Assembly: GCA_025355665.1 (NCBI GenBank)
Contig: JANXZF010000138.1
Span: 1 to 64,000 of the forward strand
DNA from: Actinomycetes bacterium
Lineage (GTDB): Bacteria > Actinomycetota > Actinomycetes > Nanopelagicales > Nanopelagicaceae
Length of the DNA: 64,000 nucleotides
Reading direction: 5' to 3'
Both the position numbers and the translations under genes were made by a program. Within the stretch, counting starts at the first letter, position 1. The number at the start of each line of letters is the position of its first letter. Positions 1-64,000 of this stretch are shown one piece after another. Under the pieces are notes generated by a model. That model made no database searches, had not been told where the DNA came from, and worked only from the letters and a program-made list of their open reading frames with translations.

Positions 1-52
1 TTCCGTGAGGCAGAACCGGAAGCCCTCGTGAACAGTAGAAGGAGTACAAGAA

Positions 53-322
53 ATGGCACTAACACCTGAAGTAAAGAAGGAAATCATCGCCAAGTATGGA
101 AACTCTCCTACTGACACGGGAAGTCCTGAAGCACAGGTCGCTTTGCTCTCCAAGCGCATTGAAGAGATCACATAACATTTGAAGACAAACAAGCATGACC
201 ACCACAATCGTCGTGGCTTGCTTCTTCTAGTTGGTCAGCGTCGCCGCATTCTTCAGTACCTCGCAAAGACAAACATCGAACGGTACAGAGCGATTATCGA
301 AAAACTCGGTATTCGCCGCTAA
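53..322 (+). pseudogene. rpsO: 30S ribosomal protein S15, interrupted by in-frame TAA at 173-175
   Basis: Frame from ATG 53 encodes [88 protein letters not shown], stop TAA 320-322; 89 codons like S15, with RBS aaggag upstream; located just before pnp. Confidence 0.9.
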
Positions 323-450
323 AACAACGATCAACCGGGAGCAATGGTCCTCGGTAGTGGTTTACGGAAACGGCAGCAATTGTTGTTGACCGTGGGCTTC
401 GATCGAAGATTCATTTACTCCCGTGGCTTGGTCGAGAACAGGAGTGACCC

Positions 451-2652
451 ATGGAGGGTCAAGAAATTCATTCAGCCGTTGCAACAATTGATAACGGGAA
501 ATTCGGAAAAAGAGAAATCCGTTTTGAAACAGGTCGCCTAGCGCGCCAAGCAGGGGGAAGCACGGTCGTCTACCTAGATGACGACACAATGCTTCTTTCA
601 GCAACAAGCGTTTCAAAGCAGCCAAAAGACCAATTTGATTTTTTTCCACTTACAGTTGACGTCGAAGAGCGTATGTACGCACTTGGACGCATTCCAGGAT
701 CGTTCTTCCGTCGTGAAGGTCGTCCTTCAGAGGATGCAATCCTCACCTGCCGACTTATCGACCGTCCTTTGCGCCCTTCATTCGTTAAGGGTCTTCGCAA
801 TGAGGTCCAGGTCGTAGTAACAGTTATGGCGTTAAACCCTGACCACATGTACGACGTGGTGGCAATCAATGCTGCATCTATGTCGACACAACTTGCAGGA
901 CTTCCGTTCTCTGGCCCAATTGGCGGGGTTCGCGTCGCGCTTATCCAAGGACAGTGGGTTGCCTTCCCTAACCACTCACAACTAGAAGACGCAGTCTTTG
1001 ACATGGTTGTAGCTGGTCGGGTTACAGAAGATGATGTCGCGATTATGATGGTCGAGGCAGAAGCAACTGTGAAGACGATCGAACTCATCAAGGGTGGAGC
1101 AGTTACACCTACTGAAGAAATCGTCGGACAAGGACTCGAGGCCTCAAAGCCGTTCATCCGGGCACTTTGCGAAGCACAGTCAGCACTCGCTGCACTTGCT
1201 GCAAAGCCAACTGCAGATTTTCCGGTTTACCTGGAATATCAGTCAGACGCCTTTGAAGCCGTCGCAGCCATCGCTACAGATGACTTGGCAAAGGCGCTAA
1301 CCATTGCAGGAAAGCAAGACCGAGAGACCGAGACCGAGCGCATTAGCGCTGAAGTTAAGGGATCCCTTGCTGAAACCTTCGTTGGCCGCGAAAAAGAAAT
1401 TCCAGCCGCGTTCCGTTCACTTACTAAGAAATTAGTGCGTCAACGCGTCCTGCGTGACAAGATCCGTATCGACGGTCGCGGACTTCGCGACATCCGACCA
1501 CTATCTGCCGAGGTTGAAGTGGTTCCTCGTGTTCACGGCTCGGCAATCTTCGAACGTGGCGAAACTCAGATCGTTGGTATCACAACCCTGAACATGCTCA
1601 AGATGGAGCAACAGCTGGATACCTTGAACCCTGAAAACCACAAGCGATATATGCACAACTACAACTTCCCTCCTTATTCAGTTGGTGAAGTAGGCCGCGT
1701 TGGTTCACCCAAGCGCCGCGAAATCGGCCATGGTGCACTTGCAGAGCGTGCGTTGCTTCCAGTGCTTCCAAGCCGCGAAGAGTTCCCTTATGCAATCCGG
1801 CAGGTTTCCGAGGCCTTGGGTTCAAACGGTTCGACTTCGATGGGATCGGTCTGCGCTTCAACCCTCGCCTTGCTTAATGCCGGTGTGCCACTTCGTGCAC
1901 CAGTTGCAGGTATTGCAATGGGTCTTATTTCCGATGACGTAGACGGAAAAGTTGAGTACGTAGCTTTGACCGACATTCTCGGTGCAGAAGATGCATTCGG
2001 AGATATGGATTTCAAGGTTGCCGGTACCAAGGACTTCATCACCGCACTTCAACTCGATACCAAGCTCGATGGAATTCCTGCGTCGGTTCTTGCCGCCGCA
2101 CTTCATCAGGCAAAGGAAGCCCGTCTTGCAATCCTGGCAGTTATGGCAGAGGCCATCGACTCTCCAGATGAGATGAGCCCATACGCTCCCCGAATCATTT
2201 CGATCAAAATCCCCGTTGATCAGATCGGTGCGGTAATCGGGCCTAAGGGCAAGATCATCAACCAGATCCAGGATGAAACTGGCGCTGAAATCTCTATTGA
2301 AGACGATGGCACGATCTACATCGGAGCAACCGATGGCCAGAAGGCCGAAGCCGCCCGTGCACAGATCAACGCCATTGCCAATCCTCAAATGCCAGAAGTT
2401 GGCGAAAGATACCTTGGCACAGTCGTGAAACTTGCAGCCTTTGGCGCATTTGTTTCACTTCTTCCAGGAAAGGATGGACTTCTCCACGTATCGCAGATCC
2501 GCAAGATGCATGGCGGAAAGCGCATAGAAAACCTTGAAGAGGTCTTAAAGGTCGGCGACAAGATTCAAGTTGAAATCGGGGAAATTGATCCCAAGGGAAA
2601 GCTTTCCCTTATTCCAGTCCTCGAAGACGCAGCAACTGAAGCAGCAGAATAA
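451..2652 (+). CDS. pnp: Polyribonucleotide nucleotidyltransferase
   Basis: Full-length ORF with RNase PH domains, KH ([29 protein letters not shown]) and S1 domains; downstream of rpsO. Confidence 0.97.
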
Positions 2653-2655
2653 AAG

Positions 2656-3933
2656 TTGAGCGTTCGACGCACAGTTCTACCTAGCGGCCTGCGGATCGTT
2701 ACTGAAGAAGTATCTTCGGTTCGCAGCGCTGCGGTAGGAATTTGGGTCAATGTTGGTTCACGTGATGAAACCCCAGCGGTTGCTGGGGCTTCTCACTTTC
2801 TAGAGCATCTGCTTTTTAAGGGCACAACCCGAAGGACCGCGTTGGAGATTTCTTCCTCGATTGAGTCTGTCGGGGGAGAGATGAACGCGTTTACCGGTAA
2901 GGAATACACCTGCTTCTACGCCAGGGTCATTGATACTGATCTGCCGATGGCAGTTGACGTTGTCTGCGATCTGATCACCTCTTCACTGGTTACAGCCACT
3001 GATGTGGACGCCGAACGTAAAGTTGTCCTCGAAGAAATTGCCATGAGAGATGATGACCCTAGCGATTTAGTTCATGATCTTTTTTCCGATGCTTACTACG
3101 GTGACACTCCCTTAGGTCGCGCTATTTTGGGTTCCGTTGAATCTATAAATGAAATGTCTAGACGGAGCGTCTTCAACTATTACAAGAAGCGCTACATTCC
3201 GCAGGATCTAGTCGTGGCAGTTGCTGGCAATATCAAGCACAAGACCGTCGTCGATATGGTTGAAAAGGCCCTATCTCGCGATGGATTTCTTGATGTAACG
3301 GGCGAGCCTCAGGTAAGACCGAACAAAGCGATCAAGGTGAAGGAACAGCGATCTGTTGGTCTCCTTACTCGCAAGACCGAGCAAGCGCATATGTTTTACG
3401 GCCTTGCCGGAGTTTCTCGAGAAGACGATCGTCGATTCACGATGGGCATCCTCTCGGCGGCATTGGGTGGTGGCATGTCCTCAAGACTCTTTCAAGAGAT
3501 ACGAGAAAAGCGTGGACTTGCCTATTCCGTCTATTCCTACGCACAGCAATTTGCAGGCTCTGGCCTTCTTGGGTTTTACGCCGGGTGTCATCCCACGAAA
3601 GCGATTGAAGTTGTTGAGATCATCCGTGAGGTCCTGCATGATGTTGCCGAAAACGGCATGAGCGCGGAAGAGATTTCTCGAGCAAAAGGCGCCGTTAAGG
3701 GCTCTCTGGTATTGAGTCAGGAAGATTCTGGCTCCCGGATGAGCAATATCGGCAAGAGCGAGATCGTTTATGGGGAAGTGATGAGTTTTGATGAGATCCT
3801 AAAGCGGATTTCAGATGTAACACCCGTCGCTGTTAGGCAATTGGCTGGCGAAATTCTCCTTCAAAGACCTACGCTTGCACTAGTCGGACCATTCAAGGAT
3901 GAGTCCAAGTTTGAAAAGGTGTTAGGAGCATAG
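2656..3933 (+). CDS. M16 family zinc metallopeptidase (TTG start)
   Basis: HFLEHLLFKGT inverted zinc motif (HxxEH); downstream of pnp as in actinobacteria. Confidence 0.95.
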   Translation: MSVRRTVLPSGLRIVTEEVSSVRSAAVGIWVNVGSRDETPAVAGASHFLEHLLFKGTTRRTALEISSSIESVGGEMNAFTGKEYTCFYARVIDTDLPMAVDVVCDLITSSLVTATDVDAERKVVLEEIAMRDDDPSDLVHDLFSDAYYGDTPLGRAILGSVESINEMSRRSVFNYYKKRYIPQDLVVAVAGNIKHKTVVDMVEKALSRDGFLDVTGEPQVRPNKAIKVKEQRSVGLLTRKTEQAHMFYGLAGVSREDDRRFTMGILSAALGGGMSSRLFQEIREKRGLAYSVYSYAQQFAGSGLLGFYAGCHPTKAIEVVEIIREVLHDVAENGMSAEEISRAKGAVKGSLVLSQEDSGSRMSNIGKSEIVYGEVMSFDEILKRISDVTPVAVRQLAGEILLQRPTLALVGPFKDESKFEKVLGA

Positions 3934-4931
<998 letters not shown>

Positions 4932-4992
4932 ATTCCCTTGCTTTTGTTGTTCTTCTCGCTCAGACTTCCTTGTAATGAGGGAGGATGAAGAT

Positions 4993-5871
4993 ATGGCAAG
5001 TGGTGCGCAGATTGGCAAAAGATCGCTGATCGGATTTGTCTCAACTATTTCCTGGCTACTTCTTCTCGCTTCTTTTTTGGCGACCGCTGCGCTTTTGTCG
5101 GTGGACAATATGAAGCACGTGGGTAATTCGGCATCATCAATTGTCAATCAACTCTCGAAGAGTCAAAGCGATGTGAATTCGCTCATTGACGACTTTAGAA
5201 AGAACGCCGATCCCAAGACTCTTGCTGAAATCGACAATAATAGAGTCAAGATAAACGAAACCATCGCATCCCTTGGAGGATCTAAGGAGTTTCAAGATTC
5301 ACTTGCATCCACTTTGAACAAGATTTCAGAAGCAATTCTTAATGGGTCGAGTTCGGTTGAGATTGATTTCAGCAAATTGGCAACCATTGTCGCCAATGCA
5401 GTTAACAAGGCGTCCAACAGTGATGTCATATCCAAGAAAGAGTTGGCCAAACTCAAACCGAAAACGCTGAACCTCGGCAAGCAGTCCAAAGTAATAAACA
5501 GCGTGCATAGTCGGATTGTGGAAGTGATGTTGTGTTGGATCCTTTGGTTGATACTTCTTGGAGTCCTGTATCTTCTGAAGCGATGGAAGGTGCTGCGTAC
5601 TGCTGGTTGGCAGCTCTTTTCAATCGGAACTATTTTCTTGCTAATTCGCTACGGAGCACCGATCATCGCTAATCGTGCTCTGACGAATTCCACCATGCCC
5701 ATCTATCAACGAGACTTGATACCTCAAGTACTCAGTGCAGTGGTGGGTCCTATCGTTGAAGTCTCTATCGTCGCATGTGTACTTGGCTTTGTCCTTTTAT
5801 TTCTCGACCAGCTGAAACGCCAGCGAACGACTTCGAAGAGTCCTCAGATGAGCCCGAGCGTCGTTGCGTAA
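4993..5871 (+). CDS. Membrane protein of unknown function with central coiled region
   Basis: ATG 4993 after GGGAGGATGAAGAT; N-terminal TM helix, predicted extracytoplasmic helical domain, then three hydrophobic segments. Confidence 0.7.
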   Translation: MASGAQIGKRSLIGFVSTISWLLLLASFLATAALLSVDNMKHVGNSASSIVNQLSKSQSDVNSLIDDFRKNADPKTLAEIDNNRVKINETIASLGGSKEFQDSLASTLNKISEAILNGSSSVEIDFSKLATIVANAVNKASNSDVISKKELAKLKPKTLNLGKQSKVINSVHSRIVEVMLCWILWLILLGVLYLLKRWKVLRTAGWQLFSIGTIFLLIRYGAPIIANRALTNSTMPIYQRDLIPQVLSAVVGPIVEVSIVACVLGFVLLFLDQLKRQRTTSKSPQMSPSVVA

Positions 5872-6545
5872 GTCGCCGCTTCAATGCGATTGGATACGCC
5901 AAGGATTTCAAATATTCTCATTGTTTCGTGGCGGATTGTACTAACGCTGTAACCGAGTTCGCTGGCTATGGAATTGTTCGTCTTTTTCATGACAATCCCC
6001 ACCAGAACTAAGCGTTGCCTCTCTGATAGATGCACCTGACCATTGTGTGAATGCCCCGCCCTTTGGTTTGCGGTTATTCCGTCGTGGTTCATGGAATCCA
6101 GAAACCGGAGTGAAATATAAAGGGAAATTAGCTGGGCGAATTCTTCGATTTCCTGGGTGAGGCGGTCTGGGTTCTCTACAGCCTGCGCAAATCGAATTGT
6201 CAAGAATCCGATAAGCATGCTCTGCGCATAAAGATTTACGACCGCATGGCGTTGCTCTGTAGACCATGAAGCCGCCTTCTTAGAGGCCTCTTGTGCGGCC
6301 AGTATTTGAACTTCAGATGAATTTCGCCAAATCGTTCCTGGAATGGGGACTCCCACTATCACGTCAGTCGGTCCATAAACAGCCAAACACGTAAGGGCAT
6401 CTCTATTATTGAGATGCCAAATGGCCGACTCAATTGGCCCGTACGGGAGGAAGTAGTCGAGAACAAGGGCACGGGCGACTTTATCTAGTGGCGGTAGGAA
6501 AGTAAGCCACTCCAGCAAGCGGCGGGTTCTCACCTGCTGGTTCAT
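5844..6545 (-). CDS. LuxR-family transcriptional regulator (C-terminal HTH)
   Basis: LSERQRLVLVGIVMKKTNNSIASELGYSVSTIRHETMRIFEILGVSNRIEAATYA resembles a LuxR HTH; start chosen at MNQQVRT, could be longer. Confidence 0.7.
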   Translation of the reverse strand: MNQQVRTRRLLEWLTFLPPLDKVARALVLDYFLPYGPIESAIWHLNNRDALTCLAVYGPTDVIVGVPIPGTIWRNSSEVQILAAQEASKKAASWSTEQRHAVVNLYAQSMLIGFLTIRFAQAVENPDRLTQEIEEFAQLISLYISLRFLDSMNHDGITANQRAGHSHNGQVHLSERQRLVLVGIVMKKTNNSIASELGYSVSTIRHETMRIFEILGVSNRIEAATYATTLGLI

Positions 6546-6740
6546 GTTTACCTTTTCGTTTAGAGGGTGGCTCCACCAGTTCGTGCGACAGGCTAGCCCA
6601 AAGTCCCCCAAATGACGGCCTGAAAAAAGGAAATGACTGGTCACGCGTTAAAGTCACTCGCCCTGGATGATTTGGTTGTCCACATTTTGGGGGATAGCGA
6701 TACGGCCCTTGAAAGTGTGGAGATATTTCGTCGGCTATTC

Positions 6741-7058
6741 CTAAGAAAAATGGTAAACGAGCGCAGAACCCATCGCTGCGAGAATTACCACGACTGGAAA
6801 TGGCACGCGAGATTTCAGCGCGATGGCCGCGACTGCTAGCCCAATTGCGCGGTGGTCAATTACTATTCTGCTTTTTTCGGCAAAAGTTTGAACAGCGACC
6901 AGTGCGCTGAGCAAGGTGATTGGTATTAGCAGATTAGTTTTTTGAATCTTTGGATTTTCCAGATATCGATGAGGTATGGAGTGCCCAAGAAACTTAAGGG
7001 CATACGCGGCGACGCTTGTACCGATGACGCCCCACCACATCATTGTCATGCTATTCAT
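6741..7058 (-). CDS. azlD: AzlD-family branched-chain amino acid transport protein
   Basis: ~105 aa hydrophobic protein ending in PFPVVVILAAMGSALVYHF; overlaps azlC stop by 4 nt. Confidence 0.8.
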   Translation of the reverse strand: MNSMTMMWWGVIGTSVAAYALKFLGHSIPHRYLENPKIQKTNLLIPITLLSALVAVQTFAEKSRIVIDHRAIGLAVAAIALKSRVPFPVVVILAAMGSALVYHFS

Positions 7059-7720
7059 AATCTGCGTAATCCAATCGCCAGGGCTAGAAATGCGGTGGCG
7101 ATGATGGGAAGCCCGGCTGGCACAAAAGGTGTTAAGGCAAGGGCTAATACCATCGCTGCAACGGAAAGGAGTCGGTCAGACGTCGAAGTCAACCGCGGCC
7201 AAACCAACCCTAAGAACGCAGCAGGAACTGCAGCGTCGAGTCCCCAAGCCGCAGGGTTTCCCATTGCCTGGGCTCCAAAGGCCCCTGCAATCGTGAACAT
7301 ATTCCAGAATGTAAATACGCCAATGCCGGTGAGCCAAAATCCAGAGCGCATTGCATCTTCGCCAAGCTTTTCTTGGGAGAGTGCGACTCCCGTTGATTCA
7401 TCGATCGTGATGTGCGCGGCCAGTAAGCGTTTTGCTCCTTTTACCTTTAGCAATGGCGACATGCGGAGTCCGTAGAGACCGTTTCTAAAACCAAGCAATG
7501 CGGCGGTGGCGATTCCCGAGATCGCCGTTCCGCCTGCGCCCATGACTCCCACGAGCGCGAATTGCGATGCGCCGGAAAAAGTGAGTAAGGAGAGCAAACA
7601 TGTTTGCAGGATCGAAAATCCCGCTGCTACGCCGGCGGCTCCGAAGGCGATCCCGTAGGCACCCACGGTTACCGAAACGCTGAGCGAGTCTCGGATTGTG
7701 GATCGCGGAGTGGCAGACAC
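7055..7720 (-). CDS. azlC: AzlC-family permease
   Basis: GAYGIAFGAAGVAAGFSILQTCLLSLLTFSGASQFALVGVMGAGG typical of AzlC; start uncertain (GTG 7720 or upstream ATG). Confidence 0.85.
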   Translation of the reverse strand: MSATPRSTIRDSLSVSVTVGAYGIAFGAAGVAAGFSILQTCLLSLLTFSGASQFALVGVMGAGGTAISGIATAALLGFRNGLYGLRMSPLLKVKGAKRLLAAHITIDESTGVALSQEKLGEDAMRSGFWLTGIGVFTFWNMFTIAGAFGAQAMGNPAAWGLDAAVPAAFLGLVWPRLTSTSDRLLSVAAMVLALALTPFVPAGLPIIATAFLALAIGLRRL

Positions 7721-7778
7721 GACAGCATTCTGCCGTACCAATCCGAGGTTGGGCACCCCGATTAGATAGGGTCGCGAT

Positions 7779-8495
7779 ATGTCCGAAGCCATTTTTCGAA
7801 GCGATATGTCTGTCGACTTGGTCAAGCACAGTGCCAGTGATGCTGATGTTATCTGGGCGGCACGCGTCTCAACCGCGGGGGAGCAGTCCCTTGACGAGAT
7901 CAGCAAGGATCCGGCAAAGTCGGCAGGACTGATTAATTACCTAGCGCGCGAACGACACGGCTCGCCATTTGAGCATACTTCGATGACCTTCTTCATCTCA
8001 GCGCCGATCTTCGTTTTCCGTGAATTCATGCGACACCGAATTGCATCGTACAACGAGGAAAGCGGGAGATACCGCGAACTTCAACCCGTCTTTTACGTCC
8101 CGTCGCCCGAGCGAAAATTGATTCAAGTTGGAAAGACCGGCTCATACTCATTCATTGATGGCACAAAAGAGCAATATGACATCACCGTACGCTCAATGAA
8201 AGAAAGTTATGTTTTTGCATATGAGCATTACCAGAAGATGCTCGAAGCCGGAGTTGCTCGCGAAGTCGCAAGGGCCGTACTGCCCGTTGGGCTTTATTCG
8301 TCAATGTATGTGACTATGAATGCTCGAGCATTGATGAATTTTCTATCACTTCGAACCTCTCGCGAGGGATCACATTTCCCAAGTTATCCGCAACGTGAAA
8401 TTGAGATGGTCGCAGAGAAGATGGAAGAGGTTTTTGCCCGTCTTATGCCTCTAACTCACGGGGCATTTGAAAAATCAGGTCGTATCGCCCCCTGA
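7779..8495 (+). CDS. thyX: FAD-dependent thymidylate synthase
   Basis: ThyX signature RHRIASYNEESGRY. Confidence 0.97.
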   Translation: MSEAIFRSDMSVDLVKHSASDADVIWAARVSTAGEQSLDEISKDPAKSAGLINYLARERHGSPFEHTSMTFFISAPIFVFREFMRHRIASYNEESGRYRELQPVFYVPSPERKLIQVGKTGSYSFIDGTKEQYDITVRSMKESYVFAYEHYQKMLEAGVAREVARAVLPVGLYSSMYVTMNARALMNFLSLRTSREGSHFPSYPQREIEMVAEKMEEVFARLMPLTHGAFEKSGRIAP

Positions 8496-8547
8496 AACAA
8501 GAAAGCGCCTGAAACAAGAGAGCGTAAGAGAGTAGTAGCCTTACGCC

Positions 8548-9441
8548 ATGACAATTCCAGCGCCATTTGGACGACTCGCCACTGCGATGGTGACGCCTTT
8601 CAAGAAGGACTTGTCCATTGACTGGGAGGGTGTTTCAACCCTTGCGGCCCATCTTGTAAGTACGGGCCACGATGCAATTGTGGTTAGCGGCACCACAGGT
8701 GAGGCGCCGACTACCAGCGATGAAGAAAAGGATCGCATCATCAAGGTTGTCCTTGAAGCTGTTGGGAACAAAGCCAAGGTCATCGCCGGGGCGGGCAACA
8801 ATGAGACAAGTCATTCGGTCGAACAAGCCCTTCGTGCTCAAAGGGCAGGGGCTCACGGCCTATTGGTTGTTACTCCGTACTACAACAAACCTCCGCAGGC
8901 GGGAATTGAAGCCCACTTCCGTGCGATCGCCGATGCGACGGACTTGCCAGTAATTATGTATGACATTCCAGGTCGTACCGGTATGCAGATCGAATCAGAC
9001 ACGATCGTTCGATTATCCGAACATCCCAGAATTGTCGCGCTAAAGGATGCCAAAGGCGATGTTGCTGCAACATCTTGGGTAATCAAGCGAAGCGGCATAC
9101 CTGTTTACTCAGGTGACGATATTTTGAACTTACCTCTCCTTTCCGTTGGAGCGGTTGGATTCATTTCGGTGTGCGGTCACACTGTTGGAAGGGAACTTCG
9201 CGAAATGCTAGACGCATGGTTTGTAGGCAACGCACCTCGCGCCCTTGAAATACATCAGAAACTTTTGCCGGTATTTACCGGAACGTTCCGCACGCAAGGA
9301 GCGATAATGACAAAGGCCGCCCTCACCATGATGGGACTTCCTGGCGGATACACCCGATTACCTTTAGTGGATGCAACACCGGCACAGATCACGCAGTTGC
9401 GTGAAGATCTTCTTGCCGGTGGCGTAAAACTCACCGCATGA
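8548..9441 (+). CDS. dapA: 4-hydroxy-tetrahydrodipicolinate synthase
   Basis: GTTGEAPT and YNKPPQAGIEAHF motifs, YDIPGRTG. Confidence 0.97.
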   Translation: MTIPAPFGRLATAMVTPFKKDLSIDWEGVSTLAAHLVSTGHDAIVVSGTTGEAPTTSDEEKDRIIKVVLEAVGNKAKVIAGAGNNETSHSVEQALRAQRAGAHGLLVVTPYYNKPPQAGIEAHFRAIADATDLPVIMYDIPGRTGMQIESDTIVRLSEHPRIVALKDAKGDVAATSWVIKRSGIPVYSGDDILNLPLLSVGAVGFISVCGHTVGRELREMLDAWFVGNAPRALEIHQKLLPVFTGTFRTQGAIMTKAALTMMGLPGGYTRLPLVDATPAQITQLREDLLAGGVKLTA

Positions 9442-11120
9442 CGCATCCACATCCCGGGTTAGGGACTCCATCTAAGTTAGCAAAAGGTGGATTGAGAATC
9501 GTTGCCCTCGGTGGACTCGGGGAAATCGGTCGAAACATGACCGTATTTGAAACTAACGGCAAATTGCTCATCGTTGACGTCGGCGTACTCTTCCCGGAAG
9601 AAACGCAACCAGGAATAGATTTGATCCTTCCGGATTTTTCATACATACGTGATCGGTTACCAGATGTTATTGGAATAGTTCTAACGCACGGCCATGAAGA
9701 TCATATTGGCGCGGTCCCATATTTACTTCGCGAACGAGGAGACATTCCTCTCTATGGTTCGGCCCTAACTCTTGCCCTCGTCGGAGCGAAACTGAAAGAG
9801 CATCGGATCACCCCGCTATCACGTGAGGTATCGGCGGGCATGAGCGAGGACATTGGACCTTTCACCGTTGAGTTCGTCGCTGTGAATCACTCGATCCCAG
9901 ATGCGCTAGCGGTCGCTATCCACACATCGGCTGGAATAGTTCTTCATACCGGCGACTTCAAAATGGATCAACTGCCCCTTGATGGACGCATAACTGACCT
10001 TCGTGCCTTCGCAGCGCTCGGCGAAAAGGGTGTGGATTTGTTCTTAGTGGATTCCACCAACGCAGATGTGCCCGGTTTTACCCCATCCGAGCGCGAGATT
10101 ATGCCGGCCCTTGATCGCGTTTTCAGAGCTACGCGTAGGCGCGTCATCGTTGCATCTTTCGCATCGCACGTTCACCGCGTTCAGCAAATAATTGACACCG
10201 CCATAGCGCACGATCGCAAGGTTGCATTTGTAGGTCGCTCAATGGTGCGCAATATGAAGATCGCAAAGGACATGGGCTATCTGACGATTCCAGACAATCT
10301 AGTCGTCGATTCGCGAGAAATTGAGAACGTTGGCGACAACATTGTTCTGATCTGCACGGGTTCACAAGGCGAACCTCTTGCAGCGCTTTCTCGAATGGCA
10401 AATGGTGATCATGCGATCAGAGTTGGCGATGGCGACACAGTTGTACTTGCTTCATCGTTGATCCCCGGCAATGAAAATTCGGTCTTCCGAGTTATTAACG
10501 AACTGACTCGGTTTGGTGCCAAGGTGGTGCATAAAGGCAACTCGCTTGTGCATGTATCGGGCCATGCCGCCGCAGGTGAATTGCTTTATTGCTACAACAT
10601 CGTAAAACCAAAATATGTATTGCCGGTACACGGGGAATGGCGACACCTCCGAGCTAACGCTGAACTTGCAATCCAAACTGGCGTTCCGCGCGAGAACGCC
10701 ATCATCATTGAAAACGGAATCGTCATCGATCTTGTAGAGGGTGTTGCCGTTGTTGCAGGAAGTGTTCCCGTGGGATTCGTTTACGTTGACGGACAAAGTA
10801 TCGGCGACATCACCGAATCCTCGCTCAAAGATCGACGCATCCTGGGTGAGGAAGGTTTCATTTCTGTAGTTGTTGTGATTGATTCTCAAAGTGGAAAGAT
10901 CGTTGCTGGGCCAGATATCCATGCACGAGGATTCGCGGAAGATCTCGCGCTATTCGACGAAGTGAAACTGAGAATTGAAAAGGCACTCGCTGCATCCGTT
11001 GCGGATGGCATTAACGGAACTCACCAACTTTCTCAAGTTGTGCGCAAGACCGTAGGAGGCTGGGTTGGGGGAGAACATCGACGAAGGCCGATGATTGTCC
11101 CCCTAGTTATCGAGGTATAG
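9438..11120 (+). CDS. rnj: Ribonuclease J
   Basis: LGGLGEIGRNM, HGHEDHIGAVPYLL metallo-beta-lactamase motif, HVSGHAAAGELL. Confidence 0.95.
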   Translation: MTHPHPGLGTPSKLAKGGLRIVALGGLGEIGRNMTVFETNGKLLIVDVGVLFPEETQPGIDLILPDFSYIRDRLPDVIGIVLTHGHEDHIGAVPYLLRERGDIPLYGSALTLALVGAKLKEHRITPLSREVSAGMSEDIGPFTVEFVAVNHSIPDALAVAIHTSAGIVLHTGDFKMDQLPLDGRITDLRAFAALGEKGVDLFLVDSTNADVPGFTPSEREIMPALDRVFRATRRRVIVASFASHVHRVQQIIDTAIAHDRKVAFVGRSMVRNMKIAKDMGYLTIPDNLVVDSREIENVGDNIVLICTGSQGEPLAALSRMANGDHAIRVGDGDTVVLASSLIPGNENSVFRVINELTRFGAKVVHKGNSLVHVSGHAAAGELLYCYNIVKPKYVLPVHGEWRHLRANAELAIQTGVPRENAIIIENGIVIDLVEGVAVVAGSVPVGFVYVDGQSIGDITESSLKDRRILGEEGFISVVVVIDSQSGKIVAGPDIHARGFAEDLALFDEVKLRIEKALAASVADGINGTHQLSQVVRKTVGGWVGGEHRRRPMIVPLVIEV

Positions 11121-11173
11121 CCTCACGGCGCGCCTAAGGTGATTGATTTTGTTTAGGAATTACGCTCTTACCC

Positions 11174-13495
11174 GTGGCTGCAAAGAGTAGAAAAAGCAGA
11201 AAAAAATCCAGCAAGGGCGCAATAGTTGGACGCGCACTTGGCGGGCTGTGGCACTTTGCGGCAAAGGCCATTGGAAGCACCGTACGATTTCTTGCACGCG
11301 GCGCGAAGGATTTGGACCCGGTCCATCAAAGAGACGGCCTAGCTTTTCTCTTCCTAGTTTTCGCACTTATAGCAGCCGCAGGTTCTTGGTTTCATCTGGA
11401 TAATCTCATCGGCAGAGTGCTTTATGACTTCTTCTACGGGATGTTCGGAAAGATTGGGTTCTTTACGCCGTTAGTACTTCTCTACTTTGCACTCAGACTT
11501 TTCCGAGTGCCCGAGGAGAAGGCAGCAACGGGGCGGATCACAGTTGGAACAGTTGCGCTCCTTGTGAGTGCAACAGGTTTGGCCCACTTGGCTAATGGAT
11601 CTGAGGGCACCGGAGCAAATGCGATGCATCACGGGGGAGGATGGATCGGATACGGCGTATCTCGTCCACTTGTGCTTTTGATGACCCCTTTACTTGCCTA
11701 TCCAGTGCTTATTTGTTTATTTCTATTTGGCATTTTGGTGATCACCGCGACACCTGTATCGCAAGTCTTCACTCGAATTAAGACTTCGGTTGTTTGGATC
11801 TATTCGAAAATCTCAGGCGGTGTCAGGAAGTCGGCCGAGGCCTTTGAGATATCCGAGTCTCCTCCATTTGAGACTCCACTTGTTGCGCAATGGCCACAGC
11901 ACGTCGAGGAAGAACTCGATGAAGAGAGTTTTGACGAAGAATTTACAGTCCCCATCCCTGTAAATACGCCAGCTTTTGACGAGCACGTTCGTGCCGAGGG
12001 TAAACGTCCAGTGCAGTTGCTGCTTACTAACGATGCAAAATACGAACTTCCGTCTCCCGATCTACTCCGTGCTGGTCCCCCCGCAAAGGCTAAGAGCAAA
12101 GCAAATGATGCAGTCGTCGCCTCCCTAACGGAGGTATTTTTGCAATTTGAAATCGATGCGACGGTGACTGGGTTTATGCGTGGGCCAACTGTGACTCGAT
12201 ATGAAGTCGAACTGGGTAACGCGGTGAAGGTTGAGCGAATTACGGCGTTGGCTAAAAACATCTCCTATGCCGTTGCAAGCAGTGAAGTACGCATACTTTC
12301 GCCCATTCCGGGCAAATCTGCCGTCGGTATTGAAATCCCTAATTCAGACCGCGAAATTGTTGCATTGGGAGATGTCCTTAGATCATCGGTGGCCGGCCAG
12401 GACCATCATCCGATGCTTGTTGCCCTGGGCAAAGATGTCGAAGGTAATTTCATTTGCGCCAACCTCGCAAAGATGCCGCACCTGTTGGTGGCAGGTGCAA
12501 CTGGCGCGGGTAAGTCCTCGATGATCAACGCAATGATTGTTTCAATCCTTATGCGTTCAACACCCGATGATGTTCGCTTGATTTTGATTGATCCAAAGCG
12601 CGTTGAACTCACCGCATACGACGGCATTCCGCACCTTATTACTCCGATTATTACAAGTCCCAAGAAGGCAGCAGATGCTTTGCAGTGGGTCGTTCGCGAA
12701 ATGGACCTTCGCTATGAGGATCTTTCGACTTTCGGATACAGGCATATTGATGATTTCAACAAGGCAGTTAGATCGGGCAAGACTGTCGCCCCTCCCGGAA
12801 GTGACCGAGTCCTAGAGCCGTATCCTTATTTGCTAATCGTCATTGACGAATTGGCAGATCTCATGATGATCGCCGCGAAAGAAGTCGAAGAGTGTGTTGT
12901 GCGAATTACCCAGTTGGCGCGATCGGCTGGGATACACCTTGTTTTGGCGACGCAACGTCCAAGCGTTGATGTTGTGACCGGATTGATCAAGGCAAATGTT
13001 CCTTCGCGCCTTTCTTTTGCAACTAGCAGCCTCGCGGATAGCCGTGTCATCTTGGATAGCGCGGGAGCCGAAAAACTTATTGGCCAAGGCGATGCACTCT
13101 TTATTCCAATGGGTGCTTCACGGGCGGTCAGAATTCAGGGAGCGTATGTATCGGAGCGAGAGATTGAAGGAGTGGTTAATTGCGTGAAAGCTCAATTGAC
13201 TCCGCGATATAGAAGTGACGTCACCGTTTCGCAGGTCCGCCAGGTCGTTAATGAAACCGAAATTGGTGATGACCTTGAGTTATTGATGCAAGCCGTGCAT
13301 TTAGTTGTCACAACCCAATTTGGATCCACATCTATGTTGCAAAGAAAATTGCGAGTTGGCTTTGCAAAAGCTGGACGTCTGATGGATCTCATGGAATCTC
13401 GAGGAATCGTTGGCCCTTCGGAGGGCTCGAAGGCTCGGGTCGTTCTTGTGAAGGTCGAGGATTTGGATGCCGTTCTGGCAACTTTGGAGGACTAA
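11174..13495 (+). CDS. ftsK: DNA translocase FtsK/SpoIIIE
   Basis: N-terminal TM segments; GATGAGKSSMINAMIVSILMR Walker A; C-terminal gamma domain QFGSTSMLQRKLRVGFAKAGRLMDLMESRGIVGPSEGSKAR. Confidence 0.96.
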   Translation: MAAKSRKSRKKSSKGAIVGRALGGLWHFAAKAIGSTVRFLARGAKDLDPVHQRDGLAFLFLVFALIAAAGSWFHLDNLIGRVLYDFFYGMFGKIGFFTPLVLLYFALRLFRVPEEKAATGRITVGTVALLVSATGLAHLANGSEGTGANAMHHGGGWIGYGVSRPLVLLMTPLLAYPVLICLFLFGILVITATPVSQVFTRIKTSVVWIYSKISGGVRKSAEAFEISESPPFETPLVAQWPQHVEEELDEESFDEEFTVPIPVNTPAFDEHVRAEGKRPVQLLLTNDAKYELPSPDLLRAGPPAKAKSKANDAVVASLTEVFLQFEIDATVTGFMRGPTVTRYEVELGNAVKVERITALAKNISYAVASSEVRILSPIPGKSAVGIEIPNSDREIVALGDVLRSSVAGQDHHPMLVALGKDVEGNFICANLAKMPHLLVAGATGAGKSSMINAMIVSILMRSTPDDVRLILIDPKRVELTAYDGIPHLITPIITSPKKAADALQWVVREMDLRYEDLSTFGYRHIDDFNKAVRSGKTVAPPGSDRVLEPYPYLLIVIDELADLMMIAAKEVEECVVRITQLARSAGIHLVLATQRPSVDVVTGLIKANVPSRLSFATSSLADSRVILDSAGAEKLIGQGDALFIPMGASRAVRIQGAYVSEREIEGVVNCVKAQLTPRYRSDVTVSQVRQVVNETEIGDDLELLMQAVHLVVTTQFGSTSMLQRKLRVGFAKAGRLMDLMESRGIVGPSEGSKARVVLVKVEDLDAVLATLED

Positions 13496-13605
13496 GTCCA
13501 GCGTGTGAGGAACTGATCGTAAAATCGGAGTACCAATTTTCGGCAATTGCGCGTTACCCTTGCCCTCTGGATCACCTGTCAGCAAGATTTGGATTAAGGC
13601 CCGTT

Positions 13606-14370
13606 ATGTCCCTCGGTACGACAATAAAAGAGTCGCGAAAGCGCGTCGGCATGAGCATCGAAAAGCTCGCCGAACGCACGAGTATCCGCACTACTTTGTT
13701 GCGTGATTTCGAGTTGGATGATTTTTCCAAATGCGGCGGCGACACCTATGCAAAGGGCCACGTTCGCAACATTGCAAATGCGTTGAGCGTCGAACCTTCC
13801 GTCTTCCTTGATCTCTATCAGACGGAACAGACGAAAGCTGAACGACCCATGTACGATCTTCTGCTTGAAAGCAAAGTCGCTCCTCCAGTTAATCAGAAGT
13901 CACGTCTTTCATTAAAGATGCTCTCAACTATTTCCGCAAGCGCTGTGGTGTTAGTTGTGGGTGGACAAATTGCATATACCAATTTTCAGCCGGCAAAAGG
14001 AAGTTCAACGAAATCTTTGATACTTTCGACATTGCCAGCAACAACGACCCCAGCACCATCGGCGACACCGACTACTACGGTTCCATCAACTGGAACTCCT
14101 GCTACGCCAATCGCAGGTTCTATCAATGTTTATGTCACGGCAAGTCGAGGCGATTCGTGGCTTTCTGTCTCGAATAGTGCTGGAGTAAGCCTCTTTGCAG
14201 GGCGCTTGAGCCAGAGCCAGAGTCAGACATTTTCTGATGCCACATCGCTCACAATTCGCTATGGAAATGCCGGGGCCGTCGATGTGGTTGTGAATGGCAC
14301 ACCAACTCCTGCTCCTGGAGCAATGGGCGAAGTCGTCGACCATACCTACGTTTCGAATTCTCTCAATTAA
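13606..14370 (+). CDS. RodZ-like helix-turn-helix membrane protein (DUF4115-like C-terminus)
   Basis: N-terminal HTH (IKESRKRVGMSIEKLAERTSIRTTLLRDFELDDF), single TM, T/P-rich linker, C-terminal domain. Confidence 0.85.
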   Translation: MSLGTTIKESRKRVGMSIEKLAERTSIRTTLLRDFELDDFSKCGGDTYAKGHVRNIANALSVEPSVFLDLYQTEQTKAERPMYDLLLESKVAPPVNQKSRLSLKMLSTISASAVVLVVGGQIAYTNFQPAKGSSTKSLILSTLPATTTPAPSATPTTTVPSTGTPATPIAGSINVYVTASRGDSWLSVSNSAGVSLFAGRLSQSQSQTFSDATSLTIRYGNAGAVDVVVNGTPTPAPGAMGEVVDHTYVSNSLN

Positions 14371-14388
14371 CTCTGTATCATCACTTCA

Positions 14389-15774
14389 ATGAATCGAACA
14401 GTTGCGGTCGTTACTTTGGGCTGCGCGCGCAATGAGGTTGATTCCGAGGAATTAGCTGGGCGATTAGCCGCGGATGGTTGGACTCTCGTGGACGACGTCG
14501 AATCTGCCGAGGTCGCTTTGGTCAATACCTGCGGTTTCATTGAGTCAGCAAAGAAGGATTCAATTGACGCACTACTGGAAGCGAATTCGCTAAAGGGTCA
14601 CGGGGTGACTCGCGCGGTCGTTGCGGTCGGATGCATGGCCGAACGCTACGGACAAGAACTTGCAAAGGCGCTTCCTGAAGCGGACGCAATCTTGAGTTTC
14701 GACGACTACAAGGACATTAGTGCGCGTCTCCAGTCGATCATCTCGGGCGAGAAACACTTTCCTCATGCGCCCAAGGATCGAAGGGCCCTTTTGCCGATAG
14801 CTCCGGTTGACCGGGTAGCCGTCCGCGATGCCCGGCTTGGGACGTCCCAGGTGGGGGCAGGAGGTTCGATGTTCAGGAAGCGTTTGGGAAGTGCACCGTG
14901 GGCGCCGCTGAAGATCGCATCAGGTTGCGATCGCAGATGTTCATTCTGCGCAATTCCCTATTTCCGCGGCTCTTTCGTATCACGAAGGCCGCTGGAAATC
15001 ATCGAAGAGGCGAAGTGGCTGGCAGGAGAGGGGGTCACTGAACTCTTCTTGGTTAGTGAGAACACCACTTCCTACGGGAAAGATTTAGGTGATCTTCGCC
15101 TGATGGAGAAAGTTTTGCCCGATCTTGCCGAGATAGATGGGATTACCCGGATACGCCTTTCGTATTTGCAGCCCGCCGAAATGCGTCCATCCCTCCTGCA
15201 GGCGATGGTCGAGCAAGACAAAGTCGTGCCGTATTTTGATCTGTCTTTCCAGCATTCAAGCGGATCGGTACTTCGAGCGATGCGCCGATTCGGCGATAGC
15301 GAAAAGTTTCTCCATCTTATTGCGCAAATCCGCGCTCTCTCACCTGAAGCCGGTATTCGCTCTAACGTGATCGTCGGCTTCCCTGGAGAGACCGAAGAGG
15401 ATTACCAAGAGTTGGTCGAATTCGTTTCCCAGGCAGAATTAGATGCGATCGGGGTTTTTGGATATTCAGATGAAGACAACACCGAGGCACTGATACTTCC
15501 GAACAAAGTTGACCCCGATGTCATTCGACATCGAGTTGATGAACTTTCGACTTTAGTCGATGAACTTGTGACCGAGCGCGCGGCGTCGAGAATCGGCGAG
15601 AGGGTCTGCGTTCTGATTGAGGACGCGGAATTGCAGGAAGGCCGTGCTGCGCACCAGGGTCCCGAAGTGGATGGAACGACTTCATTTGTAGATACTCGTT
15701 ACTCGGTTGGTGATTACGTCGAAGGTATAGTGATTGATTCCCTTGGTGCTGACTTGATTGCGAAGCCTGCATGA
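14389..15774 (+). CDS. rimO: Ribosomal protein S12 methylthiotransferase RimO
   Basis: [17 protein letters not shown], radical [26 protein letters not shown]. Confidence 0.96.
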
Positions 15775-15788
15775 TCCGTCGATCTGAG

Positions 15789-16313
15789 ATGAATCTCCCT
15801 AATTCCATAACTATTTCTAGAATTCTCGCTCTTCCATTTTGCGTGTATGCACTGTTCAAAAATGGCGGAAGTGATCCTACTTGGCGGACAATTTCCTTCT
15901 CACTCTTCTTCATAGTGGGTGCCACGGATTTCTTGGACGGAAAGTTGGCGCGGGCACGCAATACGGTTACAGAATTTGGCAAACTCCTTGACCCCATTGC
16001 CGATAAAGCACTGATAGGGACGGCGCTTATCAGTCTTTCAATTCTCAATTTTCTCCCATGGTGGGTCACCATCGTGATCCTGACCCGCGAAATCGGAATA
16101 ACTATCTTTCGCCTTGCCGTGATCAATGACGGCGTCATCCCGGCAAATAGAGGTGGCAAGGTCAAGACAATCGTTCAGAACTTTGCCGCTGGCTTCTACA
16201 TACTCCCTTTGCATGCATCCTTGTACTGGTTCCGCGAGCTTTTCATGGGTGCCGCACTCGTTTTGACGGTTGTAACTGGAATTTGGTACCTAGTTGAGGC
16301 GCGAAAAGAGTAA
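15789..16313 (+). CDS. pgsA: CDP-diacylglycerol-glycerol-3-phosphate 3-phosphatidyltransferase
   Basis: MNLPNSITISRIL and CDP-alcohol phosphotransferase motif DFLDGKLARARNTVTEFGKLLDPIADK. Confidence 0.95.
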   Translation: MNLPNSITISRILALPFCVYALFKNGGSDPTWRTISFSLFFIVGATDFLDGKLARARNTVTEFGKLLDPIADKALIGTALISLSILNFLPWWVTIVILTREIGITIFRLAVINDGVIPANRGGKVKTIVQNFAAGFYILPLHASLYWFRELFMGAALVLTVVTGIWYLVEARKE

Positions 16314-16322
16314 ATTCGGACC

Positions 16323-16793
16323 ATGCATAAGGTTATGGCTTGCGCCATCATTGACGACCTTCGAAGTCGTGGAGAGAGCCTTTCTGTCGCCGAGTCGCTT
16401 ACAGGCGGTGGGTTAGGCGCAGCGATCACTGCGATACCCGGTTCCTCGGATGTATTTCTGGGAGGCGTGATTGCCTATCAAAGGGCCGTGAAGCAACAGA
16501 TTTTGAAAGTCGACAAGTCCCTGATTGATGAGTACGGGGTTGTGAGTGAAGAAGTTGCAGTAGCCATGGCCGAAGGTTCGCGAGATCTTTTCAAGTCAAC
16601 GTGGGCGATTGCTACGACTGGCGTGGCCGGTCCTGGGCCATCAGATGGTGTGGAAGCCGGGACCGTATGGATCGCAATTCGCGGCCCAATCAACCAGAGC
16701 ACCGTTTTGGCGATCCAAGGCGAGCGTGAGGAAGTGCGAAACGCCTGCCTATCCAGCGCGATTACAGCTTTTGCGCGTATCCTTGCATCCTGA
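16323..16793 (+). CDS. CinA C-terminal / nicotinamide-nucleotide amidohydrolase (PncC-type)
   Basis: [41 protein letters not shown]. Confidence 0.94.
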
Positions 16794-16818
16794 GGAGCTG
16801 AACGTGAGGAGGGAAAAA

Positions 16819-17085
16819 ATGGTTCTATTGCGTGAACACATTGGACAATCCCTACGTTCTGCCCGCACGAGCCAGAACCGCACCCTCCGTGACGTCGCTC
16901 GCGAGGCGAGGGTCTCTCTCGGTTATCTCTCTGAAGTTGAGCGGGGTCAGAAGGAAGCTTCATCCGAATTGCTCAATTCCATCTGTCAAGCCCTGGGTCT
17001 ATCTCTTTCATTCGTCATTTCGGATGTCGCTCGCGTGATCACTTCTCGTGAGACCGTCAAACTTGTGGTCGTCGACGCTGCATAA
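16819..17085 (+). CDS. ClgR/XRE-like helix-turn-helix regulator
   Basis: [54 protein letters not shown]; follows cinA as in actinobacteria. Confidence 0.88.
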
Positions 17086-17091
17086 AGTAGC

Positions 17092-17637
17092 GTGACCTTG
17101 ACCCTGCAAATTCTTGACTCCGATGAGCCGTACAAACGTCAGATGACTTCATATCGACGTACTCGCAGTGCAATTCTCGAAGGTGCAAAGTTGTTGATTG
17201 CCACCGTCGGTTTACAACGTATGAATATGATCGATATTGCGGATACCTCAGAGGTCTCGCGCGCCACTTTATACAACCACTTTCGTGATAAGGGGAGCGT
17301 TCTACGTGCACTTCTTGAAAGTGAAATTGAACGGATCTTTCAATTCGTGGATAGCGACATATCCCCTGAGGACGCGTTGCTGGAAATCTCTCGTGCGATT
17401 TCATCTGACGCAGCTTTAAAGACAATGCGCGAGACTGATTCTGGTTTAGTCACACAGATGCTTGCTTGCACCGACGACCCTCTCTGGCAACAGATTGACG
17501 GAGGACTTAAGCCGTTGTTGGGTGAAGGCACTAAGTCCGACATCGCCCGACTCTGGTTGATAGGCCAAGTCCTTCAACCTTTAAGTCTTGAACAAAGTCG
17601 GGTGCAATCACTCGTAGTCGCATCGCTCACGCTCTAA
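17092..17637 (+). CDS. TetR-family transcriptional regulator
   Basis: N-terminal RTRSAILEGAKLLIATVGLQRMNMIDIADTSEVSRATLYNHFRDKGSVLRALLESE. Confidence 0.9.
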   Translation: MTLTLQILDSDEPYKRQMTSYRRTRSAILEGAKLLIATVGLQRMNMIDIADTSEVSRATLYNHFRDKGSVLRALLESEIERIFQFVDSDISPEDALLEISRAISSDAALKTMRETDSGLVTQMLACTDDPLWQQIDGGLKPLLGEGTKSDIARLWLIGQVLQPLSLEQSRVQSLVVASLTL

Positions 17638-17639
17638 TT

Positions 17640-18752
17640 TCAGCTTACGAAACTGTCTTGCTCTTCTCGCATTAGGCCAGACATTTGCACGGCCTTTTCG
17701 TATGCATAGACACCCCGGTCGGTTAGACCAATCTCCACGAATACTCGTGCGATGTCTCCCCATTGCTTTGCAAGTTCCCGGGAGGGTTCCAATTGCTCCA
17801 TGTGATCGCAAGCCCGAGAAAGTTCAACCCCCGATTGCTCGTAATTGCACATTCTTGCAAGCACTTTCGCAACTTGGACCAGGAGCGATGCTTTAGGGCC
17901 AGGAATCTCAGGTGGCAATTCGGTCAAGCCCTTCTTCGCATATATAAGAGCCATTTCATGGTCTTCCCGTCTCAGAGCCACTTCCGAAAGGATCTCGCAT
18001 GCGTAGGCAACACCTTCAGGGTGATTTTGAGAGGATGCCTCGAGGTAACTCGCTTCTGCTAATTTATGGATTGAGGAAAGGTCCGCGTCAGGACGCTCAA
18101 GCATTATGACGGCGGCGTTGTGATTTAATGCCAGCATCACCTTTCTAAGTCCAGCGATTTGCGTCCAATGTTTTGCTTGGTCGAGCTGGTCCTGAGCGAG
18201 GGCCAGATCACCTCGAACTTCGGCTAGCGCCGCGGATTGCCACAGTGATTGCGCACGACCTTTTGGGGAATCGGCCTGTTGGGCCAGTACCAAGGCCCGA
18301 TGCACTATTTCTTCGGCCCTAGCAGTATCTCCACGAAGAAAATGGCAACTTGAAAGTTGGCAGAGCAACTCAACAACGTCCACTTTGGGCCACGATCCGC
18401 CGTAAAGTCGGAGCATCTCCTCACCACGTGAAGCACCTATCGCGAGATTGCCCGAACGATGGCACACGTTAACGATCTCGTTGCCTACCAATGCCTGGAG
18501 GGCCGAATTTCGTTTTGGGACTTTTTCAAATAAAAGTTCGAGCTGATCCAAAATCCCAGTAAATAGACCTTGCTGAGATTTCACCTGAGCTAAGACTAAT
18601 TCCGCTCTCACTCGGGAAACTCGGGGTGCGCCTTTTTCTCTTTGGATTTCAGTGGCGATTGAGGTGGCGAGTTCAAGATTGCCGGCAGTCAAGGCGACTA
18701 TCGCCTCGTTTAAGGCGGTGTCGAAGTTCCGTCGACGAAATTGCCAAGTCAT
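17640..18752 (-). CDS. TPR-like helical repeat protein
   Basis: 370 aa, repeated A/L-rich helical pairs (e.g. ALVLAQQADSPKGRAQSLWQSAALAEVRGDLALAQDQLDQAKHW). Confidence 0.7.
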   Translation of the reverse strand: MTWQFRRRNFDTALNEAIVALTAGNLELATSIATEIQREKGAPRVSRVRAELVLAQVKSQQGLFTGILDQLELLFEKVPKRNSALQALVGNEIVNVCHRSGNLAIGASRGEEMLRLYGGSWPKVDVVELLCQLSSCHFLRGDTARAEEIVHRALVLAQQADSPKGRAQSLWQSAALAEVRGDLALAQDQLDQAKHWTQIAGLRKVMLALNHNAAVIMLERPDADLSSIHKLAEASYLEASSQNHPEGVAYACEILSEVALRREDHEMALIYAKKGLTELPPEIPGPKASLLVQVAKVLARMCNYEQSGVELSRACDHMEQLEPSRELAKQWGDIARVFVEIGLTDRGVYAYEKAVQMSGLMREEQDSFVS

Positions 18753-18816
18753 TCGTCAATGTTACCTATTGCGGCTAACCAGAGGAACTACTGTCAACTG
18801 TGAAAGTGATGCTGGT

Positions 18817-19011
18817 TCAGCCTTGGAATTGCGATAGGACTGATTTTGGTGAATGGCTCCGGATGAAAACGGGGATTTGATCGATTGGAGTTGCGACGTC
18901 GATCCATTCTCCGCTATTTCTCAGTTTGTGGTCCCAAAAGTCAATCCAGACACCTTCTGGTAAATACACTCGTTGTGTCGTAACATCCACCTCGATATCG
19001 TGGAGCGTATT
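18817..19011 (-). pseudogene. Remnant of a GH31 C-terminus
   Basis: Minus-strand translation directly after the GH66 stop, same frame: NTLHDIEVDVTTQRVYLPEGVWIDFWDHKLRNSGEWIDVATPIDQIPVFIRSHSPKSVLSQFQG*; matches end of the GH31 at 26173-28404 (EVTVAKVYLPEGDWKDFWSTQGYSGQQWIEVNAPLNRIPVFVRRDAPSLINFDLA). No start codon of its own evident. Confidence 0.85.
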
Positions 19012-20598
19012 TCAGGTATTTACCGAATAGGGAATATTGACGATCGTCCACGCCGATTCAATATCGATTTCCACGCTCAACCGTTTTCCTTCGACATTTA
19101 GCGTCTTGAGATCGAACTTCGCGCCATTCAAGCCATGGCCAAATGAAGCTTGCTGTGAAAACCCGGCCGCTTCAATGGAAATTGTCAGTTTCGATTTGGA
19201 GGAAATCGGTTTCTTTGGCGTATCCCACAAACAATCGTCCTGATCTAGCAGATTGATCACGTGGAATGTGAGTCCAGTTCGACCAGTGAAAACTCTAATC
19301 CAGAGTTGTTTAGCAATCGCTTCGTGACTGATTGGGTGAGCGGAACCAAATTTGATCTCATTGTTTACTCCGAAAGCGTTGATGAGCGTGACATCAACTC
19401 GCGTTCTATCGTATATGAGGTCGCCTGCAGCAACCAGGAAATCGTAGTAATTTTGAATAGTCTTCAATGTCGATTCCGGCGCTACATAGTTGTTTACATA
19501 GTATGCGTGGTGAAGAACTCGGCCGTCGCCTCCTGTGATCAGGTGTGATGCACCGCCAGATGTGATGCTCGCAAAAGCCAACTCAAAAGAGGCCACTGCC
19601 TCTGACTCTTCGACGCCCTTACCGATCACCCCAAATGGGTGCAGATAGGCGGAAAGTATTACGGGTTTTGAAGGGTCCAGTAGACGCGCTTTCGTGGCCA
19701 GATCAGCCAAATCCATGTAAGTGGAATGAGGATCCCAAACCTCAATATAGGTTGCGTGTTGCGGAGATTGAGTCGTTGACCACGTCGGATAGTCGTTCAC
19801 GTTGTTGAAAATAAGTTTGCACGATGGAATTTCTTTTGCCATTTCTTCCAGCATTTCCGGGAATCGGTCGGCAAGATCAACGGCGATGCCATCTGCCCTG
19901 AGTGCATTTTTTGGCCAGCCGTATTGATCAAGATGGAATGCAGTGAAGCCGAATTCGTGAGCCTTCTTCAATTCGGAGATCATGTGTTTAAGCCATAGGG
20001 GATCGGCCGGGTCGACTATCCACAAGAAATTGTCGCCGAGTGTGTAAGGATTTCCTTCGGTATCGAATAACCCCGAGTCCTTCCATCTTTCCCAACCTTC
20101 GGCATCTACGGCATAAATCGCTGCGTACCCAGATGCCGTGGCGCCAACCTTGAGGTAACCGCGAATAAGTTCTTTGATTTTTTCTGTTGAGATGTGCTGT
20201 CCAAGGGGATCTGGATAATGGGAATCAGCTGTCGTCAGAAATTCATGCTTCCAGGCCCAGTCGTAAAATTGGATAGCAGTTAGGTGAAGTTTCTGTGCCC
20301 AATTCACATAGTCTTGAGTTTGCACTGAATCTGAAAATTCGGCGATAAAGCCGTAGCGCATCCTCTCCCAAGGATCTTGAAGAACCTCGAAGGCCGAAGT
20401 GATAGTGCTTCCATCGGAGTTGGTCCACGTCAGCGAGTACGCCCCTTCAGGAAGAGTACCTAGGTTGAACTTAGTACCACTCTTTAAATCTGAAATTGGC
20501 AAGGCAAGATGAGTAACGGAAGCGGTTCCTGAATCGGGAGCTAATCCGGTGATCTCCTCCGTTGGAAGGTATGAAACCTTGTCGAATATCAGATCCAT
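19012..20598 (-). CDS. Glycoside hydrolase family 66 (dextranase / cycloisomaltooligosaccharide glucanotransferase-like), no signal peptide
   Basis: RMRYGFIAEFS, QFYDWAWKHE, GFTAFHLDQYGWPK, LIFNNVNDYPTW, ATYIEVWDPHSTY are GH66-like motifs. Confidence 0.85.
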   Translation of the reverse strand: MDLIFDKVSYLPTEEITGLAPDSGTASVTHLALPISDLKSGTKFNLGTLPEGAYSLTWTNSDGSTITSAFEVLQDPWERMRYGFIAEFSDSVQTQDYVNWAQKLHLTAIQFYDWAWKHEFLTTADSHYPDPLGQHISTEKIKELIRGYLKVGATASGYAAIYAVDAEGWERWKDSGLFDTEGNPYTLGDNFLWIVDPADPLWLKHMISELKKAHEFGFTAFHLDQYGWPKNALRADGIAVDLADRFPEMLEEMAKEIPSCKLIFNNVNDYPTWSTTQSPQHATYIEVWDPHSTYMDLADLATKARLLDPSKPVILSAYLHPFGVIGKGVEESEAVASFELAFASITSGGASHLITGGDGRVLHHAYYVNNYVAPESTLKTIQNYYDFLVAAGDLIYDRTRVDVTLINAFGVNNEIKFGSAHPISHEAIAKQLWIRVFTGRTGLTFHVINLLDQDDCLWDTPKKPISSKSKLTISIEAAGFSQQASFGHGLNGAKFDLKTLNVEGKRLSVEIDIESAWTIVNIPYSVNT

Positions 20599-20600
20599 TG

Positions 20601-21716
20601 TTAATTCACTCCTTCGTTAAGCATGAGTAGATACATCGCATGTGACCAAAGTAGAGGAGTGGCGACCGGCCCCCATCGTTTCACCCAGGGATCCACCATT
20701 TCCGGGTCCTGGGTGCCGTTGATGCTCTGCTCTGGCAATTCCAAGGTTTCGGTGGCCTGGTCAACGATCCATTGTCGGGCAGATTCGAAATCTTCTTCAT
20801 TACCCATAAGCCGGTCATACCAACCGAGCCAGCTGGTAAGGAGTATCCACTCTCCGCCACCGAAGTAGGTGTCTCCAAGGTAGCGATGAATTCCACCGGT
20901 TTGACCGCGAAGATCTGATCGGATCGCCTCGACTGTCTTCACAAAGATGGGGTCATTCAATTCAACGAGTCCGAGAGGAAGTGCTAACCAGAGCAAACTC
21001 GAATCGACGCGATCATCACTAAGTCCTTTGCAAAATCGTCCATTCCTTACAAAGTTGGCGAGTAGGGCCTTGCGGACTTCTTTGGCCTCTAAGACATACT
21101 TATATTCGCCCAAAAGTATTCCCGCGCTTTTGAGGCCCGCAGAGATCGCAGCGACAGTCGACGCATGCTGCCCGTCTCCAAATTCCTCCCAACAGTCAAA
21201 GCAATTGGTCTTCCAGGTTGCGGACAGGTATCTAGCAACAAGGTCAACTACTTCTGCATTAAAGTCGGTATTTCCCAATTTATCGTGGTGCCTTCTTAGT
21301 TCGGCAAGCCACAGGCCGTAGCCATCCAACTGATAATTGGGCCATGCCGAATTCTCCAATTCACCGAAAGTCTCTAGAGCGCCGTCCAACGTATAGCGAG
21401 TCGGGAGCATCTCATCCATGTGTGGCATTTCGCCGTTATCAAGGCGGAGAATGAGTGATTCAGCAGCAACCTTCTGTTCTAAGAGTGTGCGTTCTGCCCA
21501 TCGATGGAATCTTGTAGCCGAATCGGAATTACCAACGGAATCCATCGCCATGGCGCAATAAGCGCCATCTCGCAACCAAGAAAATTTGTATGTTGGGAAA
21601 TTCGGGGAAGCGACGTACGCGCCGGAAGGTGCCTGACCAGCAAGTATGACCTCAATACTTTTTAGACCCAGCCCCCCATCGGCGGTTATCAAGGGAGTGT
21701 ACAAGGGGAAGGTCAT
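20601..21716 (-). CDS. GH15-family glucoamylase-like / exo-acting alpha-glucan hydrolase
   Basis: SGAYVASPNFPTYKFSWLRDGAYCAMAMDSVG; C-terminal ATPLLWSHAMYLLM. Confidence 0.85.
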   Translation of the reverse strand: MTFPLYTPLITADGGLGLKSIEVILAGQAPSGAYVASPNFPTYKFSWLRDGAYCAMAMDSVGNSDSATRFHRWAERTLLEQKVAAESLILRLDNGEMPHMDEMLPTRYTLDGALETFGELENSAWPNYQLDGYGLWLAELRRHHDKLGNTDFNAEVVDLVARYLSATWKTNCFDCWEEFGDGQHASTVAAISAGLKSAGILLGEYKYVLEAKEVRKALLANFVRNGRFCKGLSDDRVDSSLLWLALPLGLVELNDPIFVKTVEAIRSDLRGQTGGIHRYLGDTYFGGGEWILLTSWLGWYDRLMGNEEDFESARQWIVDQATETLELPEQSINGTQDPEMVDPWVKRWGPVATPLLWSHAMYLLMLNEGVN

Positions 21717-21722
21717 TGTTCT

Positions 21723-22568
21723 TTATCCTTTCAATGCATCAGCGGAGAGTCCGTGGATAAACTGTCGTTGAAATAGGGCGAAGACCACGATCACCGGAAC
21801 GATTGCAATCGTGGAGGCAGCGAATACGAGCCCCCAATTTGTTAAGTGCTGTCCTTGAAATATGGATATTGCGATGGGCAGAGTTCTTTTATCGGGATCA
21901 TTGATGATCGTAAGAGCCCAAACATATTCATCCCAACAGGCCAAGAAGGTGAAGATTCCAACGGTTGCAAGGGCCGGCCTTGATAAGGGGAGGATGAGTT
22001 TCCAGAAGCGGCGGAATGGACCAGCGCCGTCCATGATCATTGCTTCTTCAAGTTCCCAAGGTATTTCTTCGAAGAAGCCTCGCAAGAGAAATGTATTGAA
22101 GGCCAAATTGGTGGCAACGTAGAAGAGGATGAGCCCGACCAGCGAATTGATGAGGTGCAATTGATTTGCGAGCAGATATTGGGGGATTAGAAGCATCATG
22201 CCAGGCACCATCAAGCCCACCAGTAGCAGCCAGAACATCAAATTTTGGCCCTTGAAATTGAAGCGCGCAAAGGCGTAGGCCATCATTGCCGATAAGAGTG
22301 CAGCGATGACTGTCGACACTAAGGACACGAATACCGAGTTGGCGAAATAGTGGCCGAAGCTATTGGACGTCCAGGCGTCTGTGTAGTTGCTAAGTGTCGG
22401 GTGCTTCGGAATAAATTGCGGCGGAATCTCGAATAAGTATAGTTGCGGCTTAAATGAGGTGGCGAACAGATAGAGAAATGGAATGATCATTATCGTGGCT
22501 CCGACAATGAGCGTCACATAGCGTGCCGCTCTGAATGTGATACGTCGTTTTTTGCTGCCGACGATCAT
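21723..22568 (-). CDS. Carbohydrate ABC transporter permease (MalG-type)
   Basis: Six TM pattern, EAA loop EEAMIMDGAGPFRRFWKLILPLSRPAL. Confidence 0.93.
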   Translation of the reverse strand: MIVGSKKRRITFRAARYVTLIVGATIMIIPFLYLFATSFKPQLYLFEIPPQFIPKHPTLSNYTDAWTSNSFGHYFANSVFVSLVSTVIAALLSAMMAYAFARFNFKGQNLMFWLLLVGLMVPGMMLLIPQYLLANQLHLINSLVGLILFYVATNLAFNTFLLRGFFEEIPWELEEAMIMDGAGPFRRFWKLILPLSRPALATVGIFTFLACWDEYVWALTIINDPDKRTLPIAISIFQGQHLTNWGLVFAASTIAIVPVIVVFALFQRQFIHGLSADALKG

Positions 22569-23500
22569 CGGACCACCCTTGTTACGCCGCCTCTAAAGAG
22601 CCGCATTTGAACGAACGAGATTGCAAAGACGATTATTGCGAGTGTGAATGCCAGGGCTGAGCCGTAGCCGAAGTCCAAGAATTGGAATGCTTGGTGGTAC
22701 ATGTAGCTCAAAACGACTTCTGTTTGTTGCTGTGGACCTCCGCCGGTCATGATGAATGCAGACGTGAACACGTTGAGACTGCCGATGACAAGCATGATGG
22801 TGACGAAACTAAGTGTTAAGCGTATTGAGGGAAGGGTGACGCTAAAGAAGGAACGCCAAGGTCCTGCGCCGTCAATAGCGGCAGCTTCTGTAAGTGAATC
22901 AGGAACTCCCATAAGAGCGGCTAGGAATATCAACATCGACCAGCCAACGCCCTTCCAAACTCCCAGGATGCCGATCGTGATCATGGAGGGCCATCGAGTA
23001 TCGAGCCAGCCAATATTGTGAGAGGAGAGATGCAAAAGATTATGCAATATCCAGTTTACGAAACCTGCATCTGTACTAAAGAGAAACTTAAATAACAGTG
23101 AGACAACAACCCAGCTTGTCACAACAGGAATGTAGAAGAGGGCTCTGAATAATCCGCGTCCAGGGATTTTTCTAACAAGGAGCATTGCAACCGACAAGCC
23201 AAATACTATTTGAAGAGGCACCGTAAAGACCATATAAACGGCTGCGTTTTCAAGGGCCCGCCAAAATACAGGATCGTGCATTTCACGAACGTATTGGTGC
23301 AAGCCAACAAAAGTCGTTGGAGATCCAGGAAAGACTCCCCAGTTGTAGAAACTTATTTGTAATGCTCGAAAAATCGGATAAATAATCGTAAGCAAGAAGA
23401 GTAAAAAACCGGGTGCCAAGAAAAGGTATGGGACAAATCCCGCTTTGCTAGGTTTTGAGGGCCCGTGTGGAACGTTGGCCAGCACCGAGGTGCTGGCCAA
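22565..23500 (-). CDS. Carbohydrate ABC transporter permease (MalF-type); start codon uncertain (TTG 23500 or GTG 23485)
   Basis: PYLFLAPGFLLFLLTIIYPI..., EAA loop EAAAIDGAGPWRSFFSVTLPSIRL; no in-frame ATG near the expected N-terminus. Confidence 0.9.
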   Translation of the reverse strand: MASTSVLANVPHGPSKPSKAGFVPYLFLAPGFLLFLLTIIYPIFRALQISFYNWGVFPGSPTTFVGLHQYVREMHDPVFWRALENAAVYMVFTVPLQIVFGLSVAMLLVRKIPGRGLFRALFYIPVVTSWVVVSLLFKFLFSTDAGFVNWILHNLLHLSSHNIGWLDTRWPSMITIGILGVWKGVGWSMLIFLAALMGVPDSLTEAAAIDGAGPWRSFFSVTLPSIRLTLSFVTIMLVIGSLNVFTSAFIMTGGGPQQQTEVVLSYMYHQAFQFLDFGYGSALAFTLAIIVFAISFVQMRLFRGGVTRVVR

Positions 23501-23504
23501 CGTT
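23471..23504. repeat. 34-bp near-perfect palindrome (16-bp perfect arms, 2-nt centre)
   Basis: AACGTTGGCCAGCACC-GA-GGTGCTGGCCAACGTT between SBP stop and MalF reading frame. Confidence 0.97.
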
Positions 23505-23516
23505 GAGCGTCCATTT

Positions 23517-24785
23517 TTACTTGAGTAGTGGCTCAATTTGCGCCGCTGCCTCGTCCATTGCTGCTTGTGCTGTGACTTTGCCTGACATTGCTGCGGCAAC
23601 TTGGGTTCCGATGATCGCATCGATCTTTGGATAGTTAGGTACTGGTGTACGAGCTTCTGCTGTCGCTAATTGTTTCAGGAAGGTCGCGTAATAAGGATGA
23701 ATGGCCGTTACCTGACTGGTTAGAGCGCTCAATACTGAGAGCTGTCCGGCCTTAGTCATCGCGACCTGTGCGCTCTTGGAAAGCATGAAGCGTACGAATG
23801 CCATGGCAGCTGGTTTATTCTTGCTCTTGGCGGTGACGTTGATGTCTTCGCCGCCGACAACGCTATGGCTGCCTCCAGCACCTGCTGGAACGAGTGCTTG
23901 AACAGGGTGGAAGTTTGGATATCCGCCTGCCCAGATTGGGTTCATCCAAGGTCCATCTAATGTCATTGCAAAGTTACCCTTAGCAACTCCATCGTAGGTA
24001 CTCATACCGCCAGATGCGCCAAGCATTGAATCTGGAATCGCGCCCGCCTTGTAAAGGTCAGTGAGGAACTGGATTGCTGACACGGTCTTAGCTCCGTTGA
24101 TGTAACCCTTGGCGGTCGTATTGGTTGCGTTTGTTACAGCGCCCCCGGCAGACCAGATCCATGGCAAAACATTCCATCCACCGGTTCCACCATCACCATA
24201 AAGGTAGATGCCCTGAGCTTTTAGAAGTGGAGCATCGGCCAACATGTCAGCGAACGTCTTTGGAACAGTGGTGATTCCAGCCTTTGCGAATGCATCCATG
24301 TTTGCGAAAGTTACGCGAGTGTTGGTATCTAGCGGTAGGCCGTAATAGTGACCTCCGTAGTAGTTGGTTGAGAGTGTGCCTGGATATACGGTCTTAGCCA
24401 ACTTATCGAATCCAGCCATTTTGCCATCGAGTTGAGCAAAGACTTTGCCCTGAGCGAAAGTTGGAACCCAAGGCAGGTCTGAGCGAACTACGTCGGGGAG
24501 GGTATTTGTCATGGCACTGGTGAGGAGCTTCTGATATAGGTCATCGTGGCTGAAAACCACATGCTTGACGATGATATTTGGATTCGCCTTTTCGAAGGCA
24601 GGAATCAGCGTCTTCTCAAGGGTTGGGGTCTCAGACGTCGAATATGAGGTCCAAAACGTGATGGTGACCTTCTTGGCCGGAGCGGCATTCGCACCGTAAG
24701 TGGCTCCAAACATGGAAACGAGGGATCCGACTACGAGGAATGCGACTGATCGCTTTACCCTCAAAGATCCTTTTCTATCTGTCAT
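23517..24785 (-). CDS. Carbohydrate ABC transporter substrate-binding protein
   Basis: Signal peptide-like N-terminus, then VTITFWTSYSTSETPTLEKTLIPAFEKANPNI; family 1 solute-binding pattern. Confidence 0.93.
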   Translation of the reverse strand: MTDRKGSLRVKRSVAFLVVGSLVSMFGATYGANAAPAKKVTITFWTSYSTSETPTLEKTLIPAFEKANPNIIVKHVVFSHDDLYQKLLTSAMTNTLPDVVRSDLPWVPTFAQGKVFAQLDGKMAGFDKLAKTVYPGTLSTNYYGGHYYGLPLDTNTRVTFANMDAFAKAGITTVPKTFADMLADAPLLKAQGIYLYGDGGTGGWNVLPWIWSAGGAVTNATNTTAKGYINGAKTVSAIQFLTDLYKAGAIPDSMLGASGGMSTYDGVAKGNFAMTLDGPWMNPIWAGGYPNFHPVQALVPAGAGGSHSVVGGEDINVTAKSKNKPAAMAFVRFMLSKSAQVAMTKAGQLSVLSALTSQVTAIHPYYATFLKQLATAEARTPVPNYPKIDAIIGTQVAAAMSGKVTAQAAMDEAAAQIEPLLK

Positions 24786-24994
24786 TACTTCTCCTGTCGT
24801 GGGTAGGAAGCGATTTGCATTCAGACCGGGGGGGTGAATGTGTCGAGCGACATATTTCTACAGTGGAAATAAGTATCTGTCAATAGCCCCATTTTGCCCC
24901 ATTTCGTCAGGGTGTTGTTTTATTGACGGAAATAATCGAATATGGCAGGCTTCTACCCTGCGCCGCAGTATGAGGAATTACGGAGGAGTCCAAT

Positions 24995-26146
24995 TTGAAG
25001 ATAGCGGCTCCGCCTTGGATCCCCCAATCTGTGCAAACTCGGGCCGTGGCATTGGAAGTGCTTCTGCACGGCCCTATCTCGCGAATAGACATTGCGCGTC
25101 GATTGAACCTATCACCAGGTTCTCTGACGCGCCTGAGCACGCCATTGATCGAGTCTGGGCTATTGGTGGAAATTAATTCGGAAGGCCGTTCAGATTGGAA
25201 AACGGGAAGACCGTCCAAACCCTTAGATGTCGTTGCCGCATCTAGACATTTCATAGGTATGAAAGTGACTGGCGAAGATGTCACTGCAGTTGTGACTGAT
25301 CTGAGGGCAAACGTTGTCGCGCAGAGCTACCGAAAGCTCACATCCCAAGTGCCAGATATGGTCGTAGTTCAGATTGCTGAGTTAGCCCGAGAACTGGCTG
25401 AGCGCGTAGATGAAATTACTGCTCTTGGTATAGGCATCGGCGGATTGGTAAATGATAAATCCGAAGTGCTCAGTGCGCCTTTTTTAGGGTGGCAGGATGT
25501 CCCGCTTGGTTCAATGGTAGAAGGTATGACAGGGATTCCCACTGTAGTTAAAAATGACGTTATTGCTTTTACCGAGGCCGAACACTGGTTTGGGGCTGCG
25601 AGTGGCCTTTCGAGATTCGCCGTAATTACTTTAGGAATTGGAGTCGGATTCGGTTTGGTCATCCATAATCAAATCGTCATGGATGCAGACTACGGCTTAG
25701 GTCTAGTAGGTCACTGGCCAATAGATCCATTTGGACCACTCTGCCCGTCTGGCCACAAGGGCTGTGCACGCATGGTTCTCACGCAAGGTGCCATCGTTCA
25801 AGCCGTTGAAAATGCAATTAATCGCAACGTGAATTACGAAGAGATTCTGCAAATGGCGAGATCAGATGAACCAGTTGCAAGGAGAGTAATAGACGATGCC
25901 GGTCGAGGCCTTGGGAAATTAATCGCAGCTGTTGCAAATCTGACCTCTCCTGAACTAATAATTCTAGGCGGCGAAGGAGTTGGGCTGGTGGAAGTTGCGG
26001 CCGCTTCCATTCAAGAGGGAATAAAAGAGCAAAGAGATCCGAAGGCGAAGAAGATCAATTTTGTAACTACCTCGGGTGACAATATGGAGTGGTGCAGGGG
26101 CGCGGCAGTACTTGCAATTCAAGAGTATGTTCTGGGGCGCCCTTAA
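24995..26146 (+). CDS. ROK-family transcriptional regulator/kinase-like protein
   Basis: N-terminal winged HTH (ISRIDIARRLNLSPGSLTRLSTPLIESGLL) then ROK ATPase fold (LGIGIGGLVND, GVGFGLVIHN). Confidence 0.93.
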   Translation: MKIAAPPWIPQSVQTRAVALEVLLHGPISRIDIARRLNLSPGSLTRLSTPLIESGLLVEINSEGRSDWKTGRPSKPLDVVAASRHFIGMKVTGEDVTAVVTDLRANVVAQSYRKLTSQVPDMVVVQIAELARELAERVDEITALGIGIGGLVNDKSEVLSAPFLGWQDVPLGSMVEGMTGIPTVVKNDVIAFTEAEHWFGAASGLSRFAVITLGIGVGFGLVIHNQIVMDADYGLGLVGHWPIDPFGPLCPSGHKGCARMVLTQGAIVQAVENAINRNVNYEEILQMARSDEPVARRVIDDAGRGLGKLIAAVANLTSPELIILGGEGVGLVEVAAASIQEGIKEQRDPKAKKINFVTTSGDNMEWCRGAAVLAIQEYVLGRP

Positions 26147-26172
26147 CCGATTCGAGAAGGTTATTTTCTGGA

Positions 26173-28404
26173 CTATGCGAGATCAAAGTTGATCAAACTT
26201 GGTGCATCGCGGCGTACGAAGACAGGGATGCGATTCAGAGGCGCATTCACCTCGATCCATTGTTGTCCCGAGTATCCTTGAGTACTCCAAAAATCCTTCC
26301 AGTCTCCCTCAGGGAGATATACCTTCGCGACAGTTACTTCTGGTTCCACTACGGGAGCCACTAGTAAATACCGACCCAGCATGTATTGATACGTAGCGTT
26401 CCAAATCTCTGGATCATTTGCGTAGTCAAAGAACAATCCTGCCATTAAGGGGCGACCGGTTGAAATCGCTTCTACACCCTCACTTTCAAGGTAGGGGATG
26501 AGCATCTTTCGTATTTCTACGAAGTCTCGAAATACTGGGACAACTTGCGAGTCGCCGGTTTGTTCTGCGACGTTCCACGGTGTTCGATCGTTGGACGGAA
26601 CTGCGTGATGATTGAATTCTGAATGGAATTGCATGATCGGACAGAAGGTCGCCATCGCTGTTCCACGCAAATAAAGCTCGCTAGAAGGCAATGGTCCGCT
26701 AAATCCGCCGATGTCCCAACCCCAGAAGAAAATTCCACTGGCTGATGCGGTTATGCCGGCACGAACTGATGCACGATAGGCATCCCATGTGGAATCTTCA
26801 TCGCCTGCCCAAAATGTTGGGTAAGAACTGCTTCCTGCAAAACCAGCGCGAGAAAAAGTGATTCCCTCTTTACCAGAGGACTTGAAAAGCTCGTGAAAAG
26901 TTTGCGCATAAGCGACGGGGAAGAGGTTGTTTTTCTCGAGTCCCGAGTGACCATCTAAATATTGCAAGTCGCTTCCCCAGGCGTGTTCTCCGCCATCTGT
27001 TTTGAATCCATCGACTCCCAAGTCGGCAACCAGGTAGCGGTGCAAATCTGCCCACCACTGCCGCACTTTGGCATCCGTTAGGTCGGGCATGAGAGCGTCA
27101 CGGAACCAGAAACCGCGCACCTTATACGGATTGCCTTGACCATCTCTAATTACAAAGTTGTTGTTAACTGCGTAGGCCCACATGGCACCGACTTGGCTAT
27201 CTGGATCACCTTGATCATTGATCACGGGAATCTGCCAGAGAATGAGTTTCATCTCTTTGGCATGTAGCTCATCAATCATCTTCTGCGGGTCAGGCCACGC
27301 ACCATCTGTTGGATAGTGAAGGTCAGCCGCCCGAAGTCCTTTCGAGCCATCGTTAGGGGTGTATTGGGCATCTCTGAAGACTGTAAAGGTGGATTCATCG
27401 GACCAGGCTTCGATGACGACAACGCCAACTTCTATGTCGTTGGCAATGCTTGCGTTAATTTCCTTTTCAACGCGAGCTTGTGTGTTCCATTCATTGCTGC
27501 TTGCCCATAACGTGTAGATCCAACTTGGCGGGGCTTCTGGCAAAGTGAATTCTGATATGTACTGCTTGAGAATTTCGGATGGGGTTCCAACGTAACCCTT
27601 GATCTCGCACATTGTTTGTGTTGTGCTGATGTCGACCTCGATCACAAGTCGGTCTGAGGTGGTTACACCGACGTCGTAACGACTTGGAGTCGATGTGTTT
27701 ACGTAGAAGCCGTAATTGCTTCCGATTACCATCGCGAATGGCGCTGGAAGATAGGTCCGATGACCTTGTCCCTTGTACTCCTCATAGACAACGGCATCGA
27801 CGAATTCGCCGCGTTGATTTACCGAGTGAAAGCGTTCGCCAAAACCGACTACTCGATCCTCTTCATTTAGGGGGAGTGAGGTGCGTATGCGAAATATCTG
27901 ACCGCTTGAATCTTTCAGAACTTTTCTGTCAAGAAGATCGATATTTGTCGGATAAGTCCCGCCGGACTGGATGAATCCCGAATTATCGGCCGACCACACG
28001 AGTGCGGAGACTGAAAAGGGATCGGTGTGTTCTTTCAGATCACTTTCTAGCCAGTAAATTACTTCTTCATAGTCGTGTAGGGCGGGAAGTGAAATCTCCC
28101 ATTCCATTTGGCCTGGATAGTCTCCAGATCGAGCAGCAGCATCGGCCAGGTGTGTGTTACCGCCAGTGAATTTGGCTGTTGCCCCATACGGTCCAAAATC
28201 ATCGGATTGCGCATTTCCCAGACATGCAAGTTCATAGACATGCGTTGAAGATTCCCGGCGCAGGTGAAGTGTGACCTTCTTGGCATTCATATCCGTCCGC
28301 GCTCTTACTTTCCACGCCTCTCCGGCAATTGGGTAGACAGGAATTCGTTGGTCAGGTTCGTGACGGTATGGATGACCAAGGCCCAATGGAGCATGACGTA
28401 ACAA
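26173..28404 (-). CDS. Glycoside hydrolase family 31 (alpha-glucosidase-type)
   Basis: GVDGFKTDGGE nucleophile region, FWAGDEDSTWDAYR, C-terminal VYLPEGDWKDFWS. Confidence 0.93.
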   Translation of the reverse strand: MLRHAPLGLGHPYRHEPDQRIPVYPIAGEAWKVRARTDMNAKKVTLHLRRESSTHVYELACLGNAQSDDFGPYGATAKFTGGNTHLADAAARSGDYPGQMEWEISLPALHDYEEVIYWLESDLKEHTDPFSVSALVWSADNSGFIQSGGTYPTNIDLLDRKVLKDSSGQIFRIRTSLPLNEEDRVVGFGERFHSVNQRGEFVDAVVYEEYKGQGHRTYLPAPFAMVIGSNYGFYVNTSTPSRYDVGVTTSDRLVIEVDISTTQTMCEIKGYVGTPSEILKQYISEFTLPEAPPSWIYTLWASSNEWNTQARVEKEINASIANDIEVGVVVIEAWSDESTFTVFRDAQYTPNDGSKGLRAADLHYPTDGAWPDPQKMIDELHAKEMKLILWQIPVINDQGDPDSQVGAMWAYAVNNNFVIRDGQGNPYKVRGFWFRDALMPDLTDAKVRQWWADLHRYLVADLGVDGFKTDGGEHAWGSDLQYLDGHSGLEKNNLFPVAYAQTFHELFKSSGKEGITFSRAGFAGSSSYPTFWAGDEDSTWDAYRASVRAGITASASGIFFWGWDIGGFSGPLPSSELYLRGTAMATFCPIMQFHSEFNHHAVPSNDRTPWNVAEQTGDSQVVPVFRDFVEIRKMLIPYLESEGVEAISTGRPLMAGLFFDYANDPEIWNATYQYMLGRYLLVAPVVEPEVTVAKVYLPEGDWKDFWSTQGYSGQQWIEVNAPLNRIPVFVRRDAPSLINFDLA

Positions 28405-28408
28405 AGAA

Positions 28409-29512
28409 CTAGTCCTTTCGAAGTGCTGAATAGAGTGAGAGGTACATCGCGTGGCTCCACAACAGCGGAATGGCAGGCTCGCCCCATTGCTCGATCCATT
28501 GGGCGCGCTTTTCCGGCTGAAGTAGAGGTTCCTCCAATTGTTCGGGAAGTTCCAATTGATTGTTGGAGACGGTGTCCATCCAACGAAGAATTTCTTCGGC
28601 TCGATCTCGCTCGTCTAATGAAATGTATGCCAAGCCGAGAAAACAGGAGAGCAGCGGCCATTTCCCGCCGCCGAAATACCAGTCGTCTGAATGCCGGTAA
28701 GTGCCCAAGAAGCCGAGGGATGTGGCTACCGCATCGACAGTCTCTCTTGCGATGCTGTAATCATTTGCCAGCAACCCAAAGGGAGCAACCAGAGCGATCA
28801 GGCTCGCATCCAGTCCGTCTCCGTCAATCCATTTTGCCAAGCGACCGTTGGAAAGGCCCCGGTGGCGGATCAAATACATTATTTGTTTGGCAGTATCGGC
28901 CGCAAAGGTTTTGGATTCGTCAGAGATGTTTTTCCATCGACTGCATCGCTCGAGCCCTGCCGCCAAACTGCCTAGGTTTGCAATGTGCTGGTGGCCGTAG
29001 CTCTCTTCCCACCAGTCGTAGGTATCGATTTGCCAGAACGTGCCTAGATAACCGATGAGCGTCTCGACAGCGCGGTATGTGGCCAAGGGGAGTGAGTACC
29101 CTCGAATTAGGAACTCATCCAGAGACCAGATCCACGTTCCAAACCCATCGAGTTGAAGGTTGGTCCATTCTTCTTTGGATTCTTCGCCGTTGACCGTGAA
29201 CCTGCAATGCAAATGCTCGTCATTGGTAATCTTTTCGCCCTGTTTTCCGCGGCGGATGAGTGAGGCGATTTTCTCCTCTCGTTCGATGATGATTTTGGTA
29301 GCCCAAATATGAAAGTCCAGCGCGCTGTTGTGTTCACCGGTGGCGCTCATCGCGTCAGCAATAAATGCGCCGTCTCTAAACCAGCTGAAGTTGTACACAT
29401 TGAAATTTGGAGAAGCGATGTAGGCGCCGGAGTCTGCTTGATTCGCTTTAATGATGCGAATACTTGCGTCTCGTAACGACGTGTGAGTTTTAGTAAAGAT
29501 TTCGTTTACCAT
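28409..29512 (-). CDS. GH15-family glucoamylase-like protein, paralogue of 20601-21716
   Basis: SGAYIASPNFNVYNFSWFRDGAFIADAMSATGEHNSALDFHIWA and PAIPLLWSHAMYLSL parallel the other GH15. Confidence 0.88.
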   Translation of the reverse strand: MVNEIFTKTHTSLRDASIRIIKANQADSGAYIASPNFNVYNFSWFRDGAFIADAMSATGEHNSALDFHIWATKIIIEREEKIASLIRRGKQGEKITNDEHLHCRFTVNGEESKEEWTNLQLDGFGTWIWSLDEFLIRGYSLPLATYRAVETLIGYLGTFWQIDTYDWWEESYGHQHIANLGSLAAGLERCSRWKNISDESKTFAADTAKQIMYLIRHRGLSNGRLAKWIDGDGLDASLIALVAPFGLLANDYSIARETVDAVATSLGFLGTYRHSDDWYFGGGKWPLLSCFLGLAYISLDERDRAEEILRWMDTVSNNQLELPEQLEEPLLQPEKRAQWIEQWGEPAIPLLWSHAMYLSLYSALRKD

Positions 29513-29551
29513 CGTTTCTTGTAGACCTTATGAATCGGGAAGTGAAAGGTG

Positions 29552-29587
29552 AATGGCGTTGCGATCCCTAGGAACTGCAACGCCATT
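29552..29587. repeat. Inverted repeat, 11-bp perfect arms, 14-nt loop
   Basis: AATGGCGTTGC-gatccctaggaact-GCAACGCCATT, just after the stop of SBP 29597-30865. Confidence 0.93.
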
Positions 29588-29596
29588 ACCCCCTAT

Positions 29597-30865
29597 TTAT
29601 TCTTTTGCGAGGATTGCATTTACATCAGATGCGGCGCTGTTCAATGCGTCAGTTACGGAAACTGAACCACTGAGTGCCTTTTCAAGCCATCCGTTGACAG
29701 CATCTTGCATTTCATTCTGCTGACGGATGACGGGGGGAGTGATTGGGTTCTTCAATGCCTCGAACACTGCTGCACGGTTTGCAGGAGGATTCTTCGACAA
29801 GTAGATGGAAAGGGCCGATTTGCTTGAGATAGCCGGGATTTCCCAGTTAGCGGCAAGACGGATCTTCACTGCAGCGGGATCGCTGGTCATGAATTGAGCC
29901 CATTTCCATGCTGCATATGGAGCTTTGGACTTTGCAGAGGCCACTACGGCATTAGCAAAGAAGTGATTACCTGGCTGAACTCCGCCTGGCTCAACGGCAA
30001 CGTCCCATCCAAATGGTGCATCCTTGAATGAGTCAAAGAGCCAGATGCCAGAGTGGTACATGGCGATCTTGCCAGCTTTGAACATTGCGTCGTCTGCTTG
30101 TGTTCCCATTTGGGCCTTGGTTGGAGTCCAACCGTTTTGGGTTTTGCTTACTAGCCAGGTAAGGGCATTGACTCCTGGCTGTTTGTTGAATAGTGCGGTC
30201 TTCTTGTCTGCACTAAGGAACTGACCACCAGCTTGTCCCAAAACTTTGTAGAACTCCCAGAATTGAGTTGGCTGGAAGTCAGCGAAAGTTCCTGCAGGGA
30301 GATTTGCCTTCAACTTTGCGGCTGCGGCGGCTTCGTCGCTCCAGTCCCATTTGGATGTAGGTAGGGCGACGCCTGCCTGCTTGAAGAGGTCCTTGTTGTA
30401 GAAGAGAACTACCGTGGAGAAGGAAGACGGAACGCCGAGCTGCTTTCCGCCGAGATTGAACACGTCGTAAGCCTTGCCGTAATAGACGGACTTCTTGAAA
30501 GAGTGATCCTTAGCAGATGCCTTATTTAGGTCAAGTAAAGTTCCAGCCGCAGCATAAGTTACAAAGTTCTCGTAGTTAAGCTCAAAGGTGTCTGGAGTTT
30601 GGTTTCCCGCAACGCGAGTCTTCAATTTGGTGAAGTAGTCTGCGTACGCTGCAGATTGAATATTTACTTGGATCGTCGGATTCTTCTTTTCGAAGGCCGC
30701 GACCATGGCTTGGAGATCCTTCATGTGGTCAGGAACCGCAGTGAAGGTAAAGAAATTGATGGTCGTTTTGGAAGCAGCAGCAACGGGATTGCTGACTAAT
30801 CCAACACTCGCCACCAAGATTCCGGCAATGCCGACCGCCCAGATTTTTCTTTTAGTGCCTTTCAT
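29597..30865 (-). CDS. Carbohydrate ABC transporter substrate-binding protein
   Basis: Signal peptide-like N-terminus; TINFFTFTAVPDHMKDLQAMVAAFEKKNPTIQVNIQ; family 1 SBP pattern. Confidence 0.92.
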   Translation of the reverse strand: MKGTKRKIWAVGIAGILVASVGLVSNPVAAASKTTINFFTFTAVPDHMKDLQAMVAAFEKKNPTIQVNIQSAAYADYFTKLKTRVAGNQTPDTFELNYENFVTYAAAGTLLDLNKASAKDHSFKKSVYYGKAYDVFNLGGKQLGVPSSFSTVVLFYNKDLFKQAGVALPTSKWDWSDEAAAAAKLKANLPAGTFADFQPTQFWEFYKVLGQAGGQFLSADKKTALFNKQPGVNALTWLVSKTQNGWTPTKAQMGTQADDAMFKAGKIAMYHSGIWLFDSFKDAPFGWDVAVEPGGVQPGNHFFANAVVASAKSKAPYAAWKWAQFMTSDPAAVKIRLAANWEIPAISSKSALSIYLSKNPPANRAAVFEALKNPITPPVIRQQNEMQDAVNGWLEKALSGSVSVTDALNSAASDVNAILAKE

Positions 30866-30942
30866 TTCTTTCCCCCCTAGTAAGTGGTGAAGCTAGGCCG
30901 TAAAGGCCATCCCCACGGCTGATAGGTAACCCAAATGATGAT

Positions 30943-31773
30943 TCATCCTTTTAGGCCAGCCGTGAGAAAACTTTGTGCGATTTGTTTCTGTAAAATCAGG
31001 TAAATCAGTGCGATCGGAATGACCGCGATAGTTGTTCCCGCCATGACCATCGGCCAGTCCGTGAGGTTTTCTCCATGAAGATTGGAAAGCGCTAATGGAA
31101 GCGTCATCTTCTCCGGGCTAAAGATCACGATGAGAGGCCAGAGATAGGCGTTCCACACAGACATAAACGAGAGGATGGCCAGCGCGGCAAGTGTTGGCGT
31201 GCACAGTGGCAACGCGATTGAGAAGAACATCCTGATGTGACTTGCCCCGTCGAGTACTGCGGCTTCTTCAAGCTCACGAGGGATTGCAAACATCGCCTGA
31301 CGCATCAAGAAGACACCGAAGGCGGTCACGATGGAAGGCAATCCGAGTCCAACGAGGCTATCGATGAGGTTGAGTTGCCTCATTTCAATGAACAAAGGAA
31401 CAATGATTACCTGCATCGGGATCATCATTGTTGCCAAATAGATCATGAAGATTATGTTCTTAAAGCGGAAGTTCAGCCGCGCAAATGCATAGCCGGCAAG
31501 CGCAGAAGTAAATAGTTGGAGTGCGACGCAGACAACCGTGACTGAGATGCTGTTTAGGAAAAGTCGGGGCCAGTCCAAAGCCTGAAATACATGGCGATAA
31601 TTTTCAAGCGTCGGATGCTTTGGAAAGAGCGTAGGAGGCGTTGCAAACGCTTCAACGCCGTTCTTCAATGATGAGCTGATCATCCAGAAAAAGGGGAACA
31701 GCATTACGAAGCCGAAGAAGATCGTGAAGTATTTAGGTTTTGGACTCTTTCTCGTATTGGCTGACTTACTCAT
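30943..31773 (-). CDS. Carbohydrate ABC transporter permease (MalG-type)
   Basis: EAA loop EEAAVLDGASHIRMFFSIALPLCTPTLAA, six TM pattern. Confidence 0.93.
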   Translation of the reverse strand: MSKSANTRKSPKPKYFTIFFGFVMLFPFFWMISSSLKNGVEAFATPPTLFPKHPTLENYRHVFQALDWPRLFLNSISVTVVCVALQLFTSALAGYAFARLNFRFKNIIFMIYLATMMIPMQVIIVPLFIEMRQLNLIDSLVGLGLPSIVTAFGVFLMRQAMFAIPRELEEAAVLDGASHIRMFFSIALPLCTPTLAALAILSFMSVWNAYLWPLIVIFSPEKMTLPLALSNLHGENLTDWPMVMAGTTIAVIPIALIYLILQKQIAQSFLTAGLKG

Positions 31774-32638
31774 AGTTCACCCACCGTTTCTGCAGGCGAA
31801 TTTGGACTCCGGTAACAATCATGATGATCAAGAACAGAACCATGCTCAACGCGGACGCGTATCCCATATGCCCGTAGTCAAATGAGTTCCTGACGATTTC
31901 TCCTACGACAACGTTGGTGGAGCCTTCTGGGCCCCCGGCAGTCATGACCCAAATCTGGTCAAAGACTTGGAAGTTGTTGATCAGACTTATGACTACAACG
32001 AAAAAAGTGGCAGGCGTTAGCAAAGGAAGAGTGATCTTAAAAAGAACCTGTCGTTTTGATGCGCCATCGATGGCAGCAGCTTCCTGGTACTCGGGGGGAA
32101 TTGCCTGTAGCCCCGCAAGAAGCAAAAGCATGACGTAGCCCAAGTCTTTCCAAGCAGACGGGATGATAACTGAAACCATCGACCACGATTTACTCGTCCA
32201 CCACCCAGGACCTTGTATGCCAATGACATGTAGCGCGGAATTCACGAGGCCACCGCTTGGATTAAGAATCCATTTCCAAAGCAGCGCGACGATGACCCAG
32301 CTAGTGATTACAGGCAAGAAATACATTGCGCGCATGGCGCCGGAACCCTTGAATTTTCGGTTGAGCGCTAGGGCCGCCGAAAGACCCAAGAAGTAGACGA
32401 TCGGCAGGTATCCGGCAATGAATACCAAAGTGTTAATGAGCGAGTGAAGAAATTCTTTATCGTGGATAAGTTGTTTGAAATTTGCAAAACCAATCCAGTG
32501 GGGAGGGGAGAGTAGGTCCCAACTCGTGAAACTGAGTACCGCAGCCGCAATCATTGGCAGGACGAAGAAAGCGAGCAAGGGTATGAAGCTTGGCGCTATG
32601 AATAGGGCGGCAGTGCGGCCGTTTCTTTTTGAAGTCAC
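31766..32638 (-). CDS. Carbohydrate ABC transporter permease (MalF-type)
   Basis: EAA loop QEAAAIDGASKRQVLFKITLPLLTPA; N-terminal LFIAPSFIPLLAFFVLPM. Confidence 0.93.
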   Translation of the reverse strand: MTSKRNGRTAALFIAPSFIPLLAFFVLPMIAAAVLSFTSWDLLSPPHWIGFANFKQLIHDKEFLHSLINTLVFIAGYLPIVYFLGLSAALALNRKFKGSGAMRAMYFLPVITSWVIVALLWKWILNPSGGLVNSALHVIGIQGPGWWTSKSWSMVSVIIPSAWKDLGYVMLLLLAGLQAIPPEYQEAAAIDGASKRQVLFKITLPLLTPATFFVVVISLINNFQVFDQIWVMTAGGPEGSTNVVVGEIVRNSFDYGHMGYASALSMVLFLIIMIVTGVQIRLQKRWVNYE

Positions 32639-33840
32639 GAAGCGTGGCTATCGATCTTCGCAGCGATTCGGAGTCGGTTTTTAACTTCGGTAGAAGATGC
32701 GTTGGATCGATGATTCCTGCTTAGGGATGCTTGAAGCACTATCGCGGTTGCACCAAGTGCCCATTTTGCGTCATCCCAAGGGTCAACTTCGATGTCAAAT
32801 TTGTTCATGGTTGCAACCACGTGAGAGGCGAGGGCCTTCTTGAAATGTTTCTCCCACAGGTCCCAGCCTTCGACGCCTTCTCCGCTTATGAAAATGAGTT
32901 CAGGACCGAAGACGTTGATGACGTTCGCTAGGGCAATTCCGAGACGTTCGGCTGGTTCGGTGAATAATTCGTCAGCGATCTTCTTGTCTTTTCGAGCGAG
33001 CGCCCATAGCTGTGCCATCGAGGCGGACTTCGGCAAGTAACCCGCAGCAATGGCCGCATCAAGGATGGCGGGGCTTGATGCCACGGTTTCCAAACATCCG
33101 AATTTGCCGCACTCGCATTTAACACCGGCAGCTAGCGCGTTGACATGCCCGAATTCACCCGCCCCGTAGGACCCTGCATAAAGTTCGCCATTGATTACGA
33201 GCCCCATGCCGATACCGCGGCCAAGGGTGATGGTGAGGAAATTGCTGACGTCTCGTCCGTGTCCGTAAAGACTCTCTGCGATTGCCAGGGTGTTGACGTC
33301 GTTCTCAAGGAGGACTGGCGTATTAAGCGCGTCCGAGATTCGCTTTCCAACATTGACATTGTTCCAACCCAGCATTGCTGAGTCGGCTGTTCCAGAATCG
33401 ATGGGGGAGACAACACCCGGAATGCCGATTCCGATTCCGAGCAACTGTCCCTTGATCTTCCTCGACTGCTTCTTAAGGAGAGCGATCAATTCTTTGATTG
33501 CATCTTCGCCCCGTGAACTGAAGGGTTCTTCAAAGCTCCACAAGATCTCGGACTGAAGGTTTACGCAGACTCCAACGGCGTGATTGTCCGCGAGCTTTAT
33601 ACCTAGAACCTGCCCCGCATTTGCAACTAGCCCGAGCAAGGTGGCCGGCCGGCCACCTGTAGAAGGGGACTGCTTGACCTCGGAGATCAATCCGCGATCA
33701 AAGAGATACTTGGTTGCCTGAGTAAGAGTCGGGCCGCTTAGGCCCAGATCTCGTGCTAATTGGGCTCTGGAAACAGGTCCGTTGGTTGCAATAGCTCTCA
33801 AAACTTCATTTGTGCTATCTCGCATGCTCTTCCCCCTCAC
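32635..33840 (-). CDS. ROK-family transcriptional regulator
   Basis: wHTH (VSRAQLARDLGLSGPTLTQATKYLFDRGLI), ROK zinc motif CECGKFGCLE. Confidence 0.95.
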   Translation of the reverse strand: MRGKSMRDSTNEVLRAIATNGPVSRAQLARDLGLSGPTLTQATKYLFDRGLISEVKQSPSTGGRPATLLGLVANAGQVLGIKLADNHAVGVCVNLQSEILWSFEEPFSSRGEDAIKELIALLKKQSRKIKGQLLGIGIGIPGVVSPIDSGTADSAMLGWNNVNVGKRISDALNTPVLLENDVNTLAIAESLYGHGRDVSNFLTITLGRGIGMGLVINGELYAGSYGAGEFGHVNALAAGVKCECGKFGCLETVASSPAILDAAIAAGYLPKSASMAQLWALARKDKKIADELFTEPAERLGIALANVINVFGPELIFISGEGVEGWDLWEKHFKKALASHVVATMNKFDIEVDPWDDAKWALGATAIVLQASLSRNHRSNASSTEVKNRLRIAAKIDSHAS

Positions 33841-33996
33841 CTGAACTCCCTTACTTACTTTCTTTACCTACTTTAGTAAGTCGTGGGGGGAACATTAGAT
33901 TGCTCTTGCGCGAACGCGCAAGGGTTTTCTCATTTTTTTTTGTCACGGTTTCGTAACGCATCATCAATGCAGGCTCTTGTGGGCGTGTCGCTTCTA

Positions 33997-34012
33997 TCGA
34001 ACAGATGTTCGG
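33997..34012. promoter_or_regulatory. Putative LexA (SOS) box upstream of recA
   Basis: TCGAAC-AGAT-GTTCGG, one mismatch to TCGAAC(N4)GTTCGA. Confidence 0.75.
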
Positions 34013-34160
34013 ATACTCTTCTTCTACCCAACCAGAGCGGTTTCCACGACGACGGCCCATGAGCCGTATCCCCGTCAGTGGCCTTCCGTACCTTCTGGAC
34101 CGTGACCTCGTCAAGAGACATTAAGAGATGTCTATAGACGTTTAGTTGAAAGGAAAGAAA

Positions 34161-35234
34161 GTGGCTGCAGCAGATAAGTCAGATAAAGCAAACAACGACC
34201 GCACAAAAGCCCTTGATACAGCCCTTGCCCAGATTGAACGTCAATTCGGCAAAGGAGCGGTAATGAAGATGGGGGAACGCGGCAATATTCAAGTCGAAGT
34301 CATCCCTACCGGTTCCATCAGTTTGGACATTGCACTTGGAATCGGCGGACTTCCGCGCGGTCGCGTTGTAGAAATTTACGGACCTGAGTCTTCAGGCAAG
34401 ACAACTTTGGCGTTACATGCAATCGCCAATGCCCAAAAGGCAGGCGGAATCGCTGCTTTTATTGACGCTGAGCACGCCTTTGATGCTGAATACGCTAAGA
34501 AGTTGGGCGTTGATATTGATGCACTTCTCGTTTCTCAACCAGATACTGGTGAACAAGCGCTCGAAATTATGGACATGTTGATTCGCTCTGGTGCACTCGA
34601 CATCGTCGTTGTCGACTCCGTGGCAGCCCTTGTTCCACGAGCCGAAATCGAGGGCGAGATGGGCGATTCTCACATGGGACTTCAAGCCCGCTTGATGTCG
34701 CAGGCTCTTCGAAAGATTACCGGTGCGCTTCACCAGTCCAAGACGACAGCAATTTTCATCAACCAGTTGCGCGAGAAAATCGGTGTTTTCTTTGGTTCAC
34801 CAGAGACAACTACCGGTGGAAAAGCGCTGAAGTTTTACGCCTCTATTCGATTGGATATTCGTCGCATCGAAACTTTGAAGGATGGACAAGAAGCCGTTGG
34901 AAACCGCACGCGGGTCAAGGTTGTTAAGAACAAGATGGCTCCGCCATTCAAGCAAGCCGAATTCGACATACTTTATGGCGTTGGTATTTCGCGTGAAGGT
35001 TCGTTGCTCGATCTAGGAGTTGAGATCGGCATCGTGAAGAAATCTGGATCTTGGTACACCTATGAGGGTGACCAGCTCGGTCAAGGCAAGGAAAATTCAC
35101 GTAATTTCCTTCTCGATAACCCTGACCTATCCAATGACATCGAATCCAAAATCCGTGCGCACTATGCACCGACGCCGATCGATCCTGATCTGGTTGCTGC
35201 TGTTAACGAAGCCACGGCAGAGGTCGATTTCTAA
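34161..35234 (+). CDS. recA: Recombinase RecA (GTG start)
   Basis: [48 protein letters not shown]. Confidence 0.98.
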
Positions 35235-35240
35235 TCTCTC

Positions 35241-35717
35241 ATGCACCTAGATGAAGGTTCTGACCCCTACTCTGCGGCTCAAACGATTGCATTGATTGCA
35301 CTCGCACCTCGAGCCAAGAGTAGGGGTGAACTTTTCGCCCACCTTAAAAAGCGTGGTGTTGCCGAAGATATCGCCAACGCTGTCCTTTATCGCCTTCAAG
35401 AACAGGGTCTTATCAACGACGAAGAGTTTGCGCGAAACTGGAGTGAATCTCGCCAACGGACCAAGAAACTGTCAAAGCGATTCATCGTCAATGAACTAAA
35501 GGCCAAGGGCGTCGATGGTGATGTCATCGAAATCGTCAGTTCTGAAATTGATGAGTCTCGAGAATATGAATTAGCACTCGAACTAGCGCAACGGAAATAT
35601 CGTCCCATTTCGCATCTCGATAAAGACCTAATCCGCCGCCGTGTTCAGGGGGCATTGGCTCGAAGAGGCTTTGATTCAGGCGTTATCAACTCTGTTATGC
35701 GCGATTTGGGGATTTAA
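35241..35717 (+). CDS. recX: Regulatory protein RecX
   Basis: Immediately downstream of recA; KKRGVAEDIANAVLYRLQEQGLINDEEFARNWSESR. Confidence 0.93.
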   Translation: MHLDEGSDPYSAAQTIALIALAPRAKSRGELFAHLKKRGVAEDIANAVLYRLQEQGLINDEEFARNWSESRQRTKKLSKRFIVNELKAKGVDGDVIEIVSSEIDESREYELALELAQRKYRPISHLDKDLIRRRVQGALARRGFDSGVINSVMRDLGI

Positions 35718-35738
35718 CACCTCCACTACAATTGCCCA

Positions 35739-37166
35739 ATGGCGCGCACTTATCTGGTTGAGACATACGGCTGCCAGATGAACGTTCACGATTCTGAACG
35801 GATTTCCGGGCTCCTTGATGAAGCCGGCTTCATCCCAGTCGCCCAGGGCGATCAAGCCGATATCGTGGTTTTCAATACCTGCGCCGTTCGCGAAAATGCA
35901 GATAACAAGCTTTACGGAAATTTGAGCTTCCTCGCGCCAATCAAAAGGGCAAACCCACAGATGCAGATCGCCGTAGGTGGGTGTTTGGCCCAGAAGGATC
36001 AAGCAACGATTCTAAAGAAGGCACCGTACGTTGATGTCGTCTTTGGGACACACAACGTAGGCTCACTTCCAGTGCTACTAGAGCGCGCACGCATCGAGGA
36101 AGAATCGCAGATCGAAATTCTCGAATCCCTCGAACACTTTCCCTCAACGTTGCCCGCTCGGCGGTATTCAGCTTTTTCGGCTTGGGTTTCTGTATCGGTT
36201 GGGTGCAATAACACCTGCACCTTCTGCATAGTTCCAACTTTGCGGGGGATCGAAAAAGATAGAGATTCTGCAGACATCATGAGAGAAGTCCGCGCTCTTG
36301 TGGATCAAGGGGTCATAGAAATTACTTTGCTCGGTCAGAATGTCAACGCGTACGGTGTCGATTTCGGAGATCGCCAGGCCTTCGCAAAACTGGTCACCGA
36401 ATGCGGCAAAGTCGACGGGCTCGAAAGAGTACGTTTCATGTCACCTCACCCAAGAGATTTCACGGACGACGTGATCGAGGCGATGGCCCAAAGTTCAAAT
36501 GCGATGCCCCATTTACATATGCCCTTGCAATCGGGATCCAACAAAGTCTTGCAGCAGATGCGAAGGTCCTACAGAACCGATAGATATTTGGGAATTATCG
36601 AGCGTGTTCGAAGTGCCATCTTGCAATCACAAATCACCACCGACATCATTGTCGGTTTTCCGGGCGAGACCGAAGAAGATTTCCAAGCGACTCTGGATCT
36701 CTGCACCCAAGCGCGATTTAGCGCTGCATACACTTACCAATATTCCAAGAGACCTGGAACTCCCGCTGCGACTATGCCAGATCAAGTTCAAGCCGATGTT
36801 GTTGGAGAGAGATACACTCGATTGCACCGCCATCAGGAAGCTATATCGCTTTCGGTAAATAAAGAGGCAATTGGGCAGAGCATGCAAGTTCTCGTCACCG
36901 AACAGGAAGGCAGAAGGGATGCTGAGCGAGGCAGAATGTCAGGACGAACTGAGGATTTTCGGCTCGCACATTTTTCAATTCAGGCCGAGATTAAGCCGCG
37001 CCCTGGCGACGTTGTCACCGTTGAAATAGAAGATGCGGCCCCACACTTCCTCTCGGGCGTTGGAATCAAGATGCGACAAACACGTGGGGGAGACGCCCAC
37101 GAAATTCGCACGGCGGAAAGCAAAGTGGAACCCTTACTACTTGGAATGCCGGCTCTTCGCACATGA
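35739..37166 (+). CDS. miaB: tRNA-2-methylthio-N6-dimethylallyladenosine synthase
   Basis: [30 protein letters not shown] radical [13 protein letters not shown]. Confidence 0.97.
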
Positions 37167-38071
37167 GTGTTGTGGTTATATGTGGCGCGACTGCGACGGG
37201 CAAGAGTGACCTAGCAGTGGCGTTGGCCAGCGAGATAAATGCCGAGATTATCAATGCCGATTCGATGCAATTGTATAAAGGGATGGACATCGGAACTGCA
37301 AAATTGTCCCTTGAAGAAAGACAGGGTATAGAGCACCACTTGTTAGATGTGCTGGATGTCACGCAAGACGCAAGTGTTGCCTGGTACCAAGAAAGTGCTC
37401 GCGATTTGATTTCCGTCATCGAGGGCCAAGGCAAAAATGTCATTATCGTTGGCGGCACGGGTCTGTACATCAAGGCCATTCTTGATGATTTGAACTTCCC
37501 AGATACCGATCCTGAAGTTAGAACCAAACTCAATGTGATGGCCGAGAAGATTGGCGGTCCCGCCATGCACGGACGTCTCGCCAAACTTGATCCTGGAGCG
37601 GCGTTGGCAATTGATGCGCAGAACATTCGACGCGTAATTCGTGCCCTCGAAGTTATCGAAATAACAGGCAAGCCCTTCACGGCGAATTTGCCACGAAAAG
37701 AGAGCACACGATATCCCGACGCTCGACAATACGGCCTCGTAATGGAGCGGGCTTCGTTGGCAGAGCGAATAGATCAACGTGTCGAAAAGATGTGGGAGCG
37801 AGGTCTCGTTCGTGAAACTGAGAGTCTCATTAGCGCAGGCATCCAGAATGGAAGGACTGCGCAATTGGCTCTTGGTTACGCGCAAGTTTTGAGATACAAA
37901 TCCGGAGCCATTTCCGAAGCAGAGGCCAAGGAAGATACCAAGAGAGCCACGCGGCAATATGCCCGCAGGCAAGAGACTTGGTTTTCGCGTGATAGCCGAA
38001 TTCAGTGGATTTCGCCGACACAGCCTCGTCTTGAGACCATCCGAGAATATTTGACCCACCCGCCAATCTGA
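37163..38071 (+). CDS. miaA: tRNA dimethylallyltransferase
   Basis: [32 protein letters not shown]. Confidence 0.97.
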
Positions 38072-38095
38072 TAAGCGGTTAAACTCAACGCATAT

Positions 38096-38908
38096 ATGAA
38101 TACGACTGCAAAAGTGATGGCGACTTACGGCCACGGCACCGAAAATGATTTCGTCCTAGTTTTTGACCCTGACGACAATATGGCCTTGACCCCTTCCCAA
38201 GTGGCAGCCATTTGCAGCCGAAAAACTGGTATTGGATCAGATGGCTTGATTCGCATAACAAAGGCCGACGGACGTTGGTTCATGGATTACCGCAATGCTG
38301 ACGGGTCCCTTGCAGAGATGTGCGGAAACGGAATACGGGTAATGGCCCGCTATTTGGTTGATAGGGGATTTCAGAAGGAAGGAATCTTCGCAATTGATAC
38401 GCGCGCAGGTTTGAAGCATCTTCGAGTTCCTGCCGTTGGTGATATCACCGTCAATATGGGACAAGTTAGGCAAGAAGAGGATGAGATCACCGTCTCGACA
38501 AATGGATTGAAATGGACCGGATATAACATCGACATGGGTAATCCTCATGCGGTTGTTCTTGTTGCTTCCATGGATGATGTCGGAGATCTGGACCAGGCGC
38601 CTGTAGTTGAGCCCAAAGATGCATACCCGGAAGGCGTGAACGTTGAATTCGTAGAGCTTGGAGAAGACCACGAACTCAAGATGCGGGTTTTTGAAAGAGG
38701 AGTCGGAGAAACTCGTTCATGTGGCACCGGCACATGCGCAGTTGCGTTGGCCGCGAGCATTTTGGTCGGCGCAAAACTTCCAGCGAAATGGGTGATCTAT
38801 CCTCCAGGCGGGCGGCTAGAGGTTGAGATTGATGCTCACTCTAACGCGACGTTAACAGGACCTGCCGTACTGCTCAGCGAACATGACATCTCCTCTTTTG
38901 TGAAGTAG
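38096..38908 (+). CDS. dapF: Diaminopimelate epimerase
   Basis: DYRNADGSLAEMCGNGIRVMARYL and RSCGTGTCAVA active-site cysteine motifs. Confidence 0.97.
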   Translation: MNTTAKVMATYGHGTENDFVLVFDPDDNMALTPSQVAAICSRKTGIGSDGLIRITKADGRWFMDYRNADGSLAEMCGNGIRVMARYLVDRGFQKEGIFAIDTRAGLKHLRVPAVGDITVNMGQVRQEEDEITVSTNGLKWTGYNIDMGNPHAVVLVASMDDVGDLDQAPVVEPKDAYPEGVNVEFVELGEDHELKMRVFERGVGETRSCGTGTCAVALAASILVGAKLPAKWVIYPPGGRLEVEIDAHSNATLTGPAVLLSEHDISSFVK

Positions 38909-38920
38909 TTGGAGGAGCCG

Positions 38921-40366
38921 ATGACTAAGCGAGAACCAGCAGAAGATGAATTCGAAGCCCTGCTTCGTGAGAGTGCGCGAGTTGCCGAGGAATTCGATTC
39001 TGGAGAAGAGGATTCCCAGCCCGAACTAGAACAGCGCCAAGGACTACGAAGAGTCCAAGGCTTCTCAACAGAACTTCAAGATGTTTCATCGGCGGAATAC
39101 CGCCAACTTCAACTCGAGAGAGTCGTACTTGTGGGGGTATGGACCGAAGGCACCTCACAAATGGCGGAGAATTCTCTTGCTGAATTGAAGGCCCTTGCCG
39201 AGACTGCAGGATCTGAAGTTCTTGAAGGGCTAATTCAGCGGCGAGATAAACCAGACCCGTCGACATATATTGGTTCTGGAAAAGTTGAAGAACTTCGCAA
39301 GGTTGTTGTTGCAACTGGAGCCGATACGGTCATTTGCGATGGCGAGCTCTCGCCTTCGCAATTGCGCACCCTTGAAGAGAAAGTGAAGGTGAAAGTCGTT
39401 GATCGGACGGCTTTAATTTTGGATATTTTCGCTCAACATGCAAAAAGTAAAGAAGGAAAAGCCCAAGTAGAGCTTGCCCAGATGTCCTACATGCTTCCAC
39501 GGCTTCGAGGCTGGGGTGGTTCATTGTCGCGACAGGTTGGAGGTCGCGCAGCTGGAGGAGCTGGTATTGGCGGGCGTGGTCCTGGTGAAACCAAGATCGA
39601 AACTGACCGCCGACGTATTCGGGACAAGATGTCGAAATTGAAAGGTGAAATCAAGGAGATGAAGATCTCCCGTGATACTAAGCGACAGGAAAGACGCCGT
39701 CACATGATTCCTTCGGTCGCAATCGCTGGCTACACAAATGCTGGTAAGTCGTCTTTGCTTAATTCCTTGACGAATGCCGGAGTACTTGTCGAGAATGCAC
39801 TTTTTGCAACCTTGGATCCAACAGTTCGGCAGACCCGTACAAGTGACGGACGAATTTACACACTTACGGATACGGTCGGATTCGTAAGGCATTTGCCGCA
39901 CCAACTAATTGATGCATTCAAGTCAACTCTTGAGGAAGTCGAAGATGCCGATCTGATTGTCCACGTTGTTGATGGTTCGCACCCAGATCCGTTTGGACAA
40001 ATTCGCGCAGTACGTGAGGTGATTGCTGAAATCGGTGGTTCAGATATTCCAGAAATTATCGCCATTAATAAAGTTGATGTAGCCGATCCGGCGATCGTGA
40101 TGCAGATACTGCGAACGGAGAAGAATAGTTACGCGTTTTCGGCTAGAACTGGATTCGGAATGGAAGGCCTCTTGTTGGCCATCGAAAAGTCTCTGCCTCA
40201 CCTGATGGTTGAGATCGAGGGGACCGTTCCATACGGGCGGGGCGATCTCATCAGCGCGATTCACCAGAGGGGCGAAATAATCACTGAGGAGTACGTTCCT
40301 GAAGGAACCGCTATTCACGCGCGCGTGGATGCTGCCCTTGCCAAACAAATTCGTGAGGCAATGTAG
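38921..40366 (+). CDS. hflX: GTPase HflX
   Basis: GRGPGETKIETDRRRIRDK, GYTNAGKSSLLNSLT, DTVGFVRHLPHQL. Confidence 0.96.
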   Translation: MTKREPAEDEFEALLRESARVAEEFDSGEEDSQPELEQRQGLRRVQGFSTELQDVSSAEYRQLQLERVVLVGVWTEGTSQMAENSLAELKALAETAGSEVLEGLIQRRDKPDPSTYIGSGKVEELRKVVVATGADTVICDGELSPSQLRTLEEKVKVKVVDRTALILDIFAQHAKSKEGKAQVELAQMSYMLPRLRGWGGSLSRQVGGRAAGGAGIGGRGPGETKIETDRRRIRDKMSKLKGEIKEMKISRDTKRQERRRHMIPSVAIAGYTNAGKSSLLNSLTNAGVLVENALFATLDPTVRQTRTSDGRIYTLTDTVGFVRHLPHQLIDAFKSTLEEVEDADLIVHVVDGSHPDPFGQIRAVREVIAEIGGSDIPEIIAINKVDVADPAIVMQILRTEKNSYAFSARTGFGMEGLLLAIEKSLPHLMVEIEGTVPYGRGDLISAIHQRGEIITEEYVPEGTAIHARVDAALAKQIREAM

Positions 40367-40408
40367 TTCTCGATTGAACGCGGAAGCCTGCTATCTCGTT
40401 TAGACAGC

Positions 40409-40912
40409 ATGAACGCAAAACGAATGATCAAGGCATTCTTGCCTTTACTGATCACCGCGGTGCTCGCAAGCGCCACGGGTGCATATGCCGCAAATGTTGT
40501 TGCCAAGGTTGGGTCATCCTCCTTGGGAAATATCGTCGTGAACGGCAAAGGAATGACGGCGTATTTCTTTGATCTGGACAAAGCCAACTCAGGCGTGAGC
40601 GCTTGCTCAGGATCATGCGCCGCTTATTGGCCAGCGATCACATCAACTGGCGTCAAACCCAATGTATCCGGCATTTCCGGAGCGGTCGGAACCATCGCGA
40701 TCAAGGGTGGCAAACATCAAGTGACCATCTCCGGTAGGCCGATCTACACCTATGCTCCTGACAAGGCCCCAGGACAGGTCAAAGGACAGGGAGTACAGGG
40801 TGTCTGGTACGTCATATCACCGACCGGCAAGGAGATAAAAGTCCTCACATTGGCTTCGAAATCGACTCCCAAGCCCTCGCCCACGAAGGCCTACCCGAAG
40901 TCGGGATACTAA
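40409..40912 (+). CDS. Exported protein with COG4315-type secreted repeats
   Basis: Signal peptide; NGKGMTAYFFDLDKANSGVSACSGSCAAYWPAI; second repeat GRPIYTYAPDKAPGQVKGQGVQGVWYVISP. Confidence 0.85.
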   Translation: MNAKRMIKAFLPLLITAVLASATGAYAANVVAKVGSSSLGNIVVNGKGMTAYFFDLDKANSGVSACSGSCAAYWPAITSTGVKPNVSGISGAVGTIAIKGGKHQVTISGRPIYTYAPDKAPGQVKGQGVQGVWYVISPTGKEIKVLTLASKSTPKPSPTKAYPKSGY

Positions 40913-41098
40913 AAAAGCCCGCACATTGGCCTTTTGTCGATCTTCCCCCTATCTTTGCGCAGGTTGAGACCAATGTCCCAAGGAATATTTACGACACGCC
41001 GAGGGTTGTACCACGCGATTGGTGTTAAATGCGCGAATATGCGCGCGCTGCGGTAATTCGCCCTGGCGAGTTTCTACAAAGTGAGAGCGAGGGAAGTA

Positions 41099-41395
41099 GT
41101 GGCTACTGACTACGACACCCCCAGAAAAACCGATGAAGAACTCCATGAGGAATCTCTTGAGGAGTTAAAAGCTCGGCGAGTTGATGCTCAATCCGGTCAG
41201 GTTGATGTGGATGAGGCCGAAGCGGCCGAAACTCTTGAACTTCCGGGTGCAGATCTCTCTGGCGAAGAGCTTTCGGTTCGCGTTGTTCCAAAGCAGGTCG
41301 ACGAGTTCGCATGCTCGCGCTGCTTCTTGGTCCATCACATCACCCAACTTGCAAAAGGCGAAGGCGCGTCCGCTGTATGTAAAGAGTGCGCCTAA
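41099..41395 (+). CDS. DUF4193 family protein
   Basis: MATDYDTPRKTDEELHEESLEELKARR... acidic middle, CSRCFLVHHITQLA...CKECA; GTG start at 41099. Confidence 0.9.
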   Translation: MATDYDTPRKTDEELHEESLEELKARRVDAQSGQVDVDEAEAAETLELPGADLSGEELSVRVVPKQVDEFACSRCFLVHHITQLAKGEGASAVCKECA

Positions 41396-41853
41396 CTTCT
41401 AGGGGTTAATGCCTCTACTAGACCTTTAGCCTTTTTCGAACTGACCAACCAATACGGCGTCGGATCTCGATCATCCGTGACCTCGATTTTCACTCCGCGG
41501 GGTTGCCAGAAGCGAAGTGCCAGATACGCGGCTGGATCGGCATCGCGCCCTCTGGTCAATCGCATTCGCTCAACGTCTAAAGCCGTAGCCTGGCCAAGGT
41601 ATGCGCGTTGAATATGCGCTCGTCCAACCCTCAGATCTTTCTGGGTTATTTCAATCCGAAGGAGCATCGCGTTATTGATGACCGGCAATGCAATCAACGA
41701 AAGTATCAAGGTAATAAGGCCTGCAGGATTGTCCAAGGCCGCCCACATTGATAAAGCCACAGATCCAAGTAGGAAGAATATGAATGCGAGAAGCCAGAGC
41801 GGGGGCCTGACCGTCTCTGAAAAGATGATTTTCTCGTCGCTCCCAGCGTCCAT
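41392..41853 (-). CDS. DUF3093-like membrane protein
   Basis: Two TM segments then LRIEITQKDLRVGRAHIQRAYLGQATAL; neighbours DUF4193 and dut. Confidence 0.8.
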   Translation of the reverse strand: MDAGSDEKIIFSETVRPPLWLLAFIFFLLGSVALSMWAALDNPAGLITLILSLIALPVINNAMLLRIEITQKDLRVGRAHIQRAYLGQATALDVERMRLTRGRDADPAAYLALRFWQPRGVKIEVTDDRDPTPYWLVSSKKAKGLVEALTPRS

Positions 41854-41892
41854 GGGCCTGACGCTATCGGATTTTCAAGTAACCTTGAGCGT

Positions 41893-42477
41893 ATGAGCAG
41901 GATTGCAAGCACTACTCCACCTGAAGGCGCCATAATCCCGGCTCGACATCCAAAGGCTCCGGCGATCGGCTCAAAGATCCCCTCACACTTTGGTCATTGC
42001 TTCGGTTGCGGGGAATTGCACCCGACCGGACTCCACTTGATTGCCCATGCTGGGCAGGCTGCCAACCTCACGGCCGAGTTCACTGTCACTGAAAATCATC
42101 AGGGCGCACCAGGGCTTGCCCACGGTGGATTGCTTTCATTGGCTTTTGACGAGGCTCTTGGAAAACTCATGTGGTTACTTCGATCACCAGCAGTGACGGC
42201 AAGACTCGAAACTGACTTTCTCCTCCCGGTACCCATCGGCACGACCCTTCACATAACAGCGGAAATCACCGGGCAGGTCAACCGCAAGGTCTACTGCAGT
42301 GCGGTAGGTCGGATCAATGCTCCCGATGGGCCGATGGCCGTCAAAGCGTCAGCTCTTTACGTCATCGTGACCATGAATCACTTCATAAATAATGCGCCCA
42401 AAGAGTATTTGGATTACGTCTCCAAGCATCCAGAAATACTCGCCTTTGCAGATCCCGACTTCGAAATAAATCCTTAA
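41893..42477 (+). CDS. PaaI/hotdog-fold thioesterase
   Basis: CFGCGELHPTGLHL...HQGAPGLAHGGLLSLAFDEALG. Confidence 0.88.
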   Translation: MSRIASTTPPEGAIIPARHPKAPAIGSKIPSHFGHCFGCGELHPTGLHLIAHAGQAANLTAEFTVTENHQGAPGLAHGGLLSLAFDEALGKLMWLLRSPAVTARLETDFLLPVPIGTTLHITAEITGQVNRKVYCSAVGRINAPDGPMAVKASALYVIVTMNHFINNAPKEYLDYVSKHPEILAFADPDFEINP

Positions 42478-42914
42478 TGGTCGACGTGTTGATCAAGCGT
42501 TTGGATGAGGGTGTTCCACTTCCAACTTACGCAAAAGGCGGCGATGCGGGGGCAGATCTTGTAGCGCGCATTGATGTCAGTCTTGCTCCGGGGGAGCGCA
42601 CATTGATCCCCACCGGAATCGCGATTGCACTTCCTGATGGTTATGCAGCGTTTGTTCACCCTCGTTCGGGGCTTGCTATCAAACACGGAGTGTCAATGGT
42701 CAATGCGCCAGGAACGGTAGATGCTGGGTATAGAGGAGAACTCCAAGTAATTTTGATTAACCATGATCCAAGCCAGACCGTTCATTTTTCGCGTGGAGAT
42801 CGAATTGCACAGTTGGTCATTCAGAAAGTGGAGCATGCCAACTTTGTTGAAGTCTCCGAACTACCGGGTTCGGGGCGGGGCACCAATGGATTTGGATCGA
42901 CAGGGAGAGCATGA
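42477..42914 (+). CDS. dut: dUTP diphosphatase
   Basis: GDAGADLVA, HPRSGLAIKHGVSMVNAPGTVDAGYRGE, GSGRGTNGFGSTG. Confidence 0.97.
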   Translation: MVDVLIKRLDEGVPLPTYAKGGDAGADLVARIDVSLAPGERTLIPTGIAIALPDGYAAFVHPRSGLAIKHGVSMVNAPGTVDAGYRGELQVILINHDPSQTVHFSRGDRIAQLVIQKVEHANFVEVSELPGSGRGTNGFGSTGRA

Positions 42915-43537
42915 TGGAAAGCGATAAGACCACCATAATCAACGCGCTTGGAGGCACGCGTGGATTGCTGGATTCTGGCCTTCCGTCGCTCATCTTTTTG
43001 ATCGCGTACAACATTGGTCATGGACTTAAAGATGCCGCTATTGCCGCAATTATCGCATCGGCCGTCTTAACGCTTATTCGTCTAATCCGACGTGACACAC
43101 TTCAACATGTTGTATCTGGCTTTGTTGGCGTTGCTTTCTGCTCTCTCTTGGCTCGTAAGACTGGCCATGCGGTGGATTTCTATTTGCCAGGTTTGATCAT
43201 CAATGTTGTTTATGGTGCCGTCTATGCCACATTTAACATCATCGGATTGCCTATTCTCGGCCTTCTGTTAGGCCCCATCCTCGGCGAAAATCTTGCTTGG
43301 AGAAAGGTCCCCGAACGAAAGCGCGCATATATTCGCGCTGGCTGGTTGTGGGTTGCGATGTTTGTTTCTCGATTGATAGTTCAATATCCGTTGTACCGAA
43401 GCGGCAACTTAAATGCATTGGGAACTGCGCGACTTGTAATGGGCTATCCGTTATTCCTTCTTGCCGCGTGGGGCTCTTGGGTCGTCTTGCGTGCTGTGCC
43501 TAGCGTCAAGCCGGAAGTAAAGACAGAAGAAGTTTGA
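42911..43537 (+). CDS. DUF3159 family membrane protein
   Basis: LGGTRGLLDSGLPSLIFLIAYNIGHGLKDAAIAAI; multi-TM, downstream of dut. Confidence 0.85.
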   Translation: MMESDKTTIINALGGTRGLLDSGLPSLIFLIAYNIGHGLKDAAIAAIIASAVLTLIRLIRRDTLQHVVSGFVGVAFCSLLARKTGHAVDFYLPGLIINVVYGAVYATFNIIGLPILGLLLGPILGENLAWRKVPERKRAYIRAGWLWVAMFVSRLIVQYPLYRSGNLNALGTARLVMGYPLFLLAAWGSWVVLRAVPSVKPEVKTEEV

Positions 43538-44283
43538 AGTTTCCGCCACAGCATGGTGCGTGGGCATTCCTTATCGTCCCCGCTGCGATGGTCGCATTTC
43601 TTGGCGCGGGAAATCTTGTAGGTCTGATCTTCTTTCTTACATGGGTGAGCGGATATCCAGTTTCTTATTTCATCGGGCGCGCGATCGTGGCCAGAGTCAG
43701 ACGGGGATCTTGGACGGCCAAAGCGAAGGGCGAATTGCGCTGGGCGCTTCCTTGGGTGGCGTTCTGCGTTGTCGGGGGATCGATACTCGTAGCATCTCGA
43801 CCGTGGTTGCTCCTCTACGGGATCGTGCTTGTTGGACTCTGGTCGATAAGCGTCTATTTATCTTGGGCTGGACGCGAGAGAGGGATTACTAACGATTTAT
43901 TGCTTATAGGGCTCGCTTCCATCGAACCTATTTTGATGTTCCAAGTTGTGAAAAATCATGCGACTATTTCGGGGATTCCGCATTCGATCTGGATGGCAGC
44001 GTTTCTCAGTTTGCTCTTTTTCTCGGGATCTGTCTTGCACGTGAAATCACTCATCCGCGAGGTTAAAAATCGTAAGTGGCATTATGCGAGTCTAATATTT
44101 CATGTTTTTGCTTTTATGATAATTTTGATATTTCTGAACCCTTGGTATCTCTCGATCGCCTTTATGCTGGCTTTGTTGCGAGCCATTCTTCTAAAGCCGG
44201 GTCATCGACCCGGAGTACTAGGAGCTGTAGAGGCTATGGTGGCCACATTCCTCATCTCTTGCGTGGTGTATGCGTTCGGATAA
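43534..44283 (+). CDS. YwiC-like membrane protein
   Basis: N-terminal PQHGAWAFLIVPAAM; multi-TM. Confidence 0.8.
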   Translation: MKFPPQHGAWAFLIVPAAMVAFLGAGNLVGLIFFLTWVSGYPVSYFIGRAIVARVRRGSWTAKAKGELRWALPWVAFCVVGGSILVASRPWLLLYGIVLVGLWSISVYLSWAGRERGITNDLLLIGLASIEPILMFQVVKNHATISGIPHSIWMAAFLSLLFFSGSVLHVKSLIREVKNRKWHYASLIFHVFAFMIILIFLNPWYLSIAFMLALLRAILLKPGHRPGVLGAVEAMVATFLISCVVYAFG

Positions 44284-44293
44284 TAAAAAGGGA

Positions 44294-44956
44294 TCAAGCA
44301 GTTTGAATGAAACATGCTTTCAACTGCTCTTCGGCAGTAGCAGATGCAACGAAAAGTAGCTCGTCTCCTGGGCTGAATACATCATGACTTTTCGCCGAAA
44401 TTACACGGCCGTCTCTGACAATTGCAGCAAGAGTTGAGTTTTCTGGAAGGGGAACTTCTTCAACAGTTTTGCCGATGCATGTTGAATCATCCGGCAACGT
44501 CAGCTCGACAAGATTTGCCTGACCTCGCTTGAAGGAGAAGAGTCTTACGACATCGCCCACACTGACGGCTTCTTCAACAAGTGCTGAAATGATTCGTGGC
44601 GTTGATACTGCAACATCTACACCCCATGAAGCATCGAAGAGCCATTCATTCTTTGGATGATTAACGCGAGCCACGACGCGGGGAACACCGTATTCGGTCT
44701 TTCCAAGGAGAGATGCCACGAGGTTGACCTTGTCGTCTCCAGTTGCCGCGATGAGGACTTGGCATGTATTTAATTTGGCGTTATCTAAAGAGGTGACTTC
44801 GCATGCATCAGCGAGCAACCACTCAGCGTCGGGGACACTTTCCAATTTCAAGGCCTTTGGATCGCGGTCAATGAGCAATACCTGGTGGCCGTTATCCAGC
44901 AACTCTCGGGCGATGGCGCGACCGACATTACCGGCGCCAGCAATAGCTACTCTCAT
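44294..44956 (-). CDS. TrkA-family potassium uptake regulatory protein (RCK/TrkA-N + TrkA-C)
   Basis: MRVAIAGAGNVGRAIARELLDNGHQVLLIDRD. Confidence 0.94.
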   Translation of the reverse strand: MRVAIAGAGNVGRAIARELLDNGHQVLLIDRDPKALKLESVPDAEWLLADACEVTSLDNAKLNTCQVLIAATGDDKVNLVASLLGKTEYGVPRVVARVNHPKNEWLFDASWGVDVAVSTPRIISALVEEAVSVGDVVRLFSFKRGQANLVELTLPDDSTCIGKTVEEVPLPENSTLAAIVRDGRVISAKSHDVFSPGDELLFVASATAEEQLKACFIQTA

Positions 44957-45618
44957 GAAGCGTCCTCAGGTGAATGTGCCAACGCATTTTCGACGACGGC
45001 AATATCTTGCTCACGGACCATTACATGAACCAGATCGCCATCTTGCAAGACGGTGTGAGCGTCCGGGATGAGTCCTTCGCCAAGGCGTGTAATAAATGCA
45101 ACTCGCGCAGGGGTTACATTCTCAATTCGGGTAACGGGGCTTCCGTACCAAGTTGTATCTATGTGCATTTCGCACAGTTGAATTGCACCGCTTGCGTCTC
45201 GCCATTCAGAGCGCGATCCCTCGGGGAGTAAGCGACGCAAGATCTGATCCGAAGTCCAGAGGACAGTTGCCACGGTTGGGATGCCCAAGCGCTGGTAAAT
45301 CTCAGCTCGACCTGGATCGTAGATTCGCGCAACCACATTCTTAACGCCATAGGTTTCGCGGGCAACGCGCGCGGCCAAAATATTGGAGTTGTCGCCGTTA
45401 CTGACGGCTGCGAATGCTTCTGCTTTTTCGATTCCGGCCTCAATGAGTGTGTCTCGATCAAAGCCGACCCCTGCGACGGTGTGGCCGTTGAAGTTTGCTC
45501 CTAGCCGGCGAAATGCCTCGCGGGATTGATCGATGATGGCTACTGAATGGCCAGCCGCCTCAAGTTCATTCGCGAGCGAAGAACCGACGCGCCCGCATCC
45601 CATGATTACGACGTGCAC
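44953..45618 (-). CDS. TrkA-family potassium uptake regulatory protein
   Basis: MHVVIMGCGRVGSSLANELEAAGHSVAIIDQ; overlaps the next trkA by 4 nt. Confidence 0.94.
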   Translation of the reverse strand: MHVVIMGCGRVGSSLANELEAAGHSVAIIDQSREAFRRLGANFNGHTVAGVGFDRDTLIEAGIEKAEAFAAVSNGDNSNILAARVARETYGVKNVVARIYDPGRAEIYQRLGIPTVATVLWTSDQILRRLLPEGSRSEWRDASGAIQLCEMHIDTTWYGSPVTRIENVTPARVAFITRLGEGLIPDAHTVLQDGDLVHVMVREQDIAVVENALAHSPEDAS

Positions 45619-45659
45619 GGGGAAAACCTACACCCCAGATGCGCATAGGCTTACTACTT

Positions 45660-46868
45660 ATGGAGGGACAAAACACGAAATCCTTTGAACTCGGGCAACG
45701 TCTCTCGGTTTCTATTGAAAAAGTGGCCCACGGAGGCCATTTTATTGCTCGATTAAATGGTCAGGTCATATTTGTTCGGCACGGCATTCCCGGAGAACTC
45801 GTCGAAATCGAAATTACGGGTGCTGCCTCTGGTTTCTATCGTGCCGATGTTGCAAAAGTGATACAACCATCCCCGGATCGAGTAGAACCACCATGTAGGT
45901 ACTCGCATCCTGGAGGTTGCGGAGGTTGCGATTTCCAGCACATCAGCGAAGAGCGCCAACGTGCATTAAAGGCCGAGGTAATAGTTGAACAGTTCGCGCG
46001 AATTGCGAAACTGGAAGTCGCAGTTAGCGTCGAAGGCGTTGGTGAGGGCCTCCACTGGAGAACGAGAGTTTCAAGTGCAACCGATGATCAAGGGCGAATA
46101 GGTTTTTATGCATCTCGTAGCCACAACGTAGTTCCGGTGGAGGATTGCTTAATTGCCTGCACGGGTGTCGATTACCCAGAGTTGGCAAAGAAGCGTTGGC
46201 CTCCTAAATCCCGAGTTGAGATTTCCGTGAATTCCAGTAACGAAAGATCTATCGCCATCGCCCCGGCAATCCGGGGGAGTAAGGCAAGACTTACTCAAGG
46301 CCCTGCAGCTCTCAAGGAAAATATCTTCGGAGTTGAATTGCAAGTTGGGCACATGAGTTTTTGGCAGAGTCATGAATTGGCTCCGGAAATACTTTCAGAA
46401 CAGGTGAGAGAAAACGTGAAGCCAGGAGATTTCGTTCTTGATCTCTACGGTGGAGTGGGCCTATTCACCGCAGCACTACTTGATCTTGTCGGGGAGAACG
46501 GTCAGGTAGATCTCATCGAATCGAGTCCGTCGGCTATCTCGGATGCTCGACGGAACTTTGCTGACAGGCCAAATGTCGTGATACACGCGGGTGACGTCAA
46601 CCACGGGTTGGACAAGATCACGCGTGCAGACCTCGTTGTGCTCGATCCGCCGCGCGAAGGTGCCGGCAAGGACGTTTTGGCAAAAATCTGCAGGCTCAAT
46701 CCACGCTCTGTTGTTTACGTGGCCTGCGACCCCGCTGCGCTGGCAAGGGATTGCCGCTATCTTGAAGATATGGGTTGGCAGATGCGAAGCCTTCGGGCCT
46801 TTGATCTCTTTCCTATGACCCACCATGTTGAATGTGTCGCGGTCTTTGAACCTTTCCAAAACAGATGA
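45660..46868 (+). CDS. TRAM-domain class I SAM-dependent RNA methyltransferase (TrmA/RumA-like)
   Basis: Cys cluster CRYSHPGGCGGCDFQH, DLYGGVGLFTAAL, VVLDPPREGAG, VYVACDPAALARD. ORF track start 45639; ATG 45660 also possible. Confidence 0.92.
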   Translation: MEGQNTKSFELGQRLSVSIEKVAHGGHFIARLNGQVIFVRHGIPGELVEIEITGAASGFYRADVAKVIQPSPDRVEPPCRYSHPGGCGGCDFQHISEERQRALKAEVIVEQFARIAKLEVAVSVEGVGEGLHWRTRVSSATDDQGRIGFYASRSHNVVPVEDCLIACTGVDYPELAKKRWPPKSRVEISVNSSNERSIAIAPAIRGSKARLTQGPAALKENIFGVELQVGHMSFWQSHELAPEILSEQVRENVKPGDFVLDLYGGVGLFTAALLDLVGENGQVDLIESSPSAISDARRNFADRPNVVIHAGDVNHGLDKITRADLVVLDPPREGAGKDVLAKICRLNPRSVVYVACDPAALARDCRYLEDMGWQMRSLRAFDLFPMTHHVECVAVFEPFQNR

Positions 46869-46874
46869 AATGAG

Positions 46875-46894
46875 GTATCTTGATATCAAGATAC
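46875..46894. promoter_or_regulatory. 20-bp perfect palindrome upstream of aconitase, putative operator
   Basis: GTATCTTGATATCAAGATAC, 16 nt before ATG at 46911. Confidence 0.85.
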
Positions 46895-46910
46895 TTTTAG
46901 CGAGGTGGAT

Positions 46911-49565
46911 ATGAGCGTTAATTCCTTCAATTCAAAGAGTCAGATAAGCCTTTCGGGCAAGGACTATGAATTCTTCGACATTTCGCACATCGACGGTGCC
47001 AGTGACCTGCCATTCAGTTTGAAAATTCTTCTGGAGAATCTCCTGCGGACAGAGGACGGTGCCAACATCACCGCTGCGCAGATTAAGGCGCTTGCAACAT
47101 GGGATCCATCATCGCAACCTGATACTGAAATCCAATTCACGCCAGCACGCGTCGTCATGCAGGACTTCACCGGAGTTCCTTGCATTGTCGACCTTGCCAC
47201 GATGCGCGAAGCAATTGTCGAACTCGGCGGCGATCCCGCCAAGGTCAATCCATTGGCTCCGGCCGAATTGGTAATCGATCACTCAGTTATTGCGGACGTA
47301 TTTGGTACCAAAGACTCTTTTGAGCAGAACACCGACATTGAATATCAGCGCAACATGGAGCGTTACCGGTTTCTTCGTTGGGGCCAAGGTGCCTTCGATG
47401 AATTCAAAGTTGTGCCACCAGGAACCGGAATTGTCCACCAGGTAAATATCGAATTTCTGGCCCGCGTTGTTATGACGCGAATAGTAAATGGAGTGCTGCA
47501 GGCTTATCCAGACACAGTAGTTGGCACCGATTCACACACCACGATGGTTAACGGACTTGGCGTACTCGGATGGGGAGTCGGAGGTATTGAAGCCGAAGCT
47601 GCTCTGCTTGGCCAACCAGTTTCCATGCTTATTCCACGAGTCGTCGGTTTCAAGCTCAATGGGCAATTGCCGCTCGGAACTACAGCGACCGACCTCGCAT
47701 TGACGATCACCGAAATGTTGCGCAAGCACGGTGTTGTCGGAAAGTTCGTGGAATTCTATGGGCCTGGTGTTGTATCCGTACCGATGGCTAACCGTGCCAC
47801 GATCGGCAACATGAGCCCTGAATACGGCTCAACATGTGCGATCTTCCCGATTGATGACGAGACGCTTCGGTACCTGAAACTCACTGGGCGCACAGATGAG
47901 CAAATTGCGCTGGTCGAAGCGTATGCAAAAAAGCAAGGGCTATGGCACAACCCATCGCTCTCACCTCGATTCTCCGAGCACATTGAGCTCGACCTTTCGA
48001 CAGTGGTTTCATCAATTGCCGGCCCGAAGCGCCCACAGGATCGCATTTCGCTGACGAATTCCAAGCAGGCGTTAGAAAAGATTCTGCCAACCTATCTATC
48101 TGATAAATCGAGCAAGTCTCCAATAAACATCCACGTTGATCAGACACCAACGACTATCAAGAACGGCGACGTCGTTATTGCCTCGATTACATCCTGTACG
48201 AATACCTCAAACCCATCTGTAATGATTGGTGCAGCTCTGCTGGCAAAAAAGGCTGTCGAGATGGGCCTTAAATCCAAACCTTGGGTTAAAACGACACTGG
48301 CTCCTGGATCAAAGGTCGTAACTGATTATTACGATCGAGCCGGACTTACTCCCTATATGGAGAAGCTCGGGTTCAACCTCGTTGGATATGGATGCGTCAC
48401 GTGTATCGGCAATTCAGGACCGCTTCCTGTCGAGGTGAGCAAGGCCGTGAACGAATATGATCTTGCCGTAACTGCGGTTCTATCAGGGAACAGGAACTTT
48501 GAGGGACGTATCAGCCCCGATGTAAAGATGAACTATCTGGCATCTCCGCCGTTGGTCGTTGCCTACGCGATCGCCGGAACGATGGACCATGATTTTGAGA
48601 AGGATTCTTTGGGCAAGGATCTTGAAGGCAAAGATGTCTTTCTCAGAGACATCTGGCCAAGCGAGGACGAGATCGCAACTGTCATCAGCTCTTCAATTAC
48701 GTCGACGATGTTCACGAAGGATTACGCCAGCGTCTTTGATGGCGACCATCGCTGGAAGTCACTCTCGACTCCGACTGGAAATACGTTCGAGTGGGATCTG
48801 AAATCAACCTACGTTCGCAAGCCTCCGTACTTCGATGGTATGCCAGCCCAGCCAACGCCGGTCACTGATATCAACGGCGCGCGCGTGCTTGCAATTCTTG
48901 GCGACTCTGTAACAACTGATCACATTTCTCCAGCGGGAAATATTCGATTGGATTCGCCAGCGGGCAAATACCTGACTGAACACGGCGTCGAGCGGAAGGA
49001 TTTTAACTCTTATGGCTCACGTCGCGGAAATCACGAAGTAATGATCCGTGGAACTTTCGCAAACATCCGTTTGAAGAATTTGCTTCTAGATGGAGTGGAG
49101 GGCGGCTTTACACGTAACTTCCTCGAAGGCGGAGAGCAAACGACGATTTACGATGCTTCAATTGCCTACCAAAATGCCGGAGTACCTTTGGTCATTCTTG
49201 CGGGCAAAGAATACGGTTCGGGTTCTTCGCGAGACTGGGCTGCAAAGGGCACTGCGTTGCTTGGAGTTCGTGCAGTAATTGCTGAGTCGTTCGAGCGCAT
49301 TCACCGCTCCAACCTCATAGGTATGGGAGTTCTCCCACTTCAATTCAATGAAGGGGACACTGCGGCATCTCTAGGAATCTCTGGAGCTGAGACTTTCGCC
49401 ATATCGGGGATCACGGGGCTCAATTCAGGAACTACGCCCGCGCAAGTTAGCGTTACTGCCGATGGCAAGACCTTCACGGCAAAGGTTCGTATCGATACGC
49501 CTGGTGAAGCTGATTACTACAGGCATGGTGGCATCATGCAATACGTGCTGCGCTCTCTCATCTAA
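46911..49565 (+). CDS. acnA: Aconitate hydratase
   Basis: [77 protein letters not shown]. Confidence 0.97.
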
Positions 49566-49573
49566 CCTAGAAT

Positions 49574-51499
49574 GTGTCGGTGATCGAATCGATTAAGGGG
49601 CCAGGCGACCTTGCGTCGCTCAGCCATGCGCAATTGGATCAACTTGCCGATGAGATACGGAAATTTCTCATCGAAAAAGTTTCCAAGACCGGGGGGCACC
49701 TTGGACCCAACTTGGGAGTTGTTGAGTTAACAATCGCGGTTCATCGCACTTTCGAATCTCCCAAAGATGTGATTCTTTTCGACACAGGACACCAAGCCTA
49801 CGTTCATAAGATTCTTACGGGCCGAGCCGAGGGATTTGATCACCTTCGACAACGTGGTGGGCTTTCGGGTTATCCGAGCCGGAAGGAGAGCGTTCACGAT
49901 GTTATAGAGAATTCTCATGCTTCCACTGCACTTTCATGGGGAGACGGTATTTCTCGGGGCTTCTCATTGACCGGGCAGAACGATCGCTACGTAGTGGTGG
50001 TTGTTGGAGATGGCGCCCTCACTGGCGGAATGTCTTGGGAGGCGCTCAATAACATTGCAACTTCCAAAGATCGCAATTTGATAATAATTGTTAACGACAA
50101 TGCCCGTTCGTATTCCCCGACAATCGGCGGACTTGCGCAGCATCTTTCGACTCTCAGAGTCACCCAAGGTTATGAGCGCTTCTTGGATTGGGGCAAAGAT
50201 ATTTTGCATCGCACCCCTGTTGTTGGGATGCCCATTTACGAGACTCTGCATGGAATGAAGAAGGGCATCAAAGACATAGTCGCACCGCAGGGCATGTTCG
50301 AAGATCTTGGGTTGAAATACATGGGCCCCTTCGATGGTCACGATATTGGCGCGATGGAGAAGGCGCTTTCAATAGCAAAGCATTTTGGTGGACCTGTTCT
50401 TGTGCACGCAATTACTGAAAAGGGGCGCGGCTACAGTCCCGCAATTGCCGACGAAGCCGAAAAGTTTCACGCAGTAGGCATTGTTGATCCAGAGACTGGC
50501 ATCCCGATAACCAACGGCGGAACATCCTGGACAAAGGTCTTCTCCGAGGAACTCGTAGCCGTTGGCAAAGAGCGACTGGACATTGTCGCGATGACAGCTG
50601 CAATGGTCGGCCCGACAGGTTTGGATGAGTTCCAAAAAATGTTCCCTCATCGCACCATTGATGTCGGTATTGCCGAACAGCATGCATTGACGAGTGCCGC
50701 AGGACTTGCATTCACCGGCATGCATCCAGTCGTCGCGATGTACTCCACGTTTTTGAATCGAGCATTCGATCAACTCTTGCTTGATGTCGCCCTTCATAAA
50801 GCAGGGGTCACAATTGTTTTAGATCGTGCCGGGGTCACCGGGGATGATGGGCCCTCGCATCACGGAATTTGGGATCTCGCGCTGACGGGCATCATTCCCA
50901 CTATCCACGTCGCCGCGCCCCGAGACGGTGCGCGACTGAGAGAAACCTTCCGCGAGGCCATCGATATCCACGATGCGCCTTCTGTCGTGCGTTTTCCCAA
51001 GGGAGCCGTTGTCGAAGATATCGAAGCACTAGAGCGCATCGAAGGAATCGACGTTCTCTATCAGGACGAGAACCGCGACGCGCTCCTAGTTAGTGTTGGC
51101 GCCCTTGCCAATCTATCTCTGGATGTTGCCGTTCAAGTTGGTCGAGAGGGGATCGGCATGACTGTTGTTGATCCTCGCTGGGTCAAGCCGCTTTCACCAG
51201 TGTTGATTGCCATGGCGGCAGGATTCAAGAGCGTCGTTGTAATAGAAAATGGAATTCGACACGGAGGAATCGCCAGCACGCTTTCAGAAGGATTTCGGGA
51301 TGTTGGCCTAAATATTCCGATCCATTCGCTGGGTGTTCCGCTTGAATTTATCGAGCACTCGAAGCCGGCCGAGATCCTTCAAGATCTAGGAATCACGGTG
51401 CAGGACATTTCGCGATCAATTGTTGAGTGGCACAGCAGCCTTAAGGAAGGGATGCAACCCCACGAGGGTGAAAGCGTTTTCCGCAGACCGCTTCACTAA
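49574..51499 (+). CDS. dxs: 1-deoxy-D-xylulose-5-phosphate synthase
   Basis: GGHLGPNLGVVELTIAVH, VVGDGALTGGMSWEALNN, DVGIAEQHALTSAAGLA. Confidence 0.96.
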   Translation: MSVIESIKGPGDLASLSHAQLDQLADEIRKFLIEKVSKTGGHLGPNLGVVELTIAVHRTFESPKDVILFDTGHQAYVHKILTGRAEGFDHLRQRGGLSGYPSRKESVHDVIENSHASTALSWGDGISRGFSLTGQNDRYVVVVVGDGALTGGMSWEALNNIATSKDRNLIIIVNDNARSYSPTIGGLAQHLSTLRVTQGYERFLDWGKDILHRTPVVGMPIYETLHGMKKGIKDIVAPQGMFEDLGLKYMGPFDGHDIGAMEKALSIAKHFGGPVLVHAITEKGRGYSPAIADEAEKFHAVGIVDPETGIPITNGGTSWTKVFSEELVAVGKERLDIVAMTAAMVGPTGLDEFQKMFPHRTIDVGIAEQHALTSAAGLAFTGMHPVVAMYSTFLNRAFDQLLLDVALHKAGVTIVLDRAGVTGDDGPSHHGIWDLALTGIIPTIHVAAPRDGARLRETFREAIDIHDAPSVVRFPKGAVVEDIEALERIEGIDVLYQDENRDALLVSVGALANLSLDVAVQVGREGIGMTVVDPRWVKPLSPVLIAMAAGFKSVVVIENGIRHGGIASTLSEGFRDVGLNIPIHSLGVPLEFIEHSKPAEILQDLGITVQDISRSIVEWHSSLKEGMQPHEGESVFRRPLH

Positions 51500-53540
51500 T
51501 TCCGATTCGGTCTAGGTAGGGAAGAATTCCTCCAAGTACTAACGGCCATCCAGCGCCCAAGAGCATGCCAAGATCCATTTCCGCAGCACTTGAGACAACT
51601 CCTTCGTCGAGCATCATTCGCGCTTCTTCGGTCATGGCGCGGAGCGCGCGTTCGCGAACTTGCTCGGAGGTGGAGGGCTTGTTTCCCTTTTCGACGAGTT
51701 CCATCGCCTTGGGGTTCGACGCATATTTCCCATCTTCGCCCTTGATGTAGAAGGCGCGTACTCCTTCTTTCACAATGCGTTGCATTGTTGGTGATACTCG
51801 ATAGCGAGGACCGAGATCGCGATTAAAGGATTCGGTGACATGGAGCATTACTCCGGGGCCAACGAGGCCAAGTAATTCGAAGGGGGTCATTGGGAACCCA
51901 ATCGCCCGCATCGAATTATCTGCAACTTCGATTGGAGTTCCTTCATCAATGGCATCTGTAATTTCGCCCATGAACCGGGTAAGCAAACGGTTAACAAGGA
52001 ATCCAGGGGAGTCCTTTGTAATTACCATCGTCTTCTTGAGTTCTTTGCCAATGGCAATCGCAGTTGCCGTTGTTTCGTCATTCGTCTCGGTAGTCCGGGC
52101 AATTTCTAGCAAAGGCATGACCGCCACAGGATTGAAGAAATGGAAACCAATCACGCGCTCTGGGTGCTCTAACCCTCTGGCCATATCTCCGGCCATCAAA
52201 GAGGAAGTGTTGGTCGCGAGAATGCACTCTGGTGAAATGATCTTTTCAAGTCTCCTAAAGAGCTCTTGTTTTAGTGAGAGTTCTTCGAATATCGCCTCTA
52301 CGATGAAATCAGATCCGGCATATGCGCTTTGATCGGTGGAGCCTGTTACGAGACTCTTAAGCCGACCTGCGGCGTCTGGTGCCATCCGGTTTTTCTCAAC
52401 TAGTTTGTCGATTTCGGTATGAACCCAAGCAACACCTTTATCAACTCGTTCTTGATCCAGATCAGTCATGACAACTGGGCACTTGAGGTTTCGCACCATA
52501 ATCCAGGCAATCTGCGAGGCCATCAAACCGGCACCGACAATTCCAACTTTTGCCACTTTGCGTGCAAGGGCGGGCTTTGGCGCGCCTTCAACTTTTTTGC
52601 GTTTCTTCTGAATCAAATTGAACGCATATAAAGATGCACGAAGTTCATCGCTCATTGTCAGATCGGCAAGGGTTTGATCTTCAGCATCAAAGCCAGTCGA
52701 CGGCGGCGTTGTTCGCGAGGCCGCTATGAGTTCGAGAGCTTTACGCGGCGCGGCGATATCCGCACCGCCATATTTCTTCTGAGCGGCTGCCTTGCCTGCC
52801 GCGATTGCTTTATCCCAGTTGGGGTCATCCGAATAATCTGCACGATCGATTTTCTTGCTTCCCTTGAGAACACTCGCCGCGAATGCCGCTGACCTTTCGA
52901 GGAAGTCGGCTGGTTCAAAGACTGCATCCACTACGCCGAGCGATAGCGCATCTTTTGCTCTTAACATTGTGTTGTTGTTGAGCGGATTCAAGACGATCAC
53001 CTGTACTGCGCGCTCTGGACCAATCAACTTTGGCAGGAGATACGCCCCGCCCCAACCGGGTACCAATCCCAGGAATACTTCGGGCAGACCCGCCATTGCG
53101 GTCGTGGCCATGGTTCGGTATGTGCAATGAAGTCCAACCTCGAGTCCGCCGCCCAGTGCAAGGCCGTTGATGAATGCAAAGGTTGGAATATCCATTTCAC
53201 CGAGTCGGCGAAATACATCGTGTCCCAATTTGCCGATGGCGACCGCCTGCTCGTGCGAAGCAAGGTGGGCTAAGCCGGTGAGGTCGGCACCGGCAGCGAA
53301 AATAAACGGCTTTCCAGTGATCGCAATGGCCGATGGCTTGCGCGACGCCGCTTCGGTGATGGCCGCATCTAGGCTCTGCAGAGACGCAACACCGAATGTG
53401 TTTGGTCGATTGAAATCAAGTCCATTGTCCAAAGTGATGAGCGCGAGGTTTCCATCAAATTCGAAAGGCTCTAAGGAAATATTGCGAACGAAGGATTTGG
53501 TGACTACCTCTTCTGGTGCCCCTTCAAGTTGAGTAGTCAT
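51441..53540 (-). CDS. Fatty acid oxidation multifunctional protein (enoyl-CoA hydratase / 3-hydroxyacyl-CoA dehydrogenase)
   Basis: Crotonase domain (GADLTGLAHL, NGLALGGGLEVGLHC) plus VGIVGAGLMASQIAW and NTSSLMAGDMARGLEHPERVIGFHFFNPV. Confidence 0.95.
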   Translation of the reverse strand: MTTQLEGAPEEVVTKSFVRNISLEPFEFDGNLALITLDNGLDFNRPNTFGVASLQSLDAAITEAASRKPSAIAITGKPFIFAAGADLTGLAHLASHEQAVAIGKLGHDVFRRLGEMDIPTFAFINGLALGGGLEVGLHCTYRTMATTAMAGLPEVFLGLVPGWGGAYLLPKLIGPERAVQVIVLNPLNNNTMLRAKDALSLGVVDAVFEPADFLERSAAFAASVLKGSKKIDRADYSDDPNWDKAIAAGKAAAQKKYGGADIAAPRKALELIAASRTTPPSTGFDAEDQTLADLTMSDELRASLYAFNLIQKKRKKVEGAPKPALARKVAKVGIVGAGLMASQIAWIMVRNLKCPVVMTDLDQERVDKGVAWVHTEIDKLVEKNRMAPDAAGRLKSLVTGSTDQSAYAGSDFIVEAIFEELSLKQELFRRLEKIISPECILATNTSSLMAGDMARGLEHPERVIGFHFFNPVAVMPLLEIARTTETNDETTATAIAIGKELKKTMVITKDSPGFLVNRLLTRFMGEITDAIDEGTPIEVADNSMRAIGFPMTPFELLGLVGPGVMLHVTESFNRDLGPRYRVSPTMQRIVKEGVRAFYIKGEDGKYASNPKAMELVEKGNKPSTSEQVRERALRAMTEEARMMLDEGVVSSAAEMDLGMLLGAGWPLVLGGILPYLDRIGISEAVCGKRFHPRGVASLP

Positions 53541-53542
53541 TC

Positions 53543-54724
53543 CTATTCATCTCCGTTCCAGTTTGGGTTTTCCCAGATGACGCTGCCACCCATTCCAAGT
53601 CCGATGCACATTGTGGTGAGACCAAAACGAACTTCAGGATGTTCTTCGAAACCTCTTGCAAGATTGAGCATCAGACGAACGCCAGATGATGCCAGTGGGT
53701 GTCCGACCGCAATTGCACCGCCGTAAAGATTTACCCGAGGGTCGTCATCTGCAATTCCAAAGTGATCAAGGAATGAAAGCACTTGAATTGCAAAGGCCTC
53801 ATTGATTTCGAAAAGTCCAATGTCGGAAATATCTAATCCCGCTTTCTTGAGTGCTTTGTGCGTTGAAGGCACAGGTCCATATCCCATGATTTCTGGTTCG
53901 ACCCCGGCGAAGGCAAAGGTGACAAGGCGTGCCTTAATGGGCATGCCGAGCTCGAGTGCACGATCTTCGCTAGCCAAGAGTGCAGCAGTTGCACCGTCGT
54001 TGAGACCGGCCGAATTTCCGGCGCTCACTCGACCTGCAGCTCTAAACGGTGTCTTCAACGCGGAGAGGGCTTCAAGAGTTGTAGTCGGTCGTGGTGGTTC
54101 GTCGGCGGTTGCGATGCCCCAGCCAAATTCAGAACTCCGAGTGGCAACAGGAATTAGATCGCGCTGAATTCCTCCGTTTTCGTAAGCCCTTGCCGTTTTC
54201 AATTGTGAATTAAGCGCATATTTGTCGGCCCGTTCGCGAGTCAGATGGGGAAAGCGATCATGAAGTCTTTCGGCAGTGTTTCCCATTGCAAGCGCATCGG
54301 TTTCAACAATCTTCTCGGCAAGGTAGCGAGGATTGGGATCAAATAAATGACCGATCGGATGGTTACCCATGTGCTCGACTCCGCCTGCAATAGCCAAGTC
54401 GTAAGCTCCCATGGCAATGGCCCCTGAAATCGTTGTCACGGCTGTCATGGCTCCTGCGCACCAACGGTCGATCGAATATCCCGGAACCGTATTGGGAAGT
54501 CCGGCCAACAAGGCCACGCTTCGCCCAATATTCATGCCCTGATCCCCAGTTTGCGTCGCCGCAGCAATGGCCACGTCATCAATTTCGCTCAGGTTGAGCA
54601 GGGGATTTCTCTCGATCAGGCCCCTGAGGACTCTGACCATGATGTCATCGGCCCGCGTTTCGGCATAGAGGCTTCCAGCTTTTCCAAACGGCGATCTGAC
54701 GGCATCGACTAGGACAACTGAGCG
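53543..54724 (-). CDS. Acetyl-CoA acyltransferase (thiolase)
   Basis: VVLVDAVRSPFGKAG, IDRWCAGAMTAV, NEAFAIQVLSF, GGAIAVGHPLASSGVRL; C-terminal CIGLGMGGSVIWE. Confidence 0.95.
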   Translation of the reverse strand, partial: RSVVLVDAVRSPFGKAGSLYAETRADDIMVRVLRGLIERNPLLNLSEIDDVAIAAATQTGDQGMNIGRSVALLAGLPNTVPGYSIDRWCAGAMTAVTTISGAIAMGAYDLAIAGGVEHMGNHPIGHLFDPNPRYLAEKIVETDALAMGNTAERLHDRFPHLTRERADKYALNSQLKTARAYENGGIQRDLIPVATRSSEFGWGIATADEPPRPTTTLEALSALKTPFRAAGRVSAGNSAGLNDGATAALLASEDRALELGMPIKARLVTFAFAGVEPEIMGYGPVPSTHKALKKAGLDISDIGLFEINEAFAIQVLSFLDHFGIADDDPRVNLYGGAIAVGHPLASSGVRLMLNLARGFEEHPEVRFGLTTMCIGLGMGGSVIWENPNWNGDE

Positions 54725-54803
54725 CGACATAGATAATTCCTTCTTCTGGAATGCACTTGAGTGTAGAAGGTTACCCGTCAGTAGGAGAATGCGATACAGC
54801 AAC

Positions 54804-55622
54804 TCAAGCGGGTTTGGTCACTCGCGTCATCGAACTTGATAGGTAGCGTGACAAGACAGCAGTGAGATAGATCGCCCACGCGCCAACTTGGAGCCAGCTC
54901 ATGGTTGTGGCAAAGCCGATTGAACCGCTCAGGACGCTAGCAATGAAGGAATCGGGGGCCATCCAGGAATCGATGTTCCATGCCCGACTCGTCGCACCTG
55001 GTAACCAGCCGGCACTTTGCAAATCACCCAAGCCGTTCGCAAGAACGCCGGCGGCAACGATGATCAGAGCAACTCCAGTGATCTTAAAGAACTTGGCAAG
55101 ATTGAATGAGATCGCACGACGATAGATAAGGAATCCAAGGCCAACAGCTGATGCAAGCCCTAAGACCAGGCCGATGGACGGGGCAAGGGAAGTCTTGACC
55201 GTGCTGAAATTTGTGTAGATAAACAAGGCTGTTTCTAATCCTTCGCGGGCGACCGCAACGAAAGCGGTGACGCCCATCGCCAGAGAGCCTACGTGCACGG
55301 CGTGGTCTACTTTGTTTTCCAGTTCGTGGCGCATGTTCTGCGCGGTGCGTTTCATCCAAAAGACCATCCATGTCACCAAGGCGACGGCGGCAACGGCCAA
55401 ACTGCCAGCGAATATTTCCTCTCCGTGCGCTCCGAGTTGGTGGGAGGTAAAACTTAAGATCGCGCCCAGGCCAAGGCTCAGCAGGAGGGCGAGGGTGACG
55501 CCAATCCATAATGGTCGGCGAAGGTGATTCCTATTCGTCTTGATCAGATAGGCCATCAATATTCCGACGATGAGCGCGGCTTCCAGGCCCTCGCGCAGGG
55601 CGATTATGAAGGTGCTCAACAC
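54804..55622 (-). CDS. FTR1/EfeU-type iron permease
   Basis: Two REGLE motifs: ALREGLEAALIVG and VAREGLETALFIY; seven TM pattern. Confidence 0.93.
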   Translation of the reverse strand: MLSTFIIALREGLEAALIVGILMAYLIKTNRNHLRRPLWIGVTLALLLSLGLGAILSFTSHQLGAHGEEIFAGSLAVAAVALVTWMVFWMKRTAQNMRHELENKVDHAVHVGSLAMGVTAFVAVAREGLETALFIYTNFSTVKTSLAPSIGLVLGLASAVGLGFLIYRRAISFNLAKFFKITGVALIIVAAGVLANGLGDLQSAGWLPGATSRAWNIDSWMAPDSFIASVLSGSIGFATTMSWLQVGAWAIYLTAVLSRYLSSSMTRVTKPA

Positions 55623-55694
55623 GCGCTCAATCTAGAACCTAGGGGTTAATTTCGCAACTCTAGTGTTGCGTAATTGGTCACATGAGTTAGAGCT

Positions 55695-56141
55695 TCACTC
55701 AAGTTGAATTCGGTACTGAACCTTTCCCGAGACCTCGGTGTAGGTGTCATAAAGTCTTCGTGCGACTTCATTTGTCGCGTCCGTATTCCAGTAGATCCGA
55801 CTTGACCCTTCGTTTCTTGCAATTTCAAAAACCGCATCGATCAATTCTCTGCCTAGTCCTTTACCGCGCGTCGTGGGGGAGACATACAAATCTTCTAGAT
55901 AGCAATAATTCTTCCGCGCCCACGTTGAATTCTGGAATGAATAGTGAGCGATTCCCAAAACTTCGCCGGCGGACCCAGCGACGAATCCATAGGAATTGAA
56001 ATTTGGGTCTAGAAGTCGTTCCCATGCCAATTGAATTAGTTCCTCGCTCAGTTCGATCTTGTAAAAATCTAGGTAGCCATGGAAGAGAATTTCCCAACTC
56101 GCTTTGTCCCTGGGTTCAACCGGGCGTATTTGGAATGTCAT
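55695..56141 (-). CDS. GNAT-family N-acetyltransferase
   Basis: LEDLYVSPTTRGKGLGRELIDAVFEIARNEGSSRIYWNTDATN. Confidence 0.93.
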   Translation of the reverse strand: MTFQIRPVEPRDKASWEILFHGYLDFYKIELSEELIQLAWERLLDPNFNSYGFVAGSAGEVLGIAHYSFQNSTWARKNYCYLEDLYVSPTTRGKGLGRELIDAVFEIARNEGSSRIYWNTDATNEVARRLYDTYTEVSGKVQYRIQLE

Positions 56142-56270
56142 CCAGTGAGGGTATCAATTCATGGCCTGGTGGGCGCCGCATTAATAGATTGACCAGTCAA
56201 TAATTTCGCGGCGTGATGAATGGAACGAGAAAGTAGGTCCCGAATCCAGCCATTCCCATAAGATCGCCAG

Positions 56271-57329
56271 ATGAAGAGAATTCGTCGGTTCCTTTGTTGG
56301 ATTCCGATGTTGGCTATTTTGCTTTCCTCATGCAGCATTCTGCCTTCTTCGAACTCCAAGGCTTTTCACCCGACGGGGAAATATGCGATTAGTCCGCAAT
56401 TTAATTTCGCCGGCGATTTTGTGAACGGCCTCGCATTAGTGGATACCAAGACAGGTTGGGGCTTCATTAATAAGTCAGGCAAATTTGTGATAAATCCCAA
56501 CTTCAATGTGGGCGGTGTTTTTTCTGATGGACTTGCCCTTGCGGGAGATAGTCGCACCACCCTTTGGGGCTACATCAACACCTTAGGCAGATACGTGATT
56601 AGTCCACAATTTAGGACAGCTGGGAATTTCTCTGAAGGGCTAGCGGTCGCAGGAAATGACAACCTTTTCGGCTTCATTGATAAATCTGGAAAGTATGTCA
56701 TTCCACGTCTATTCGATGGTGCGGATAATTTTTCTGGTGGATTTGCGGCTGTAAAAGTCGGACAGAAATACGGTTTTATCGACAAGCACGGAAAATACCT
56801 AGTTATGCCAAAGTTCAACGGAGCGGGAAGATTTCATGATGGGCTAGCGGCCATCGAAGTTGGATCGAAGTGGGGATTCATTGATGCAGCGGGGAAGTAC
56901 GCCATCGAACCTCAATTCAAGCACGTAAAGGGCGCTGGACCCTGCTGCGAGTTCGCCGAAGGTTTTGCTGACGGTTTGGCAGCGGTTTCGAATGACGGAG
57001 CCAACTGGGGTTATGTAGAGAAGACTGGAAAGTTTGTCATCAAACCCCAAGTTCGTTTTGGAGAAGATTTTGTCGATGGGCTTTCGGTAGTTAATAATGG
57101 AGCGAGCGCGTCCTTCATCAACAAGCAAGGAAAGCAAGTAATCCGAACTCACTACATGTATGCAAGATCCTTTGCTAATGGCTTCGCCCCCGTGGGAAAT
57201 GGAGCAAAATGGGGATACATCGACCGAAACGGAAAGACGGTAGTCGCTCCAAAGTTCGACCAGGCCGAGAGCTTTGTTGAGGGTTTAGCGGCCGTCGCCG
57301 TCGGAACAAAGTGGGGTTACATTGCTTAA
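56271..57329 (+). CDS. WG-repeat lipoprotein (nine repeats)
   Basis: Lipobox-like LLSSC, then nine units of type GKYVIxPxFxxAxxFxxGLAxVxxxxxWGFIDKx. Confidence 0.92.
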   Translation: MKRIRRFLCWIPMLAILLSSCSILPSSNSKAFHPTGKYAISPQFNFAGDFVNGLALVDTKTGWGFINKSGKFVINPNFNVGGVFSDGLALAGDSRTTLWGYINTLGRYVISPQFRTAGNFSEGLAVAGNDNLFGFIDKSGKYVIPRLFDGADNFSGGFAAVKVGQKYGFIDKHGKYLVMPKFNGAGRFHDGLAAIEVGSKWGFIDAAGKYAIEPQFKHVKGAGPCCEFAEGFADGLAAVSNDGANWGYVEKTGKFVIKPQVRFGEDFVDGLSVVNNGASASFINKQGKQVIRTHYMYARSFANGFAPVGNGAKWGYIDRNGKTVVAPKFDQAESFVEGLAAVAVGTKWGYIA

Positions 57330-57375
57330 CTTGAGCCTGTTGAGGTCTCACTGGTACCTCTGCTGAAAATTCGAA

Positions 57376-57813
57376 CTAGCTCTGGGAAGCCGCTTCAATC
57401 GCACTCGCTATCTGGCGTTCACCAGAATCTCCCCAACCGAGCAATGTATTTGCCTGAGTCGGAGGAATCCAAAGTCTTACGTATGTCCTTCCGGTGATTG
57501 GATCGGCCTTGCTCGGAAAGATTTCATCTAACTGGCAAACCAATCTCACCTGAGCGAACTCCTCGATTCCTGTGACGAGTTGATATCCGAGAAAGTTAAT
57601 GGTCTTGATCGATACTTGGACTTCTTCTTTAATTTCCCGAATAAGAGTCTGGACTGTGCTCTCACCGTATTCCGGTCTTCCGCCTGGGAGATTGAATATT
57701 CCATCATCGTCCAAAATGAGAATTCGTCCGCCATGATCAAAGATGAATCCATAGACTTGTCTGATCTCCAAACCTTCAGGAACGTCAGACTCGAACCATT
57801 TGTAGTTAGTCAC
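57376..57813 (-). CDS. NUDIX hydrolase
   Basis: GGRPEYGESTVQTLIREIKEEVQV Nudix box; start uncertain. Confidence 0.93.
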   Translation of the reverse strand: MTNYKWFESDVPEGLEIRQVYGFIFDHGGRILILDDDGIFNLPGGRPEYGESTVQTLIREIKEEVQVSIKTINFLGYQLVTGIEEFAQVRLVCQLDEIFPSKADPITGRTYVRLWIPPTQANTLLGWGDSGERQIASAIEAASQS

Positions 57814-59113
57814 GTTCAACTTCCTCGGTGGCGATAACGATTGGTTTGCGTTCAAGCAAAGCTGCGGCGATCAAGGGTCCAACAATCCCAGCCTGCCAGT
57901 GCCTTGCTCCTTGTTCAATCAGACTGGATATAACTCCATCTATATCCAATTTCATCGTGGCACCCTCCGGTGAATTCCAGCAAAGTCGGCGCACTAGATC
58001 TGGTGAGATGAGATTTTCTGGCGGGATGGATAGTTCTTCGGCTTTGGCCTCGATAGTGGCACGCGCGTGGGAGAGGGGGGCAAATTTTGCCGGGAATTTG
58101 TCGCGCCAGATCTTGACGGGTGGCATTGAATCGGATTCAGCGCGTAATTGGGGCCAGTGGCTTTCGGGAACAGCAATTCCTGTTCGGATTGCCCCAAGCC
58201 ATTGAGCGGTGTGTTCAAACCAACGAGATCGGGCGCCAATCGGGCGCAGCGCCTTCTCCATATCCGCACGGGTCTTTGGGACATGTATCGCCAATTCCAA
58301 GAGTGCGGCATCGGAGAGGAACTTTCCTGGAGCGAGATCTGCTTCTCGTGCCAATGTGTCGCGTTCGTGCCACAAGGTTTTGATGATGGCCAGTTGATCG
58401 CGTCGCCTTATTTTGTGGATACCAGACGCCCTTCGCCACGGTTCCTTTCGTGGAGCGGAGGGTGGGGATTGGAGGATGGCAGCGAATTCTTCCATTGCCC
58501 AACCCAATTTTCCTTGTGCTTCAAGTAGTTCGCTTATCTTTGAACGAAGTTCGACAAGCAGTTCAACATCGAGTGCGGCGTATGTCAACCACTCATCCGG
58601 TAGAGGGCGGGATGACCAATCGACCGCGCTGTGTTCCTTGGCGAGGGAAATTCCGAGAAGACTTTCCACGAGAGCGCCTAATCCAACGCGAGGCAGGCCG
58701 GCGATACGTCCGCCCAATTCTGTGTCGAACAAGGTGGAGGGGTTGAGACCAACTTCGCGGAGACAGGGAAGATCTTGAGTACTTGCATGCAAAATTACTT
58801 CATCGGTGCGAAGTAGGTCATTGAGTTCTCGGAACAAAGGATGAACTTCGAATGGATTTTGTTGGTGAAAGGGGATCGGGTCGATGAGGTGCAAACCACC
58901 GCCAGTGCGTTTGATTTGAATCAGATATGCCCGTGGGCTGTATTTGTATCCCGATGCGCGCTCGGCGTCGATTGCGAACGCACCGGTGCCTGCCTCCAGC
59001 ATCTCGATTGCATTGCTGAGTTCCTCTTCCGTTGTTATTAGCGGCGGTGTTCCTCCGACAGGTTGAAGGAGCGGCGTTGGGGCATTGCCCTCTTCAAGGA
59101 TCGGCTCACTCAT
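57806..59113 (-). CDS. rnd: Ribonuclease D (3'-5' exonuclease, HRDC)
   Basis: AIDAERASGYKYSPRAYLIQIKR, LHASTQDLPCLREVGL, FDTELGGRIAGLPRVGL, AALDVELLVEL; HRDC-like C-terminal part. Confidence 0.94.
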   Translation of the reverse strand: MSEPILEEGNAPTPLLQPVGGTPPLITTEEELSNAIEMLEAGTGAFAIDAERASGYKYSPRAYLIQIKRTGGGLHLIDPIPFHQQNPFEVHPLFRELNDLLRTDEVILHASTQDLPCLREVGLNPSTLFDTELGGRIAGLPRVGLGALVESLLGISLAKEHSAVDWSSRPLPDEWLTYAALDVELLVELRSKISELLEAQGKLGWAMEEFAAILQSPPSAPRKEPWRRASGIHKIRRRDQLAIIKTLWHERDTLAREADLAPGKFLSDAALLELAIHVPKTRADMEKALRPIGARSRWFEHTAQWLGAIRTGIAVPESHWPQLRAESDSMPPVKIWRDKFPAKFAPLSHARATIEAKAEELSIPPENLISPDLVRRLCWNSPEGATMKLDIDGVISSLIEQGARHWQAGIVGPLIAAALLERKPIVIATEEVERD

Positions 59114-59116
59114 TGA

Positions 59117-59713
59117 TTAGTGTCGGTCACGATTATTTGAATTGACCTTGGGATTGATCGCAGAGACACCGTCGGGAATTGGCGCAAGACCCGACAATTC
59201 GGCAAGGAGTGTGCACCAACCTTCGATATGCGACCGGATATCTTCTGGAGTCTTTATCATCGGAGTCCACGATGCGCGAATTTCAATTTCTGCCTCATCA
59301 CTTTTCGGAGAAAGCTTCCCGAATGAGGCGCTTGCGACTCTCGTGACAGTTCCGCTTGCCGCGACAAATTTGCATCCAGCAAGACTTAGAGATTCAAGGA
59401 GCCAATTCCAGCCAACTTCAGGAAGAAGCGGATCTTCTTGCATGACGACGTCGACATCAGCGCGGACGTAAGTCACGCAGCGGAATTCGCCTTCCCATGT
59501 GTCCTGTCCTCCGGGTTCATGAAGAAGCACGAACCGCCCAGATGCGATTTCATCTTCGTCATCACCAAGAAGCCCGTTGCTTACATCTGCCGAAAATGCA
59601 TAAGCAAACGCTGCTAATTTTTGGGGAGCAGGGACTTCCTCGAGGAGAATTTCGGCACGCGGATGATAAGTACGCAAGACGTCAGAAACTTTTGCGAAAC
59701 CCTTTGCGTCCAC
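59117..59713 (-). CDS. DUF3000 family protein
   Basis: EILLEEVPAPQKLAAFAYAFSADV...GRFVLLHEPGGQDTWEGEFRCVTYVRA; upstream of RNase D. Start uncertain (59713-59782). Confidence 0.88.
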   Translation of the reverse strand: MDAKGFAKVSDVLRTYHPRAEILLEEVPAPQKLAAFAYAFSADVSNGLLGDDEDEIASGRFVLLHEPGGQDTWEGEFRCVTYVRADVDVVMQEDPLLPEVGWNWLLESLSLAGCKFVAASGTVTRVASASFGKLSPKSDEAEIEIRASWTPMIKTPEDIRSHIEGWCTLLAELSGLAPIPDGVSAINPKVNSNNRDRH

Positions 59714-59774
59714 TACCTCAATGTATGGATATTCCTTTGTTAAAGGTGGGAGGCAGGGCGGTAACCTACTGCAC

Positions 59775-60611
59775 GTGGCCATCTTCCTAGCTCTTTTCTC
59801 ATCGTTGTTATGGGGGAGTTCGGATTTTGAAGGCGGTCGGTTGGCAAAGCGATTGCCCGCAATTGCAGTTACTGGAGTCTCTCAAGCGTTCGGATTGATC
59901 TTTGGACTGGTGCTCGTTGTGTCCACGGGGCAGTGGAAGGCACCGGCTTTTGGGCACCATGGATATTTCTTCCCTGCTCTAGTCGCAGGAGTGACTGGAT
60001 ACATCGGACTTGCGTTGCTTTATGCAGGACTGGCCAGCGGTCGTATGGGCGTTGTCTCGCCGATCAGTTCTCTTTGCGCAATCATTCCGATAACGGTTGC
60101 ACTCATAACTGGCGAACACGTTCCGTATCTCAAGGGAATAGGCATCGCCATTGCCCTCACCGGAGCATTCTGTGCAAGCGGGCCAGAGGTATCTCAGGGT
60201 TTGCCACTTCGGCCGGTACTTCTCGCATTTGGTGCAGCGGTTGGTTTTGGCACCGCGCTTACATTCATGGCAAAAGGCTCCGTCTCCAGCGCATTGATGA
60301 CGATGGTGATGATGAGAATCACAACGCTCGTTATCTCATGTTCTATCGCTTTGAAATATCGAGGAGTTGGGGGAATTCAAAAATCAGATCTCCCGAAATT
60401 GGTGTACGTCGGTATGGCAGATTTTTCTGCCAACGTTCTTCTAGGAATTGCATCGACGCACGGCCTAGTTTCGGTCGTGATGGTGTTGGGCTCGCTCTTC
60501 CCGATCATGACTGCCGTACTTGCTTTCAAGATATTGCACGAACGCCTTCATCGAATCCAGTATGTCGGGATAGTTCTGGCCGTACTTGGAGTGGCAGTTA
60601 TCTCGGCTTGA
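59775..60611 (+). CDS. EamA/DMT-family transporter
   Basis: Ten-TM pattern with LLWGSSDFEGGRLAKRLP and C-terminal HERLHRIQYVGIVLAVLGVAVIS. Confidence 0.9.
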   Translation: MAIFLALFSSLLWGSSDFEGGRLAKRLPAIAVTGVSQAFGLIFGLVLVVSTGQWKAPAFGHHGYFFPALVAGVTGYIGLALLYAGLASGRMGVVSPISSLCAIIPITVALITGEHVPYLKGIGIAIALTGAFCASGPEVSQGLPLRPVLLAFGAAVGFGTALTFMAKGSVSSALMTMVMMRITTLVISCSIALKYRGVGGIQKSDLPKLVYVGMADFSANVLLGIASTHGLVSVVMVLGSLFPIMTAVLAFKILHERLHRIQYVGIVLAVLGVAVISA

Positions 60612-61107
60612 TCATCGGCCTTGTGCACGTGTAAAAAATCGTTTCAACGACCAATTCTTCCTCGACTTTCTCGAAGAACTTGAGCAACTGCTCGCGGTTA
60701 ATCTTGTTCTCGCCGCCCGTCTTAGGTGAGATGCTGAGTTCCAGTTGCGAAATCGCACCAGCCGCGAGAAGTTCGGAGATCATGGAGATCCCGCCTTCGA
60801 TGGAAACGGTAGGACCGAATTCTTTTTTCACCCGCTCAATCGCCTCGGTCGCTGGCATCATCCACCAGTGCGCTTTTGGATTGACGTCTAGAAGGCCCGG
60901 ACGCGAGTGCGAGATGATTACGAGAGGAACCGGGGTTGTTTTGTAGCCATCTGCCTTTGCCGTCCTTCCTCCGACGATAATCACGTCGCAAAGCCTTCGT
61001 CTGGCTAAGAAGCGCTCACGGTCAATGGGGGTGGAGATGGCCGCCGAATTACCTCGCAAGCTGCTTGAACCGTCGGCGCCGAGCACGAGGGACGCGATCA
61101 CAGCCAT
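60598..61107 (-). CDS. Pyrimidine reductase-like (RibD C-terminal / DHFR-like) protein
   Basis: SSLRGNSAAISTPIDRERFLARRRLCDVIIVGGRTAKADGY...IEGGISMISELLAAG. Confidence 0.88.
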   Translation of the reverse strand: MAVIASLVLGADGSSSLRGNSAAISTPIDRERFLARRRLCDVIIVGGRTAKADGYKTTPVPLVIISHSRPGLLDVNPKAHWWMMPATEAIERVKKEFGPTVSIEGGISMISELLAAGAISQLELSISPKTGGENKINREQLLKFFEKVEEELVVETIFYTCTRPMIKPR

Positions 61108-61157
61108 GCTGGAACTCTAACCCGTGAGATGTCAGTGGCCATGGCTACCGTTCGTCC

Positions 61158-61334
61158 ATGATCATCGATTGCGACACCTGCGTTGTGCGAGAGATTGCCT
61201 GCAAGGACTGCGTTGTGACATTTCTCCTCGCCCCGATTGAAGACGTGAGCGACAAGACGGCAGATGCCATCGAATTGCTCTCCTCGCGCGGGATTGTGCC
61301 CCCAATGCGCTTTCAGAGGGCTATTCAAGGCTAA
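61158..61334 (+). CDS. Small conserved-looking cysteine-rich protein (58 aa), not in the supplied ORF track
   Basis: ATG 61158 to TAA 61332-61334: MIIDCDTCVVREIACKDCVVTFLLAPIEDVSDKTADAIELLSSRGIVPPMRFQRAIQG; CxxC...CxxCVVT pattern. Confidence 0.85.
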   Translation: MIIDCDTCVVREIACKDCVVTFLLAPIEDVSDKTADAIELLSSRGIVPPMRFQRAIQG

Positions 61335-61396
61335 ATCCAAGGTTTGACACCCTAAATTGGGTTGAGTCGAAAGCCAAGCCCCGTTAGCCTGACCAG

Positions 61397-62407
61397 ATGA
61401 AATTCGCTGGGGTGATGAGGGTTTGTCTTGCCCTCACGATCTTCGTCGGAATTTCGGTAGCACCGGCCAGCGCGGCTCCTTCGTTGCGCGATGTCCAACG
61501 CCAGATCGTCCAACTTCAGGAGCAGGCAGCCGCATCGGCCGAAGGTGCCCAGGCGGCCAAAGTGCAACTCGACCAGCTCACCCGCACCTTGACCGGAATC
61601 CGCCAACAGGCAGCGGTACAAGGAAAAACGGTTACTCAACTTCGTAGATCCCTAGGCGCCATCGCCATAACCCAGTACCAATCCGGGGGGCTGAGTCAGA
61701 GCTTGGAACTTCTATTCTCCTCCGATCCGACTTTGTATCTCTCTGCCGCTGGATCGTTAGATGCGATTACACGTCGCAAGTCCCTTCAGCTCCACCAATA
61801 TGCGGCGGCTCGCCAGAGACTCGATGCCACGACTATGACGGTTAACGACAAGTTGTCATTAGTGAGGGCGACGCAGGCTCGTTTGGCGGCGCAGACAGCG
61901 CTAGCCAATTCAAAATTGAAGCAGGTGGAGACGTTGCTGGCTAAATTGAAGCAGGCTGACCGAATTCGACTTGCCAAACTCAACGACCAAGCAAATGCTC
62001 AAGATCAAAAATCTTCGCTGGCATTCGCCAAAACAGCCGGAGGAGTATCGGGCAGAGCAGGAATTGCCATTCGCTTTGCGCTTAAGCAAATCGGTGATCG
62101 ATATGTATTTGGCGCTGCTGGGATGATCTATTGGGATTGTTCCGGGCTCACCATGCGCGCATATCAAGCGGCCGGTGTTTCACTTCCTCACTCGGCGGCG
62201 GCTCAATCAAACTACGGCCGAAGAGTTCCGCTTAATCAATTGCAACCTGGCGACATTGTCTTTTTTGGCTCGCCGATCGGGCATAATGGAATTTACTTGG
62301 GCGGAGGCAAAATGGTTGATGCACCCCACACCGGCGCTCGCGTGCGAGTTGAATCATTCGGCGCCTGGTTTGGATCGGAACGGCTAGTAGCTGCCCGCCG
62401 TTTCTAA
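61397..62407 (+). CDS. NlpC/P60 family peptidoglycan hydrolase with coiled-coil N-terminus
   Basis: Signal peptide, coiled coil, then YWDCSGLTMRAYQAAGVSLPHSAAAQ...LQPGDIVFFGSPIGHNGIYLGGGKMVDAPHTG. Confidence 0.95.
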   Translation: MKFAGVMRVCLALTIFVGISVAPASAAPSLRDVQRQIVQLQEQAAASAEGAQAAKVQLDQLTRTLTGIRQQAAVQGKTVTQLRRSLGAIAITQYQSGGLSQSLELLFSSDPTLYLSAAGSLDAITRRKSLQLHQYAAARQRLDATTMTVNDKLSLVRATQARLAAQTALANSKLKQVETLLAKLKQADRIRLAKLNDQANAQDQKSSLAFAKTAGGVSGRAGIAIRFALKQIGDRYVFGAAGMIYWDCSGLTMRAYQAAGVSLPHSAAAQSNYGRRVPLNQLQPGDIVFFGSPIGHNGIYLGGGKMVDAPHTGARVRVESFGAWFGSERLVAARRF

Positions 62408-63544
62408 ATGAAGAAAATTCTTTTTGTTACAAATGATTTTGGTCCTCGTGCCGGCGGGATCGAGTCCTTCATTATGGGATTGGTCGAGAGACTTCCTAAG
62501 GATTCGGTAACTGTATTCACTTCATCTCAAGGTGATACCTCTGCTTACGATGCAAAATGGAAAGTCGATGGAGTTGAGGTAATTCGTGATCGCACTAAGA
62601 TGTTGCTTCCAACGCCACGCATTGCTTGGGCAATTCGATCTATTGTTAAGAAGACCGAACCGTCAGTAGCGTGCTTTGGCGCGGCGGCGCCGTTAGCCCT
62701 TCTTGCTCCGACTTTGCGCAAGGCAGGTGTTCAACGAATCGTTTCCCTCACCCATGGTCATGAAGTCTGGTGGGCCAAGGTTTTTCCTTTTTCACTTGCG
62801 ATTAGGCGCGTTGGCAATACTGTAGATGCGCTCACGTACTTGGGAGATTTCACGAAACGAAACATTTCGCGTTCTCTCTCGCCAAAGGCGCAGAAGGCCA
62901 TGGTTCACCTCGCACCGGGAATAGACACTTCGCATTTCGTGCCCTTAGAAGCACCATCTGAATTGCGCGAAGAACTGGGCTTGACGCATAAGTCCGTCAT
63001 CGTCAGCGTGGGTCGACTCGTCCCTCGCAAGGGGCAGGATCGGCTTATCGAAGCATTGCCACTTATTAGTAAGTCAATCGCCAACGTGCACTTGCTTCTC
63101 GTTGGTGAAGGAAGTTACCGAAAATCTCTTGAAAAAATGGTTGCCAAAAGGGAATTGGGTAGAAACGTCACATTTGTTGGAAGAGTGAACTTCGCCAAAC
63201 TTCCAGCGTATTTCCAGTGTGGAGACATCTTCGCGATGCCATCGCGCAGTCGACTTGCTGGCCTTGAAGTTGAAGGGCTAGGCATTGTCTATTTGGAGGC
63301 AGGCGCTTGTGGGCTTCCCGTTATTGCGGGCAACTCGGGTGGCGCACCTGATGCAGTCGTTGATGGAGTCACGGGAATTGTCGTGGATGGAACTAATGCT
63401 AATGAGATTGCTGCAGCGATTGTGCGAGTCTTGAGCGATCCGGCGAAAGCAAAGGCGATGGGTGAAAAGGGGAATGAGTGGGTGAGATCGGGCTGGTCAT
63501 GGAAGATCTGGTCGGACAAATTTGCTCAACTTCTTCAAATCTGA
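62408..63544 (+). CDS. GT4-family glycosyltransferase (PimB-like)
   Basis: VTNDFGPRAGGIESFIMGL, VGRLVPRKGQDRLIEALP, EVEGLGIVYLEAGACGLPVIAGNSGGAPDAV. Confidence 0.92.
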   Translation: MKKILFVTNDFGPRAGGIESFIMGLVERLPKDSVTVFTSSQGDTSAYDAKWKVDGVEVIRDRTKMLLPTPRIAWAIRSIVKKTEPSVACFGAAAPLALLAPTLRKAGVQRIVSLTHGHEVWWAKVFPFSLAIRRVGNTVDALTYLGDFTKRNISRSLSPKAQKAMVHLAPGIDTSHFVPLEAPSELREELGLTHKSVIVSVGRLVPRKGQDRLIEALPLISKSIANVHLLLVGEGSYRKSLEKMVAKRELGRNVTFVGRVNFAKLPAYFQCGDIFAMPSRSRLAGLEVEGLGIVYLEAGACGLPVIAGNSGGAPDAVVDGVTGIVVDGTNANEIAAAIVRVLSDPAKAKAMGEKGNEWVRSGWSWKIWSDKFAQLLQI

Positions 63545-64000
63545 GAAATCAATCCTTGCTTAATGCTGAGCGCCACGGCCGCGCTTCTATTCGATACTGA
63601 GAGTTTTCGGTAGATTGAAGATAAGTGGGTTTTAACTGTGGCTTCACTTATAAATAATTCATCCGCGATTTGTGACGACATCCTTCCCTTAGGCAAAAGC
63701 GCCAAGATTTCGAGCTCTCTCGCGGTGAGACCAAAGCCATTTTCTTTTCTAGATACTGCTGCCTTCAAGCCCTTGGCTGAAAAACTGTTCGGTGATTTAT
63801 AAGAATGCAGTACAGCGGAGACAACTTCCTTGACCGGATCACTTTTAAGGACGTAAGCACTCGCTCCAGCCTGCAAAGAGGCGAGAAGATTGGCGTCATC
63901 ATCGTTGAAAGTGAGAACCACGATTCCGATAGTAGGTGAGACGCTTCTTGCCCACGCAATCACTTCTAGACCGCTTCCATCTGGAAGATTCAAATCGACG
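63535..64000 (-). CDS. Two-component response regulator, NarL/LuxR type (N-terminus outside the window)
   Basis: DLNLPDGSGLEVIAW receiver motif at window edge; LTARELEILALLPKGRMSSQIADELFISEATVKTHLSSIYRKLSVSNRSAAV HTH. Confidence 0.93.
   Translation of the reverse strand, partial: VDLNLPDGSGLEVIAWARSVSPTIGIVVLTFNDDDANLLASLQAGASAYVLKSDPVKEVVSAVLHSYKSPNSFSAKGLKAAVSRKENGFGLTARELEILALLPKGRMSSQIADELFISEATVKTHLSSIYRKLSVSNRSAAVALSIKQGLISQI

Follow-up and report, generated by a model that had tools for sequence, protein, structure and literature searches.

A probable remnant of a deleted GH31 gene behind the GH66 gene of an actinobacterial alpha-glucan operon

Solved enzymes and pseudogenes related to the locus

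The closest solved relatives of the intact GH31 enzyme treated here (GH31b) are the cycloalternan-degrading enzyme (CADE, PDB 5f7s/5i0g) and PDB 5x3i, both matching over the full length with E about 1e-200, and GH31b carries an AIMA-like N-terminal domain according to Pfam. We take 5x3i to be the 1,3-alpha-isomaltosidase of Kribbella flavida. The structure 5i0g is named TpCADE in PMC9061262. For the GH15 of the neighboring operon (GH15a), which is not part of the scar described below, the closest solved relative is the Kribbella flavida enzyme of PDB 5z3a, named isomaltose glucohydrolase in PMC12446779, and this relationship fits a pathway for oligosaccharides of the dextran or alternan type. 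The GH66 of the same operon belongs to the family of dextranases and cycloisomaltooligosaccharide glucanotransferases, and it is reasonable to infer that the genes would serve an intracellular pathway for alpha-1,6/alpha-1,3-linked gluco-oligosaccharides.

Directly behind this GH66 gene lies a short GH31-like tail (Table 1). Unlike CADE and 5x3i, it is reduced to the final 59 residues and has no active site. The best parallel is with truncated pseudogenes in bacterial operons: there, too, part of a coding region has its homolog in a gene that a relative carries whole in the corresponding position, and the catalytic part is lost while the neighbors are intact; the only peculiarity of the scar, not an essential difference, is that the tail happens to share the frame of the upstream stop. 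We consider it about 93% probable that the scar was left when most of a second GH31 gene (GH31a) was deleted behind GH66, that is, by ordinary gene decay. The literature found for pseudogenes and small freshwater actinobacteria consisted of general papers on genome streamlining.

Table 1. Positions of the scar and of the surrounding genes in the window (the whole stretch of 64,000 nucleotides that was analyzed)
Feature	Position	Strand	Evidence
TPR-repeat gene directly downstream of the scar, syntenic anchor	17640..18752	minus	ORF and Pfam
Remnant of the deleted GH31 gene (GH31a): last 59 codons and TGA, encoding the second half of its C-terminal beta-domain	18817..18996	minus	84% DNA, 49/59 aa vs G014; PF21365
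Junction patch AATACGCTCCACGAT, 15 nt, GH66 stop to GH31 tail	18997..19011	minus	residues NTLHD; no in-register alignment to the GH31 tail
GH66 gene, intact, 528 aa, native TGA	19012..20598	minus	PF13199 E=6e-67; 88% identical ortholog in G014
GH15 (GH15a, isomaltose glucohydrolase-like) of the GH66 operon	20601..21716	minus	PDB 5z3a/5z3d E about 1e-64; 92% identical in G014
ABC sugar transporter, two permeases and binding protein, operon head	21723..24785	minus	ORFs, names assigned by inspection; 92-96% identity to G014
GH31b, intact GH31 of CADE/AIMA type in the second GH15-GH31 operon, paralogous to the deleted gene	26173..28404	minus	Pfam, PDB matches

Identity of the tail and the same locus in relatives

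The GH66 gene, which lies on the minus strand, ends with TGA at 19014-19012, and translation confirmed the statement of an earlier note that the same frame stays open behind this stop for about 64 codons; it runs for exactly 64, from 19011 to the TGA at 18819-18817. The peptide translated from 18817-19011 (minus strand) is NTLHDIEVDVTTQRVYLPEGVWIDFWDHKLRNSGEWIDVATPIDQIPVFIRSHSPKSVLSQFQG, followed by the stop. It matches Pfam PF21365 (Glyco_hydro_31_3rd) with E=8.2e-10, above the gathering score, over model positions 41-83 of 87. The search against GH31 proteins that the earlier note had proposed was likewise significant, and the peptide aligned, as claimed there, with the C-terminus of the intact GH31 at 26173-28404 (BLASTP, 45% over 51 aa, E=1e-15). 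In addition, tblastn against the whole genome gave E=1.6e-10, and the best match among solved GH31 enzymes was 6jr6 (E=5e-8). These matches are far beyond chance, and the remnant is not an accidental reading frame. Pfam found no TIM barrel match in the remnant, which thus lacks the features of a GH31 enzyme, a TIM barrel with two catalytic aspartates.

The GH66 protein was searched against 60 relatives, and GH31 was searched in the genus. In MAG nzgw101 of the same genus (G014; contig JAHEXJ010000006.1, G014:C49), a full 744-codon GH31 gene stands directly behind GH66, at the exact place of the remnant, and the order GH15-GH66-GH31-TPR-TetR, found on one contig, is the same as in the window. 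The remnant DNA is 84% identical to this gene over 180 nt (E=5e-51), and its protein matches the end of the G014 enzyme at 83% of positions (49 of 59 residues); the remaining GH31 tails of the set were all only 39-57% identical to the remnant protein. The two contigs are collinear: one flank, from FtsK to TetR, has about 87% identity in DNA over 17.6 kb, the GH66-GH15-transporter stretch is 84% identical at the DNA level over 5.8 kb, and the genes on the far side of the GH66 operon show 87-89% identity. A second relative (L024, Umea1p3_bin-463) likewise has GH15-GH66-GH31. Because the remnant is closest to the same-locus GH31 of G014 and the gene order recurs in L024, we assign it to the end of a lost GH31a. 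It thus has these properties of a deletion-type pseudogene: it is significantly homologous to one part of a functional family, its catalytic domain and start are gone, and a relative carries the intact ortholog at the corresponding locus.

The comparison for a full GH66-GH31 arrangement, also suggested in the earlier note, therefore succeeded in both relatives, and the intact 744-codon ortholog in G014 together with the pair in L024 supports the reading preferred there, loss of nearly all of a second GH31 gene. The note had deduced the expected place of a GH31 gene from the order GH15-GH31 of the second operon; the place is right, and its best evidence is the GH15-GH66-GH31 order of the relatives instead. 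A deep split between GH66-linked and GH15b-linked GH31 proteins was not seen, the G014 enzyme being about equally distant (57-67% identity) from the other full-length GH31 proteins in their main part. Derivation of the remnant from GH31b itself was rejected, since identity is 40% to the GH31b tail versus 83% to the G014 ortholog. In another genome, the GH31 gene is matched by two overlapping segments that lie in different frames (L012 1305-2817, G017:C204; tail 1305-1517, body 1498-2817), possibly due to a frameshift or an assembly error.

Extent, junction and age of the loss

G014 has 2,069 nt between the GH66 stop and the onset of clear tail homology; the window, where this homology begins at 18996, has 15 nt. 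The net loss relative to G014 is 2,054 bp, about 92% of the GH31 length, and the retained part comprises the equivalents of about residues 685-744. The junction patch contains ACGCTCCAC, which is found with 9/9 matches inside the G014 GH31 gene, 41 nt ahead of where the tail homology sets in, and with 8/9 matches as ACACTCCAC at the GH31 5′ end of G014. This sequence may derive from the GH31 interior or, alternatively, from its 5′ end.

We propose that the ancestral operon consisted of the ABC transporter, GH15 and GH66 and ended with GH31a of about 744 codons. One deletion or, on the same reconstruction, two would then have taken out about 2.05 kb in the lineage of this genome. The lost stretch would begin immediately after the GH66 stop, or a few codons into GH31, and end near codon 685; the last 59 codons with their stop would have been left behind. 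A single clean deletion relative to G014 does not hold as a strict description, for the 15 junction nucleotides are out of register. By one route, a large deletion would have been followed or accompanied by a net loss of 38 bp, which is not a multiple of three; by the other, a few GH31 5′ codons would have been kept in an ancestor with a different intergenic region.

The draft genome comprises 138 contigs and is 95% complete, and such assemblies can collapse paralogs; an artefact was considered in which GH66 was joined to a GH31 tail while an existing GH31a was dropped, or in which two strains were mixed. However, GH31b of the window and the GH31 gene of G014 have no exact match longer than 16 bp, a length below the usual assembly k-mers and too short for typical repeat collapse, the junction holds the 15 nt patch and not a shared repeat, and the GH31a body lies on no other contig, whole-genome searches having found no further GH31a sequence. 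We regard an artefact as improbable. Recombination between the GH31 paralogs as the cause of the loss was also rejected, given this short exact match, the low identity of the remnant to the GH31b tail and the presence of the intervening genes.

Differences between the remnant and G014 are distributed as 5, 4 and 19 over codon positions 1, 2 and 3, dN/dS over the 59 codons is 0.19 (NG86) or 0.15 (YN00), and no frameshift or stop was found within the remnant relative to G014. This coding-like, uninterrupted pattern suggests that most substitutions predate the loss of function, and by this comparison the deletion appears to be recent when set against the divergence from G014. The pattern, covering only 59 codons, fits a recent deletion, and continued selection would fit as well.

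Such selection would be expected if the tail served GH66 as a C-terminal extension, and the in-frame position and the 64 open codons would suit that as well. Yet GH66 has 528 aa and a TGA in both the window and G014, so its stop is native and was not made by the deletion, and in G014 the frame has a single open codon after the stop, GH31 being a separate gene. None of the nine GH66 relatives examined carries a GH31-like extension behind the stop, so the conservation expected of a readthrough extension is absent, as is the general presence in GH66 relatives that would have spoken against a deletion. The RNA fold around the GH66 stop is not unusual (z = -1.1), and no recoding element was seen there in this check. 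Reading of the sequence found no ATG in the open frame of the remnant, and the GTG codons at positions 8 and 15 have no well-spaced ribosome-binding site. The earlier note had called the tail fused in frame: the frame is indeed the same, but a fusion does not follow, because the stop is native, and the agreement is most simply a coincidence with a chance of 1 in 3. Its view that a readthrough product is the less likely reading agrees with these results. That the tail, covering only part of the domain model, is still translated through low-level readthrough of the GH66 TGA (giving GH66 plus a GH31 half-domain) or from a weak start of its own (giving a separate small protein), and is kept for use, is therefore hardly credible.

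Matches to a terminator or a promoter inside the scar were at chance level only. With no catalytic residues and no recognizable start signal, we infer that the scar is a dead gene end without function, half of a C-terminal beta-domain, at most transcribed in the GH66 mRNA. The tail should accordingly be annotated neither as a protein nor as an extension of GH66.

The paralogous operon and the variable slot

In the window, the slot from ROK2 (32635-33840, a ROK-type regulator) to TPR-TetR holds the GH15b-GH31b operon, ROK1 and the GH15a-GH66-remnant operon. On the continuous contig of G014, the same slot holds the GH66 operon only, and no second GH31 was found in that assembly (83% complete); in G015 and G006, only the GH15b-GH31b operon lies between ROK2 and TetR. 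The content of this slot therefore varies between species. The window block 24799-32634 (about 7.8 kb, the GH15b-GH31b operon and ROK1) is absent from G014, where ROK2 adjoins the GH66 operon; the second operon was either gained here or lost in G014.

The two sister genomes have a single intact GH31 apiece, a pattern that points to redundancy as the condition for the loss: GH31a was probably dispensable thanks to GH31b in the second operon, 7 kb from the scar. The genome with the second GH31 operon lost the GH31 of its GH66 operon, whereas the sister species without the second operon kept it. The locus thus offers a clear example of recent gene loss in a small-genome actinobacterium and a small system for testing paralog redundancy in the use of alpha-glucans.

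Two further genes of the window show patterns of their own. The TPR gene (17640-18752) has 61% protein identity to its G014 counterpart and a 4-fold site identity of 0.26, compared with 81-100% and 0.47-0.79 for the other genes around it, and was either replaced by recombination or is evolving fast. ROK1 (24995-26146) is 88% identical to a G015 regulator (L019 2309-3457) that precedes a similar transporter-GH15-GH66 operon at another location of the G015 genome. The GH66 operon of G014 has ROK2 beside it and an upstream region unlike that of the window, and a swap of regulators between related operons is possible.
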